From Thiotrichaceae bacterium (GTDB lineage: Bacteria; Pseudomonadota; Gammaproteobacteria; Beggiatoales; Beggiatoaceae), in assembly GCA_016745055.1 (NCBI GenBank), contig JADGDF010000010.1, positions 1 through 48,678 on the forward strand: a DNA stretch of 48,678 nt, given 5' to 3'. Positions 1 through 48,678 of the stretch are shown in pieces (positions within the stretch are counted from its first letter, which is position 1; each line of letters opens with the position of its first letter). Below the pieces are notes generated by a model. The model did no database searches, was not told the DNA's origin, and saw nothing but the letters and a program-made list of their open reading frames with translations. The translations under genes and the position numbers were made by a program.

Positions 1-95
1 TATTGATTTATATGATGAAATAATTGGAGTATGTGCCGGACTATGGAACTTTTATCTAGCTAATTGATTGATTTTTAACGGGATACAACTCTATT
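1..95 (+). repeat. Terminal inverted repeat, left copy (putative IS 3' end)
   Basis: Bases 1-95 are the exact reverse complement of bases 48583-48677; identity stops abruptly after base 95 (g here, a different base in the other copy). One frame inside the repeat is open and ends at 65-67 in ...GVCAGLWNFYLAN followed by TGA, like a protein C-terminus, and about 28 nt of non-coding sequence lead to the breakpoint. This is what the end of an insertion sequence looks like. The contig probably stops inside two copies of one multicopy IS. An assembler k-mer overlap at a repeat would look the same. Confidence 0.8.
2..67 (+). pseudogene. C-terminal tail of a putative transposase, cut by the window edge
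   Basis: Open frame from the window edge to TGA at 65-67, with a plausible protein ending (LYDEIIGVCAGLWNFYLAN). The same tail occurs inverted at 48611-48676. The Cys-x-x-Leu-x-Asn-Phe type ending resembles C-termini of DDE transposases of the IS5/DDE_Tnp_4 type. That family assignment is an inference from about 20 residues and is weak. It is incomplete here because the window begins inside it. Confidence 0.4.
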
Positions 96-363
96 GATTG
101 CAAAAGGTACCGATCTGATGCAAAACATGGCTTCCAATACTATTAAGAAAGGTGAAACCGTTCGCTTTAGTTCAGAAGACTTAGTGACCTTAGCGGGTGG
201 AACAACTTGGGCAGGACGTGCAATCTTACGTATGACCTCTAATTTGACCAATATGGAAGTGATGGCCTTGTTACGTCAAAACTTAGCAGATGGTACAACC
301 GACCCAAATGCACCACTGACCAACTTAAGTCAAGATGCTAGTGGCAATACTTGTAATAATTAA
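94..363 (+). pseudogene. C-terminal fragment of a putative exported/surface protein
   Basis: About 85 residues are left, with no start codon backed by a ribosome site. The frame is open straight through the IS-like boundary at base 95, and the first ATG (118) has no Shine-Dalgarno. The composition (Ser/Thr/Asn-rich, VTLAGGTTWAGRAILRMTS..., ending SGNTCNN with a single near-terminal Cys) resembles the C-terminal region of secreted or surface proteins in sulfur-oxidising gammaproteobacteria. I do not recognise the family with certainty. The most likely history is that an IS inserted into the gene and the 5' part lies beyond the window. A good terminator follows, as expected for a genuine gene end. 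Confidence 0.45.
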
Positions 364-399
364 TTTGGCAACGTAAGTTTCATTTTTTAGCTTATTATT

Positions 400-424
400 A
401 AGGGCGGGAAACCGCCCTTTTTAT
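400..424 (+). terminator. Rho-independent terminator
   Basis: An 8-bp GC-rich stem (aagggcgg/ccgccctt) with a GAAA tetraloop runs directly into a T-tract. It lies 37 nt after the stop of the truncated gene at 94-363 and is a textbook intrinsic terminator for it. Confidence 0.85.
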
Positions 425-644
425 TTCTATATTTTTCATAGGTATGTCAAAATTAGAACTTTCATTATTGATGAACATACTCTCACATGATTAACCTTGA
501 GTGTTCAAAAATTTTTACTCTACTGATAAATCACGCTTTATGAAATATTTTCCATACATCATATAACTATGTTACTTGATTAATAAGCTAGGTAAATACA
601 TAATTCTATATGTAGGCTAGTTACTAGACTAAAGGATAAAGAAA

Positions 645-812
645 ATGAAAGATATGTCTACTATGAAATTTGTTTTAATCGCGCATTTTTTGGTGTTTGA
701 GTTTTTCCCATTGTTCAAACTCAGGAAAGCACCGCTTCATTTGTATTTCCAGCCAAATCCGGTTTTTTCGTCTGCATTTTCTTCTCCTTTCAAAATCCAA
801 TTCGCATCGTAA
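645..812 (+). CDS. Short open frame, possible gene start fused to antisense of an XRE gene
   Basis: ATG at 645 is preceded by AAAGGA with 8-nt spacing, an excellent ribosome site. The first ~16 codons (MKDMSTMKFVLIAHFL) look like the beginning of a leader peptide. The remaining codons are antisense to the XRE gene at 737-931 and look non-coding. The best reading is the 5' end of a lost gene, joined by a deletion or insertion to the decaying regulator. The flanking bases 425-644 are AT-rich and I see nothing else in them. Confidence 0.25.
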   Translation: MKDMSTMKFVLIAHFLVFEFFPLFKLRKAPLHLYFQPNPVFSSAFSSPFKIQFAS

Positions 813-931
813 TTTGTAGCCTTTATCAATGCCATGATGAAGTTAAATGAAGGTTGTTGTTTACCTACTTCAACATTTTTGAGATAACCTTGACTAATGC
901 CTAAAAAATCTGCAAATGCTTGTTGAGTCAT
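737..931 (-). pseudogene. XRE-family HTH regulator, N-terminally truncated
   Basis: The translation MTQQAFADFLGISQGYLKNV... with E-x-G-K-x-x-P-S and a following helix is a Cro/C1-type helix-turn-helix. The usual beginning of the domain (a helix ending LRKEFGMTQ) is only partly present. Reading upstream of the ATG gives ...VRKEFG, then poor sequence and a stop at 977-979, with no start codon or Shine-Dalgarno. The protein is therefore about 10-12 residues short at the N-terminus and probably non-functional. Its TGA overlaps an ATG for a 21-codon frame (675-740, minus; MKRCFPEFEQWEKLKHQKMRD), which may be the frameshifted tail of the same gene. It lies beside an IS1 remnant, consistent with decay. 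Confidence 0.5.
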
Positions 932-1027
932 ACCAAATTCTTTTCTTACCGGTGTCTTGCAGCGTAAGAATAGACCTTAGTTTTTCAAGATTACTCTATG
1001 AAAAGGCAACAGGTCCTAGAAAAGTTA

Positions 1028-1512
1028 TGGAATGTCAGCGCTGTTGATCAGAAGGGATAGTAAAGACTGGAAGTACTCATAATAAAAAACAAAAATATGG
1101 CTGTAGTTGTGGCAGACAGTTTGTGGAATATCCCCAAAATAAAAACAGAGAGACTCCAAAAGGAACGATTACCTTGATAAATTATTATTAGAACGTTGTC
1201 TTTAGCAGCAAGTAAGTCGAGTGACAGAGGGTTACAAAACTATGTCAATAACAAATATGAACGCATTGAGCGCTAGGTGAAAGTGTTCAGGTGCCCAAGG
1301 TTTGCGGCAATCTTTACCACCTATTTATCGGCAGTGTGCAAAGACCGGATTTTTTGGAGACGTACGATAAAGTGCTTCCTAGTAAAAGAGACATCAAGTT
1401 GTTGGGAAACAAACGGGGCTTAACAACCACATTGAACGTTTTAATTGTACATGGAGCATGGAGGCTGCCGGTGGCAAGACTCGTTTTGGCGCTATCTGGT
1501 ACTTTATACATC
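1028..1512 (+). pseudogene. IS1-family transposase remnant (InsA and InsB pieces)
   Basis: Two recognisable pieces lie in order. The first, from ATG 1028, is an InsA-like zinc ribbon: MECQRC, an in-frame TGA, SEGIVKTG, then YGCSCGRQFVEYPQNK (two Cys pairs). The second, around 1360-1510, is the C-terminal InsB catalytic region: YDKVLPSKR, a frameshift, HQVVGKQTGLNNHIERFNCT, a scrambled or deleted segment, then GAIWYFIHH. The middle of the element is missing, and there are at least one stop and two frame changes. It is therefore a dead, internally deleted IS1 copy. I could not find clear terminal inverted repeats. Confidence 0.8.
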
Positions 1513-1515
1513 ATT

Positions 1516-1860
1516 CGCTGCGAGGCATGGAAGCCGAGTAGTCCGCGACTAGCTGAGCGCTCAAAAATGGTATAAAACAGTGCGCAAGGGCGATAGTCTT
1601 TGATGTGCGTTTTTTGCTATTTTTGGGCTTCACCCCAGCGTCAAGTCATGGTGGAGTAGGCTAACAGAGTGCGTAGTGCAACGGAGTACGCAGTTGCCGT
1701 ATTGAGACCGGACGTGTCGGGGCAACTCACTAGCGTCTCGCTGACGTGAGTCGCTCTTAGGGATAGGACGTTCCGTGAGCGGCACGAAATCTCTGCGTGA
1801 CACCGGATTATGAAACTAAATATACTATATAATCTTATGTATATCACTACCCATGTAGGA
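1516..1860. other. Gene-free stretch with a GC-rich block of four consecutive hairpins (1670-1781)
   Basis: No convincing gene is present. Bases ~1660-1805 are clearly richer in G and C than the AT-rich neighbourhood. Four adjacent inverted repeats can be read: tgcgta 1670-1675 with tacgca 1687-1692; gttgcc 1693-1698 with ggcaac 1721-1726; ctcac/agcg 1726-1735 with cgct/gtgag 1739-1750 around a TCT loop; cgctc 1752-1756 with gagcg 1777-1781. This could be a structured RNA, a foreign fragment or part of a repeat element. I recognise no Rfam family. Confidence 0.45.
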
Positions 1861-2103
1861 CTACCCAAACTTACCCGCAGCTCCAAACGGTGGCTGGAGC
1901 AAACTCGGTTCATGTAGCCATAGAGTTTGCATCATTTTGGAGTAAGGCCCATCACCCAAACCACTGCCTTCATCAGTATTATTAAAATACATATTCGCTA
2001 AATTCAATGATTCAGCATAGGCATCAATTACCCTGTTGGTCTTGGATACATACTCCTCTATACTGAGCGGCAACAACATGGGATGATATGACCTTTCATT
2101 CAT
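1861..2103 (-). CDS. Hypothetical 80-residue protein or gene fragment
   Basis: The composition is protein-like (PLSIEEYVSKTNRVIDAYAESLNLANMYF...) rather than random, but there is no Shine-Dalgarno before the ATG and no family I recognise. It has no signal peptide or membrane segment. It sits in the decay zone between an IS1 remnant and znuA and may be the remnant of a longer gene. Between it and znuA, bases 2158-2241 on the plus strand show another short protein-like open stretch without a start, probably also a remnant. Confidence 0.3.
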   Translation of the reverse strand: MNERSYHPMLLPLSIEEYVSKTNRVIDAYAESLNLANMYFNNTDEGSGLGDGPYSKMMQTLWLHEPSLLQPPFGAAGKFG

Positions 2104-2286
2104 AATCTATTTATATGCTTGCATTATATATTAGAGAGGTTCTTTTTATATTCCTTTCTCAAAGAAGCGTTCTCTATTATCCCCGATGAAGAAGGGAAAC
2201 AACTTGTATTAAAAACGGGCACAGCGTGTCAGCTTAAGTAAGATATATTGTTCTCAATATATTCCATACGGGAGATATTTGTTCTA

Positions 2287-3186
2287 TCACTTTAAACAGT
2301 GCTTTATTGAATTGCTTAAATGCGTTAATAAAGCCAAATAACCTTCATTGTCAGTCAATTCTGTACCTAATGGGTCTAAAATAGCCTTTTTTGCTAATGT
2401 GCCCTCAGTGACGGTATTGACCAATGTAGATTGAAATTGTGGCTCACTGAATACACAACGTACCTTTTTTTGTTTGATTAATGCCCGTAACTGATGTAAA
2501 TGCCTAGGACTGGGCGTTGTGTCTGGCGAAAGATTAATCACGCCCACAACATTTAGACCATAATGATGCTCAAAATATTGGTAAGCATCGTGAAAAACTA
2601 AAAAAGGCATATTTTTTATTGGCGCTAATTGCCGTTGAATTTTATCATCAAGCGCATCTAACTTTTTTAACAAATGTGTGGCATTTTTTTGATAAATTTC
2701 TGCATTTTGTGCATCAATTTGCTGCAATAAATTAGAAATGTTTTGTACTATAACCTTTGCATTATGCGGATCAAGCCAAATATGGGGGTCAGACTGTTCT
2801 TCTGTTTCAATATGCGCATGGGAATGTTGAGTTTTCCAATCTTTGCCTCGGCGTACAGGTAATAAAGCCAACCCTTGAATTTTTGATAATTCTACGACTT
2901 GAATCCGTTTTTTCAATGTCAGCAATATTTTTTGCATAAAACTTTCAATTTGTGGTCCCACCCAAATGACTAATTGCATTCGATGTAAATCCCTTGCTTG
3001 AGAAGGCTTTAAGCTGTAATGATGTGGTGTGTCATGACTGGCCATTAATAATTTTGGGGTTCCAATCGTTTGCATGATATCTTTCACCAGTACATGAATT
3101 GGCTTGATAGTCACCATCACTTTTGGTTCTGCAAATGCATTACATGAAAATGCTAGTATGACTAATGATAAAATGAACCTAAACAT
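2287..3186 (-). CDS. znuA: Zinc ABC transporter substrate-binding protein (ZnuA-like)
   Basis: 299 residues. A signal peptide (MFRFILSLVILAFSCNAFA) sends it to the periplasm, where it captures Zn(II) for an ABC importer. It has the cluster A-I binding-protein fold signature: DTPHHYSLKPSQA with a metal-ligand His around residues 55-56, a short His-rich loop (HSHAH near 121-125), DPHIWLDP with His135, FHDAYQYFE with His199, and a late ILDPLGTE with an acidic ligand. The His-rich loop is shorter than in E. coli ZnuA. The gene stands alone: no permease, ATPase or Zur gene is next to it, so znuBC must be elsewhere. A manganese role (family members MntC/PsaA) is less likely because of the His-rich loop. 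It ends in TGA. Confidence 0.88.
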   Translation of the reverse strand: MFRFILSLVILAFSCNAFAEPKVMVTIKPIHVLVKDIMQTIGTPKLLMASHDTPHHYSLKPSQARDLHRMQLVIWVGPQIESFMQKILLTLKKRIQVVELSKIQGLALLPVRRGKDWKTQHSHAHIETEEQSDPHIWLDPHNAKVIVQNISNLLQQIDAQNAEIYQKNATHLLKKLDALDDKIQRQLAPIKNMPFLVFHDAYQYFEHHYGLNVVGVINLSPDTTPSPRHLHQLRALIKQKKVRCVFSEPQFQSTLVNTVTEGTLAKKAILDPLGTELTDNEGYLALLTHLSNSIKHCLK

Positions 3187-3204
3187 AATAATGCTACCTC
3201 GTTC

Positions 3205-3239
3205 AAACGTTTAGAAGCAGGTTATAAGCCTCGTTCAGC
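3205..3239 (+). repeat. Dispersed palindromic repeat, copy 1
   Basis: The stretch beginning aaacgt and ending ggttataagcctcgttcagc matches the pair of repeats at 21275-21418 in length and order of blocks (AAACGT, then AG..G.GGTTAyAArCCyCGTyCAGC). It lies just upstream of znuA. Confidence 0.55.
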
Positions 3240-3303
3240 CCATACCCTCACAAAAACCTGGCAGGTCTTAAAGACTTATCAGATTTACCCTACTCATAAA
3301 AAG

Positions 3304-6300
3304 CTACCCATTAAGTTGGTGAATGACCAATTGATCCTTTTGAACACTTTGCTGTGCTAATTCCACCAAATGTTGATGATGTGTAAAAAACAAAATTTGG
3401 GTGGTTTGACTTAATTCTCCCAAAATTTTCAACGTTGCCTGAGAACGCGCATCATCAAAGTTAATTAAAATATCATCTAACACTAACGGTAAAGGCGTAT
3501 GTTTGGTTAAATAATTTTCAATACTGGCCAAACGCAAAGCTAAATATAACTGGTCACGGGTGCCATCACTCATGCCAGAAGTCGAAACATCCAAACGGTC
3601 ATCAGCACGTAACCCCAATAAAATTGGTTGTTCATCATTACCATAATAGCCCACTTTTAACCCTGAAAAACTGCCCAAAGTTAAGCGTTGAAACAGTTCA
3701 CTGGCGCGTTGTAAAAGTGGTCCTTGATGTTGTTCTCGATATTTTTCAATCGCTTGACGCAGCACAACTGACGCCAGATGTAATCGCATATATTTTTCAC
3801 TTAATGATTGGATTTCCGATAAAGCTAATTGTGCTTCATCTGCAGCTTGCGCGGCTGCATCATTACCATCCATTTGTTTTAACAATACTCGTTGCTCACC
3901 AATGGTCGCAATGACTTCTGAACGTTCTTTTTCTAATTGCTGGATTTGGGTTTTCAATTGTTCCAATTCCCCAGGCAGGGCATCAATCTCCACTTCATCT
4001 GCTGCTTGCGTGAGTTCTTCCAAAGATAAACCTTCGCCTTGTTCTAACAAATATTGTTCAATTTCATTGAGTTGACGTTGTAGTGCTTTTTTCTGCTCGG
4101 ACGCTTGTTCTGCAAATTCCAAGTCAACTAAATCTTGACAATGTGCTTGGTCTAGCAAAATTTGCAATTGCGTTTGGGCTGTTTGGATAATTTTACGTGC
4201 TTCAGTCAAACGTTTTTTCTCAATGCGTAAATTTTTTTCCAACTCCGCATAACGCGTCGCATCTTTTTCCGCTTGGTTTAACCAATTAGCCAACGTAGGT
4301 ACGCTATGTTCTACTTTTTCAGGTAATAATTCTGGCGCGACGATATTGAGTAAAGCAGTTACGTCCGATTGAAAAGCTTCAGCATCCCGATTCATCAAAT
4401 CAACCCGTCGTTTCAATCCTTGTGCTTTTTCCAATTTATTATTAGCTTGATCCAAGGTATCCAACACATCACGTACCACTTCGGGCAAAGTATCCACAGG
4501 TAATTGCAACGGTGCCAGCGCCATTGTCCACTCTGTTTGCCATTGTTGCACAGTCGTTGCTAATTGTTGTTGACTTACCAATAACTGTTGCTGCTCTTGC
4601 TCTAAACGCTTGACTTGCTTTTCCAAATATTGTCGTTGATTGTTGAATTCCTGGATTTCAGCAATAAAATCTTGAGTATATTCAATTAGAGTGACTAAAG
4701 AGGTAATTTCTTGAATTTGTTCAGTTTGTTCGGGTTGTAGTTGTACCAAAATGTTTTTGAGCTGTTGGCAATGCGTCGCTAATAATTTTTGCCGCTCTTC
4801 CACTTGTTGTTGGCGCTCGTGATATAAACTCATTTGTTGCCGCAGATGCAAACATTCATTCGCCCAAGTACGCATTTCTTCTGGTGACCAAGGTTTGATG
4901 CCCATCGTTTTCCAACAATTATCCCATTCGATAGTCAAATTTTCGGATTCATTATTGCAATAATGCCAAAGTTTGACTTGCTGTTCCCGCTCGCGCAACA
5001 ATTTTTGTTTTTCTGCCTGCAACATACCATGCTCTGCGACTCGTTCAGCTTCTCGATATAAACGATCTGACAATTCATCTGCGTAAAGCAGTACTTCTTC
5101 AAAGTCGCGGCACAGTGTGTCAGTCAAATGATCTGCTTTTTTAACGGCTTTCCAACATTGTTGGCGTAACTTACGCGTTTTGGCTAATGCTTCTTCAGTT
5201 GGCACTTCATGCGTCCATTGCAAGGTTTCAATTTTTTGCACCACCTGATTATGCTGGTGACGAATTTCAGCCAAACGTTCTTCAGTACGCTGTCTATCGC
5301 TAACCAATTTACTGAATTGACGATCAAATTTATCAATGGTGTCCGCATTGGGTAGCACAGATTTTTCTAAAGTTTCTAAATCCGCTGTCCACAAACCGAG
5401 TTGCTTTAAACCAATATCGGCTTTGACTTTGAGTAAACGCAACTCTCTCTCATCTTTGGCAATTTGTTCTTCCAAATCCCCTTGTTTCAAGGCTTGGGCT
5501 AAACTAGTCTGTAATAAAGTGACATCTCGGGTGGCAGTTTGGCTCTGTAAGCTAGTTTGTTGTTGCACCAATTGTTGAGTTAAATCAGCTAGGCGTTCAC
5601 TCAATTGATGCTGCTTTTCGCGTAAACCAGGATAATTATCAGCCAATTGTTTTAATTTTTCCCGTTGCGGGTGACTCAAAGCCAGCTCAGGCAATTTTCT
5701 CAAATCGTATTGGGGATAAATGGTGTGTAATAAGGCTTCGGCATCGGCTTCCACGGTACGCATTTCAGTACGCACGCCTGGCAAATCTTTCGCTGCTTTT
5801 TGATGGCTGCCCAATCGTTCACGTAAATTATCAATAGCGACTTTTTGGGCTAAAATATTGTCAGGAATTTGAATTTGCTGCAATTGCTGTTCTAATTCAA
5901 CTTTACTTTGTAAAGCCTGCTGTTCTTGAACTTGTGCTGTGCTTAGGTCTGAGTAATAACGAATGCGTTTGGAGGTAGTATCCCCTGGTAATACAATGGC
6001 TTGTTCAACTTCCTTGAATTCTTCCAACAATTCCTGACGGCGTTGGGCAGCGGGTCGAGTACGCTGAATGCGTTCCAGGCGCAATTGCTCAGTGCGCAAG
6101 GTTTGTAACTGGGCTAATAGTTGCGTATCTTGTTGCTGGGCGGTCGTTAATTTTTTGGAGTGTTCACTCCATACATTGGCAGACAGGGAATAATTTTTTA
6201 TGCGTTGTTTTGCGTCTTTGTATTGTTGAATACTTTGGTTTAAAGGGAGTTTAGTACTACGTGAACGAAATAAATCCCCTGCTTCCTTATCCAAATTATC

Positions 6301-6786
6301 CAGTAATTCGTGTAATTTCAAGCTTCCTGTTCCTGCTTCAAATAAGCTTTCCCCTACATCACCACCGCCATTGAGTAAATCTTCGCCACCTTGTTTTAAA
6401 CGCTCATGATCAAAGCAAAATAACGCGCAAAATTGGGCTTCACTCATATGCCCCAAATAAGCTTGCAAAATTTTTTCATCCAGAGGAGAATCTTCGTTAT
6501 CAAGCAGGGTATTCTTTCTTCCCTTACGACGGTAACAATGTAGTTGCTCACCCTGCGTATTTTGTAAAATAGCCCCTAATCGTAGTCGTTGATTAACATG
6601 CAGAAAAGCATCTTGCGTACGTTCAGGAATACCAAATAGCAGGCCACTTAAAGCACGACGAGTGGTACTTTTGCCTGCTTCATTCAAACCATAAATAACG
6701 TGCAACCCTGGATATTTCTGGGAAAAATCCAACGTGAAATCAGTAAAATGTCCAAATGCATCAAGTTGTAATTGCTGAATTTGCAT
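3304..6786 (-). CDS. YhaN-like SMC/Rad50-type AAA ATPase (SbcC-like)
   Basis: 1160 residues from ATG at 6786. GTGAGG lies 6 nt before this ATG, so it is preferred over the in-frame GTG at 6798. The N-terminal half-ATPase has Walker A GLNEAGKST (residues 33-41). Two very long Gln/Glu-rich coiled-coil arms fill the middle, with no obvious CxxC zinc hook. The C-terminal half-ATPase has an ABC signature-like SGMSDGTRDQLYLALRLAS, Walker B LPLVLDDILINFDD and a switch His in FFTHHQHLVELA. Members of this family act with a metallophosphoesterase nuclease (YhaM/SbcD-like) in DNA end processing. No such partner is adjacent here: znuA lies downstream and amiC upstream. Role in DNA repair is inferred from the family. 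Confidence 0.85.
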   Translation of the reverse strand: MQIQQLQLDAFGHFTDFTLDFSQKYPGLHVIYGLNEAGKSTTRRALSGLLFGIPERTQDAFLHVNQRLRLGAILQNTQGEQLHCYRRKGRKNTLLDNEDSPLDEKILQAYLGHMSEAQFCALFCFDHERLKQGGEDLLNGGGDVGESLFEAGTGSLKLHELLDNLDKEAGDLFRSRSTKLPLNQSIQQYKDAKQRIKNYSLSANVWSEHSKKLTTAQQQDTQLLAQLQTLRTEQLRLERIQRTRPAAQRRQELLEEFKEVEQAIVLPGDTTSKRIRYYSDLSTAQVQEQQALQSKVELEQQLQQIQIPDNILAQKVAIDNLRERLGSHQKAAKDLPGVRTEMRTVEADAEALLHTIYPQYDLRKLPELALSHPQREKLKQLADNYPGLREKQHQLSERLADLTQQLVQQQTSLQSQTATRDVTLLQTSLAQALKQGDLEEQIAKDERELRLLKVKADIGLKQLGLWTADLETLEKSVLPNADTIDKFDRQFSKLVSDRQRTEERLAEIRHQHNQVVQKIETLQWTHEVPTEEALAKTRKLRQQCWKAVKKADHLTDTLCRDFEEVLLYADELSDRLYREAERVAEHGMLQAEKQKLLREREQQVKLWHYCNNESENLTIEWDNCWKTMGIKPWSPEEMRTWANECLHLRQQMSLYHERQQQVEERQKLLATHCQQLKNILVQLQPEQTEQIQEITSLVTLIEYTQDFIAEIQEFNNQRQYLEKQVKRLEQEQQQLLVSQQQLATTVQQWQTEWTMALAPLQLPVDTLPEVVRDVLDTLDQANNKLEKAQGLKRRVDLMNRDAEAFQSDVTALLNIVAPELLPEKVEHSVPTLANWLNQAEKDATRYAELEKNLRIEKKRLTEARKIIQTAQTQLQILLDQAHCQDLVDLEFAEQASEQKKALQRQLNEIEQYLLEQGEGLSLEELTQAADEVEIDALPGELEQLKTQIQQLEKERSEVIATIGEQRVLLKQMDGNDAAAQAADEAQLALSEIQSLSEKYMRLHLASVVLRQAIEKYREQHQGPLLQRASELFQRLTLGSFSGLKVGYYGNDEQPILLGLRADDRLDVSTSGMSDGTRDQLYLALRLASIENYLTKHTPLPLVLDDILINFDDARSQATLKILGELSQTTQILFFTHHQHLVELAQQSVQKDQLVIHQLNG

Positions 6787-6908
6787 AGCCAGCCTCACTT
6801 AAGCGAGGTATGTGAAGAGTATTATCAGTTGATACCACAAAATTTAACAAGTTACAAGTTTTTCAAAGATTTTCCCTTTTTCCTTAACCCCCAAGTAAAA
6901 CAGCTAAA

Positions 6909-8156
6909 TTATTGTCTAGCAAGTAATGCTTTTGGCGTGGTATGGTCTTTCAAATAGGCACGGAGTCCTTCTAAAATCGCATAAGCAATACGTTTACGGT
7001 ATCTGGAATTATTTAATTTCTTTTCTTCTTCAGGATTAGAAATAAAGGCCGTTTCTACTAAAACAGATGGAATATCGGGTGAACGTAACACCATAAAACC
7101 TGCGTGTTGTACCTTGCTTAAATGTAATTTGTTAACTTTACTAAACGCGTTTAATATTTTTTGAGCTAAGTAAGCACTGGCTTCTAACGTACTATTTTGA
7201 GATAAATCGAATAAAACAGAGGCTAATAGAGCATCTTTATCATTCAAACTTACGCCGCCTAATAGATCAGCCGCATTTTCTTTATTTGCCAGCCATTGCG
7301 CAGCTTCACTACTGGCTCCACTTTGAGATAACATATAAACTGATACACCATTGGCAGTTTTATCTGCATAGGCATCTGCATGAATGGAAATAAATAAATC
7401 TGCTTTATATTCTCTTGCCAATTCAATACGTTTACGCAATTTTAAAAAATAATCATCACTACGAATTAGCACAGGACGAATATTAGCCTCTTTTAATAGT
7501 AAATTTGCTAATTCTTTGGCAATATCCAATGCAACATCTTTCTCAAAAGTGCCGTTTTGACCTACTGCACCAGGATCAATCCCCCCGTGACCTGCATCAA
7601 TGGCGATAATGAATTTTTTGTCATCAAAGGTGAATTGGGATCGTGATAAAACAATATTTTTCGTGGGAACTGACTTTGACATATTCGCTTTATCAATGAT
7701 TTTCTTTGGTGTGATTAACTTTCTTTGGACCTGTTTTTTGGGAGAAACCTTTTTTTCTGAAGGCATTGCATGGTTTATAGGGCTAATATTAATCAATAAA
7801 CGATGTTTATAACGATTAACAGGTTTTAAAATCATGCTCTTTGCCCGCACTGGATGCTTTAAATCCAAGACTACTCGTAAGTCTGTTCGGTTACGCGGTG
7901 CGCTTCTAATCTTTTTAATGACAGAACCAGACAAAGAAGATAGTTTCGTTGCTAATTTAGTATTTTTTAAATCAATGACCAAACGGTGAGGTGATGAAAG
8001 TGTAAATAATTTGTGTTGAACCGGTTGAGAAAGTTCAAACATTAAACGCACATCATACTGAGCTTCTTGCCATAATTGCACATCAGTAATTTGAGTCTTT
8101 ATTGCAAAAACATTAGGAAAAAAGCATAAAATGCTTAAAAACGTAAAAAAACGCAT
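6909..8156 (-). CDS. amiC: N-acetylmuramoyl-L-alanine amidase with AMIN domain (AmiC type)
   Basis: 415 residues from ATG 8156. GAGG lies 6 nt before this ATG, so the in-frame GTG at 8168 is less likely. The order is signal peptide (MRFFTFLSILCFFPNVFA), AMIN domain (~residues 20-125; targets the enzyme to the septal ring), a Lys-rich linker, then Amidase_3 (~183-410). Zinc and catalytic residues are visible: IDAGHGGIDPGA (His), FEKD (Glu), SIHADA (His) and VETAFISN (catalytic Glu). It cleaves the amide bond between MurNAc and the stem peptide to split daughter cells. An internal helix-containing insert (WLANKENAADLLGG...) matches the autoinhibitory segment of amidases activated by LytM factors such as EnvC/NlpD. 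Confidence 0.92.
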   Translation of the reverse strand: MRFFTFLSILCFFPNVFAIKTQITDVQLWQEAQYDVRLMFELSQPVQHKLFTLSSPHRLVIDLKNTKLATKLSSLSGSVIKKIRSAPRNRTDLRVVLDLKHPVRAKSMILKPVNRYKHRLLINISPINHAMPSEKKVSPKKQVQRKLITPKKIIDKANMSKSVPTKNIVLSRSQFTFDDKKFIIAIDAGHGGIDPGAVGQNGTFEKDVALDIAKELANLLLKEANIRPVLIRSDDYFLKLRKRIELAREYKADLFISIHADAYADKTANGVSVYMLSQSGASSEAAQWLANKENAADLLGGVSLNDKDALLASVLFDLSQNSTLEASAYLAQKILNAFSKVNKLHLSKVQHAGFMVLRSPDIPSVLVETAFISNPEEEKKLNNSRYRKRIAYAILEGLRAYLKDHTTPKALLARQ

Positions 8157-8178
8157 AAGATACCTCACGCCAATTTAA

Positions 8179-8205
8179 AGTTAGCTCATGGCTAACTCCT
8201 TTTTT
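8179..8205 (+). terminator. Terminator-like hairpin in the amiC leader
   Basis: A 7-bp stem AGTTAGC/GCTAACT with loop tcatg is followed on the plus strand by cctttttta. On the plus strand it has terminator form, but no plus-strand gene precedes it. On the minus strand it lies 23 nt upstream of the amiC start and could affect that leader. Confidence 0.35.
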
Positions 8206-8379
8206 ATTAAGGAAAATTTAATTCATTGTAACTAGATTGATAGCGATATGTCAAAGTAACACAGGCTTAATTAAGCACAGAATAATAACCGTTCATATCA
8301 CGATGATCTTATTTTAAACCTTAGATTTATATATCATATCAGTTAAAATAACCTATTTTTGATTCTTAGAGAATGATTT

Positions 8380-9423
8380 ATGCGCCCAGCTCAACTCCTT
8401 ATCGTTTTGGAACAAGAGTTTTTAAGCACCCACCAAGGTCACCATACACCCGTTATGTTATGGGGACCACCGGGGGTTGGTAAATCCCAAATTGTGGCAC
8501 AAGTGGTTACCAAATATCATGCCCCTGTTATTGATATTCGTTTATCGCAGATGGAACCAAGTGATTTACGCGGTATTCCTTTTCGTACAGAAGGTTACGT
8601 TGAATGGGCTGTGCCTGCTATGTTGCCGAATGAAGAAAAGCATGGCAAAACAGGTATTTTATTTTTAGATGAAATTACTTCTGCACCACCAAGTGTATCA
8701 GCGGCCGCTTACCAACTCATTTTAGACAGACGTTTAGGAGAATATCAAGTCCCTGAAGGCTGGGCAATTATTGCGGCAGGTAATCGCCAAGGAGATCGCG
8801 GTGTAACTTATACCATGCCTGCCCCACTTGCTAATCGTTTTTCCCACTTTGAAGTCAGCGTACATTTAGACGATTGGGTTGCTTGGGCTTATAAAAATCA
8901 AATTGATGAAAGAGTGATTGCTTTCTTACGTTTTAGGCCAGAATTGCTATTTGATTTTGATCTTGCCCACAATCCGGTAGCTTTTCCTACGCCCCGTTCT
9001 TGGGAATTTGCGCATCGTTCTTTGCAAAAATTTGGACAACATCCTCAGTTACTCATGGATACTTTACAAGCCTGTGTGGGTAAAGCAGCGGGGATTGAAT
9101 TAAGCGCATTTATTGACAATTTAGCTCATATGCCTGACTTGGACGCAATTATGCATGGCGAATCCGTGCCTATCCCCAATGAAATTGATTTACAATATGC
9201 TATTGCTGCAGCCCTTATTGGAAGAGCTATTCGGGCAAAAGTTAGGCAAGATGCGCATATAGCTTATGGTCATATCTTAAAATTTGCAGAACAGCTGCCC
9301 CATCGAGAAATGGGTGTTATGTTAGTGTCTGATATGCATCGTGCCATTGGTGCAGATTTATTTGCTGTACCAGAATTTACCCAATGGGCGCAAACCATTG
9401 CCGATGTGATGTTATTTGATTAA
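8380..9423 (+). CDS. MoxR-like AAA+ ATPase (AAA_5)
   Basis: 347 residues. The AAA+ core carries Walker A GPPGVGKS (about residues 29-36), Walker B ILFLDEIT, sensor 1 in AAGNRQGDRG, and an arginine-finger-like LANRF. The family members are chaperone-like ATPases that usually pair with a von Willebrand A-domain protein encoded next door to mature or insert metal cofactors or remodel complexes. Here the next gene is an unrelated secreted protein and no VWA gene is present, so the partner is unknown. A -10/-35 promoter could not be assigned with confidence in the AT-rich 210-bp spacer upstream. It is distinct from the canonical MoxR at 41612. Confidence 0.8.
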   Translation: MRPAQLLIVLEQEFLSTHQGHHTPVMLWGPPGVGKSQIVAQVVTKYHAPVIDIRLSQMEPSDLRGIPFRTEGYVEWAVPAMLPNEEKHGKTGILFLDEITSAPPSVSAAAYQLILDRRLGEYQVPEGWAIIAAGNRQGDRGVTYTMPAPLANRFSHFEVSVHLDDWVAWAYKNQIDERVIAFLRFRPELLFDFDLAHNPVAFPTPRSWEFAHRSLQKFGQHPQLLMDTLQACVGKAAGIELSAFIDNLAHMPDLDAIMHGESVPIPNEIDLQYAIAAALIGRAIRAKVRQDAHIAYGHILKFAEQLPHREMGVMLVSDMHRAIGADLFAVPEFTQWAQTIADVMLFD

Positions 9424-9607
9424 TATATTTGTAAATTTGATCCTTATCTTTGTTGGTCAAAATAAGATAGTTGATTGCAAGACATTGAAGAGCAAAGCTT
9501 GAAATGGCTGTAAAAAACTACATAGGCCAAGTATTTACATTTATTTTAATGCCATGCTAGAATTTATCTTATTAATTTTACCAGTTTTACTTTAAGGGAT
9601 AATTTGC

Positions 9608-11452
9608 ATGCAACGTTTAATTTTGAGATATTTGCTCTGTTCTCTCATTTTATCTTATACTTTTTTTGTTTCTGCCACCCAAGCAGAAACGACTGATTTC
9701 AATAACACAGGTAATGCATACGTGTATGAGAAATCAAATGTTTCTCCAATGGACAATCATATCGGCCGGCAAACAGCCTTAGTATTAAATTATTGTGATA
9801 TGTCACTGGTTAAAATACTTTCCTATAAAGATCGCGTTATTTTAGATGAGGAATATAACACGATTGTCAATAACATAAACTTGTCTGCAATTCATGACGA
9901 AGAAGTTATTGACTTACTCCAAATATTGATGGATGCCTTTGTTTCTTTTCAGCTAGCTGAACATGATAAAGATTTGTTACAAAAGGAATACAATCGCTTA
10001 GCTTCCAATGCCTTTTATGATTCCCTCATCCGAGGAGGAGATAATTTAGTTGAATTAATGGTGGCTGTTGGTGGAACTTATCACAGTTATCGCCGTAATA
10101 TGATGGTGTATAAGAAAAAGTTTGACAAGCATCTATGGCAATTGGAAAAAGATGTGCAGCAACGCTTGAATAATTTAAGAAAAAAATTAATAAAAAACAG
10201 TTGGATGTTAATTAAGAAATACAATATTCCCGATAACTGGCGTTTAACAGAAAAACAAATGGAATACTACTTAACTGTGCGTCAGGATACAGATGCAAAT
10301 AGAAGATTCCGTCGGCTAAAAGAAATTCAAGATTGGTTTACAGTTTTTCCTGAATTTTGGTACACATTTGCCCAAACAGCTCAAGAAATTGGTGATATAA
10401 AAACTGCATTATCTTTGTATGACAAAATTGAACGCTTTCAAACAAATTTTTTCCGACATGATTACAACTTTTCTCACGCAATGATGAATAAAGTCAATTT
10501 GCTCAGAGAAATTAAACAAAACCCTGAAATTATGCCTGCTGTAAGCGATATTGAGCATAAAATTCAAAATGCACTACAGCTTATTACTAAAGAAGCCCCT
10601 TTTGATTGGAGTAAAAATCTATTTTCAGCGCTAACTTACTTAAAGTTAGGAAATATTGAGCAAGCAAAAAAATTGCTTGTCAAAAATATTGACGAAGGAA
10701 AAGAAATTTCACTAAATACAAGAGTTTTGGGTGAAGCCTATGCACTAGCAAAAAATGAGCAGGTATTATCTCAGCATATTATCCAAATGGTTTCAGACAG
10801 TAGAGTGAGTTATCAAGATTCACTCTCTCTTGTAGGAAAAATTAAAGATTCAGTATTGCTGCAAGAAACAATTGACAATGTTTTAGCACCAGGAATTATG
10901 AATATCCAATTTAGTCTTGAGCCTACGTATTTTGGTAAAGACTCATTGAAAGTAACAATTCCCAAAATTTGGTTTAAACAAAAGCCTAAATTTTTTAATG
11001 TTATTTTAAAACTTCCCGAACAGATAAGTGACTTGATTACCCAAGAAATGACAGAGCAAAAAAATTCTATAACTTACACTTTTGCTGATGTGATTGATTC
11101 TGATGACTTTATTAAACTACAAGGTAGTAAAAAAATGGCAATAATTTTGCGCCATCCCATTGGACTTGTTAAAATATTAGTGAAAGTGGAAACAAAAGAA
11201 GTATTAGTTAATAAAAATATTGTAGAACAATCTATAAATTCAACTAAACAATATGGAACACAAGCTTTTGAGTTTGTAAGCTCTTATTTTTCAGATGCTC
11301 AAGAACAAAGTACCCAACAAGAAACCAAACAATCAGATAAAAAAGTGCACCACATAATCACTTTTAACAAACGAGAAATAAAGGTTAAAGAGGACTGTTA
11401 TCTTGTGAATATATCAGAAATTAAAAAAGTAAAACGATGTCGTTTTCTTTAA
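9608..11452 (+). CDS. Large secreted protein of unknown function
   Basis: 614 residues. AAGGGAT lies 7 nt before the ATG. The N-terminus has a hydrophobic signal peptide ending near SATQAETT. The body is Lys/Asn-rich and mostly helical; residues ~180-400 (EFWYTFAQTAQEIGDIKTALSLYDKIERF, then LTYLKLGNIEQAKKLLVKNIDEG) have the alternating pattern of tetratricopeptide-like repeats. The C-terminal third (from ~residue 420) looks beta-rich. The last 40 residues are charged and contain two Cys (KEDCYLVN, KRCRF). I do not recognise a family. It stands alone, with convergent yfiR downstream, and is probably periplasmic or outer-membrane associated. Confidence 0.75.
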   Translation: MQRLILRYLLCSLILSYTFFVSATQAETTDFNNTGNAYVYEKSNVSPMDNHIGRQTALVLNYCDMSLVKILSYKDRVILDEEYNTIVNNINLSAIHDEEVIDLLQILMDAFVSFQLAEHDKDLLQKEYNRLASNAFYDSLIRGGDNLVELMVAVGGTYHSYRRNMMVYKKKFDKHLWQLEKDVQQRLNNLRKKLIKNSWMLIKKYNIPDNWRLTEKQMEYYLTVRQDTDANRRFRRLKEIQDWFTVFPEFWYTFAQTAQEIGDIKTALSLYDKIERFQTNFFRHDYNFSHAMMNKVNLLREIKQNPEIMPAVSDIEHKIQNALQLITKEAPFDWSKNLFSALTYLKLGNIEQAKKLLVKNIDEGKEISLNTRVLGEAYALAKNEQVLSQHIIQMVSDSRVSYQDSLSLVGKIKDSVLLQETIDNVLAPGIMNIQFSLEPTYFGKDSLKVTIPKIWFKQKPKFFNVILKLPEQISDLITQEMTEQKNSITYTFADVIDSDDFIKLQGSKKMAIILRHPIGLVKILVKVETKEVLVNKNIVEQSINSTKQYGTQAFEFVSSYFSDAQEQSTQQETKQSDKKVHHIITFNKREIKVKEDCYLVNISEIKKVKRCRFL

Positions 11453-11532
11453 TTAACACAATACTTTATTTTATTCTGAAAAACAGCCACTTAGCATAAC
11501 CTCACTTTCAGGAAGACAATATTGAGCCTTGA

Positions 11533-12066
11533 TTATTGATGTCTTTCTATTGGTTGCGCGACCCGCATTAACTGTGAACTAGGTTTTAAACCAACTTCAT
11601 GAAAAGATTGGGGGTCTACCATCAATCGAACTTTATTTTGACGTAGAAAAAATTGAACCATTCCTCCAGAAAGTACGAAATTTGACGTATCGCCGACAAT
11701 TAATATTGGCCATCCTTTTAGTTGGTTAAGTATCATCTTAAATTTTAATTGTTCGGATTCACAGATAAAAATTATTTCGCAGGTATTAATTTGATTAGTG
11801 TCGTTAAAACGATGAATTTCCACTGGATGTTTATCAATATAACGATTTTCAGCAAGTACATTCAATCCATCACCAAAGGGATCATTACCCAATACACAAA
11901 TATGAAAAGGTTCTTTTTCTGAAGCAAAATGCTTCTCTGGCCAAGAAATAAAAGAACCTAAGTTGATTAGAAAGGCAGCTTTGATTTCATATTCTTTTGC
12001 AAAATCTAACGCATAAACTGCTTGTATGTTTAATAGCCATAAAAGTAAAAAAAATATCCTTTTCAT
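11533..12066 (-). CDS. yfiR: YfiR-family periplasmic protein (DUF4154)
   Basis: 177 residues with a signal peptide (MKRIFFLLLWLLNIQAVYA). YfiR signatures are KAAFLINLGSFISWPE near the start, PFHICVLGNDPFG in the middle, then PILIVGDTSNFVLSGGMVQFFLRQNKVRLMV. In Pseudomonas YfiR is a periplasmic repressor of the diguanylate cyclase YfiN; in many other bacteria YfiR proteins are encoded next to TonB-dependent receptors, as here (13-nt gap after the receptor, same strand). No YfiN-like cyclase is in the window, so a role in c-di-GMP control is not shown. One operon with the upstream receptor is likely. Confidence 0.85.
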   Translation of the reverse strand: MKRIFFLLLWLLNIQAVYALDFAKEYEIKAAFLINLGSFISWPEKHFASEKEPFHICVLGNDPFGDGLNVLAENRYIDKHPVEIHRFNDTNQINTCEIIFICESEQLKFKMILNQLKGWPILIVGDTSNFVLSGGMVQFFLRQNKVRLMVDPQSFHEVGLKPSSQLMRVAQPIERHQ

Positions 12067-12079
12067 ATTTGCTTCCAGC

Positions 12080-14062
12080 TTAATGACTTGTGTATTTTAC
12101 TTGAACGTAAAAAGTACGGGGGACTTCTCCTTCTGCTTCACCTGTAAAGTCTTGGAATTCAGGATGTTGGTTATCAAGCAAATTACGCGCCCCCAAAGCA
12201 AGTTCCCAATGATTTGTGGGTTGCCAAGCTAAACGGGTATCTAAACGGAAATATTTGCCTATGTCATTTTTGGGTACATTATCAACATAATACAGGGAGG
12301 AATCCCATGTCCAGTGATGAGATAAGTCAAGATAGGAATGTAATCCTGCTTGGTGATGTGGAGTAGCACCATTAGCGCGATTGGCATCACCAAATTTTCC
12401 AGGCATGAAATCTAAGTGCATGTCAAAGTAATGGTAATTTATACCTAACTTCCAAGTTTCAGATGCTTGCCAATGGACTGAAAATTCAGCGCCGAAAGTG
12501 TGCCCTTGATGACCATTAATAAGTTTTTGTACTAGGGTATTTGGTGGGATGAAATCTACAATTTCACCATGTGGCCCAAGTTTATCATACTTATGAAAAA
12601 ATGCCACAGCATCAAACAGGAAATTATTAGTTGGACGATAGCGCCAACCAATCTCATGGGCAAGTAGTTCTTCTGACTCAAATTTGTCATTACCTTTTAT
12701 ATAGAATTTTAGATTTGGACCTGCAGAGACAATGAGATTAGTATCTTCATCAGTTCGCGAGGGTGTACGCACCGCTCGAGATAATGAAGTCCACAGTTGA
12801 TGTTGTTCATTTACATTCCATAGTAGACGCACACTCGGTTGGTACTCAAATCCAGAGTAATCATTATGAGAAAATTTACTGCCTACTAACAAACGAAGTT
12901 TATCAGGTATCAGTGCATAATCTGTATGAAGGAAAAAGCTGTATAATTTATCAGCACGTTCTTCAGGTTCATAAAATAAATTTTCGTCTCCTAAAAGTTC
13001 ATCCTGAGTATAGCGGTAGTTTAAACCCCATATGAATTCAAAACGAGGGTTGAAAATTCTGCGATGTTGAAAATCTAAATCAAATGTACCATGTGAGTCG
13101 TCAAAACCTAATTCATGACGTTCATTCCAATCATAGTAAAATTGTAGACTCATATCTCCTTCATGCAGCTCTCGATACCAACGAGTCAAAAGATTATGAC
13201 CAGATACATTAATACCTTCTGAGTTAATCAATTGACCCGTACGAGGATTTACATTTTCCTGTCTGCTAGAACCATCATAAATATCACCTTGTACAGTTAA
13301 CGTATCATATTTAGCCAATCGCCAATCACTACGAAATCCGCTTCGAAAATTATGCCAACGGCTATCTTGGTCTTCCCCCATGGCATTTTTCATATAATCA
13401 AAATTATAGTACTTAGCATATAATCGGTAATGCCCTTTGTCACTCATTTTATCGCCATAGCGCATACTTACTACTGCACGTTCTTCTCCCGTACCCGTAT
13501 GCAAACTCATCAAAGTACCTTGTGTTTCTGCAGTAGCTTTTGTGACAATATTGACAACACCGTTCACTGCATTGGCACCCCATAGAGCTGCGCCTGGACC
13601 ACGCAGCACTTCGATACGTTCGACATCCTCCAACAAAGTATCTTGCACATCCCAAAGCACCTCTGTACGCAGCAAGCTATACACAGTGCGACCATCAATC
13701 ATCACCAATAATTTACCCGCAAAGCGAGAATTGAAACCACGCGCACTAATTGCCCATTTGTTACCATCAAGACGACCTACTTGCATACCAGGTACCATAC
13801 GCAAAGCCTCAGCAAGGTTGGTAAAGCCACTGCGACGAATATCTTCCTGGGTAATGACAAACAATGCACCTGGCGTTTCCATCAATTTTTGATTTTTACG
13901 ACCTGCTAAACCACCTGCGGGATTATAGATAGTGAGTTGTTGTAAATCTTCAAGGGAAAAACTACGTAATGCTTCTAATCTTATTCTTTCTGCATCTGTT
14001 AATGCATAACTATTACTTATAAAAATACAGCCCATTACTAAGGCCAATAATTTCATTTCCAT
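12080..14062 (-). CDS. TonB-dependent outer-membrane receptor
   Basis: 660 residues from ATG 14062; the longer frame from TTG 14080 is unlikely because GGAG lies inside it, upstream of the ATG. After a signal peptide (MKLLALVMGCIFISNSYA) comes a plug domain: ETPGALFVITQEDIRRSG, AISARGFNSRFAGKLLVMID, then VERIEVLRGPGAALWGANA and GVVNIVTK. A beta-barrel follows and ends in YVQVKYTSH, near the usual aromatic terminus. The receptor class resembles colicin I/vitamin B12-type receptors. The substrate cannot be told from sequence. It is followed after 13 nt by yfiR, an association seen in other bacteria. No TonB/ExbBD or periplasmic binding protein is adjacent. Confidence 0.9.
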   Translation of the reverse strand: MEMKLLALVMGCIFISNSYALTDAERIRLEALRSFSLEDLQQLTIYNPAGGLAGRKNQKLMETPGALFVITQEDIRRSGFTNLAEALRMVPGMQVGRLDGNKWAISARGFNSRFAGKLLVMIDGRTVYSLLRTEVLWDVQDTLLEDVERIEVLRGPGAALWGANAVNGVVNIVTKATAETQGTLMSLHTGTGEERAVVSMRYGDKMSDKGHYRLYAKYYNFDYMKNAMGEDQDSRWHNFRSGFRSDWRLAKYDTLTVQGDIYDGSSRQENVNPRTGQLINSEGINVSGHNLLTRWYRELHEGDMSLQFYYDWNERHELGFDDSHGTFDLDFQHRRIFNPRFEFIWGLNYRYTQDELLGDENLFYEPEERADKLYSFFLHTDYALIPDKLRLLVGSKFSHNDYSGFEYQPSVRLLWNVNEQHQLWTSLSRAVRTPSRTDEDTNLIVSAGPNLKFYIKGNDKFESEELLAHEIGWRYRPTNNFLFDAVAFFHKYDKLGPHGEIVDFIPPNTLVQKLINGHQGHTFGAEFSVHWQASETWKLGINYHYFDMHLDFMPGKFGDANRANGATPHHQAGLHSYLDLSHHWTWDSSLYYVDNVPKNDIGKYFRLDTRLAWQPTNHWELALGARNLLDNQHPEFQDFTGEAEGEVPRTFYVQVKYTSH

Positions 14063-14253
14063 ATAAACTTTATACTCCAAACACCATATACCACAATAAA
14101 ATTACATTAAATAATTTTTCACTATTTTCAAATTCTAACCTTATAACCATTTGGTTAGTTGAATAGGATAAGGAAAATATTTGGGCGCTTTAGAGTAATG
14201 ACAACAGAGATTAAATTTGGGGAAATATAAATGGCTAAGCTACCATTATTATT

Positions 14254-14288
14254 TTTAGGGTTATAAAATAATAACCCTAAATTTTTTT
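14254..14288 (+). terminator. Strong hairpin with T-tract between aroF and the TonB receptor
   Basis: The 11-bp stem tttagggttat/ataaccctaaa with a 6-nt loop is followed on the plus strand by seven Ts. The neighbouring genes are both on the minus strand, so the T-tract is on the wrong side for ending aroF. The stem may still stop transcription or protect the aroF 3' end. Confidence 0.45.
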
Positions 14289-14349
14289 AGAATCTAATGG
14301 GTAGGTGTCAAAAAATAGAATGGTCAGTAATAACAGTAGCTAAAATTTG

Positions 14350-15366
14350 TTATATCTTTCTGCCAACAGCTTGTGCAATAAGTTTAAGTTCAGCCATTAA
14401 CGTTTTAATATCTAAAGGAGAAAGAGCTTGATCCGCATCACACCAAGCTTCACAGGGATTTGGATGGACTTCGACGAGTAAACCATCAGCCCCCGCTGCA
14501 ATGGCTGCTTTGGATAATGCGGGGACTAACGCGGCTTTCCCCCCTGCATGACTTGGATCAACGATGACAGGTAAATGGGTTTCTTTTTTGAGGACTGGAA
14601 TGGCTGTGACATCCAACATATTGCGATAAGCAGTTTCAAAACTGCGTACACCGCGTTCACATAAAATAATATTATGATTTCCGCCTGCGGCAATGTATTC
14701 AGCCGACATAAGCCATTCTGAAATGGTCGAACAGAGGCCACGCTTTAAAATAATGGGGATATGAATTTTGCCGACTTCTTTTAACAAATCAAAATTTTGC
14801 ATGTTGCGGGTGCCAATTTGAATAATATCTACTCCATGCTCTAAAAATGAGTCTAATTGGCGTACATCCATGAGTTCAGTGACTATGGGTAAATTTTGTT
14901 TATCCGCAGCTTGACGAAATATTTCCAATCCTTCTACCCCTTTACCCTGAAAAGCATAGGGACTGGTGCGGGGTTTAAATGCACCACCTCGCATCAAACG
15001 GCAACCCGCTTCTGCTACATTTTGGGCTGCCAAATCCATTTGAGCTTGAGTTTCAACAGAGCAAGGACCTGCAATAATTTGAATCTCATCACCACCAATA
15101 GTAATATCTTTAACTGTAATTAAAGTATTTTCTTCATGCCATTCTCGTGCTACGATTTTATAAGGTTTAACAATGCGCATCACATCGTCTACGCCTGGCG
15201 AAGCAAGTAAACTTTCGTGTGGCAATTCTCTTTCATTCCCAATTGCCCCTATAATAGTTCTTTCTGTACCACGAGAAATGTTAGTTGTAAGTCCAGCAGA
15301 TTCAATTTTGGTCACAACGGCTTGAACCTCTGCTTCTGTTGCATGAGACTGCATGATAATAATCAT
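14350..15366 (-). CDS. aroF: 3-deoxy-7-phosphoheptulonate (DAHP) synthase, Thermotoga-like type I beta
   Basis: 338 residues. It condenses phosphoenolpyruvate and erythrose-4-phosphate, the first step of the shikimate pathway. The N-terminal ~70 residues form the ferredoxin-like regulatory domain (MIIIMQSHATEAEVQAVV..., ASPGVDDVMRIV). The barrel follows with AGPCSVET, GAFKPRTSPYAFQG, IQIGTRNMQNF, ILKRG, IVDPSHAGG and LLVEVHPNP, which contain the PEP/E4P and metal ligands. The regulatory domain and length match the class that is inhibited by aromatic amino acids through this domain. No other aromatic genes are adjacent. The symbol follows common annotation practice for this family. Confidence 0.93.
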   Translation of the reverse strand: MIIIMQSHATEAEVQAVVTKIESAGLTTNISRGTERTIIGAIGNERELPHESLLASPGVDDVMRIVKPYKIVAREWHEENTLITVKDITIGGDEIQIIAGPCSVETQAQMDLAAQNVAEAGCRLMRGGAFKPRTSPYAFQGKGVEGLEIFRQAADKQNLPIVTELMDVRQLDSFLEHGVDIIQIGTRNMQNFDLLKEVGKIHIPIILKRGLCSTISEWLMSAEYIAAGGNHNIILCERGVRSFETAYRNMLDVTAIPVLKKETHLPVIVDPSHAGGKAALVPALSKAAIAAGADGLLVEVHPNPCEAWCDADQALSPLDIKTLMAELKLIAQAVGRKI

Positions 15367-15387
15367 GAAAATACCTTATTAAGAATT

Positions 15388-15906
15388 TTATTCAACGTTA
15401 TTCGGCGGGTTAGAAATCAATGTGATAGGGTAAGTCACGTAATCACGACTGACATAACCGATTCTACCATTGGATAATAGTGTTTTATACCATTGCCCCA
15501 TGTCTTTTAAAACCCGAATGACTGTGCCTTTAACAACACTAGCAATGACTTCTGATTCCATATTCATGCCTGATCGTACATTTAAAGTTGTACTTTCAGT
15601 TGCAATTAGGCCACAAAATTGAAAATCCACTTCATTAGCATTTAAAACATACTCAGCACTGGCATAACCTATAGTGCCATCGTCAAGTGTGATTTTGTAC
15701 CAATCATCAATTACTTGTGTAATGAGCACTGCAGCACCTTTAGCTGCTCTGCCCAGCGTTTTCCCACTTGCATTGGCTTTAGCGCGAATATTTAAAGGAG
15801 AGGATTGAGTTGCAATCATGCCACAAATAGCATTATTGTCTGCATAAGCAACTGGAGAAAGTATGAAAAGCAATACTAGTGTCAATTGAAACTTTTTTTT
15901 GTACAT
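15388..15906 (-). CDS. Secreted protein with two bacterial SH3 domains
   Basis: 172 residues. A signal peptide (MYKKKFQLTLVLLFILSPVAYA) precedes two SH3_3-type repeats of about 65 residues. Each begins CGxIAT, followed by S.LN(I/V)R and ends with W.K....DG.IGY.S..YV. Such domains bind peptidoglycan or protein partners in the periplasm. The gene is just upstream of aroF on the same strand (21-nt gap), so the two may be co-transcribed without a clear functional link. The similar SH3 tail of the kinase at 24715 suggests a cell-wall theme in this genome. Confidence 0.82.
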   Translation of the reverse strand: MYKKKFQLTLVLLFILSPVAYADNNAICGMIATQSSPLNIRAKANASGKTLGRAAKGAAVLITQVIDDWYKITLDDGTIGYASAEYVLNANEVDFQFCGLIATESTTLNVRSGMNMESEVIASVVKGTVIRVLKDMGQWYKTLLSNGRIGYVSRDYVTYPITLISNPPNNVE

Positions 15907-16124
15907 GGCTCACCCCTAAAATAGACTAATTTCTTCAACATTATAAATGACTTGCTTGGTTTTATCTAGTTTATCAATAACATAGCCCATAAGGTATTTC
16001 ACAAAAATAGGCTTGTTCAATCGATCTCATTCACTTTAAAATGGCTATTTAATTTTCCTATATTTTACCTATATAATCTTATCGCTTATTCATTTGAGGC
16101 TTACACAACTTAGTGAAACATAAT

Positions 16125-17765
16125 ATGAAAGCAAAATCTGGTTTTTTGAAAGGTTTAAATCCTACGGTTGCTATTGTATCTAAAGCAGTTGTGATTTTAT
16201 TTGTACTTTATGGCACACTCATGACTGAATCTGCTTCGAGCGTGTTTAGTTCAGTTAAAAATTTTATTATTGACACTTTAAAATGGTATTACATTGGTAT
16301 CGTAGCATTTTTTCTATTTTTTGTGATTTGGCTATTGTTTAGTCGTTATGGCAATATTCGTTTAGGTAAAGATGATGAGCAACCTGAATTTAGCCGTTTT
16401 TCATGGTTTGCCATGTTATTTAGTGCTGGAATGGGTATTGGTTTAGTCTTTTGGAGTATTGCTGAACCAATTTATCATTTTTACAGCAACCCTTTTGTTG
16501 CAGAAGGCATGACAGCGCAAGCAGCGCAAGCAGCCATGCGAATTAGCTTCTTCCATTGGGGATTACATCCTTGGGCAATTTATGTCATTGTAGGTTTAAC
16601 CTTAGCCTATTTTGCTTATCGTAAAGATTTACCTTTGACAGTGCGTTCTGCATTATACCCGATTATTGGTGATAAAATTTATGGCCCAATTGGTCATGCA
16701 GTAGATATTTTAGCCATTTTTGGCACAGTATTTGGGGTTGCAACCTCATTAGGGTTGGGTGTACAACAAATTGATACTGGATTAGCCCATTTATTTGGCT
16801 ATCAATCTCATGCTGCCAATGTTATTGCAGCTAAAGCAATGTGCACAACCCAGGGGTTAACAGAATGTAGAACACCATTTCCCACGAATTTAATATTGTT
16901 AATTGCTGTAATTACCACTATTGCAATAGTTTCTGTGGTCTCAGGTGTGGGCAAAGGCATTAGAATTTTAAGTGAACTAAATCTATGGCTCAGTCTTTTA
17001 ATTTTAGGGTTCTTCTTAGCTTTTGGTCCAACAGACTACCTATTAAATTTATTTTTGCAAAGTACGGGGGACTATGTTGCCCAAATCATTCCACTCAGTC
17101 TATGGACAGACGCAAATCAAGATAGAAATTGGCAAGCAAATTGGACCGTCTTTTATTGGGGGTGGTGGATTGCTTGGGCACCCTTTGTTGGGATGTTTAT
17201 TGCGCGAATTTCTCGTGGACGAACTATTCGAGAATTTATATTAGGTGTGTTATTAGTACCCACGTTATTAACTTTTTTTTGGTTAACTTTATTTGGGGGT
17301 ACCGCCTTATACCTTGAATTATTTCATGAAATTGAAAAAGCAGGCGAGACAGTGCTTGCGGTTGGACAGGCTGGTATTGTTGAAACGGTGGCAATTCAAC
17401 ATGATGTAACTATGGCTCTGTACAAAACTTTTGAAATAATGGACGTTGGTATGATAGGCACGGTAGCGGCAGCATTGACAACATTATTAATTGCAACTTA
17501 TTTTATTACTTCTTCAGACTCTGCAACTTTAGTTGTCAATACGATTATGTCAGTCGGAGACAAAAATCCACCCATTGCGCATCGCATTATGTGGGGGGCA
17601 TCAGAAGGTATTGTCGCTGGGGTATTACTAATTGCAGGCGGACTAAAAGCCTTACAAACCGCTTCGATTACGGCTGCTCTACCCTTTTCTATTGTCATGT
17701 TGTTTATGATTTACGGTTTAGTAAAAGCACTGAGGCAAGAAAACTTAAACCCCATACATTTATAA
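16125..17765 (+). CDS. BCCT-family betaine/choline/carnitine transporter
   Basis: About 546 residues from ATG 16125. An in-frame GTG at 16113 is an alternative; neither start has a well-spaced Shine-Dalgarno. Twelve hydrophobic segments are visible. Family motifs are FSAGMGIGLVFWSIAEP, FFHWGLHPWAIYVIVG and the signature segment WTVFYWGWWIAWAPFVGMF followed by IARISRGRTIREF, whose aromatic residues form the trimethylammonium-binding box. It imports compatible solutes, driven by Na+ or H+, for osmoprotection. It lacks the long charged C-terminal tail of osmosensing BetP (it ends about 20 residues after the last helix), so direct osmosensing as in BetP is doubtful. It is a single gene with no osmolyte enzymes nearby. 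Confidence 0.93.
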   Translation: MKAKSGFLKGLNPTVAIVSKAVVILFVLYGTLMTESASSVFSSVKNFIIDTLKWYYIGIVAFFLFFVIWLLFSRYGNIRLGKDDEQPEFSRFSWFAMLFSAGMGIGLVFWSIAEPIYHFYSNPFVAEGMTAQAAQAAMRISFFHWGLHPWAIYVIVGLTLAYFAYRKDLPLTVRSALYPIIGDKIYGPIGHAVDILAIFGTVFGVATSLGLGVQQIDTGLAHLFGYQSHAANVIAAKAMCTTQGLTECRTPFPTNLILLIAVITTIAIVSVVSGVGKGIRILSELNLWLSLLILGFFLAFGPTDYLLNLFLQSTGDYVAQIIPLSLWTDANQDRNWQANWTVFYWGWWIAWAPFVGMFIARISRGRTIREFILGVLLVPTLLTFFWLTLFGGTALYLELFHEIEKAGETVLAVGQAGIVETVAIQHDVTMALYKTFEIMDVGMIGTVAAALTTLLIATYFITSSDSATLVVNTIMSVGDKNPPIAHRIMWGASEGIVAGVLLIAGGLKALQTASITAALPFSIVMLFMIYGLVKALRQENLNPIHL

Positions 17766-17970
17766 TAAGTTCGAGTAGTTAATATTGTTAATAAATAGCT
17801 ACATTTTCATCAGATATTTGTATTTATGCAAAGTGTGGCTGTTTACTGGCAATAAAACTTATTGTCTGTTAAAAACAGATGGACTAACAAATACCGCAAG
17901 GCAACAAGCTTAACCTGGTCTTTACTACTGAAATTATGAACTAGTTCTTAGTATATATAGGAAAATACTC

Positions 17971-19452
17971 ATGACACAACCTTGTACTTACGTGATCTTT
18001 GGCTCGACAGGTAATCTTTCTCGTACAAAATTAATGCCCGCGCTTTATCATTTGGAAGCCGCTAATCGTTTACCCGAAGGAACCATGATTTTAGCCACAG
18101 GCAGACGGCCTTGGTCACAGGAAAAATGGGTGGCAGAAGTTAAAGAAATGCTGATGGCAAAAGCGCGTAACGGTGTCGATGAAGCTTTATTTAATAAATT
18201 TAAAAACCGCTTATACTACTTTGAAGGCGATTTAAACAATATTGACATGTATACCAACATACAACAGCTGATTGATAATAATCCTCAATTTCCCAGCAAT
18301 GCAGCTTTTTACATGTCCATTCGTCCTGCTGAATTTGGAACAGTGACACAATACCTGAGTAATGCAGGTCTATTAAAAGAAGATCATGGTTGGCGGCGCA
18401 TTATTATAGAAAAACCGTTTGGTTATGATTTAGACAGCGCTCGTGCCTTACACCAAAGTATTTCCAAACATTTACACGAAGACCAGGTGTATCGTATTGA
18501 CCATTACTTGGGCAAGGGTACAGTGCAAAATGTCTTAGTATTTAGGTTTGCTAATTTATTATTAGAACCACTTTGGAATCGCAACTATATCGACCATATA
18601 CAAATCAGTCACTCAGAAACTTTGGGCGTAGATTCTCGCGCTGAATACTATGATGGTGCAGGTGCCATGCGAGACATGATCCAAAGTCATTTACTGCAGT
18701 TACTCACGCTAGTTGCCATGGAACCCCCGGTATCAATGGAATCCGAGGCCATGCGGGATGAAAAAGTCAAAGTATTGAAAGCAATTCGGCCTATTCCACC
18801 CAATGCTGTTCACGCACAAACCTATCGTGCCCAGTACGCATCAGGTTCTGTCAATGGACAAAAAGTCAAAGGGTATTTGGAAGAAAGTAATGTCCCTAAA
18901 GACAGTGTGACAGAAACTTTTGCAGCCATGAAATTATACATCGACAATTGGCGTTGGGCTGGCGTACCCTTTTATCTACGTACAGGTAAACGTTTGGCCA
19001 CCAGTCAATCTATGATTTCCATTTGTTTTAAAGAACCACCGCGCCAGTTTTTTCGTACCTCCCAAATCCAAAAAATTCGTTCCAATTGGGTATTGCTAGG
19101 CATTCAGCCTTCAGGGTGCCTCAAAGTAGAAATGACCGTAAAAGAACCAGGTTTGGAAATGAACACAAGGCAAACCAGCTTGGATGCCAGTTTTCGGGAA
19201 GAAGATGAAGTTTATACTGATGCTTATGAAGATTTATTACTCGACATTTTAGAAGGGGATCGTTCACTATTTCTGCGTTATGACGAGGTGGAACATGCCT
19301 GGCGCGTTGTTGATCCTGTTTTACGAGCTTGGGCAATGGAAAGAGCTTATATTGCAACCTATCCTGCAGGTAGTTGGGGACCTGAAGAAAGTCGTCGCTT
19401 GTTTGAAAGAGAAAATCAAACTTGGCGAAATTCCTTGCAGTTAGAAAGCTAA
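17971..19452 (+). CDS. zwf: Glucose-6-phosphate 1-dehydrogenase
   Basis: 493 residues, a normal length. It oxidises glucose-6-phosphate to 6-phosphogluconolactone with NADP+ (oxidative pentose phosphate/Entner-Doudoroff entry). The nucleotide-binding loop reads [19 protein letters not shown]; the usual GASGDL has Gly-Ser-Thr-Gly-Asn-Leu here, a variant also seen in some gammaproteobacteria. IEKPFG is present, and the substrate-binding and catalytic motif RIDHYLGK is at residues 174-181. Downstream come [29 protein letters not shown] (in two recognisable parts). It is monocistronic: pgl, edd, eda and gnd are not adjacent. Confidence 0.94.
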
Positions 19453-20039
19453 CTCATGGCTACCAAAACTCCACGAAGAAGTAATGAACATGCTTCGCAA
19501 CTCTATTACATTGCACGGATGAATTCCATTGTTAGCTGAAAAAGAATATGGAAACTTCGTAAGATAGCATTACGTCGATGCCTTTTCGAACTCTCCATCT
19601 GTTTTTATGTCAAAAATACCTAGTAATAAGCGCAGTAACTAATGATTTTAAGCAAAATATGAAAATTCAATTCGACAATTTTTACCTAGCTAGATAAATG
19701 TTAGGTTATGAAACTATTAAGTCCTTAATTTTGTAGGATGCATTTGGTAACTTATCTAAATTAAAGTAAAATGTATTAGATTTTCGTTTAACTTTAGAAA
19801 AATGTACAAAAAGAGATAAGTTGCATAGAATAAGATTTAATATAAATCAAATGCTTAAATAATTCGTGCCAAATTTTTTGTATCTATTTAGCTTGACGTA
19901 AATCCTAATCTTTTTGACCTGGGTGATACTTAATTTTTGTAAGTGAACCATTGTATTATCTAGTAAATTAGAGAAATTACTTTCTGAGTAAATATGACTC
20001 ATAATTTAAACTGTGGCCAGTAGTTAAGGAAAAACGAAA
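19453..20039. other. 587-bp AT-rich intergenic region, no gene recognised
   Basis: Just after zwf a 27-codon frame starts at 19456 (MATKTPRRSNEHASQLYYIARMNSIVS) without a good ribosome site; the following ~100 bases also look faintly coding but broken. The remaining sequence is very AT-rich. AAGGA at ~20028 serves the aminotransferase start. I see no tRNA, terminator or repeat. Confidence 0.4.
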
Positions 20040-21224
20040 GTGAACCTACAATTATCCCAACGTGTTCAAGCAATCAAACCATCTCCAACCCTTGCTGTGA
20101 CTGTTCGTGCGGCTGAAATGCGCGCAGCAGGACACGATATTATCGGCTTAGGTGCGGGCGAGCCTGATTTTGCTACACCGCAACATATCAAAGATGCGGC
20201 TGTTGATGCGCTCAATAAAGGTTATACCAAATACACTGCAGTCGATGGTATCCCAGCACTCAAGCAAGCGATTATCGACAAATTTTCCCTAGAAAACCAA
20301 CTAACTTACAATCTTAAACAAATTTTGGTTTCTTGCGGGGGAAAACATAGCTTTTACAATTTAGCACAAGCTATTCTTAACCCAGGTGATGAAGTCATTA
20401 TTCCCGCACCTTATTGGGTATCTTATCCTGATATGGTGATACTTGCTGGTGCAGTGCCTGTGATTCTGAGCGCGGGCATTCAACAAAATTTTAAAATCAC
20501 CCCCAAACAATTAGAGACTGCAATTACAGATAAAACTCGCTTGTTTGTGATTAATAGCCCATCTAATCCAACAGGTGTCAACTACTCAGATGAAGAACTT
20601 GCAGCATTAGGCGCTGTGCTAGAAAATCATCCCAAAGTAGTGATTGCTACGGATGATATGTATGAACACATTTTGTGGGAAGGCGACCGATTCAATAATA
20701 TTTTGAATCTCACCCCCAGTTTGTATGACAGAACAATGGTACTCAATGGCGTGTCTAAAGCTTATGCGATGACAGGATGGCGTATCGGTTATGCCGCGGG
20801 ACCTGAATCTATCATTCAATCTATGAAAAAAATTCAATCACAAAGTACGTCAAATCCAACATCTATTGCACAATATGGCGCTCAAGCTGCGTTAGAAGGT
20901 GATCAGTCTTTTGTGGTAGAAAGTAAACAAGTATTTAAAAATCGTCATGATTTTGTTTTAGACGCATTGAATAAACTTGATGGGGTGAAAAGTGTTTCTT
21001 GCCAAGGGACGTTTTATATTTTCCCTGATATGAGTGGTGCAATGGAAAAATTGGGAATTAAAACGGACGTAGAGTTAGGCGAATTTCTTATTGAAAAAGC
21101 AGGTGTAGCACTCGTTCCTGGTTCTGCATTTGGTGCACCAGGTTATATGAGGATTTCTTTTGCTACTAGCATGGAAAATTTGCAAAAAGCGATGGATAGG
21201 TTAGCAAAAGTGTTTAACGGTTAA
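20040..21224 (+). CDS. Pyridoxal-phosphate aspartate aminotransferase (class I, subgroup I-gamma)
   Basis: 394 residues with a GTG start supported by TAAGGA nine nucleotides upstream. It exchanges amino groups between aspartate and 2-oxoglutarate, and in some bacteria also makes arogenate from prephenate. Fold-type I motifs: GLGAGEPDFATP, YTKYTAVDGIPALKQAI, APYWVSYPD, INSPSNPTG, and the Schiff-base Lys240 in SKAYAMTGWRIGYAAGP. Length and motif spelling match the AspAT subgroup of Thermus/Rhizobium rather than E. coli AspC. It stands alone, flanked by repeats. Confidence 0.92.
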   Translation: MNLQLSQRVQAIKPSPTLAVTVRAAEMRAAGHDIIGLGAGEPDFATPQHIKDAAVDALNKGYTKYTAVDGIPALKQAIIDKFSLENQLTYNLKQILVSCGGKHSFYNLAQAILNPGDEVIIPAPYWVSYPDMVILAGAVPVILSAGIQQNFKITPKQLETAITDKTRLFVINSPSNPTGVNYSDEELAALGAVLENHPKVVIATDDMYEHILWEGDRFNNILNLTPSLYDRTMVLNGVSKAYAMTGWRIGYAAGPESIIQSMKKIQSQSTSNPTSIAQYGAQAALEGDQSFVVESKQVFKNRHDFVLDALNKLDGVKSVSCQGTFYIFPDMSGAMEKLGIKTDVELGEFLIEKAGVALVPGSAFGAPGYMRISFATSMENLQKAMDRLAKVFNG

Positions 21225-21274
21225 TTTGTTTATACTGTAACAAATGCAAGAGTAAACTAAACTTTCTCATGTCT

Positions 21275-21418
21275 AAACGTTACAGGTGGAGTTACAAACC
21301 CCGTCCAGCTTAGTCTCATTTGCGTTAATACCTTTAATTTATGCGGGAGCAGGTTTGTTGTAACCTGCTTCCAAATGTTTAAAACGTTGTAGACGGGGTT
21401 ACAAACCTCGTCCAGCTA
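21275..21418 (+). repeat. Pair of palindromic repeats flanking an inverted segment
   Basis: Copy A (21275-21313) and copy B (21382-21418) share aaacgtt, then ggagttacaaacc/ggggttacaaacc and cgtccagct. Copy B folds as GACGGGGTT/AACCTCGTC. Between them gcaggtttgttgtaacctgc is itself an inverted repeat. A related copy is at 3205-3239. The arrangement resembles small non-autonomous palindromic elements spread through a genome. Confidence 0.6.
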
Positions 21419-21429
21419 GTTATTTATTA

Positions 21430-21948
21430 GACCTTTTGCGAAATAAGCGGTTGAAAAAGATGAAAAAGAGCTTAACAGAGATAAAAAACTCATTACAGTG
21501 GTAAAAAAAGCGCCACACTCAAAAGGTACAACTAATGATAGACTTTAGTCGTAAAAAGGTTATCTCGACTTTCTTTGCTAAAGGGAGTGTTCACGACTTT
21601 AATATGTTCAAACAAAGCTTCAAAGAAACTAAATTTGATGCGTCTACACAAATACTAGCGGACAGCGGTTATCAAGGAGTGGGAAGGTATCATGCTTGTT
21701 GCAAGCTTCCTCTTAAAGAAACTAAGCTTCGCCCTTTAACTGAAGAACCAAAAACTGGCTAACCGCCAACTTGCCAAAATTCGTATTGTTGTCGAACACG
21801 TTATAGGCAGGCTTAAATTTTTAAGATTCTTGCCCTTCGCTACCGAAATCGCCGTAAGTGCTTTGCTCTACGTTTCAACCTTATTATTGCTGCTATATAT
21901 AATAAATTAATTACTTAGCTTTTTCATAAGTTTATTTCGCAAGAGATC
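21430..21948 (+). mobile_element. Internally deleted IS5-like element with terminal inverted repeats
   Basis: 17-bp ends GACCTTTTGCGAAATAA (21430-21446) and the inverted GATCTCTTGCGAAATAA (21932-21948) match at 15 positions and are bordered by TA on both sides, consistent with a short TA-type target duplication. Inside is a broken DDE transposase. At ~520 bp the element is shorter than an intact member should be, so it cannot move by itself. It inserted directly beside the palindromic repeats. Confidence 0.75.
21505..21918 (+). pseudogene. IS5-family DDE transposase remnant
   Basis: The reading starts KKRHTQKVQLMIDFSRKK... and continues through VHDFNMFK and the catalytic-region ILADSGYQGV. 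It then shifts frame near 21760 into NRQLAKIRIVVEHVIGRLK, and again near 21840 into RYRNRRKCFALRFNLIIAAIYN before TAG. The order of motifs (DSGYQG, then VEHVIGRLK, then RYRNRRK...FNLI) is that of IS5-group transposases. The N-terminal half with the first catalytic Asp is missing. At least two frameshifts make it non-functional. Confidence 0.8.
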
Positions 21949-22025
21949 TAATAAGTTGTAGAATTCAGTAAATCTTTCCCATACCTGTTCTTTTAACGAA
22001 AAATATCATTCAAGAGTAATTCAAC

Positions 22026-23519
22026 ATGGCAAAAAGTAGAAAAGTATTATTAATTTATCCTGGTGGATTTAATAGTCTATTTCCAGAAATTCCTATACCT
22101 CTATTATATATTGCTTGGGCGTTAAGAAAAAAAGAATTTGAAGTCGAAATTTGTGATACTCGCCTTCAGGATATTGATGCTATTGAAGATAAAAATTACC
22201 TTTTTGTTGGAATTACTTCAATGACAGGTGAAATGTTAAAAAGCGCGCTTGCTGCCGCAAAGCATATAAGAACATTAAACGCTAACACACCTATTGTGTG
22301 GGGAGGCATTCATGTTTCACTACTGTCTGAACAATCCTTAAAAAGTCCTTATGTTGATGTGATTGTGAGAGGAGAAGGAGAACTCACGGTACAAGAGTTA
22401 GCTGAAGTGTTTTACGAAGGCCGTGGACTGTCAGGATTAGGCCAAGTTGCAGGCATCTCTTACAAGCACCAAGGTGTTCAGTTTAAAAATCCAGATCGTA
22501 AATTCATGGATTTAGATGAGATTGATATTAAACTTCCCTATGATTTAATTGACATAAATCGTTATGCAAATCCTATGTTTCCTGTCCACACGAGTAGGGG
22601 TTGTCCATGGCGTTGTACTTTTTGCTATAACGTCGCTTTTAGTAAAAGGCGTTATCGAGCAAAATCACCTCAACGTGTTTTAGACGAAATAGAATATATC
22701 GTAAATGATATGGGTTACAACAAATTATCTTTTGCCCACGATGATGAATTTTTCATCAATATCAAGTGGGTAAAAGAAATCTGCCAAGGAATTATTGATC
22801 GAAATATCAAAATAGAATGGGAGTCATTTTGTCGCTTTGATAGTTTCTGTCGTATTGATGACGAGTTACTTGGATTGCTTGAACGCTCTGGTTGCCAGAT
22901 GTTGTCATTTGGAGGTGAATCAGGGTCCGTAAGAATTTTAGATGAAATTGTCAAAAAAGACATTAAACTTGAGCAAATCCTAGAAACAACTCAACGAATG
23001 AGTAAAATAGGCATTAGACAAGTCGTTTCTTTTATGTCAGCTCTACCGACGGAAACGCTACAAGAGCAAGAACAGACGTTTGAGCTAATGGATAAATTAG
23101 CACTTATGAATCCGAATATCTACTTAAATGGCATGTTTCTCTATACACCTTACCCTGGTACGCCCCTTTATGACCTCATTGTAGAAGAGTACAATTACCG
23201 TTCTCCTCAATCTTTGGAAGAATGGTCTGAATTTGGCATTTACAGAAACGTATTAAATACTTGGTCCCCCAAATGGTATGTGGAACGTTGTAAGTCTATT
23301 TCCATTTTGACACGTTTTCCTTTTTACCAAAAAAGCTTCACACTTAAAGATGTATCAAAAACACTGGGAAGTTCTCGTTTAGCTAAGTTTCCTTTCAATA
23401 TAGCCTATTATATTTTTGCCAAATTGGCTATCCTTAGATGGAAACATCGTTTTTTCCGTTTTCCTCTGGAATTGATCATCCTAGAAAAAGTGTTACTAAA
23501 ATTACGTGGCTTTGTTTAA
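22026..23519 (+). CDS. B12-binding-domain radical SAM protein
   Basis: 497 residues. The N-terminal ~150 residues form a Rossmann-like cobalamin-binding domain (VLLIYPGGF, PLLYIAWALRKKEFEVEI, VGITSMTGEM, PIVWGGIHVSL), without a clear DxHxxG cobalamin-His motif. The radical SAM core follows, with CxxxCxxC at Cys193-Cys197-Cys200 (RGCPWRCTFCYN), binding [4Fe-4S] and S-adenosylmethionine, and a GGE-like FGGESGS. The C-terminal part is basic and partly hydrophobic. Such enzymes modify lipids, cofactors or antibiotics; the substrate cannot be inferred. No biosynthetic partner is adjacent; the neighbours are an IS remnant and a Uma2 nuclease. Confidence 0.85.
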   Translation: MAKSRKVLLIYPGGFNSLFPEIPIPLLYIAWALRKKEFEVEICDTRLQDIDAIEDKNYLFVGITSMTGEMLKSALAAAKHIRTLNANTPIVWGGIHVSLLSEQSLKSPYVDVIVRGEGELTVQELAEVFYEGRGLSGLGQVAGISYKHQGVQFKNPDRKFMDLDEIDIKLPYDLIDINRYANPMFPVHTSRGCPWRCTFCYNVAFSKRRYRAKSPQRVLDEIEYIVNDMGYNKLSFAHDDEFFINIKWVKEICQGIIDRNIKIEWESFCRFDSFCRIDDELLGLLERSGCQMLSFGGESGSVRILDEIVKKDIKLEQILETTQRMSKIGIRQVVSFMSALPTETLQEQEQTFELMDKLALMNPNIYLNGMFLYTPYPGTPLYDLIVEEYNYRSPQSLEEWSEFGIYRNVLNTWSPKWYVERCKSISILTRFPFYQKSFTLKDVSKTLGSSRLAKFPFNIAYYIFAKLAILRWKHRFFRFPLELIILEKVLLKLRGFV

Positions 23520-23544
23520 CTTAAGTTAGAATAGGAAAAAAATC

Positions 23545-24321
23545 ATGGGTGCTGTAGCTCAAACTGACCTCAGAAATACCTATATTCCAGAATCCGTGTA
23601 TTGGTCAGACTACTATGAATTATCTGATACAAATTACGAATGGAATAATGGCTATTTAGAGGAAAAGCCTGTGTCTGATCATTTGCATTATTTGATTTAC
23701 AAATGGTTTACTTTATTACTTGATAGCTTTTTACATGTTAATCCAATGGCCAAAATGGTAGGCCTAGAAATGGGTTTTCGCATGGCATTGAAAAACAAAG
23801 TTGCTATTCGTAAACCAGATTTAGGTATTGTTTTGAATAGCAATGCTAATCCACTAGAATTACTTGACCGTTCTTACAAGGGCACATTTGATATTTGCAT
23901 TGAAGCTGTGTCAGATAGTACAAAATATGAAATAGAACATGATACAGTTATTAAGAAAGCAGAATATGCCCAAGCAGGTGCGAAAGAATATTTTATTTTA
24001 TATGCCAAAGAAGAAATGGCTTTTTATCGCCGAGATGATTTAGGCAAATATTATCCAATCAAACCAACCAATGAAGGCATTATTCAGTCATCAGTATTAA
24101 AAGGTTTTCAATTTCGTGTCAACGATTTGTTTGAAAGACCCAGTTTAGAAAAGATGTCTGAAGATAAAGTGTATCAACATTTCGTATTACCTGCTTATCA
24201 AGCTGAGAAGCAAGCAAGATTATTAGCTGAACTGCAACTTACTGAGGAGAAAAGAGCAAGGCAGCTAGCAGAAGATAAAATTATTTACTTAGAGCAACTA
24301 CTAAAGGATAAATTTAATTAA
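23545..24321 (+). CDS. Uma2-family (DUF820) PD-(D/E)xK nuclease-like protein
   Basis: 258 residues. Uma2 fold signatures: YYELSDTNYEWNNGYLEEKP near the start, the active-site pieces RKPDLGIV (Asp) and CIEAVSDST (Glu), then KKAEYAQAGAKEYFIL (Lys). The C-terminal ~45 residues form a charged coiled coil (AEKQARLLAELQLTEEKRAR...), a common feature of the versions found in cyanobacteria and large sulfur bacteria. The cellular role of these multicopy proteins is unknown. It follows the radical SAM gene by 25 nt with its own AATAGGAA site. Confidence 0.85.
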   Translation: MGAVAQTDLRNTYIPESVYWSDYYELSDTNYEWNNGYLEEKPVSDHLHYLIYKWFTLLLDSFLHVNPMAKMVGLEMGFRMALKNKVAIRKPDLGIVLNSNANPLELLDRSYKGTFDICIEAVSDSTKYEIEHDTVIKKAEYAQAGAKEYFILYAKEEMAFYRRDDLGKYYPIKPTNEGIIQSSVLKGFQFRVNDLFERPSLEKMSEDKVYQHFVLPAYQAEKQARLLAELQLTEEKRARQLAEDKIIYLEQLLKDKFN

Positions 24322-24421
24322 TATGGCTAGGTTTTTATAGAAAAACGATAAAACTAATAGGATTGGAAATTTTTGGTTTTGATACTAAATTTTATTTGTT
24401 TGGTTTCAAAGGAAGATATAA

Positions 24422-24649
24422 GTAATAAAACTTTCATTGATATTAAATCGTTTAGAATTACTTTCTGACGTAAATATTTGGTTGGAATTTAGAGGCATTA
24501 TAAATTCTTTAGCCTATGTATATGAGGATGACAACGCAGAACCAACCATATGAATTAATAAAATTCATACTAAAAGAGAAGTATTAAAGTCCTTTTTTTA
24601 CCAAATTTATGATTTCATAGCAAATAAGCATATAATAAACCGTCAGTAA
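24422..24649 (+). pseudogene. Short coding remnant interrupted by one TGA
   Basis: The 390-bp spacer between the Uma2 and kinase genes holds one frame that reads as protein except for a single TGA: LSLILNRLELLSDVNIWLEF..., then EDDNAEPTI, stop, INKIHTKREVLKSFFYQIYDF, ending in TAA. There is no start codon with a ribosome site; TTG 24437 is the only candidate. No family recognised. It is most likely a decayed fragment. The remainder of the spacer is featureless AT-rich sequence. Confidence 0.35.
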
Positions 24650-24714
24650 GCCTTAACACGTTTCACTGAAAATTAATATGACCAGCCGTTGACCACCAAA
24701 ATAAGAACGTTATC

Positions 24715-26169
24715 TTGGAAGAACAAAAATATCGTAACGCCCTACCTGTAGGGTTTAAATTAAACGAATATCAAATTGAATCTGTACTAGGCAAATCTGG
24801 TGGGTTTGGTATTACCTATCTTGCAACTGATGCGAATTTACATCAACAAGTTGCAATCAAAGAATATTTGCCCAGTGATTTTGCCGTTCGAGAAGGCAAA
24901 AGTACAGTTTGTGCTCTTTCTACGTCTGATGAAGACTCCTTTCAATGGGGTTTAAAACGCTTTATTGAAGAAGCACGAACCTTGGCCCGATTTAATCATC
25001 CAAATATAGTCAAAGTCCTACGTTTTTTTGAAGCCAATGGTACGGCTTATATGGTGATGGAATATCAAGAAGGGCAAAGCCTGACTGAATATTTGCAAGA
25101 TCACATTATTTCAGAAGAAGAATTGTTGCAAATTGTATTACCTTTGTTGGACGGATTGGAAGAAATTCATCGAACGGGTTTTTTGCACCGAGATATTAAA
25201 CCGACCAATATTTATGTTCGCTACGATGGTATGCCTGTTTTACTTGATTTCGGTTCAGCAAGAATTGCTATCGGTCAGCGTAGTAGTAGTGTGACTAGTA
25301 TTGTTAGTCCTGGTTATGCGCCTCTAGAACAATATAATACGGAGGTCAACGACCAAGGGCCATGGACAGATATTTATGCGCTTGGCGGCGTCATTTATTT
25401 TTCTATTTTTGGTGAACCTCCACCTGCGGCAACCCGTCGCATTGTTAAAGACCCATTAGTACCAGCCTCCAAGTTAGGACATGGTAAGTTTCGTCGCAAT
25501 ATTTTAGAAGCTATTGATTGGGCATTACAGCCTAACAAAGAGGACAGACCACAAGAAGTTGCAGAATGGCGAAATAAGCTGCTGGAACAACCATTAACAC
25601 AACGTATTAATCCAGTTGAAAATTTACCAAAATCTCAACGTTGGATATTTGGTGTGGCAGGTATGACCTTTATACTTTTGTTTGCCGCTGCATTAGGCAT
25701 TTTGTTTTACCAAGGTTATGAACTTGCCAAAGAACGTGATGCTAGAATCAGTGTGGTAAGACAGCTTGCTTCAGCAAATGAAAAACTGAATTATATGGCT
25801 GTCTTAAAAAAAGAACTGAAAAAAAAGGATGCTGCTTTAGAACATATTTTTGAGTTTGATATAAAACTTGCAAACGGTGAATTCTCTCAAGATGTAGCTT
25901 GTGAAAAACAGAACATTAAGAAAAAATATTATGATGTGGTCGGTGTGCAGGAGAATGATACGTTATGGATGCGGGAGTTACCTGGTAAAAGTCAAAATGA
26001 TATTGCTCAAATTCCCAGAAATCAAAAATGTATTTTATATTTAAACCATTTACATTCTTTTTCCAAGTTCAGTCCACCTTGGATATTAGTTGAATATAAT
26101 GGTATTCAAGGTTGGGTTTATTCTCAATTTCTTAGAAGAAATGACAACTGTCCTTTAGAGGATAAATAA
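24715..26169 (+). CDS. Membrane-anchored Ser/Thr protein kinase with C-terminal SH3 domain
   Basis: 484 residues from TTG 24715; no ATG or GTG is available in frame after the preceding stop. The kinase domain occupies ~20-290: glycine loop LGKSGGFGITY (one residue longer than the usual LGxGGFGITY), VAIKEYLP (Lys49), HRDIKPTN (158-164), LDFGSAR (Asp178) and YAPLEQY in place of APE. A transmembrane helix lies at ~311-332, then a coiled coil (~335-375). The C-terminal region ~404-478 is SH3-like (LWMRELPGKS... PPWILVEYNGIQGWVYSQFLRR) and should be periplasmic. The layout fits a sensor of cell-wall state that phosphorylates cytoplasmic targets. It lies 53 nt before a secreted M23 peptidase. Confidence 0.88.
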   Translation: MEEQKYRNALPVGFKLNEYQIESVLGKSGGFGITYLATDANLHQQVAIKEYLPSDFAVREGKSTVCALSTSDEDSFQWGLKRFIEEARTLARFNHPNIVKVLRFFEANGTAYMVMEYQEGQSLTEYLQDHIISEEELLQIVLPLLDGLEEIHRTGFLHRDIKPTNIYVRYDGMPVLLDFGSARIAIGQRSSSVTSIVSPGYAPLEQYNTEVNDQGPWTDIYALGGVIYFSIFGEPPPAATRRIVKDPLVPASKLGHGKFRRNILEAIDWALQPNKEDRPQEVAEWRNKLLEQPLTQRINPVENLPKSQRWIFGVAGMTFILLFAAALGILFYQGYELAKERDARISVVRQLASANEKLNYMAVLKKELKKKDAALEHIFEFDIKLANGEFSQDVACEKQNIKKKYYDVVGVQENDTLWMRELPGKSQNDIAQIPRNQKCILYLNHLHSFSKFSPPWILVEYNGIQGWVYSQFLRRNDNCPLEDK

Positions 26170-26222
26170 AATGGTAGGCAAACATTCGCACGACCCTTGC
26201 GGCTAGGTTTAGAGTATCCAGT

Positions 26223-27212
26223 TTGAGCATATTACGTCATTTTATTATAATTTTATTGTTGTTCTCTCATATTGCTGATGCAGGTCAAGTGCATAATGTA
26301 TTTTTTGACAATGTGTCCACTGTGGTTATCAACCATCAAGGTTGCGAATTGGAACACCCAATTAAACAACCAACACAGTTAATCATTCCCTTGAGTAATT
26401 GTACTAGTGACACAGCGGGTAAGATAGAAGTCACTCACGCTAATTTAAAGAAAATTCATTGGCAAAAACAAACAGAAACAATTTCCATCATTACATTGCA
26501 ATTTATCAAAGAATATCAACACGAAATCAAATTATTACCTGAACAATTGCTTGTTTGTTTCCCCAGATGCCCTCAAAATTCTTTTCATTCTAAAAATGTA
26601 ATCACGCCTTTAATACCTTCCAATATCTTTTTTACCTTTAGTGGCATTAATTTTTATGTTCCAATTGAAAATTTTTCAATTGAACACCTATTAGAACGTT
26701 CCATTGGTTACATGCCTAAAAATTTTGTTGAAGATGGACTGCCTCATTTTGGTTCCAAGCGAGATGATTGGTTAGGCAAAAAAAATAGAGAACATTTAGG
26801 TTTTGATATTTATGTCGATAAAACCAATGTATTAGCGGCTGCCGACGGGCGAGTAAAAACTGTTAATACCACCAAACGTGCTGGTTTATACGTTAAATTG
26901 GATCATGGTGGTTACATTTATACATTGTATATTCACTTAAAAACTGTTTATGTTAGAGAAGGGCAACTTATCAAACATGGTGATAAAATTGGTCTTATTG
27001 ATGGACCACAAGGCAATGCTAAAGCAGCTCAATTACATTTTGAACTCAAATTTAAAAACAGTAGCCTTGATCCTTTACCTTTAATGCAAAATCATTATAA
27101 AAATTATCCCAATATTGCTCAAAAGATACAGCAATACGTCAACCTCATTCCTGAACGTGTCAAACAAAGAGATAAACAAGTTCAAATCTACCTTTTAAAC
27201 CAAAATAAATAA
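26223..27212 (+). CDS. Secreted M23 (LytM-type) peptidase, one catalytic His replaced
   Basis: 329 residues from TTG 26223 with a signal peptide (MSILRHFIIILLLFSHIADA). The N-terminal ~180 residues are an unassigned beta-rich domain with paired cysteines. The M23 domain (~185-285) has the zinc ligands His191 and Asp195 (HLGFDIYV), His238 (YIHLK) and His272 (LHFELKF). In the usual HxH motif (HLHFE) the first His, a catalytic base, is Gln270 here (AQLHFE). It may therefore be a weak or inactive enzyme, acting as an amidase activator like EnvC. The kinase gene precedes it and the symporter gene starts 13 nt after its stop. Confidence 0.82.
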   Translation: MSILRHFIIILLLFSHIADAGQVHNVFFDNVSTVVINHQGCELEHPIKQPTQLIIPLSNCTSDTAGKIEVTHANLKKIHWQKQTETISIITLQFIKEYQHEIKLLPEQLLVCFPRCPQNSFHSKNVITPLIPSNIFFTFSGINFYVPIENFSIEHLLERSIGYMPKNFVEDGLPHFGSKRDDWLGKKNREHLGFDIYVDKTNVLAAADGRVKTVNTTKRAGLYVKLDHGGYIYTLYIHLKTVYVREGQLIKHGDKIGLIDGPQGNAKAAQLHFELKFKNSSLDPLPLMQNHYKNYPNIAQKIQQYVNLIPERVKQRDKQVQIYLLNQNK

Positions 27213-27225
27213 CTAGGTAATTATT

Positions 27226-28677
27226 ATGAATGAAGAACGTACTTCAATTCACGGCCAGTGGTCATCAAAATTTGCTTTTATTCTTGCGGCAACTGGATGC
27301 GCTGTTGGTTTAGGCAACATATGGAAGTTTCCTTATATCACAGGTGAAAATGGGGGTGGGGCTTTTGTCATTATCTATTTAATTTGTATTGTTTTGATGG
27401 GATTACCAGTGATGATAGCAGAAGTATTGCTAGGTCGACGGGGCAAACATAGTCCCATTAACTCTATGCGTTATATCGCACAAGAAGAAAGCGCATCTCG
27501 TTGGTGGCAACTCATTGGTTGGTCAGGTGTGGTGGCGGGTTTTATTATTCTATCTTATTATAGTGTGATTGCAGGTTGGTCCTTGGCCTATATTCCCATC
27601 ATGGCAGAAGGCACATTTAACGTAGTACAATCTCTGTCTTCTCCTGAGGCCGTTAAACAATTTGCCCAAAATAACTTTGCCACTCTAATTAGCAATCCCA
27701 TCACATTAATTGGCTGGCATACTGCATTTATGGCCGTGACCATAATCATGGTTTCAGGCGGTGTCAAAGGTGGGCTGGAACGCGCTGTCCAATTTATGAT
27801 GCCTGCTTTATTTGTATTATTATTGGTTTTATTAGGTTATGCGATTAGCACAGGTGATTACTTTATTAAGGGTGTTGAATTTTTATTCAGAGTTGATTTT
27901 GAAGCCCTTTTTTATCCTAATTGTACGCCAGATAGCTGCGAATTTAGTGGGAGAGGTGTACTTGTCGCCATGGGGCAAGCTTTTTTTACCTTAAGTTTAG
28001 GCATGGGATCAATCATGGTATACGGTGCCTATTTATCTCAAAAAACGTCTATTGCCAAAACCACAGCCGTTGTTGTTGCTGCTGATACGATGATAGCTAT
28101 TTTAGCAGGTTTGATCATATTCCCCATTGTCTTTAGCAATCAATTAGCCCCAGGTGCAGGCCCAGGTTTAGTTTTTCAAACGTTACCCATCGCCTTTGGC
28201 CAAATGCCTTGGGGAACGTTTTTTGGTACCTTATTTTTTATACTCTTAGCTTTTGCTGCTTGGAGTTCGTCTATTTCAATAGCAGAACCTGTTGTTTCTT
28301 GGCTTGTAGAAGCAACCTCATTAAGTCGGCGAGTACTTTGTATCTTTGTCGGTTTTTTAGCCTGGTTCATTGGTTTAATTACTGTATTTTCATTTAATAT
28401 TTGGAGTGAGGTAAAACCTTTATCAAACTTCACCATGTTTGAAAACAGTACCTTATTTGATTTGCTAGATTTCCTCACAGTCAATATTATGTTACCTTTG
28501 GGTGGGTTAGCCATGGCTATTTTTGTGGCCTGGGTAATGCGCTCACGTTCTGTTACTCAAGAATTAAAAACAACAGAAAGTAGTGTATTATATCGTCTTT
28601 GGTTATTTGCCTTACGTTTTATTACACCGTTGGGCGTTGGTTTAGTCTTTTTAAATGCAATTGGTGTTTTTTCGTGA
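27226..28677 (+). CDS. Neurotransmitter:sodium symporter family (NSS/SNF) transporter
   Basis: 483 residues, about 11-12 membrane helices. The TM1 signature GCAVGLGNIWKFPYITGENGG is nearly complete and carries Na+ and substrate contacts; TM6/TM8 regions (GQAFFTLSLGMGSIMVYGAY, then WSSSISIAEP) are also typical. It imports amino acids or related amines with Na+. The substrate cannot be assigned. The start has a weak GGTAAT upstream. Its last base is shared with the beginning of ratA (GTGA overlap), so it is translated as one unit with ratA-rnfH, an unusual combination. Confidence 0.92.
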   Translation: MNEERTSIHGQWSSKFAFILAATGCAVGLGNIWKFPYITGENGGGAFVIIYLICIVLMGLPVMIAEVLLGRRGKHSPINSMRYIAQEESASRWWQLIGWSGVVAGFIILSYYSVIAGWSLAYIPIMAEGTFNVVQSLSSPEAVKQFAQNNFATLISNPITLIGWHTAFMAVTIIMVSGGVKGGLERAVQFMMPALFVLLLVLLGYAISTGDYFIKGVEFLFRVDFEALFYPNCTPDSCEFSGRGVLVAMGQAFFTLSLGMGSIMVYGAYLSQKTSIAKTTAVVVAADTMIAILAGLIIFPIVFSNQLAPGAGPGLVFQTLPIAFGQMPWGTFFGTLFFILLAFAAWSSSISIAEPVVSWLVEATSLSRRVLCIFVGFLAWFIGLITVFSFNIWSEVKPLSNFTMFENSTLFDLLDFLTVNIMLPLGGLAMAIFVAWVMRSRSVTQELKTTESSVLYRLWLFALRFITPLGVGLVFLNAIGVFS

Positions 28678-29111
28678 AACGAATTCAAAAATCCGCTTTA
28701 GTGCCTTATTCTCCGGAAAAAATGTTTAATTTAGTCAACGATATTGAAAATTATCCCAAATTCCTCCCCTGGTGTAAAACTGCCAGTGTAATTACACGTA
28801 GTGATGAAAAAATTACAGCCTCTCTCGCAATGGGAGGCGCTGGATTGAAAAAATCATTTACGACTCAAAATACCCTGAAAACTAATGAATCAATTGACAT
28901 GAAATTAATTGAAGGCCCGTTTAGTCATTTACATGGCAAATGGGAATTTCAGCCACTTGGTGATTTAGGTTGTAAGATATTACTTAATATGGAATTTGAA
29001 ATTTCCAACAAATTACTGCGTCTGAGTTTAGAACCTGTTTTCACCAAAATCGTCAACACTTTAGTGGATGCTTTTGTACAACGAGCCAATAATCTATATG
29101 GAAAAACTTAA
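28674..29111 (+). CDS. ratA: RatA/Coq10-like START-domain protein
   Basis: 145 residues from GTG 28674, which overlaps the TGA of the symporter; a longer frame from 28599 is not needed. It matches the RatA/YfjG family: SALVPYSPEKMFNLVNDIENYPKFLPWC near the start, MGGAGLKKSFTTQN, and a C-terminal helix VNTLVDAFVQRANNLYG. The family binds ubiquinone-like lipids. E. coli RatA was proposed to block ribosome subunit joining, but a COQ10-like quinone role is also widely accepted. The ratA-rnfH pair, with overlapping ends, is conserved in gammaproteobacteria. Confidence 0.92.
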   Translation: MKRIQKSALVPYSPEKMFNLVNDIENYPKFLPWCKTASVITRSDEKITASLAMGGAGLKKSFTTQNTLKTNESIDMKLIEGPFSHLHGKWEFQPLGDLGCKILLNMEFEISNKLLRLSLEPVFTKIVNTLVDAFVQRANNLYGKT

Positions 29112-29418
29112 TACCATTAAAATTGAAGTAGCCTATGCTAAAGTAGATAAACAAGCCATTGTACATTTGACGATGCCGCTTGGCACAACTGCATTGCAGG
29201 CGATAGAAATTTCTAAAATGCTAGAACAATTTCCTGAAATCAACTGGGAAGTGAATAAAATTGGGATTTTCAGTAAACCTTGTCGTTTTGATACAGTTTT
29301 GAGAGAACAAGATCGCGTTGAAATTTATCGCCCACTGATTGCAGATCCAAAAGAAGTGAGAAAGCGGCGGGCAGCACAGAATGCACCTCCCAAACGTGAC
29401 TCAAAAGAAACGAGTTAA
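29098..29418 (+). CDS. rnfH: RnfH-family ubiquitin-like fold protein
   Basis: 106 residues from ATG 29098, overlapping ratA by 14 nt. RnfH motifs: IKIEVAYAKVDKQAIVHLTM, GTTALQAIEIS, IGIFSKPCRFDTVLREQDRVEIYRPLIADPKEVRKRRA (in parts). It has a beta-grasp fold of the ThiS/MoaD class without the C-terminal Gly-Gly. Its role is unclear; in some bacteria it is found with the Rnf electron-transport complex, but here it is in its commoner place after ratA. The Lys/Arg-rich tail is typical. Confidence 0.92.
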   Translation: MEKLNTIKIEVAYAKVDKQAIVHLTMPLGTTALQAIEISKMLEQFPEINWEVNKIGIFSKPCRFDTVLREQDRVEIYRPLIADPKEVRKRRAAQNAPPKRDSKETS

Positions 29419-29745
29419 ATACGTTATCATGTGGAGCATCTATTCGGCTTGTAAGTCATTAATTTTAAGTTCTTGAAAGTGCCAAAATTGAAGCCAAGTA
29501 GGTCAAGTTAGCGAAGCGTAACCCGACACCCTCATAAATCCTTGTTATTAATTTTAGTTATTTTAATATATTATTTTTACGATTAAATGCCTTGAAGATA
29601 AAAATTTAACGCAGTATAATCAAGCAATGTAGTAACCTGAATAAATTACTGTATTTCGTCTTACGTGCATTAAATTCCTGGTAACAAACCTGGAATACAT
29701 TTTCTCTCACAACGATATCATCGTTATGTCTGGAGGAAACACGTC
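29419..29745. other. 327-bp spacer upstream of the hydrogenase operon, with two repeat elements
   Basis: Two elements are visible. A 39-bp stretch (29451-29489) recurs at 39334-39372 with 35 identities. Directly after it, 29498-29528 holds a hairpin of the widespread form ggtcaagttagcgaagcgta...cgac: stem gtta/taac plus cg/cg around AAG, with an outer gtc/gac. The hybO promoter must lie in the remaining 200 bp, but I could not choose a -35/-10 pair. GGAGG at 29731-29735 serves hybO. Confidence 0.5.
29451..29489 (+). repeat. 39-bp dispersed repeat, copy 1
   Basis: Begins gtaagt and ends gaaagtgccaaaatt; 35 of 39 bases match bases 39334-39372 in the same orientation, and weaker similarity extends about 15 bp further upstream to gcatct. 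It lies between rnfH and the hydrogenase operon. Confidence 0.65.
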
Positions 29746-30876
29746 ATGAGAGAGCCACAAACTGATTTTGTGACACGCAGATTAGGTGTGTCGCGCCGTG
29801 ATTTTCTGAAATTTTGCACGGGCATAGCAGCGACAATGGGCTTGCCTGGCAGTGCAGCCTTAAGTTTAGCAGACACCATTGCTAACAGTGCCCAGCAAAA
29901 ACCCGTTGTCATTTGGTTGCATGGCCAAGAATGTACTGGCCCCACCGAAACCCTCCTACGCGCTGAACATCCTACCTTAGAACGACTCATTTTAGACATG
30001 ATTTCCCTGGAATATCACCAAACGTTGGATGCTGGGGCAGGTCATCATGTTGAGCAGGCGAAAGAAAAAGCCATTGCAGCCCACGCAGGTAAATATTTAC
30101 TAGTCATTGAAGGGTCTATTCCCACCAAAGATGGTGGCATCTACTGCAAAATTGCGGATAAAACCATGTTAGCGCATACCCAGGAAGCGGCTGAACATGC
30201 GGGCGCTATTATTGCGTTTGGTTCCTGTGCATCGTGGGGAGGTATACCATCGGCGGGCCCTAATCCAACAGGGGCTAAAGGCGCTTATGAAGTATTGCCA
30301 GGTAAAACCGTGGTCAATATTCCAGGTTGTCCTCCCAATCCTTATAATTTCTTAGCCACTGTGTTGCATTATGTGACCTTTGGTACACTGCCCGAATTGG
30401 ATGAAAAGAATCGTCCTAAATTTGCCTATGGTCGTTTGATTCATGAAAACTGTGAACGGCGTCCACATTTTGATGCGGGTCGTTTTGCCACAGAATTTGG
30501 AGATGAAGGTCATCGTCAGGGTTGGTGTTTGTATAAACTAGGTTGCAAAGGCCCTGAGACTTATGCCAATTGTCCTGCCGTTGAGTTTAATGATGTGGGG
30601 GGTGGGACGTGGCCCATTGGCGTAGGTCATCCGTGTTTTGGTTGTGTTGAAGAAGGTGTCGGTTTTACCAAACCTTTATTTAGTTTATCCACAGTCAAAA
30701 CGCATACTCCACCGAATGCTTTTCCTACCATTGAGCAACGTCAAGGTTCAGTCAAAATGACTGGGGGAGCTGCAGCATTAGCAGGCGCAGCCGTCGGTGC
30801 TGTGTTAGGAGCAACGGGCATAGCAATAGCGGCCAACAAAAAAACAACGTCAGATACGACTGAATCAGATAGTTAG
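29746..30876 (+). CDS. hybO: [NiFe] hydrogenase small subunit, Hyd-2 type (HybO)
   Basis: 376 residues. The Tat signal SRRDFLKFC (about residues 16-24) exports the folded subunit with HybC. Fe-S ligands by alignment with known small subunits: distal cluster His233, Cys236, Cys261, Cys267; medial cluster Cys276, Cys297, Cys300; proximal cluster Cys63, Cys161, Cys195. The fourth proximal ligand, expected in ECTGC, is Pro66 here (ECTGPTE; codon ccc at 29941-29943). A C-terminal hydrophobic helix (~residues 340-362, Ala/Gly-rich) anchors it in the membrane. The gene order small subunit-HybA-HybB-large subunit equals E. coli hybOABC. It carries electrons from the NiFe site toward HybA. Confidence 0.93.
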   Translation: MREPQTDFVTRRLGVSRRDFLKFCTGIAATMGLPGSAALSLADTIANSAQQKPVVIWLHGQECTGPTETLLRAEHPTLERLILDMISLEYHQTLDAGAGHHVEQAKEKAIAAHAGKYLLVIEGSIPTKDGGIYCKIADKTMLAHTQEAAEHAGAIIAFGSCASWGGIPSAGPNPTGAKGAYEVLPGKTVVNIPGCPPNPYNFLATVLHYVTFGTLPELDEKNRPKFAYGRLIHENCERRPHFDAGRFATEFGDEGHRQGWCLYKLGCKGPETYANCPAVEFNDVGGGTWPIGVGHPCFGCVEEGVGFTKPLFSLSTVKTHTPPNAFPTIEQRQGSVKMTGGAAALAGAAVGAVLGATGIAIAANKKTTSDTTESDS

Positions 30877-30887
30877 CGAGGTGGCAG

Positions 30888-31859
30888 ATGAAACGCAGAG
30901 ATTTTCTCAAAGCCACAGGCGCAACGCTTTTAGGAAGTGCAAGTTCGGTTGCGCAGGCTCGACCTAATTTAGAACCTGCACCAGAAGCTGTCGGCATGCT
31001 ATTTGACTCAACCTTGTGTGTTGGGTGCAAAGCCTGTGTCAGTAAGTGCAAAGAAGTCAATGGAATGCCTCCCGTGATTGAAGGTGATGCGGTTCAGTAT
31101 GATTCCGCGCGTGATTTATCGGGTGACACCTTAAATGTCATCAAGCTGTATCAAAATGGCCAGGCCAATCAAAAAGATCAGGAAGTTGATGGCTTCTGTT
31201 TTGAAAAACGCAGCTGTATGCACTGTGTTGATCCTGGTTGTGTCTCAGTCTGCCCTGTGACTGCGTTGCGCAGACATCCCAAAACTGGCATTATCAGTTA
31301 TCACGTCGATGCTTGCATTGGTTGTCGCAATTGCACCATGGGCTGTCCTTACAACGTCCCTCAATTTGAATACGACAATCCCTTTGGCCAAATCCGTAAA
31401 TGTGAAATGTGCAACCAAGCGGGTGTTGAGCGCATTGATCAAGGACAAATGACCGGTTGTGCAGAAGCGTGTCCTACGGGCGCAACGCTGTTTGGGACAC
31501 GTAATGAATTATTAATTGAAGCCAAACGCCGTTTAACCCTAAAACCGGGTGATATTTACAATTATCCCTGCGGTGATGTGAATCATCCCGACAGTTGGCA
31601 TGAACAGGAAGTTGCGGCTTATCAACCCCATATTTGGGGTGAAAAAGAAGCGGGAGGTACTAATGTATTGCACTTATCGGCTGTCCCGTTCGATAAATTA
31701 GGCATGCCACCGTTACCTGAGCGCTCTTATGCCTCCATTTCAGAAGGGGTACAACATACCTTATACAGTTATTTAGCCCTACCCGCAGCTGCTTTAGTAG
31801 GACTCTCTTACGTCGTGCACCGTAACACCCGCGACTCGGAAGGAGACTCTGATGAGTAA
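30888..31859 (+). CDS. hybA: Hydrogenase-2 electron-transfer ferredoxin subunit (HybA)
   Basis: 323 residues. It starts with a Tat signal (MKRRDFLKATGATLLG), then carries four [4Fe-4S] motifs: Cys44-47-50-54 (LCVGCKACVSKC), CMHCVDPGCVSVCP, CIGCRNCTMGCP and CEMC...GCAEACPTGA. A C-terminal transmembrane helix (LALPAAALVGLSYVV) anchors it on the periplasmic face. It passes electrons from HybO to HybB. GAGGTGGC precedes the ATG. The start follows the hybO stop by 11 nt, and the end overlaps hybB by 8 nt, so the four genes form one operon. Confidence 0.94.
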   Translation: MKRRDFLKATGATLLGSASSVAQARPNLEPAPEAVGMLFDSTLCVGCKACVSKCKEVNGMPPVIEGDAVQYDSARDLSGDTLNVIKLYQNGQANQKDQEVDGFCFEKRSCMHCVDPGCVSVCPVTALRRHPKTGIISYHVDACIGCRNCTMGCPYNVPQFEYDNPFGQIRKCEMCNQAGVERIDQGQMTGCAEACPTGATLFGTRNELLIEAKRRLTLKPGDIYNYPCGDVNHPDSWHEQEVAAYQPHIWGEKEAGGTNVLHLSAVPFDKLGMPPLPERSYASISEGVQHTLYSYLALPAAALVGLSYVVHRNTRDSEGDSDE

Positions 31860-33000
31860 TTATCAACCTACAGGTGGACGTTTGCTAACATTGCCCGTAG
31901 TGCTGCTTGCGGTCATTGCTGGCATTGGATTGTACTACCTTGGCCTACGTTTTGTTCATGGTTTAGGTGCGGTTACCCAACTTAATGGCGCGCATGCTTG
32001 GGGCATTTGGGTCGTTTATGATGTGGTCATTGGCACTGCTTTAGCCTGTGGCGGTTATGCGTTGGCCATTACCGTGTACGTACTGAACAAAGGTCAATAT
32101 CATCCTTTGATGCGAGGAGCACTCACTGCAAGCTTATTTGGTTATGCCCTGGGTGGATTGGGAGCATTTGTTGACATGGGTCGCTGGTGGGCATTTTACA
32201 ATATATTCCTGCCTTGGAACATGAATTTTAATTCCGTGATGTTAGAAGTTGGCCTCTGTGTCAGTGCCTACATTTTGGTATTGTTTATCGAATTTTCTCC
32301 AGTGTTATTCGATAAAATGGGCGCTCAAAAACTACGTAATGCCCTCAACAAGGTATTATTTTTATTCATTGCCTTGGGGGTGTTATTGCCTACCATGCAC
32401 CAATCTTCCTTAGGGTCTTTATTAATTGCTATGGGTTACAAAGTGGCGCCTTTATGGCAATCTTTGCACTTACAGCCCCTACTTGCTTTATTAACAGCCT
32501 TAACCATGGGATTCTCCATTGTCATTTTTGAGGCTTCTTTGGTCAATAGTGCTTTTCGTCGACACGAAGAAACACCTTTATTATCAGGACTTGGCAAAGC
32601 GATTGTCGGTTTATTAACCGTCTATTTAGTCATACGCTTTGTTGAAATTATCCTGCGTGACAAATTGGGATTGGTGTTGGCGTTTGATATGAATAGCGTA
32701 TTATTCTTGTTAGAAACAGCCCTATTTGTATTACCGCTAATCGTGTTACTTTCTCCCGCTAAACGGCGCAATGGTCGCTGGTTGCTCACAGCCGCACTAT
32801 CAATGTTACTGGCAGGCACACTGTACCGATTTAACGCATTTTTATTCACATTTAATCCAGGCCCAGGTTACAGTTATTTCCCTTCAGCACCAGAAGTTAT
32901 GGTCACGATTGGCATTATTGCTCTAGAAATCTTGGTATATCTTTTATTTGTGAAAATCCTCCCGATTTTGCCTGTAGAAGAAAAACAACAGTCCCATTGA
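31852..33000 (+). CDS. hybB: Hydrogenase-2 membrane subunit, NrfD family (HybB)
   Basis: 382 residues, about 10 membrane helices. NrfD/PsrC family features: LNGAHAWGIWVVYDV near the start (quinone-proximal helix), ALACGGYALAITVYV and RGALTASLFGYALGG. It contains no heme or cluster motif, and is the quinone-reducing (or proton-translocating) integral subunit linking periplasmic H2 oxidation to the quinone pool. GGAGACTCTG precedes the ATG inside hybA. It ends in TGA, 19 nt before hybC. Confidence 0.94.
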   Translation: MSNYQPTGGRLLTLPVVLLAVIAGIGLYYLGLRFVHGLGAVTQLNGAHAWGIWVVYDVVIGTALACGGYALAITVYVLNKGQYHPLMRGALTASLFGYALGGLGAFVDMGRWWAFYNIFLPWNMNFNSVMLEVGLCVSAYILVLFIEFSPVLFDKMGAQKLRNALNKVLFLFIALGVLLPTMHQSSLGSLLIAMGYKVAPLWQSLHLQPLLALLTALTMGFSIVIFEASLVNSAFRRHEETPLLSGLGKAIVGLLTVYLVIRFVEIILRDKLGLVLAFDMNSVLFLLETALFVLPLIVLLSPAKRRNGRWLLTAALSMLLAGTLYRFNAFLFTFNPGPGYSYFPSAPEVMVTIGIIALEILVYLLFVKILPILPVEEKQQSH

Positions 33001-33019
33001 GCACTAGGAGTGATGGCAT

Positions 33020-34723
33020 ATGGCAAAACGAATTACAATTGACCCAGTGACACGCATTGAAGGTCACCTGCGCATAGATGTTGAAACTGATAATGGTAAA
33101 GTCACCAAAGCTTGGTCTTCTGGGCAAATGTGGCGCGGTATTGAAACGATTTTGGTCGGACGTGATCCTAGAGAAGCCTGGATATTCGCGCAACGTTTCT
33201 GTGGTGTCTGTACCACAGTACATGCCATTACCTCGGTACGCACCGTCGAAAATGCTTTGGGATTGGAAGTACCCGTCAACGCACAATTAATCCGTAATAT
33301 TATTCAAACCGCGCATGCAATCCAAGATCATATTGTCCATTTTTACCACTTATCCGCAGTAGACTGGGTGGACGTAGTCTCTGCATTGGATGCTGATCCT
33401 AAAAAAGCCGCACAATTGGCAGAAAGTTTATCCGACTGGTCTTTAAATGGCCCACATGAAATGAAAGCGGTGCAGGAACGCTTAAAAACTTTTGTGCACG
33501 GTGGACAACTTGGCCCCTTTGCCACGGGGTATTGGGGACATCCGGCGATGAAATTATCGCCCGAAGTCAACCTCATGGCAGTGGCACATTATCTTCAAGC
33601 ATTAACCGTGCAAAATTATGCCAACAAAATTGTGGCCATTTTAGGGGGTAAATCACCACATATTCAAAATATGGCTGTCGGAGGCGTTAGCAACTCCATC
33701 AACTTGGACAGCCAATCCGTTCTGAATATGGAACGGTTAATGATGATTAAAGGTTGGATTGATAAATTAGAACATTTCGTCAAATCGGTGTACTTGGTCG
33801 ACGTTCCCGCGATTGCCGCATTTTATCTGGACTGGACACAGTATGGTGCTGGGGTTACCAATTATTTATCCGTTCCTGATTGTCCTCAAGACAGCAAAGG
33901 TACCGTGTTTGATTTGCCCGGGGGCTACATTGAAAATGCTGACCTAAGTACTTTTAAACCAATTAATACGCATGGCGACGATTATTTCCGTCAAGGCGTA
34001 ACAGAAAGTTCCAAACATGCCTGGTATACGGGAGAAGATGCGTTACATCCTTGGAATGGTACGACTGACCCGCAATACACAAATTTTCAAGATCAGGGGA
34101 GTTATTCTTGGATTAAAGCCCCTACGTTTTACGGTAAACGTGCGCAAGTGGGACCTTTAGCCAATGTGCTAGTTATGATGGCTGCCGGTCATGAACCAAC
34201 CAAAAAATACTTAAATCAAGCATTAGATACCTTAAAAACCATTTCAGGACAGAGTGATATTCCTTTAACTGCCTTACATTCCACGATTGGTCGTTATGCC
34301 GCGAGAGCAGTGCGTTGTGGGGTGATGATGGACACCTTGAAACAACAATGGCAAAAGCTGGTTGATAATATTGGGTCAGGGGATACAGATACCTTTAATT
34401 CTCCTCAGTTTCCCAAAGGTGAAATTCGAGGCTTTGGTTTCCATGAAGCACCCCGAGGGGCTTTATCTCATTGGGTAGTGATTGAAGACGGTAAAATTAA
34501 AAACTACCAAGCGGTTGTGCCTTCGACTTGGAATGCAGGCCCTCGTGATCAAAATGATATAGCGGGACCTTACGAGGCATCACTAGTAGACAACCCCATC
34601 GCTGATCCTGAACGCCCTTTGGAAGTCTTGCGTACTGTTCACTCCTTTGATCCTTGTATTGCTTGCGCAATTCATTTATTAGATACAGAAAATCAAGAAA
34701 TTATTAAAGTGAAAGCGCTTTGA
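33020..34723 (+). CDS. hybC: [NiFe] hydrogenase large subunit, Hyd-2 type (HybC)
   Basis: 567 residues; AGGAG precedes the ATG. It holds the NiFe(CN)2CO site. The L1 motif is RFCGVCTTVH (Cys61, Cys64, His68) and the L2 motif is DPCIACAIH (Cys546, Cys549, His552). Fifteen residues after His552 (LLDTENQEIIKVKAL) match the peptide removed by the HybD-type maturation protease, so the protein is made as a precursor. The subunit has no signal of its own and is carried through Tat by HybO. No hybD or hyp maturation genes are in the window; they must be elsewhere. It ends in TGA. Confidence 0.95.
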   Translation: MAKRITIDPVTRIEGHLRIDVETDNGKVTKAWSSGQMWRGIETILVGRDPREAWIFAQRFCGVCTTVHAITSVRTVENALGLEVPVNAQLIRNIIQTAHAIQDHIVHFYHLSAVDWVDVVSALDADPKKAAQLAESLSDWSLNGPHEMKAVQERLKTFVHGGQLGPFATGYWGHPAMKLSPEVNLMAVAHYLQALTVQNYANKIVAILGGKSPHIQNMAVGGVSNSINLDSQSVLNMERLMMIKGWIDKLEHFVKSVYLVDVPAIAAFYLDWTQYGAGVTNYLSVPDCPQDSKGTVFDLPGGYIENADLSTFKPINTHGDDYFRQGVTESSKHAWYTGEDALHPWNGTTDPQYTNFQDQGSYSWIKAPTFYGKRAQVGPLANVLVMMAAGHEPTKKYLNQALDTLKTISGQSDIPLTALHSTIGRYAARAVRCGVMMDTLKQQWQKLVDNIGSGDTDTFNSPQFPKGEIRGFGFHEAPRGALSHWVVIEDGKIKNYQAVVPSTWNAGPRDQNDIAGPYEASLVDNPIADPERPLEVLRTVHSFDPCIACAIHLLDTENQEIIKVKAL

Positions 34724-35141
34724 ATTTTATTTTATATTTAACTTTGGTCTTTGCTGTCAGTTTCCAATCCTGACAGTGGATGGGCTTGATGGTAAGTGTC
34801 CTGTGTCAAACTTTCATGTGACTAGTGATAATAATCTTGCTCTGGTTATCTCGTTTCCACGCACCTACGTCACTGCCATTAAGTTAAGCTCGTAGGAGTG
34901 CAAACTTTAGTTTGCACACGCAAGATAAATCTTGCACTCCAAACTGAAAAAATCCTTAACTTAATGGCAGTAACGCGCCTACGTGGGAATGCAGCCTATA
35001 CACACCTACATTGAGTATTAATTAGGAATAAGCCAATGCATTTTTGCCCCCGCGCATTAAAATTAGATAATTTGATGCTAACAAAGTAATTATGTTAATA
35101 TTAAATTTCTCACCAAAAGCAATAATAGGAAGGAGTGCTCT
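34724..35141. other. 418-bp spacer between hybC and fccA
   Basis: No gene is present. Just after hybC, ctgtcag/ctgacag (34754-34776) forms a 7-bp hairpin without a T-tract, a possible weak terminator. The centre is a nested palindromic element (34850-34995, listed separately). The 3' part contains TTGATG (35072) and TTAATA (35095) with 17-bp spacing, a weak sigma-70-like promoter candidate for fccA, and AAGGAG directly before the fccA start. Confidence 0.5.
34850..34995 (+). repeat. Nested palindromic elements: MITE-like insert inside a hairpin repeat
   Basis: The outer hairpin repeat is split into ctcgtttccacgcacctacgt (left, to 34870) and cctacgtgggaatgcag (right, from 34978). Between the halves lies an insert with perfect 16-bp inverted arms ctgccattaagttaag (34873-34888) and cttaacttaatggcag (34955-34970). 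Inside those arms are two further palindromes, gtgcaaact/agtttgcac (34898-34917) and gcaagat/atcttgc (34920-34935), which can also pair as one ggagtgcaa...ttgcactcc stem. CCTACGT flanks the insert directly on both sides (34864-34870, 34978-34984). Confidence 0.75.
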
Positions 35142-35735
35142 ATGACGTTAAAAGTAGCAAAGTACGCCCTGTTAATAAGTGGACTTGCATTAAGTAGTTC
35201 ACTTTTAGCAGATGAAATGGCACCTATGTTAGCGCAAACTTGCGTAGGTTGTCATGGACCCAACGGTTCAAGTGTTGGGCCTGCCACGCCAAGCATTGCA
35301 GGCACAGAAGAAGAAACATTTGTCGAATCTATGCAGGCTTATAAAAACGGTGACCGTCCCTCAACAATTATGGCGCGTATTGCAAAAGGCTATACAGATG
35401 AGGACTTTGTAGTCATGGCTAAGTATTTTTCTAGCCAAGAATTTATCCGTTATCCTCAAGAGACTGACAAGACTAAAGCTAATCGTGGTGAAAAATTACA
35501 TGATAAATACTGCGATAAGTGTCATGAAGACAATGGTTTTAAAGACGAGGATGGCTCTTCCATTTTAGCAGGCCAATGGCTACCTTATTTGCAATATAGC
35601 TTAGCTGACTACCATTCTGGCGAACGTGAAGCCACCAAAAAAATGCGTAAACGTATGAAAAAGATGGTTAAATCAGCAGGCGAAGGTAGTCTGGATGATG
35701 TCGCTCATTTTTATGCAAGCCAAACCAAGAAATAG
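35142..35735 (+). CDS. fccA: Diheme cytochrome c subunit of flavocytochrome c sulfide dehydrogenase
   Basis: 197 residues with a cleavable signal peptide (…LALSSSLLA). Two class I c-type heme sites: Cys34-x-x-Cys37-His38 ([10 protein letters not shown]) and Cys124-x-x-Cys127-His128 ([10 protein letters not shown]). Each half ends with a Met-containing segment of the cytochrome c4 type. The diheme form corresponds to the 21-kDa subunit of Allochromatium FccAB. It accepts electrons from FccB in the periplasm and passes them to cytochrome c. AAGGAG precedes the ATG by 7 nt; fccB follows after 17 nt, so the pair is an operon. Confidence 0.9.
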
Positions 35736-35752
35736 GATGGAGGAAAACAAAT

Positions 35753-37060
35753 ATGCCAATGAATCGTAGAAGTTTTATCAAAATAGCGGCTGGTACTACT
35801 GCTGCCGCAAGTGCGATGAGTTTTCCCTACATTGCCTATGGCGCTTCTAAAAAAGTCGTGGTTGTAGGTGGTGGTGTCGGCGGGGCAACTGCTGCAAAGT
35901 ATATTGCAATGGCTGATCCTTCTATTGAAATTACCTTGATTGAGCCTAATCAAAATTACTTCACTTGTTTTATGAGCAATGAAGTATTAAGTGGTGATCG
36001 CACCTTAGATTCTATCAAATTTGGTTATGAGGGTTTGAGTAAAGCGGGTATAAAAGTCATCACCGATTCTGCAACAGGTATTGATCCGGACAAAAAAACC
36101 GTGACAACCGCAGGTGGCCAAACCTTTAGTTATGACAAACTTGTTGTGTCTCCAGGTGTATCTCTTGATTTCACTGCGATTGAAGGCTATGACGAAAAAG
36201 CAGCTGAAATTATGCCTCACGCTTGGAAAGCAGGTCCACAAACTGCGTTATTACGTAAACAACTTGAAGATATGAAAGACGGTGGCACCGTTATTATTGC
36301 ATCACCGCCCAACCCTTTCCGTTGTCCTCCTGGACCTTATGAGAGAGCTAGCCAAATTGCTCATTATCTGCAAGCCAATAAACCTAAGTCCAAAATTTTG
36401 ATTTTGGATGCTAAACCTAAATTTTCCAAACAAGGTTTATTTACCCAAGGTTGGAAAGATTTATACGGGTATGGCACTGACAACAGCCTAATTGAATGGG
36501 TTGCTGGTGGCGAAGGTGGTAGTGGTAACGTAACTGCAGTAGACGTTAAATCAATGACCGTAACTGCAGGTGAGTTGGACGACGAACACAAAGGTGATGT
36601 CATCAACGTTATTCCACCGCAAAAAGCAGGAAAAATTGCTTCTGTTGCGGGATTAGCTGATAAATCGGGCTGGTGCCCCATTAATAAGAAGACTTTTGAG
36701 TCTACTTTACAAAAAGACATCCATGTCATTGGCGATGCGGCTATTGCAACCAAAATGCCTAAATCTGCCTATGCAGCTAATTCTCAAGCAAAAGTATGTG
36801 CTACTGCAATTGTTGCAGCTTTACAAGGTAAAGAGATGGTTGATCCTTCTTATATTAATACTTGTTATAGTATTGTTGGTAAGGATTACGGCATTTCTGT
36901 CGCAGCCGTCTATCGCTATAATGGTGACAAAGACTTAATTGCGCCTGTTAAAGGCTCTGGTGGCTTAACGCCCATGGATGCAAGACCTGAAGACAGAAAA
37001 CGTGAAGTACAGTATGCCTACAGTTGGTTCCAAAATATCACTACTGATATTTTTGGCTAA
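35753..37060 (+). CDS. fccB: Sulfide dehydrogenase flavoprotein subunit (FccB)
   Basis: 435 residues. Tat signal [19 protein letters not shown], then the FAD-binding loop [17 protein letters not shown]. Cys72 in [10 protein letters not shown] corresponds to the Cys that binds FAD covalently in Allochromatium. The redox-active Cys pair that attacks sulfide is represented by Cys191 ([12 protein letters not shown]) and Cys371 (INTCYSIVG). The C-terminal FCSD domain is complete (…[15 protein letters not shown]). It oxidises sulfide to sulfur or polysulfide in the periplasm and reduces FccA. GGAGG lies 8 nt before the ATG. A strong terminator follows. Confidence 0.94.
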
Positions 37061-37083
37061 TTGTTGGTAAGTTATCTTGATTT

Positions 37084-37118
37084 AAACCTGATAGGTGTGA
37101 TGCTTATCAGGTTTTTTT
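37084..37118 (+). terminator. Rho-independent terminator of fccAB
   Basis: The 10-bp stem aaacctgata/tatcaggttt with an 11-nt loop ends in seven Ts, 24 nt after the fccB stop. Confidence 0.88.
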
Positions 37119-37223
37119 GTTTAATAACTTGTTTTTGTCAGATATTACCGATTATCCCTTCTTATAAGAGGGGGCAAACTTGTAATTGATTCGCCTATAT
37201 TAAAGTTGACAAGGTACTAATTT

Positions 37224-37598
37224 TTAACTCTTAAAATTAGATAGTTTACCGACTAATTTTTTTAAATTCTTCAATTTTCTTGGTTTACGTTTACCCCACA
37301 TAATTTCTGAACCATCTTCTAATTCTTCATAAATTGGTAACAAGTCAGTAATACCTTCATATATCCACTGAACTTGAACGCCCTCAGGTCCGCCTTTGTA
37401 AGGATTTGTATCTAATTTGGCAATTTTTTCTATTTTTTGAAATGCTTCATCCATGTTGGTGGCTTTTACAATGACAGTATTTTCCCATGAAATAAATCTA
37501 CGTTCTGGATCAAAATTTCCTTTTTCTTCTATTTCTATAAATCGGATAAGATAAGAGCCAACATACCATCCAACTGGAGAAAGATTTTTGTCGTACAT
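37224..37598 (-). CDS. DUF4288 domain protein
   Basis: 124 residues from ATG 37598; GGAGG lies 6 nt upstream of this codon, whereas the longer frame from 37619 would begin upstream of that ribosome site. DUF4288 pattern: VGWYVGSYLIRFIEI, an ENTVIVKATNMDEAFQK helix region, and WIYEGITDLLPIYEELEDG near the end. These small cytoplasmic proteins have unknown function and are sometimes found near toxins or immunity genes. The C-terminal 25 residues are Lys-rich. Isolated, between fccB and a convergent-side glycosyltransferase. Confidence 0.75.
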   Translation of the reverse strand: MYDKNLSPVGWYVGSYLIRFIEIEEKGNFDPERRFISWENTVIVKATNMDEAFQKIEKIAKLDTNPYKGGPEGVQVQWIYEGITDLLPIYEELEDGSEIMWGKRKPRKLKNLKKLVGKLSNFKS

Positions 37599-37744
37599 GT
37601 ATTGCCTCCAATAAGACAAGATAACATCCTTTGAAAAATAGAGGTGAAACTACTAACAAAGTAGGAAGGGCAATAATAGTGTAACACACTATTTTCAATA
37701 TATTATGGTATCCAAAAGATGCATTACCCTAAAGTTTGTTTCTT

Positions 37745-38824
37745 TCATAACTTAAAAGCCAATTGAATTCTCTCAATCACAGTTTGGCTTTGTAATTCTT
37801 CTAAACAATCACTTTGACTTTGCCTATGTCGTTGACATCCTTCTTGGTGGCAAGGCACGCAATCTTTTTTCCCTTGAATAAGCAATACATTATTGACTTG
37901 CTGAATGCCTACTTTTTGAAAAGGTGTTTTATCTTGTTGATAATCTTTGGGAAAAGGTGCCCATTTTAAGGGATTGGTGGGACCATAAAGCGCTACAATT
38001 GGTGTATCTGTGGCTGCCGCTAAATGGGTGACTGCCGTGTCGGGGCCAATGTACAAACGACTGACTTGAATGAGTTGTGCAACATCGCTTAAGTCTAGTT
38101 GTCCAGCCAAATTGATGACTGATGTTGGCATTAAAGAGATGGCTTGTTGAATGTATTCCATTTCTGATTGTGTATGGCTACCTGTCAATACCACACGTAA
38201 ATTTTGTTGGGTAAAATAATGAGCTAATTGTTGCCAACCCATTAATGTCCAACGTTTGTAATGCCACATGGGGACAAGGTGTAACACAACAAAAGGTTCT
38301 GTCTGCCAATGAAAATACTTGTCTAACTTAGAGGCGGTTTGGGCAGAATAAGGAAGTATAACTTTGTAACTACGTGGAATATCTAATAAATCTGCTAACC
38401 TTAAATATTGGATGACTGTGTGGGTGTGTTCATCATCTAATTCGGTGTAATATTTTGCAATCCAACGTTTCCATTGATTTTTCCAATGTCGTGATGGCAC
38501 AATATTAACTCGTTTTGGTGCGGCTAACAAACTATAAAAAGTAGGTCTGTCACCTGCTAATGTGGAAAGCGCTAAATCATATTGCCTAAAAATGCGTTTA
38601 AACAACTTCCAAGATTGTGCAAAATTTGGCCGTTCAACAATGGTCAATATTTTATTGCAGTCAGTATTACCTTCTAAAATACTTTGTTTACCTTGATAAA
38701 CCAATACATCTATTTGAGCTTGTGGATAGGCTTTGCGTAATGAATGTAATAATGGCGTGGCAAGCAATACATCACCGATTTGACGGGTAATAATTAATAA
38801 AATCTTATTGGCAGTATATTTCAT
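37745..38824 (-). CDS. Glycosyltransferase family 9 (heptosyltransferase-like)
   Basis: 359 residues. GT9/GT-B features: ILLIITRQIGDVLLATPLL at the N-terminus, the acceptor-domain ALSTLAGDRPTFY, then the nucleotide-sugar domain with GQLDLSDVAQLI, YIGPDTAVTHLAAA and PIVALYGPTNPLKWAP. It probably adds a heptose or related sugar to the LPS core at the inner face of the membrane, like WaaQ/WaaF. A Cys-rich segment (DCVPCHQEGC...SDC) near the C-terminus is common in WaaQ-type members. No other LPS core genes are adjacent, so the exact acceptor is not known. Confidence 0.88.
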   Translation of the reverse strand: MKYTANKILLIITRQIGDVLLATPLLHSLRKAYPQAQIDVLVYQGKQSILEGNTDCNKILTIVERPNFAQSWKLFKRIFRQYDLALSTLAGDRPTFYSLLAAPKRVNIVPSRHWKNQWKRWIAKYYTELDDEHTHTVIQYLRLADLLDIPRSYKVILPYSAQTASKLDKYFHWQTEPFVVLHLVPMWHYKRWTLMGWQQLAHYFTQQNLRVVLTGSHTQSEMEYIQQAISLMPTSVINLAGQLDLSDVAQLIQVSRLYIGPDTAVTHLAAATDTPIVALYGPTNPLKWAPFPKDYQQDKTPFQKVGIQQVNNVLLIQGKKDCVPCHQEGCQRHRQSQSDCLEELQSQTVIERIQLAFKL

Positions 38825-38857
38825 TAATACTCAAATGATATAGAACTTTATATATTC

Positions 38858-39274
38858 TTAGGTTGTTGTATCTTTAGTACCAATCCAAAAAAAAGGATTA
38901 TGAGCAATCTCCCATAAATAACCGTCTGGGTCTTTAAAATAACCTGAGTATCCACCCCAAAAAGTTTTTTCTGCAGCTTTTGAAAGCGTTGCACCAACAG
39001 ATAATGCGCGTTCAATTATTTGATCAACTTCAGTTTCCGAGGCTACATTGTGAGCAAGTGCAAAACCGCTAAATCCACTACCTTCTGGTGAAATCAGTGC
39101 ATCTTTTGCAAGAGATTCTCAGGCATACAAGCCTAACCAACTGCCATTAAGTGTAAAAAATGCCACATCAGGCGATGAATCCATTTGTGGAAAGCCTAAC
39201 CCTTCTTTGTAGAATTTCACGGATGCTTTTAAATCTTTAACACCCAGGGTAATCATGCTGATTCTAGGTTGCAT
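38858..39274 (-). pseudogene. VOC (glyoxalase/bleomycin-resistance) family gene with one in-frame TGA
   Basis: From ATG 39274 to TAA at 38858-38860 the frame reads as a full VOC protein of 139 codons: MQPRISMITLGVKDLKASV..., GSWLGLYA, then codon 52 TGA (39119-39121), then ESLAKDALISPEGSG... and the late YFKDPDGYLWEIAHNPFF. The beta-alpha-beta-beta-beta halves and metal-ligand-region Glu (WEIA) are intact, so there is only one lesion. At this position relatives usually have Arg or Trp, either of which is one base from TGA. A recent nonsense mutation, sequencing error, or readthrough are all possible. Confidence 0.85.
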
Positions 39275-39333
39275 ATTTTTTTCTCTGTCATTTATGTTTT
39301 CTCTCGTTTCTACGCTCTTGCATCTGCTTCCAC

Positions 39334-39372
39334 GTAAGTTATTGATTTTACGTTCTCGAAAGTGCCAAAATT
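39334..39372 (+). repeat. 39-bp dispersed repeat, copy 2
   Basis: Matches 29451-29489 at 35 of 39 positions (gtaagt ... gaaagtgccaaaatt), in the same orientation. It lies just upstream of the broken VOC gene. Confidence 0.65.
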
Positions 39373-39448
39373 AGAATTCTTTTACAGCCTCTTTGTTTAG
39401 GAATGGGCTATTGCCGCCAGGAAGTTTTGCTTCCCATTTATGTTGAGT

Positions 39449-40213
39449 TTATCGATAAAGTTGGTGCCTCTTTTCGTGCCAATCTTGATGTTCAACATCC
39501 CAATTTCTTGCCCAATAGATGAAAGGCGTGTCAACAAGTGCAATCACAACTTTAAACGCATATTTGGCCAACGCAAGCTGAAAAGCCGTTTCTAAAGGTA
39601 CAATTGCCCACCACACGATGATTGAATACAATACAGTATCTACAGCTTGAGAAAGAATAGTTGAGAGATTATTGCGCAGCCACAAATGTTTGCCATGCGT
39701 TTTACGTTTTAAGTAGTGAAATATCCATACATCCAAACTTTGACTGATTAGATACACAAATAAGGAGCCAAATACAAAGCGCGGAGTAAAATCAAACAAG
39801 AGTTTTAAGGCATAATGAATAGATTCAGCAAATTCCTTTTGTTCAGGTTTTAAAGAAGGAAGAAACATTAGGCTAATAGACATCATGACAACAATAATGG
39901 CACTGGCAGCAAAGCCTGCCAATACGGCTCTGCCAGCCTCTCGCCTACCATATTTTTCACTGAGTAAATCAGTGGCAAAATAAATACCTGAATAAAGAAT
40001 CAATCCTAAACTTGTTTGCACGCCAAAAATCATGGTTAGTTTTGGCCCTTGTAAATTGCATAGCATGACATTTAATACAATAATGACATAAAGGCCAATC
40101 TTACCAAACAAGCGGTAAAAAAGAAGTGTGATTCCTAAATCAACGACAACGGTAAGTATCCATAACCAGTTTTGGTGTTGGTGGAAGAATTGAATGATGT
40201 TATCAGATAACAT
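39449..40213 (-). CDS. yhhQ: Queuosine-precursor transporter, VUT/YhhQ family
   Basis: 254 residues with six or more hydrophobic segments. Family signatures: FATDLLSEKYGRREAGRAVL in the middle and RNNLSTILSQAVDTVLYSII near the C-terminus. YhhQ imports queuine-pathway bases (preQ0/preQ1) used to modify tRNA anticodons. It is preceded on its own strand by the terminator of the neighbouring gene, so it must have its own promoter within ~60 bp or be reached by readthrough. I could not see a preQ1 riboswitch in that short leader. Confidence 0.9.
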   Translation of the reverse strand: MLSDNIIQFFHQHQNWLWILTVVVDLGITLLFYRLFGKIGLYVIIVLNVMLCNLQGPKLTMIFGVQTSLGLILYSGIYFATDLLSEKYGRREAGRAVLAGFAASAIIVVMMSISLMFLPSLKPEQKEFAESIHYALKLLFDFTPRFVFGSLFVYLISQSLDVWIFHYLKRKTHGKHLWLRNNLSTILSQAVDTVLYSIIVWWAIVPLETAFQLALAKYAFKVVIALVDTPFIYWARNWDVEHQDWHEKRHQLYR

Positions 40214-40242
40214 TTTGGCCAGATTTTAGCTGAATAAAGGGT

Positions 40243-40263
40243 AAGCCCCTGTAACAGGGGCTT
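40243..40263 (-). terminator. Terminator of the 40276-41412 gene
   Basis: The stem aagcccct/aggggctt with loop gtaac lies 13 nt after the minus-strand stop at 40276. It is followed on that strand by accctttatt, a weak U-tract, so termination may be partial. Confidence 0.6.
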
Positions 40264-40275
40264 GCGATTGTCAAT

Positions 40276-41412
40276 TTAATTAAAAGGAGGACATTCTTCA
40301 TTGATTTCTTCTATATTTTCCAATCTGTCCCCTTTAAAGGTATAAGTTGTACAGCTTTCCCCTTCTGCCTGTTCATATTGCCAAATATTAGCCTTATCCA
40401 GTTCATTATCTTCATTGTTAGAAAAATCAGCAATTCGACCTTCTTTTTCAAGAATTTGGCGCCGATCTCCAGACACTTTTTTCAGATAGGCTTGATATTC
40501 TGCTTCCATTTGTGCATCAAAATCCTCAGTATCTTCATCTTCTTCCATTGATAAATCTGCTTCATCCTCAGCATTTTCAGCAATATCTTGGTTTTTGTCA
40601 TCAATTTCGATAACTTTTGTTTCACCAACAATGGCTTTGATAGCAATTTGTTCTTCATCAGTAGCTAAGTCATCTGTTTCACCTAATGTATCATCTACTA
40701 ACTTTGGTCCTTGCCCCAGCGCTTCATCAAATAATGCATCGCAATGAGTAAACCAGCCTTGTACCGTTTTAATTAGTTTCTGCTCTTCTCCCGTATCAGC
40801 ATCTTTCAAAATGATTTCATGAAATTGCTTAGCAATATTAGGGTAAGCATTGAGCGCGTTTTGTTTGGCCTTTTTAAATTTAATCAGCAATCGGTGAGGA
40901 TCAATATTGGTGGCTTGTTGGATAATGCGAACACAACTTTGATTGATTGCCACGTCTACTTGGGATTTGGCAGCATTTATTTTTTCCCGTAAGGCTTCCA
41001 CTTTTACCTGATTACGTGACATTCTCGCTTTTCTTTTTTCTAGCAATTTTGCAACATGCCTTTCTGCGTTTTCAATGGTGCTTGCCAAGGTATCTTCACA
41101 AATTTGAAATGCTTCTGCGAAAGTTTTATCATTCAAACGCCCTTCAGTTGACATTAAGTCTTGGGATTTTGGTAAAGTCATATCCTTACGCAATGCTACA
41201 TCCCTATTTCTTTCATACCGTTTTAGCGAAAGCTTGAGAATTCTCAATGAACTTTTTGTTGTGGGTAAGTTAGCATCTAAACCTCTTTCGCATTCACCCA
41301 AAGCGTATTGAAACTTTAAGGAGGCATAGGACTCAGCGGCTTTAGCATTTGTTAGATTCACCATCAATAAAAAAACAAGCAAGCCAATCGTGGATTTATT
41401 CCTCAAAAACAT
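40276..41412 (-). CDS. Exported acidic protein of unknown function
   Basis: 378 residues with a signal peptide (…GLLVFLLMVNLTNAKA). Residues ~35-210 are helical and basic/charged with scattered Cys (CERG, CEDTL, CVRI). Residues ~225-310 are strongly acidic (runs such as EDEADLSMEEDEDTEDFDAQMEAE), a likely disordered or cation-binding linker. The C-terminal 60 residues contain two Cys (SCTTYTF, ECPPFN). No family recognised. No partner gene overlaps it; the MoxR gene starts about 200 bp away on the opposite strand. Confidence 0.7.
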   Translation of the reverse strand: MFLRNKSTIGLLVFLLMVNLTNAKAAESYASLKFQYALGECERGLDANLPTTKSSLRILKLSLKRYERNRDVALRKDMTLPKSQDLMSTEGRLNDKTFAEAFQICEDTLASTIENAERHVAKLLEKRKARMSRNQVKVEALREKINAAKSQVDVAINQSCVRIIQQATNIDPHRLLIKFKKAKQNALNAYPNIAKQFHEIILKDADTGEEQKLIKTVQGWFTHCDALFDEALGQGPKLVDDTLGETDDLATDEEQIAIKAIVGETKVIEIDDKNQDIAENAEDEADLSMEEDEDTEDFDAQMEAEYQAYLKKVSGDRRQILEKEGRIADFSNNEDNELDKANIWQYEQAEGESCTTYTFKGDRLENIEEINEECPPFN

Positions 41413-41611
41413 TGTTATTCAATTCCTCAGCTTATGGTAGATTGTTGAGTTAGTATAACAATTGTCATAATACACAACAAATGAAAAAGTGCGATTGTTG
41501 GCGACCCATTATTGCGCTTTTGACAAGATATTTTATACCATAATACCAAAGCGATATAATGTCAAAACTTGTTATAATTTTGTGTAGGTTCACAAGGAAA
41601 GTATATTATTT

Positions 41612-42568
41612 ATGGATGCAATGCATTTTTCAGGTTTGAGAGAACATATTGGTCAACATATTATTGGTCAGCAACATTTAGTGACCAGTATTTTAGTTTG
41701 TTTGTTGAGTGATGGACATATGTTAGTTGAAGGTATGCCAGGGCTTGCCAAAACAACAGCCATTAAAACTTTGGCTGGCGCAATTGAAGGTGATTTTCAC
41801 CGTATTCAGTTCACGCCAGATTTATTACCTGCTGATTTAATTGGAACTGATATTTATCAGCATGAAAAAGGTGATTTTATTTTTCGTCAGGGGCCATTAT
41901 TTCACAATATTTTATTGGCCGATGAAATTAACCGTGCCCCCCCTAAAGTTCAATCTGCCTTGTTAGAAGCTATGGCAGAAAGACAAATTACGGTGGGTCA
42001 AACCAGTTATATCCTACCTCCTTTATTTATGGTATTAGCTACTCAAAATCCCGTTGAGCATGAAGGCACTTATACTTTGCCTGAGGCACAATTGGATCGT
42101 TTTTTATTACACGTTGTTGTTGATTATCCAAGTCGGGAAGAGGAGTTACAAATTCTGGACTTAATTGACAACGAAATTCAACAGCCTTCGCTTGTGAATA
42201 TGCAACCCATCACCCAAGCTGATTTATTTGCTGCCAGGGAAGCCGTGATGCAAGTATATTTGGATGCAAAGCTGAAAGAGTATATCATTGACATCGTCAG
42301 GGCTTCACGCAATCCTCAAAATTTGGATGCAGATTTACATCGTTGGATACGTTTTGGGGCTTCTCCGCGTGCCAGTATTGCCATGACACGTTGTGCGCGG
42401 GCACTGGCCTGGCTACAAGGTGATAATTACGTATCACCAGAACATATTCAGGCCGTTGCTCCTGATATTTTACGCCACCGTATATTACTGTCTTTTGAAG
42501 CAGAAGCCGATGGCATTCATGCAGATGACTTTATTCAACGTTTACTTGCTGTGGTGGCTATTCCTTAA
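41612..42568 (+). CDS. MoxR-family AAA+ ATPase
   Basis: 318 residues. Canonical MoxR proper: HIIGQQHLVTSILVCLLSDGH, Walker A EGMPGLAKTT, FTPDLLPADLIGT, Walker B ILLADEINRAPPKVQSALLEAM, sensor ATQNPVEHEGTYTLPEAQLDRF, and WIRFGASPRASIAM. The usual operon is moxR-DUF58-VWA-TPR, which remodels envelope or enzyme complexes. None of the partners is present; instead a small secreted protein follows after 10 nt. AAGGAAAG precedes the ATG. TTGACA occurs at 41520 and TATAAT-like boxes at ~41555 and ~41573, but not at consensus spacing. Confidence 0.9.
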   Translation: MDAMHFSGLREHIGQHIIGQQHLVTSILVCLLSDGHMLVEGMPGLAKTTAIKTLAGAIEGDFHRIQFTPDLLPADLIGTDIYQHEKGDFIFRQGPLFHNILLADEINRAPPKVQSALLEAMAERQITVGQTSYILPPLFMVLATQNPVEHEGTYTLPEAQLDRFLLHVVVDYPSREEELQILDLIDNEIQQPSLVNMQPITQADLFAAREAVMQVYLDAKLKEYIIDIVRASRNPQNLDADLHRWIRFGASPRASIAMTRCARALAWLQGDNYVSPEHIQAVAPDILRHRILLSFEAEADGIHADDFIQRLLAVVAIP

Positions 42569-42578
42569 GGAGATCATT

Positions 42579-43295
42579 ATGAACAGATTAATACTTTTCG
42601 TGCTGTGTTTATTGCCTTCAATGCTGTTAGCCAATGATGCCTTGCATTATCAAGCAAGAAATGATCATTGGGAAGGCGTGACTGTTGATGTTCAAACCAC
42701 TGAAGATATCGAATTAGTTTCCGCCATTATTCAATACCAAACTACTTGGGAACCAGCACCCACACAAAGTAAAATACAATTTTACCTACCTGAAGCGGCT
42801 GATATTGATTTAACCATTCAGGAATTACGTCCCAAACATGCTTACAAGCTAGATCGCGTAAAAACAGACTGGAAAACTGGTTGGAATACCTATGAATGGG
42901 CAACCAAGGATGTTATTAATCCATTAGAATTAAATATTGCTCATTTAGGTGCTATAGCTCATTTCAAACAGGAAGAAGGTGAAGAATCATTGACAGTTGC
43001 ACCAGTCATATTTTACAACCAGTCTTTACCAACGGAGATTAAAGGTTATTTATTCGCATTCAAAGTTAAAGACAGTGCAACTTTGAAATATTCAATTTAC
43101 CAAGGCACAAACATGTTGCCTTTGATAGAAGGCGATTTGGGCAAACAATCGACAGGGGAACCTTTTGTTGTTTTTTGGGAAAGTGAGGCCGCTGAAGCTG
43201 GTCACTATGAGTTAATTGTTGAAGGTAACTTCTTAGACAGCGCATTGCCCATTCGTCAATCTGTGCGATTTTATCATCAACCCGAGTTCCACTAA
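42579..43295 (+). CDS. Secreted protein of unknown function, coupled to MoxR
   Basis: 238 residues from ATG 42579; AAGGAG lies 7 nt before it and the computed longer frame overlaps moxR without reason. A signal peptide (MNRLILFVLCLLPSMLLA) precedes a beta-rich domain with two Ig-like halves (~40-125 and ~150-235; SATLKYSIYQGTNML..., HYELIVEGNFLDSA). No cysteine pairs or known motifs. The gene begins 10 nt after moxR, so the two are almost certainly co-transcribed. It stands where a DUF58 or VWA partner is normally found, but does not resemble either. Confidence 0.75.
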   Translation: MNRLILFVLCLLPSMLLANDALHYQARNDHWEGVTVDVQTTEDIELVSAIIQYQTTWEPAPTQSKIQFYLPEAADIDLTIQELRPKHAYKLDRVKTDWKTGWNTYEWATKDVINPLELNIAHLGAIAHFKQEEGEESLTVAPVIFYNQSLPTEIKGYLFAFKVKDSATLKYSIYQGTNMLPLIEGDLGKQSTGEPFVVFWESEAAEAGHYELIVEGNFLDSALPIRQSVRFYHQPEFH

Positions 43296-43321
43296 TTTTT
43301 TAGGCTACCAGGATAATCAAT

Positions 43322-43852
43322 ATGAATTTAGACAAAGTTTCACCCGGCGAAAATGTTCCCAATGAATTTAACGTCATTGTTGAAATTCCCGCGCACAGTG
43401 ATCCCGTTAAATATGAAGTAGACAAAGAGACTGGCGCAATGTTTGTTGACCGTTTTATGAACGTTGCCATGCACTATCCTTGTAACTACGGTTATATTCC
43501 AAATACCTTATCAGAAGATGGTGATCCCGTTGATGTATTGGTCATTACTCCCTTACCCGTGATTAGTGGTGCAGTAATTCAATGTCGTCCGTTGGCTTTG
43601 CTTAAAATGACGGATGAATCCGGGCCTGATGCTAAAGTCCTTGCGGTGCCCATTGACAAATTGTCCACCTTGTACCGTCAGACCAAAAGTATTGAAAATA
43701 TTCGCCCTGAATTGCTGACCCAAATTGCCCATTTTTTTGAACATTACAAAGATTTAGAAAACAATAAGTGGGTGAAAATTGATGGTTGGGATGATGAAGA
43801 AGAAGCTCGAAAGGAAATCATTTCTTCAATAGAACGTTATAAGAGTAGCTAA
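43322..43852 (+). CDS. ppa: Inorganic pyrophosphatase (family I)
   Basis: 176 residues, the size of E. coli Ppa. It hydrolyses pyrophosphate from biosynthetic reactions in the cytoplasm. Motifs: [23 protein letters not shown] (in two parts; Lys and Glu active-site residues), NYGYIPNT, and the signature DGDPVDVLV with three metal-binding Asp. [17 protein letters not shown] matches the C-terminal substrate loop with Tyr and Lys. It is 26 nt after the secreted protein gene and may be in the same transcript. Confidence 0.96.
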
Positions 43853-43876
43853 GATAAGCCTTTGTTTTAGGGCATA

Positions 43877-43939
43877 AACGTTTACAAGTTTATATTCTCT
43901 CGTTTACCAAACTCTGTTTGGGACCGAGAGACAAACGTT
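43877..43939 (+). repeat. Dispersed hairpin repeat between ppa and the AAA-TOPRIM module
   Basis: Nested stems: aacgttt/aaacgtt (43877-43883, 43933-43939), ctctcg/cgagag (43897-43902, 43925-43930) and ccaaac/gtttgg (43907-43912, 43916-43921) around loop TCT. The inner core resembles the outer hairpin family at 34850-34995 (ctcgtttcca...). It may terminate ppa transcription or stabilise its mRNA. Confidence 0.65.
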
Positions 43940-43992
43940 GGTAATAAATTGCCTGTTTTATCCAAACTCGCTGAATAGAAAAATATAAACTC

Positions 43993-45192
43993 ATGTTTGA
44001 AAAAATCCACATTCAAAGTTACCGTTCTTGCAAAGATGTTTTTTTGGACAATTTACGTGGCACAACAGCACTAATTGGTCGAAATGGTGTTGGAAAAACA
44101 AATATTTTGCGGGCGATACAATGGGCTATGGAAATAATTACAACATTTTATGAAATAGACTCTCCTCGTGTAAGGGTAAATGAAGCAATCATTTTTACTT
44201 TTATCTTTACTTCAAATGGTACTAAGTATCATTATATTTTCAAATTTAATACTGAAAAAGGAATTTTTACAGAAAATTTACAGATACAATTTTCTAATAA
44301 AAATGAGTGGAAAGATATATTTATTCGTAATCACAGCAATATTTCTATTCCTAAGCATAGTTCACAAGACGATTTGCGGCTAACCCTTTCTAGTGAAATG
44401 CGTGGGGTTTCTTGTCTATATTTCCTTCAAACCTTTCTACCCGAAGAGTATAGTACTCAGCAAAAACACATAATCAATACTTTATCTTTCTTTACCTCAG
44501 TACGTTATTATTCTCTTGATGAAGAAAATATACCCAAATCAAGTCAAGGATTTATGGATGAAATACTTGATTATGAGGAGGCTTTGCGCAAAAAAAACTT
44601 TTTTGAATCCAAAGAAGCCGTCACAATAAAAATATTCAATTTATGGAAAAATGATAAAGATAAATTTAACTTATTGAAGCTACTTTTGGGAGAAAAGAGT
44701 TTAAATCTTATTAAAAATATTCATGTTGAAAAAATTACCAACATTGCAGCAAATAGATCAAACCAATGTAGCATTAGGTATACTTTATCTTTAAATCATA
44801 CAAATCCTAAAAAAACTGGCCATTATTCTTGCTTTTATACCCATCTTTCCTACGGCACACGTCGAATTTTACGCATTTTAACAGCTATGTTACATGATAA
44901 TTGTAGTTTGTTAATGTTTGAACAACCAGAAGATGGCATTCATATCGCCTTGCTGGAAAAACTGATTGCGACTTTAAAAAGCTATGATGATACCTATCAA
45001 TTTATGTTTGCAACCCATTCTCCTACCGTATTAAATTGTTTGGCACCTCAAGATATTCGCTTGGTGACAATGGAAGATGGTCAAACACATGTGAGAACCT
45101 TAAACGACAATGAAATTCAAGCGGCGCAACACTACTTAAAAGAAGAAGGAACATTGGCAGACTTTTTAGAAATTGTGCAGGAGGAAGATTAA
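43993..45192 (+). CDS. AAA_21/OLD-like ATPase of a two-gene defence-type module
   Basis: 399 residues. ABC/SMC-like ATPase with Walker A GRNGVGKT (29-36), a signature-like SYGTRRILRIL (286-296), Walker B region LLMFEQPEDGIHI (~306-318) and switch His342 (FATHSPTVLN). At the position of the usual Asp-Glu of Walker B stand Glu310-Gln311; the following PE (312-313) is present. The large middle insert (~60-270) is unassigned. It precedes a TOPRIM-like DUF4276 gene by 5 nt. The pair matches the layout of AbiL, PARIS and split OLD systems, in which the ATPase senses phage and controls a nuclease. The GC content is lower than that of neighbouring ppa. Confidence 0.82.
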   Translation: MFEKIHIQSYRSCKDVFLDNLRGTTALIGRNGVGKTNILRAIQWAMEIITTFYEIDSPRVRVNEAIIFTFIFTSNGTKYHYIFKFNTEKGIFTENLQIQFSNKNEWKDIFIRNHSNISIPKHSSQDDLRLTLSSEMRGVSCLYFLQTFLPEEYSTQQKHIINTLSFFTSVRYYSLDEENIPKSSQGFMDEILDYEEALRKKNFFESKEAVTIKIFNLWKNDKDKFNLLKLLLGEKSLNLIKNIHVEKITNIAANRSNQCSIRYTLSLNHTNPKKTGHYSCFYTHLSYGTRRILRILTAMLHDNCSLLMFEQPEDGIHIALLEKLIATLKSYDDTYQFMFATHSPTVLNCLAPQDIRLVTMEDGQTHVRTLNDNEIQAAQHYLKEEGTLADFLEIVQEED

Positions 45193-45197
45193 ACTTT

Positions 45198-45785
45198 ATG
45201 TATGGCATTTTGGGTGAAGATCGTTCCGATGTTGAAACATTGAAAGTTTTCATCAAACGTCTTGCGAATAAACAAAATTTGCCTGTAAAAATGAAAGGGT
45301 TTGGTAGCTGTGGCAATATGCTAAAAGAAGGCAGTAAAGTATTGAAAACCTTTTCACAATTAGGTTGCCAGTTTTTTATTATTTGCTACGATGCAGATAA
45401 TGACAGACCAGATTTGAGAAAAAAAGAAGTTATCCAAAAAATTATTGAGCCATCAAAATTACCTGAATCTATCACTAAAAATATTTGTATAGTCATCCCA
45501 ATACAAGAATTGGAAGCCTGGATACTAGCAGATATTGAAGCGGTTACTCACCTATTTTCCAGTTGGAAACCAAAACCACTTACACAAAATATTGAAGAAA
45601 TTGAAAATCCTAAAGAATATCTAGAAAAGTTAAGTCGTAACGCTAAAAAACAACTTCGTTACAATCATACAACACATAATGAAAATGTTGCCCAATACTT
45701 GAATCTGAAAAAACTTGAACAACGTTGTCCATCCTTTCAAGTTTTAGCTAATTTTATTAAAAATCAACAAGCCAAAAGAATATAA
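45198..45785 (+). CDS. DUF4276/TOPRIM-like effector of a two-gene defence-type module
   Basis: 195 residues; GGAGGAAG precedes the ATG, 5 nt after the ATPase stop. The TOPRIM-like features are Glu7 in GILGEDRSDVETL, Asp65-x-Asp67 in IICYDADND, and the conserved PIQELEAWILADIEAV (Glu104/Glu106). The C-terminal helices (NPKEYLEKLSR... NENVAQYLNLKKLEQRCPSF) match DUF4276. In related modules the TOPRIM protein is a nuclease held inactive by the ATPase until infection. Whether this pair cuts tRNA, DNA or other targets cannot be told. RloB/AbiLii naming would also fit. Confidence 0.8.
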   Translation: MYGILGEDRSDVETLKVFIKRLANKQNLPVKMKGFGSCGNMLKEGSKVLKTFSQLGCQFFIICYDADNDRPDLRKKEVIQKIIEPSKLPESITKNICIVIPIQELEAWILADIEAVTHLFSSWKPKPLTQNIEEIENPKEYLEKLSRNAKKQLRYNHTTHNENVAQYLNLKKLEQRCPSFQVLANFIKNQQAKRI

Positions 45786-45841
45786 TTCACCTTAACGCAG
45801 ACAAAATATTGCAGAACAAAAAATCAATGAACGTTTGCCCC

Positions 45842-46335
45842 CTACCTGGCTTCCAATGGAGCTAAAATCTGCCAATAATTATTTGAAATAGGAAGCCATC
45901 GGTAGTTGACCAGTTTAAAAATAAAGGTGATGAGCCATTCAAGCGGTTTGAGTAAAAGATAAATTAAATCCGCTTGCCACGTGTAGCGAATTCGTTTAGC
46001 GATAAATGGGCCGACACGGTTGTACATATAACGCGAGACATAGTGGGCTTTTGGAAAGTAAACGCTTATTAAGGTTTCAAAATGTTTGAAGGTATACGGT
46101 TGACGGGCTTACCAATGTTTGGATGAATCCAACTTTTAACCAGTTTTGGATGGCCTTTAGCGGCTGCAGAGACAACAAAACAATCATTACATCCATCTGA
46201 TATTTCATCGGGAAGCCTTTCGTAAGTTTTTTTGGCTAAAGGATATTTAGCAACTAAAAAAATAATAAATGCAGAAAATCATACAAATATGAATAATAAG
46301 TTAATTGGCTGAAATTGTTTTCTTTTTGAAATCAT
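45842..46335 (-). pseudogene. Small membrane-anchored protein gene split by one TGA and one frameshift
   Basis: Reading from ATG 46335: MISKRKQFQPINLLFIFV, TGA (46279-46281), then FSAFIIFLVAKYPLAKK, DEISDGCNDCFVVSAAAKGH and SWIHPNIGKPVNR. A one-base frame change near 46090 restores QPYTFKHFETLISVYFPKAHYV..., YMYNRVGPFIAKRI and LIYLLLKPLEWLITF to TAG at 45842. Joined, the pieces make one protein of about 165 residues with an N-terminal helix. The CxxCF-VSAAAKGH box and the late KPLEW resemble DUF6688-type proteins, a low-confidence assignment. A Trp codon at the TGA would complete the hydrophobic helix. Confidence 0.6.
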
Positions 46336-46396
46336 AGAAAGAAAAAAAGATAGTTTAAACAAGTGATGGCTGGGACGATGGTTAATATTGGAATTA

Positions 46397-46672
46397 CTAG
46401 ATATGCAATAAATTCAGATTCAGGTAAATTAAGGACCAAAGTTGCAAAAAGATTCTGGTTTCAGCCATTTTACCTAAAACACCGCCTTTTAAATCAGTAC
46501 CATAACAAGCTTTACAACCTGCTGGGTCTTTTTCATATTCGCGTTCATGTTGATAATTCAATCCATCTTGAATTATTAACGTTGTGCATACCATGAGGCC
46601 CCTTTGTGGTTTTTGCAATTGGGTTTGCTCAAATCGCATGTTTGATTGGATAAGCCATCATTACTCAACAGA
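46397..46672 (-). pseudogene. Multiheme c-type cytochrome remnant
   Basis: Two overlapping frames on the minus strand hold pieces of one protein: CDLSKPNCKNHKGASWYAQR (~46640-46580), then after a frame change NYQHEREYEKDPAGCKACYGTDLKGGVLGKMAETR. In periplasmic multiheme cytochromes this reads ...CxxCHGTDLKGT.L...A. Here the heme motif has become CKACY (His to Tyr, a single base). No start, no signal sequence, and stops around the joint. It is a dead C-terminal fragment directly downstream of the beta-helix gene. Confidence 0.55.
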
Positions 46673-46678
46673 TAACAA

Positions 46679-48370
46679 CTACTGCAATACGCCTGTAAAA
46701 TCAGTCACTGGAGATAATTCTGAACTACCCGCGCCTCTAGCAGGACTACCCGCTTGTAAACGAAAATCACCAGATTCAGCATCTACAAATAAGGGATCAC
46801 CTGTGACAAAATTATCACCATTGATCTCACCATTCCATTTACTCTGCTCTTTGATAAACAGGTTATTACTGATTTTTAAATTTTTGGCGTTTGCCAGTTT
46901 GGAAATTTGAGCAACACGACTGGCACATAAGTTATTAAACACACTGATATTTTTTGCTTTACTACTTTTCAAAACAATGGATGCGCCAAACTCACCGTTT
47001 GTACCGTTATCATAAAAACTATTATTGTAAATATACACGCCATCCATATTGGGTTGATAACCTGCGCCAATATGAATCCCAATCATGCCATTTTTATAGA
47101 TTAAATTATTGTAAATACGGATATTTTTGAGACTCCCCCCTCGTTCAGCTGTGACTGCTAAACCGTGTGGTTCACAATTGTGCAGACGATTATGATGAAT
47201 ATCTAATTCTTGGATTAAAGTATCCCAAGCGTCGACATACAAGCATAGTTTACTAGGAATATCATGGATATGATTGTGATGAATACTTCCAAAACTACTT
47301 CCATCTTTAATATCTAAGCCTTCCCCACCATTGTTTGTTTTAGTGCCATGATGAATGTGATTGTAACGAATTTCAAACTGGGTGACGTCTTCACCAATGG
47401 ACATATTTTCTTGCGGCAAACTAACATTGGCTTTTTCAACTTCATTACCATCAACAATGATGTTTTGGCTTTTCCACACCGCAATGCCGGAGCTTGCCGT
47501 GCTGTAAGTATAGTTGTCCTGAATGACAATGTTATTGCTGTCATACACCATGATACCCATTTCTGCAGACTTTTCGATCTTAAAACCAACAATCCAAACA
47601 TGTTTGACCGCATTTAAGTGAATTAAACCATCAAATGGTGTAACTTGAGCAACGTTTTTTTCTAAGTCTACGCCTTTGCCATTGAGTAAAACCGTTTCGC
47701 CTGGATAGGCAGCAAAAATAATTGGGCTATTCGGGCTACCACTGTTCAGTGGCGCTAACTGTTGTTTATAAGTGCCTTCTCGTACCCAGATGATATCTCC
47801 AGGCTGGTTTTGACTGACTGCTTTACTCAATGTTTTCCAAGGCTGTTGCAATGTACCTGAGTTATTATCGTCTCCTTGATTGGAGACAGACAAAATCCGC
47901 TGTCCTGCGTTGACAATTTGCATTTGCACATGGGTATAACGCACAGAATCACTGAGTTGATTGTCTGCTTGGGTATCCACACCGAAATACACATCATAAA
48001 TGCCAGGTGACAAAGTACCAGTCATCACTGATGTTTTGCTGAAATTGGACAATGGTGCTTGTTTTGCAATGTGCAATCCTTGTTGCCAGTTCTGTGTGGC
48101 TAAATCATAAGAAAAAAATGTATTGTCAATTACAGCAACCAACCACCAATCAGCCATTTGGTTTTGTACTTCACCAGCATCTATCTCAATTTCGGCTGTG
48201 AATAATTGGCCAGGATAAAGCAAAATCTCATCTTGACGCCCGTTAATAGTTAATGTTGGCACAGCAGTTGTTGCATATTGATAAGCACCAATGTCAGGGG
48301 CTGCTGTCGCAGGAAGAGTCCAACAAATAAGCGATAAGTAACAGAAAAAATTTAAGGCTGAAAAACGCAT
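46679..48370 (-). CDS. Secreted right-handed beta-helix protein, apparently permuted
   Basis: 563 residues from ATG 48370 (AGGA upstream; the longer frame uses TTG). The signal peptide ends ...WTLPATAA. Mature protein: a PDIGAYQYA motif at once, then a beta-sandwich domain (~40-170: PTLTINGRQDEILLYPG, ADWWLVAVIDN, GIYDVYFGVDTQADN), then a parallel beta-helix (~185-530) of NosD/polysaccharide-lyase type beginning VSNQGDDNNSGTLQQPW and WVREGTYKQ, with many NN-x-(I/F) rungs. It ends SPARGAGSS...DFTGVLQ, where relatives continue to a DIGAYE motif. Probably a surface carbohydrate-active or adhesive protein. Confidence 0.82.
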   Translation of the reverse strand: MRFSALNFFCYLSLICWTLPATAAPDIGAYQYATTAVPTLTINGRQDEILLYPGQLFTAEIEIDAGEVQNQMADWWLVAVIDNTFFSYDLATQNWQQGLHIAKQAPLSNFSKTSVMTGTLSPGIYDVYFGVDTQADNQLSDSVRYTHVQMQIVNAGQRILSVSNQGDDNNSGTLQQPWKTLSKAVSQNQPGDIIWVREGTYKQQLAPLNSGSPNSPIIFAAYPGETVLLNGKGVDLEKNVAQVTPFDGLIHLNAVKHVWIVGFKIEKSAEMGIMVYDSNNIVIQDNYTYSTASSGIAVWKSQNIIVDGNEVEKANVSLPQENMSIGEDVTQFEIRYNHIHHGTKTNNGGEGLDIKDGSSFGSIHHNHIHDIPSKLCLYVDAWDTLIQELDIHHNRLHNCEPHGLAVTAERGGSLKNIRIYNNLIYKNGMIGIHIGAGYQPNMDGVYIYNNSFYDNGTNGEFGASIVLKSSKAKNISVFNNLCASRVAQISKLANAKNLKISNNLFIKEQSKWNGEINGDNFVTGDPLFVDAESGDFRLQAGSPARGAGSSELSPVTDFTGVLQ

Positions 48371-48582
48371 AAGTATGATTCCTGTGGGCAAAGTCTCTTG
48401 AAAGTAAGGTCAAAAGCTACTGAAATAAAAAAATTATCATAATTATACGATAAAATTAGTCAACAACCTTTCCTGTAATATATTGGAATTTTAAAAAAAC
48501 AACCCCCACCCATTGTTAGTAATGGAGGATAAATTTCTTGAATGAGAGGAAAATTCTACAGAAGTTATGCACGAAAGCCTAA

Positions 48583-48677
48583 AATAGAGTTGTATCCCGT
48601 TAAAAATCAATCAATTAGCTAGATAAAAGTTCCATAGTCCGGCACATACTCCAATTATTTCATCATATAAATCAATA
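48583..48677 (-). repeat. Terminal inverted repeat, right copy (putative IS 3' end)
   Basis: Exact reverse complement of bases 1-95. The transposase-like tail is at 48611-48676 on the minus strand, so the IS-like element ends at 48583 and points into the window, mirroring the left end. Bases 48371-48582, between it and the beta-helix gene, are AT-rich without a recognisable gene. Confidence 0.8.
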
Positions 48678-48678
48678 A

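Follow-up and report, generated by a model that had tools for sequence, protein, structure and literature searches.

The window analysed here, i.e. the whole stretch of 48,678 nucleotides from a Thiotrichaceae bacterium, encodes a Hyb-type [NiFe] hydrogenase whose small subunit has a proline (Pro66) in place of the second cysteine of the proximal-cluster motif (CxxC changed to CxxP), a replacement conserved throughout a clade of natural enzymes. The best explanation, with a probability of roughly 55%, is a working uptake hydrogenase of group 1c type (Hyb) with a proximal [3Fe-4S] cluster carried by three cysteines. Situated beside the NiFe site, the proximal cluster acts as the electron gate and has a strong effect on oxygen response and catalytic bias. 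The natural variants known so far gain cysteines at this place (O2-tolerant MBH) or use Asp or Asn. A clade with a conserved proline, whose side chain is unable to bind iron, represents a natural test of the purpose of the fourth ligand.

The small-subunit gene hybO (29746..30876, forward strand) opens the operon hybO-hybA-hybB-hybC (29746-34723), the genes of which are recognised by NCBIfam. Translation of 29746-30876 gives a protein of 376 aa with a TAT signal, three Fe-S cluster sites and a C-terminal membrane anchor (domains PF01058 and PF14720). On the same strand follow hybA for a ferredoxin-like electron carrier subunit (30888..31859; PRK10882, 449 bits, above the cut-off of 263), hybB for an NrfD-like membrane subunit (31852..33000; PRK10881, 518 bits, above the cut-off of 450) and hybC for the large subunit (33020..34723). 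HybC contains the four cysteine ligands of the NiFe site in two CxxC motifs (C61, C64, C546 and C549), as expected of a catalytic [NiFe] hydrogenase, and hypD was found in the window's genome. The best PDB match of HybO is 5xvb, a Hyd-2-type small subunit (E 1.6e-134); Hyd-2-type enzymes are its nearest solved structures, and the residue-66 column is Cys in the alignments shown. HybO passes the subfamily model TIGR00391 (458 bits, cut-off 179.5) but stays below the strict E. coli-type equivalog PRK10468 (529 bits, cut-off 659), as does HybC with PRK10467 (896 bits, cut-off 969). Judged by these strict cut-offs, the window enzyme is a sister lineage and not an enterobacterial orthologue. Since Pro66 leaves the protein without the four cysteines of a standard proximal [4Fe-4S] site, the enzyme is classed, on its residues, as a variant lineage beside Hyb instead of a standard member. 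It has in common with E. coli hydrogenase-2 (HybOABC, group 1c) the O-A-B-C order, the other ligands and the medial proline, whereas E. coli Hyd-2 has ECTGC and a proximal [4Fe-4S] cluster, the residues Pro66, Gln92 and Asp95 being peculiar to the Pro66 clade. Directly 3′ of the operon, the region 35142-37060 encodes a cytochrome c and the flavoprotein of a flavocytochrome c sulfide dehydrogenase (FCSD); an FCSD near the operon was not seen in the other Pro66 loci examined.

HybO contains VVIWLHGQECTGPTETLLRAEHP, in which residue 66 is Pro (proximal motif ECTGP), and its residues 57-72 are WLHGQECTGPTETLLR. The codon is CCC (29941..29943, forward strand), at least two base changes away from a cysteine codon (TGC/TGT), as the original prediction had pointed out. 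The same prediction, made from this DNA alone, had claimed the loss of one proximal cysteine with all remaining ligands intact, and both statements are confirmed. The proximal site retains C63 (codon 29932..29934, forward strand; kept in 27/27 Pro66 members), C161 and C195 (numbering from ATG). The distal ligands H233, C236, C261 and C267 are all present, as are the medial ligands C276, C297 and C300, with the usual Pro290 replacing the fourth medial cysteine. The alignment of homologues that had been proposed as a check reveals Pro66 as the mark of a whole clade and not a peculiarity of one enzyme; in the 80 further HybO homologues without Pro, the residue-66 column is Cys without exception (80/80).

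A similarity search yielded 80 genome loci, two of which share Pro66 with the window, one in a Chromatiales MAG (L003; HybO 77-79% identical to that of the window) and one in a Betaproteobacteria MAG (L010; about 71% identical), both with the codon CCG. A degenerate pattern for CTGP[ST]E.LLR, scanned in the families of these two genomes, was found in 19/194 genomes of the L003 family and in 2/200 of the L010 family, and all 21 matches are HybO. A second pattern accepted any residue with an A/C/G-initial codon at the site, being blind to T-initial codons and to enzymes differing elsewhere in the motif; it matched 5/369 genomes class-wide, from five families, and 4/398 phylum-wide, three of them from a single out-of-class family (f208), again with Pro in every case. 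Because only Pro occurs among the scan matches, within A/C/G-initial codons, one specific replacement has been kept as opposed to a random loss. The set comprises 27 distinct HybO proteins with Pro66, the window's included, the 26 others coming from independently assembled loci; the hosts belong to several gammaproteobacterial families and to one family outside Gammaproteobacteria, and the proline codons are CCC (15, window included), CCG (8) and CCT (4).

Maximum-likelihood trees, built by a quick method from 104 and 59 HybO proteins, group the Pro66 proteins in one clade (SH-aLRT 99 and 100, respectively), and Pro66 has a single origin on these trees. Two genomes from the same family as the window (L083 and L084) have a HybO with Cys66 that is placed elsewhere in the tree, which makes horizontal transfer or differential loss likely. 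Across the clade, neither the NiFe ligands nor the ten remaining cluster ligands vary, and the hybOABC operon is retained. Downstream of it, most members have a gene for a HybE-like chaperone and one for a HybD-like maturation protease. The dN/dS ratio of hybO is low, with a median of 0.11, a rough value because many pairs have saturated synonymous sites. Given one clade, a retained operon and only Pro in the scans, the comparison indicates an old Cys-to-Pro change that purifying selection maintains. It is very likely that the enzyme works, since every ligand apart from residue 66 is invariant, the operon has been retained, in most members together with its protease and chaperone genes, and hypD is present in the window's genome.

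In the proposed mechanism, Pro66 removes the fourth ligand, and the proximal cluster would become a [3Fe-4S] cluster held by C63, C161 and C195. Electrons would then pass from the NiFe site through the proximal [3Fe-4S], the medial [3Fe-4S] and the distal [4Fe-4S] clusters to HybA/HybB and the quinone pool. With a potential above that of the usual [4Fe-4S], the proximal cluster would bias the enzyme towards feeding H2 into a chain of higher potential and away from producing it. We infer cluster type, potentials, oxygen response, direction or bias and physiology alike. The original prediction had offered a [3Fe-4S] cluster or another ligand, which seems the natural reading and fits the precedents. 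One of these lies within the same protein, as the place of the fourth ligand at the medial [3Fe-4S] cluster is taken by Pro290. Pro-to-Cys changes at the medial site produce a [4Fe-4S] cluster, as described for D. fructosovorans P238C (PMC4463661) and for Hyd-1 P242C (PMC4747160). In Huc, the clusters, including the proximal one, are [3Fe-4S] by cryo-EM and EPR, and the potential of [3Fe-4S] clusters is roughly 250 mV higher (PMC10017518). In the A. macleodii hydrogenase, Asp and Asn mutants of the same cysteine (C81) are active and the position is not among the sensitive ones (PMC4070099). Additionally, a designed HupS mutant, C12P, in the same region has an altered proximal cluster and a changed electron flow (PMC9919214, PMC5297734).

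Two observations in HupS temper this reading. In the engineered proximal mutant, electron flow was reportedly reversed and H2 production favoured over uptake (PMC5297734), which leaves the direction predicted for the bias uncertain. In the HupS of N. punctiforme, where proximal position 2 is Asn, EPR still shows two [4Fe-4S] clusters (PMC4463661, PMC4070099), which implies that losing the second proximal cysteine does not force a [3Fe-4S] cluster. Spectroscopy or a structure of any member of the Pro66 clade was not found in the literature searched. The broader proposition, a widespread natural Hyb clade in which a fixed Cys-to-Pro change gives two consecutive high-potential [3Fe-4S] clusters and a shifted working potential, is considered to stand at about even odds. 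If true, the clade would be nature's equivalent of the engineered cluster mutants, and it would reach high-potential operation by a path separate from those of Huc and of the [4Fe-3S] enzymes.

As the main alternative, less probable than the [3Fe-4S] reading, the proximal cluster could still be [4Fe-4S], with its fourth Fe bound by Asp95 or Glu122 of HybO, by His214 of HybC or by water/hydroxide. This alternative draws on residues fixed together with Pro66, in particular Gln92 and Asp95 in HybO codons 92-95 (Gln-Thr-Leu-Asp; 30019..30030, forward strand). Column 92 is Gln in the Pro66 clade and Glu in 78/80 Cys66 relatives, while Asp95 is found in 27/27 Pro66 members and in 0/80 Cys66 relatives. 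Judging from the fold topology, residues 92/95, located after the second flavodoxin-like strand, are expected next to the CxxP loop, which comes after the first strand. Asp95 is a candidate for an alternative ligand or for charge compensation. However, the association of Asp95 with Pro66 is a single phylogenetic data point among many stem changes: about 20 HybO and 45 HybC changes are fixed on the Pro66 stem, and owing to the length of this stem each residue's tie to Pro66 counts once. Other residues fixed in the clade include His59, Gly60, Glu74, Val102, Asn282 and His320 in HybO and are Val21, Ser226, Pro263 and Leu270 in HybC, where Gln102, Asn199 and Cys288 are each present in all Pro66 members but one. 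As for the other potential ligands, Glu122 (codon 30109..30111, forward strand) is Glu in all Pro66 members and Asp or Glu elsewhere; it is regarded as the counterpart of Glu76, which in O2-tolerant enzymes is close to the proximal cluster (PMC3940037). HybC His214, also kept, is taken as the equivalent of Hyd-5 His229, which is 3.3-3.5 A from a proximal-cluster Fe (PMC3940037), and should be near the proximal cluster by homology. The closeness of both equivalents in Hyd-5 speaks for this ligation, but Glu122 and His214 are found in Cys66 enzymes too. A non-Cys ligand is further favoured by the activity of enzymes with non-Cys substitutions at this cysteine (PMC4070099) and by actinobacterial-type small subunits with Asp at column 66 itself, as in L108. 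The AlphaFold model of HybO is too poor for geometry (mean pLDDT 52, below 50 for residues 61-76). The His102-to-Gln change of HybC was rejected as a functional clue, as one Pro66 member retains His and, in Thiocapsa HynL, only the replacement of His104 mattered, HybC residue 102 appearing to align with HynL His102 (PMC3325256).

A degenerate enzyme, or one serving another role, whose proximal cluster is unstable or has been lost, is improbable. Ligand loss can destabilise a cluster, but this is countered by the occurrence of Pro66 in several bacterial families with intact operons, invariant other ligands, low dN/dS and retained maturation genes. Still less credible is a fourth cysteine supplied from elsewhere, which the original prediction had named as an outcome that would count against it. 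HybC Cys288 would be the example, being present in 23/24 Pro66 HybC proteins and in no Cys66 HybC sequence. Yet one Pro66 locus (L174) has Phe288 with an intact HybO and an otherwise intact HybC, so that Cys288 is not an obligatory ligand, and HybO itself has gained no cysteine. A sequencing or assembly error, thought unlikely from the start, is now excluded, as is mere chance, since despite the 356-contig draft assembly behind the window the same residue occurs in 26 independent loci, with three codons, in one clade and partly on contigs as long as a whole chromosome.

Huc of Mycobacterium smegmatis resembles the window enzyme in having a non-Cys residue at the Pro66 column (Asn, in ACSGN), and it has the proximal [3Fe-4S] cluster that is proposed for the window enzyme; it differs by its distant sequence of actinobacterial lineage, by Asn instead of Pro and by a different complex, and the window enzyme does not belong to it. 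In addition, all three Huc clusters are [3Fe-4S], whereas a distal [4Fe-4S] is proposed for the Pro66 clade. The second proximal cysteine is also replaced, by Asp or Asn, in actinobacterial-type (HofK-like) small subunits and in cyanobacterial HupS; these residues are able to coordinate iron, unlike Pro, and the hydrogenase groups differ from that of the window enzyme. Nostoc HupS C12P likewise has a Cys-to-Pro change in the proximal motif, but as a laboratory mutation, while Pro66 is natural and conserved. By its numbering, C12P lies at the first cysteine of the motif and not the second, and the proximal cluster was reportedly converted to [3Fe-4S].

The O2-tolerant MBH (Hyd-1/Hyd-5, ECTCC, [4Fe-3S]) likewise has a changed proximal motif in a related small subunit. 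There cysteines have been gained, whereas the Pro66 clade has lost one, and the six-Cys proximal motif of these enzymes (ECTCC plus Cys120) is lacking in the window HybO. Pro66 has no backbone NH at the place where the Cys20 amide is proposed to bind iron in the O2-tolerant MBH. The O2-tolerant [4Fe-3S] mechanism was rejected for the window enzyme, given ECTGP without an extra proximal cysteine and HybC Gln58, a kept residue that is near the proximal cluster by homology and typical of O2-sensitive enzymes. A survey of natural substitutions gives Asp and Asn at proximal positions, with Pro absent (PMC4070099, Table 1), and nothing on CxxP or ECTGP in hydrogenases was found in the searchable literature; public databases have probably contained Pro66-type sequences for years. 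As whole-chromosome genomes with Pro66 exist, hosts in culture that could serve for direct biochemistry are probably available.

Several genomes contain further [NiFe] small subunits. In the window's own genome, a second one (L002, G000:C233:520-1521) has ECTACTES, with Ala for Gly in CxxC; next to it come a cytochrome b-like subunit and a Cys-rich one (Isp-type), both downstream. The Pro66 operon adjoins an O2-tolerant ECTCC hydrogenase in L153 and L156, and in L010/L155 and L174 a small subunit of H2-sensor-like type, with the motif GGCGGC, is found in its vicinity, so these hosts combine hydrogenases with different expected oxygen responses. A relative in the window's family (L108) has a short actinobacterial-type small subunit with Asp (ACSGDT) at the Pro66 column, and the reading frame downstream looks broken. 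Finally, the genome of L003 contains a further small-subunit gene (L119) with one in-frame TAG, possibly a pseudogene or an assembly error.
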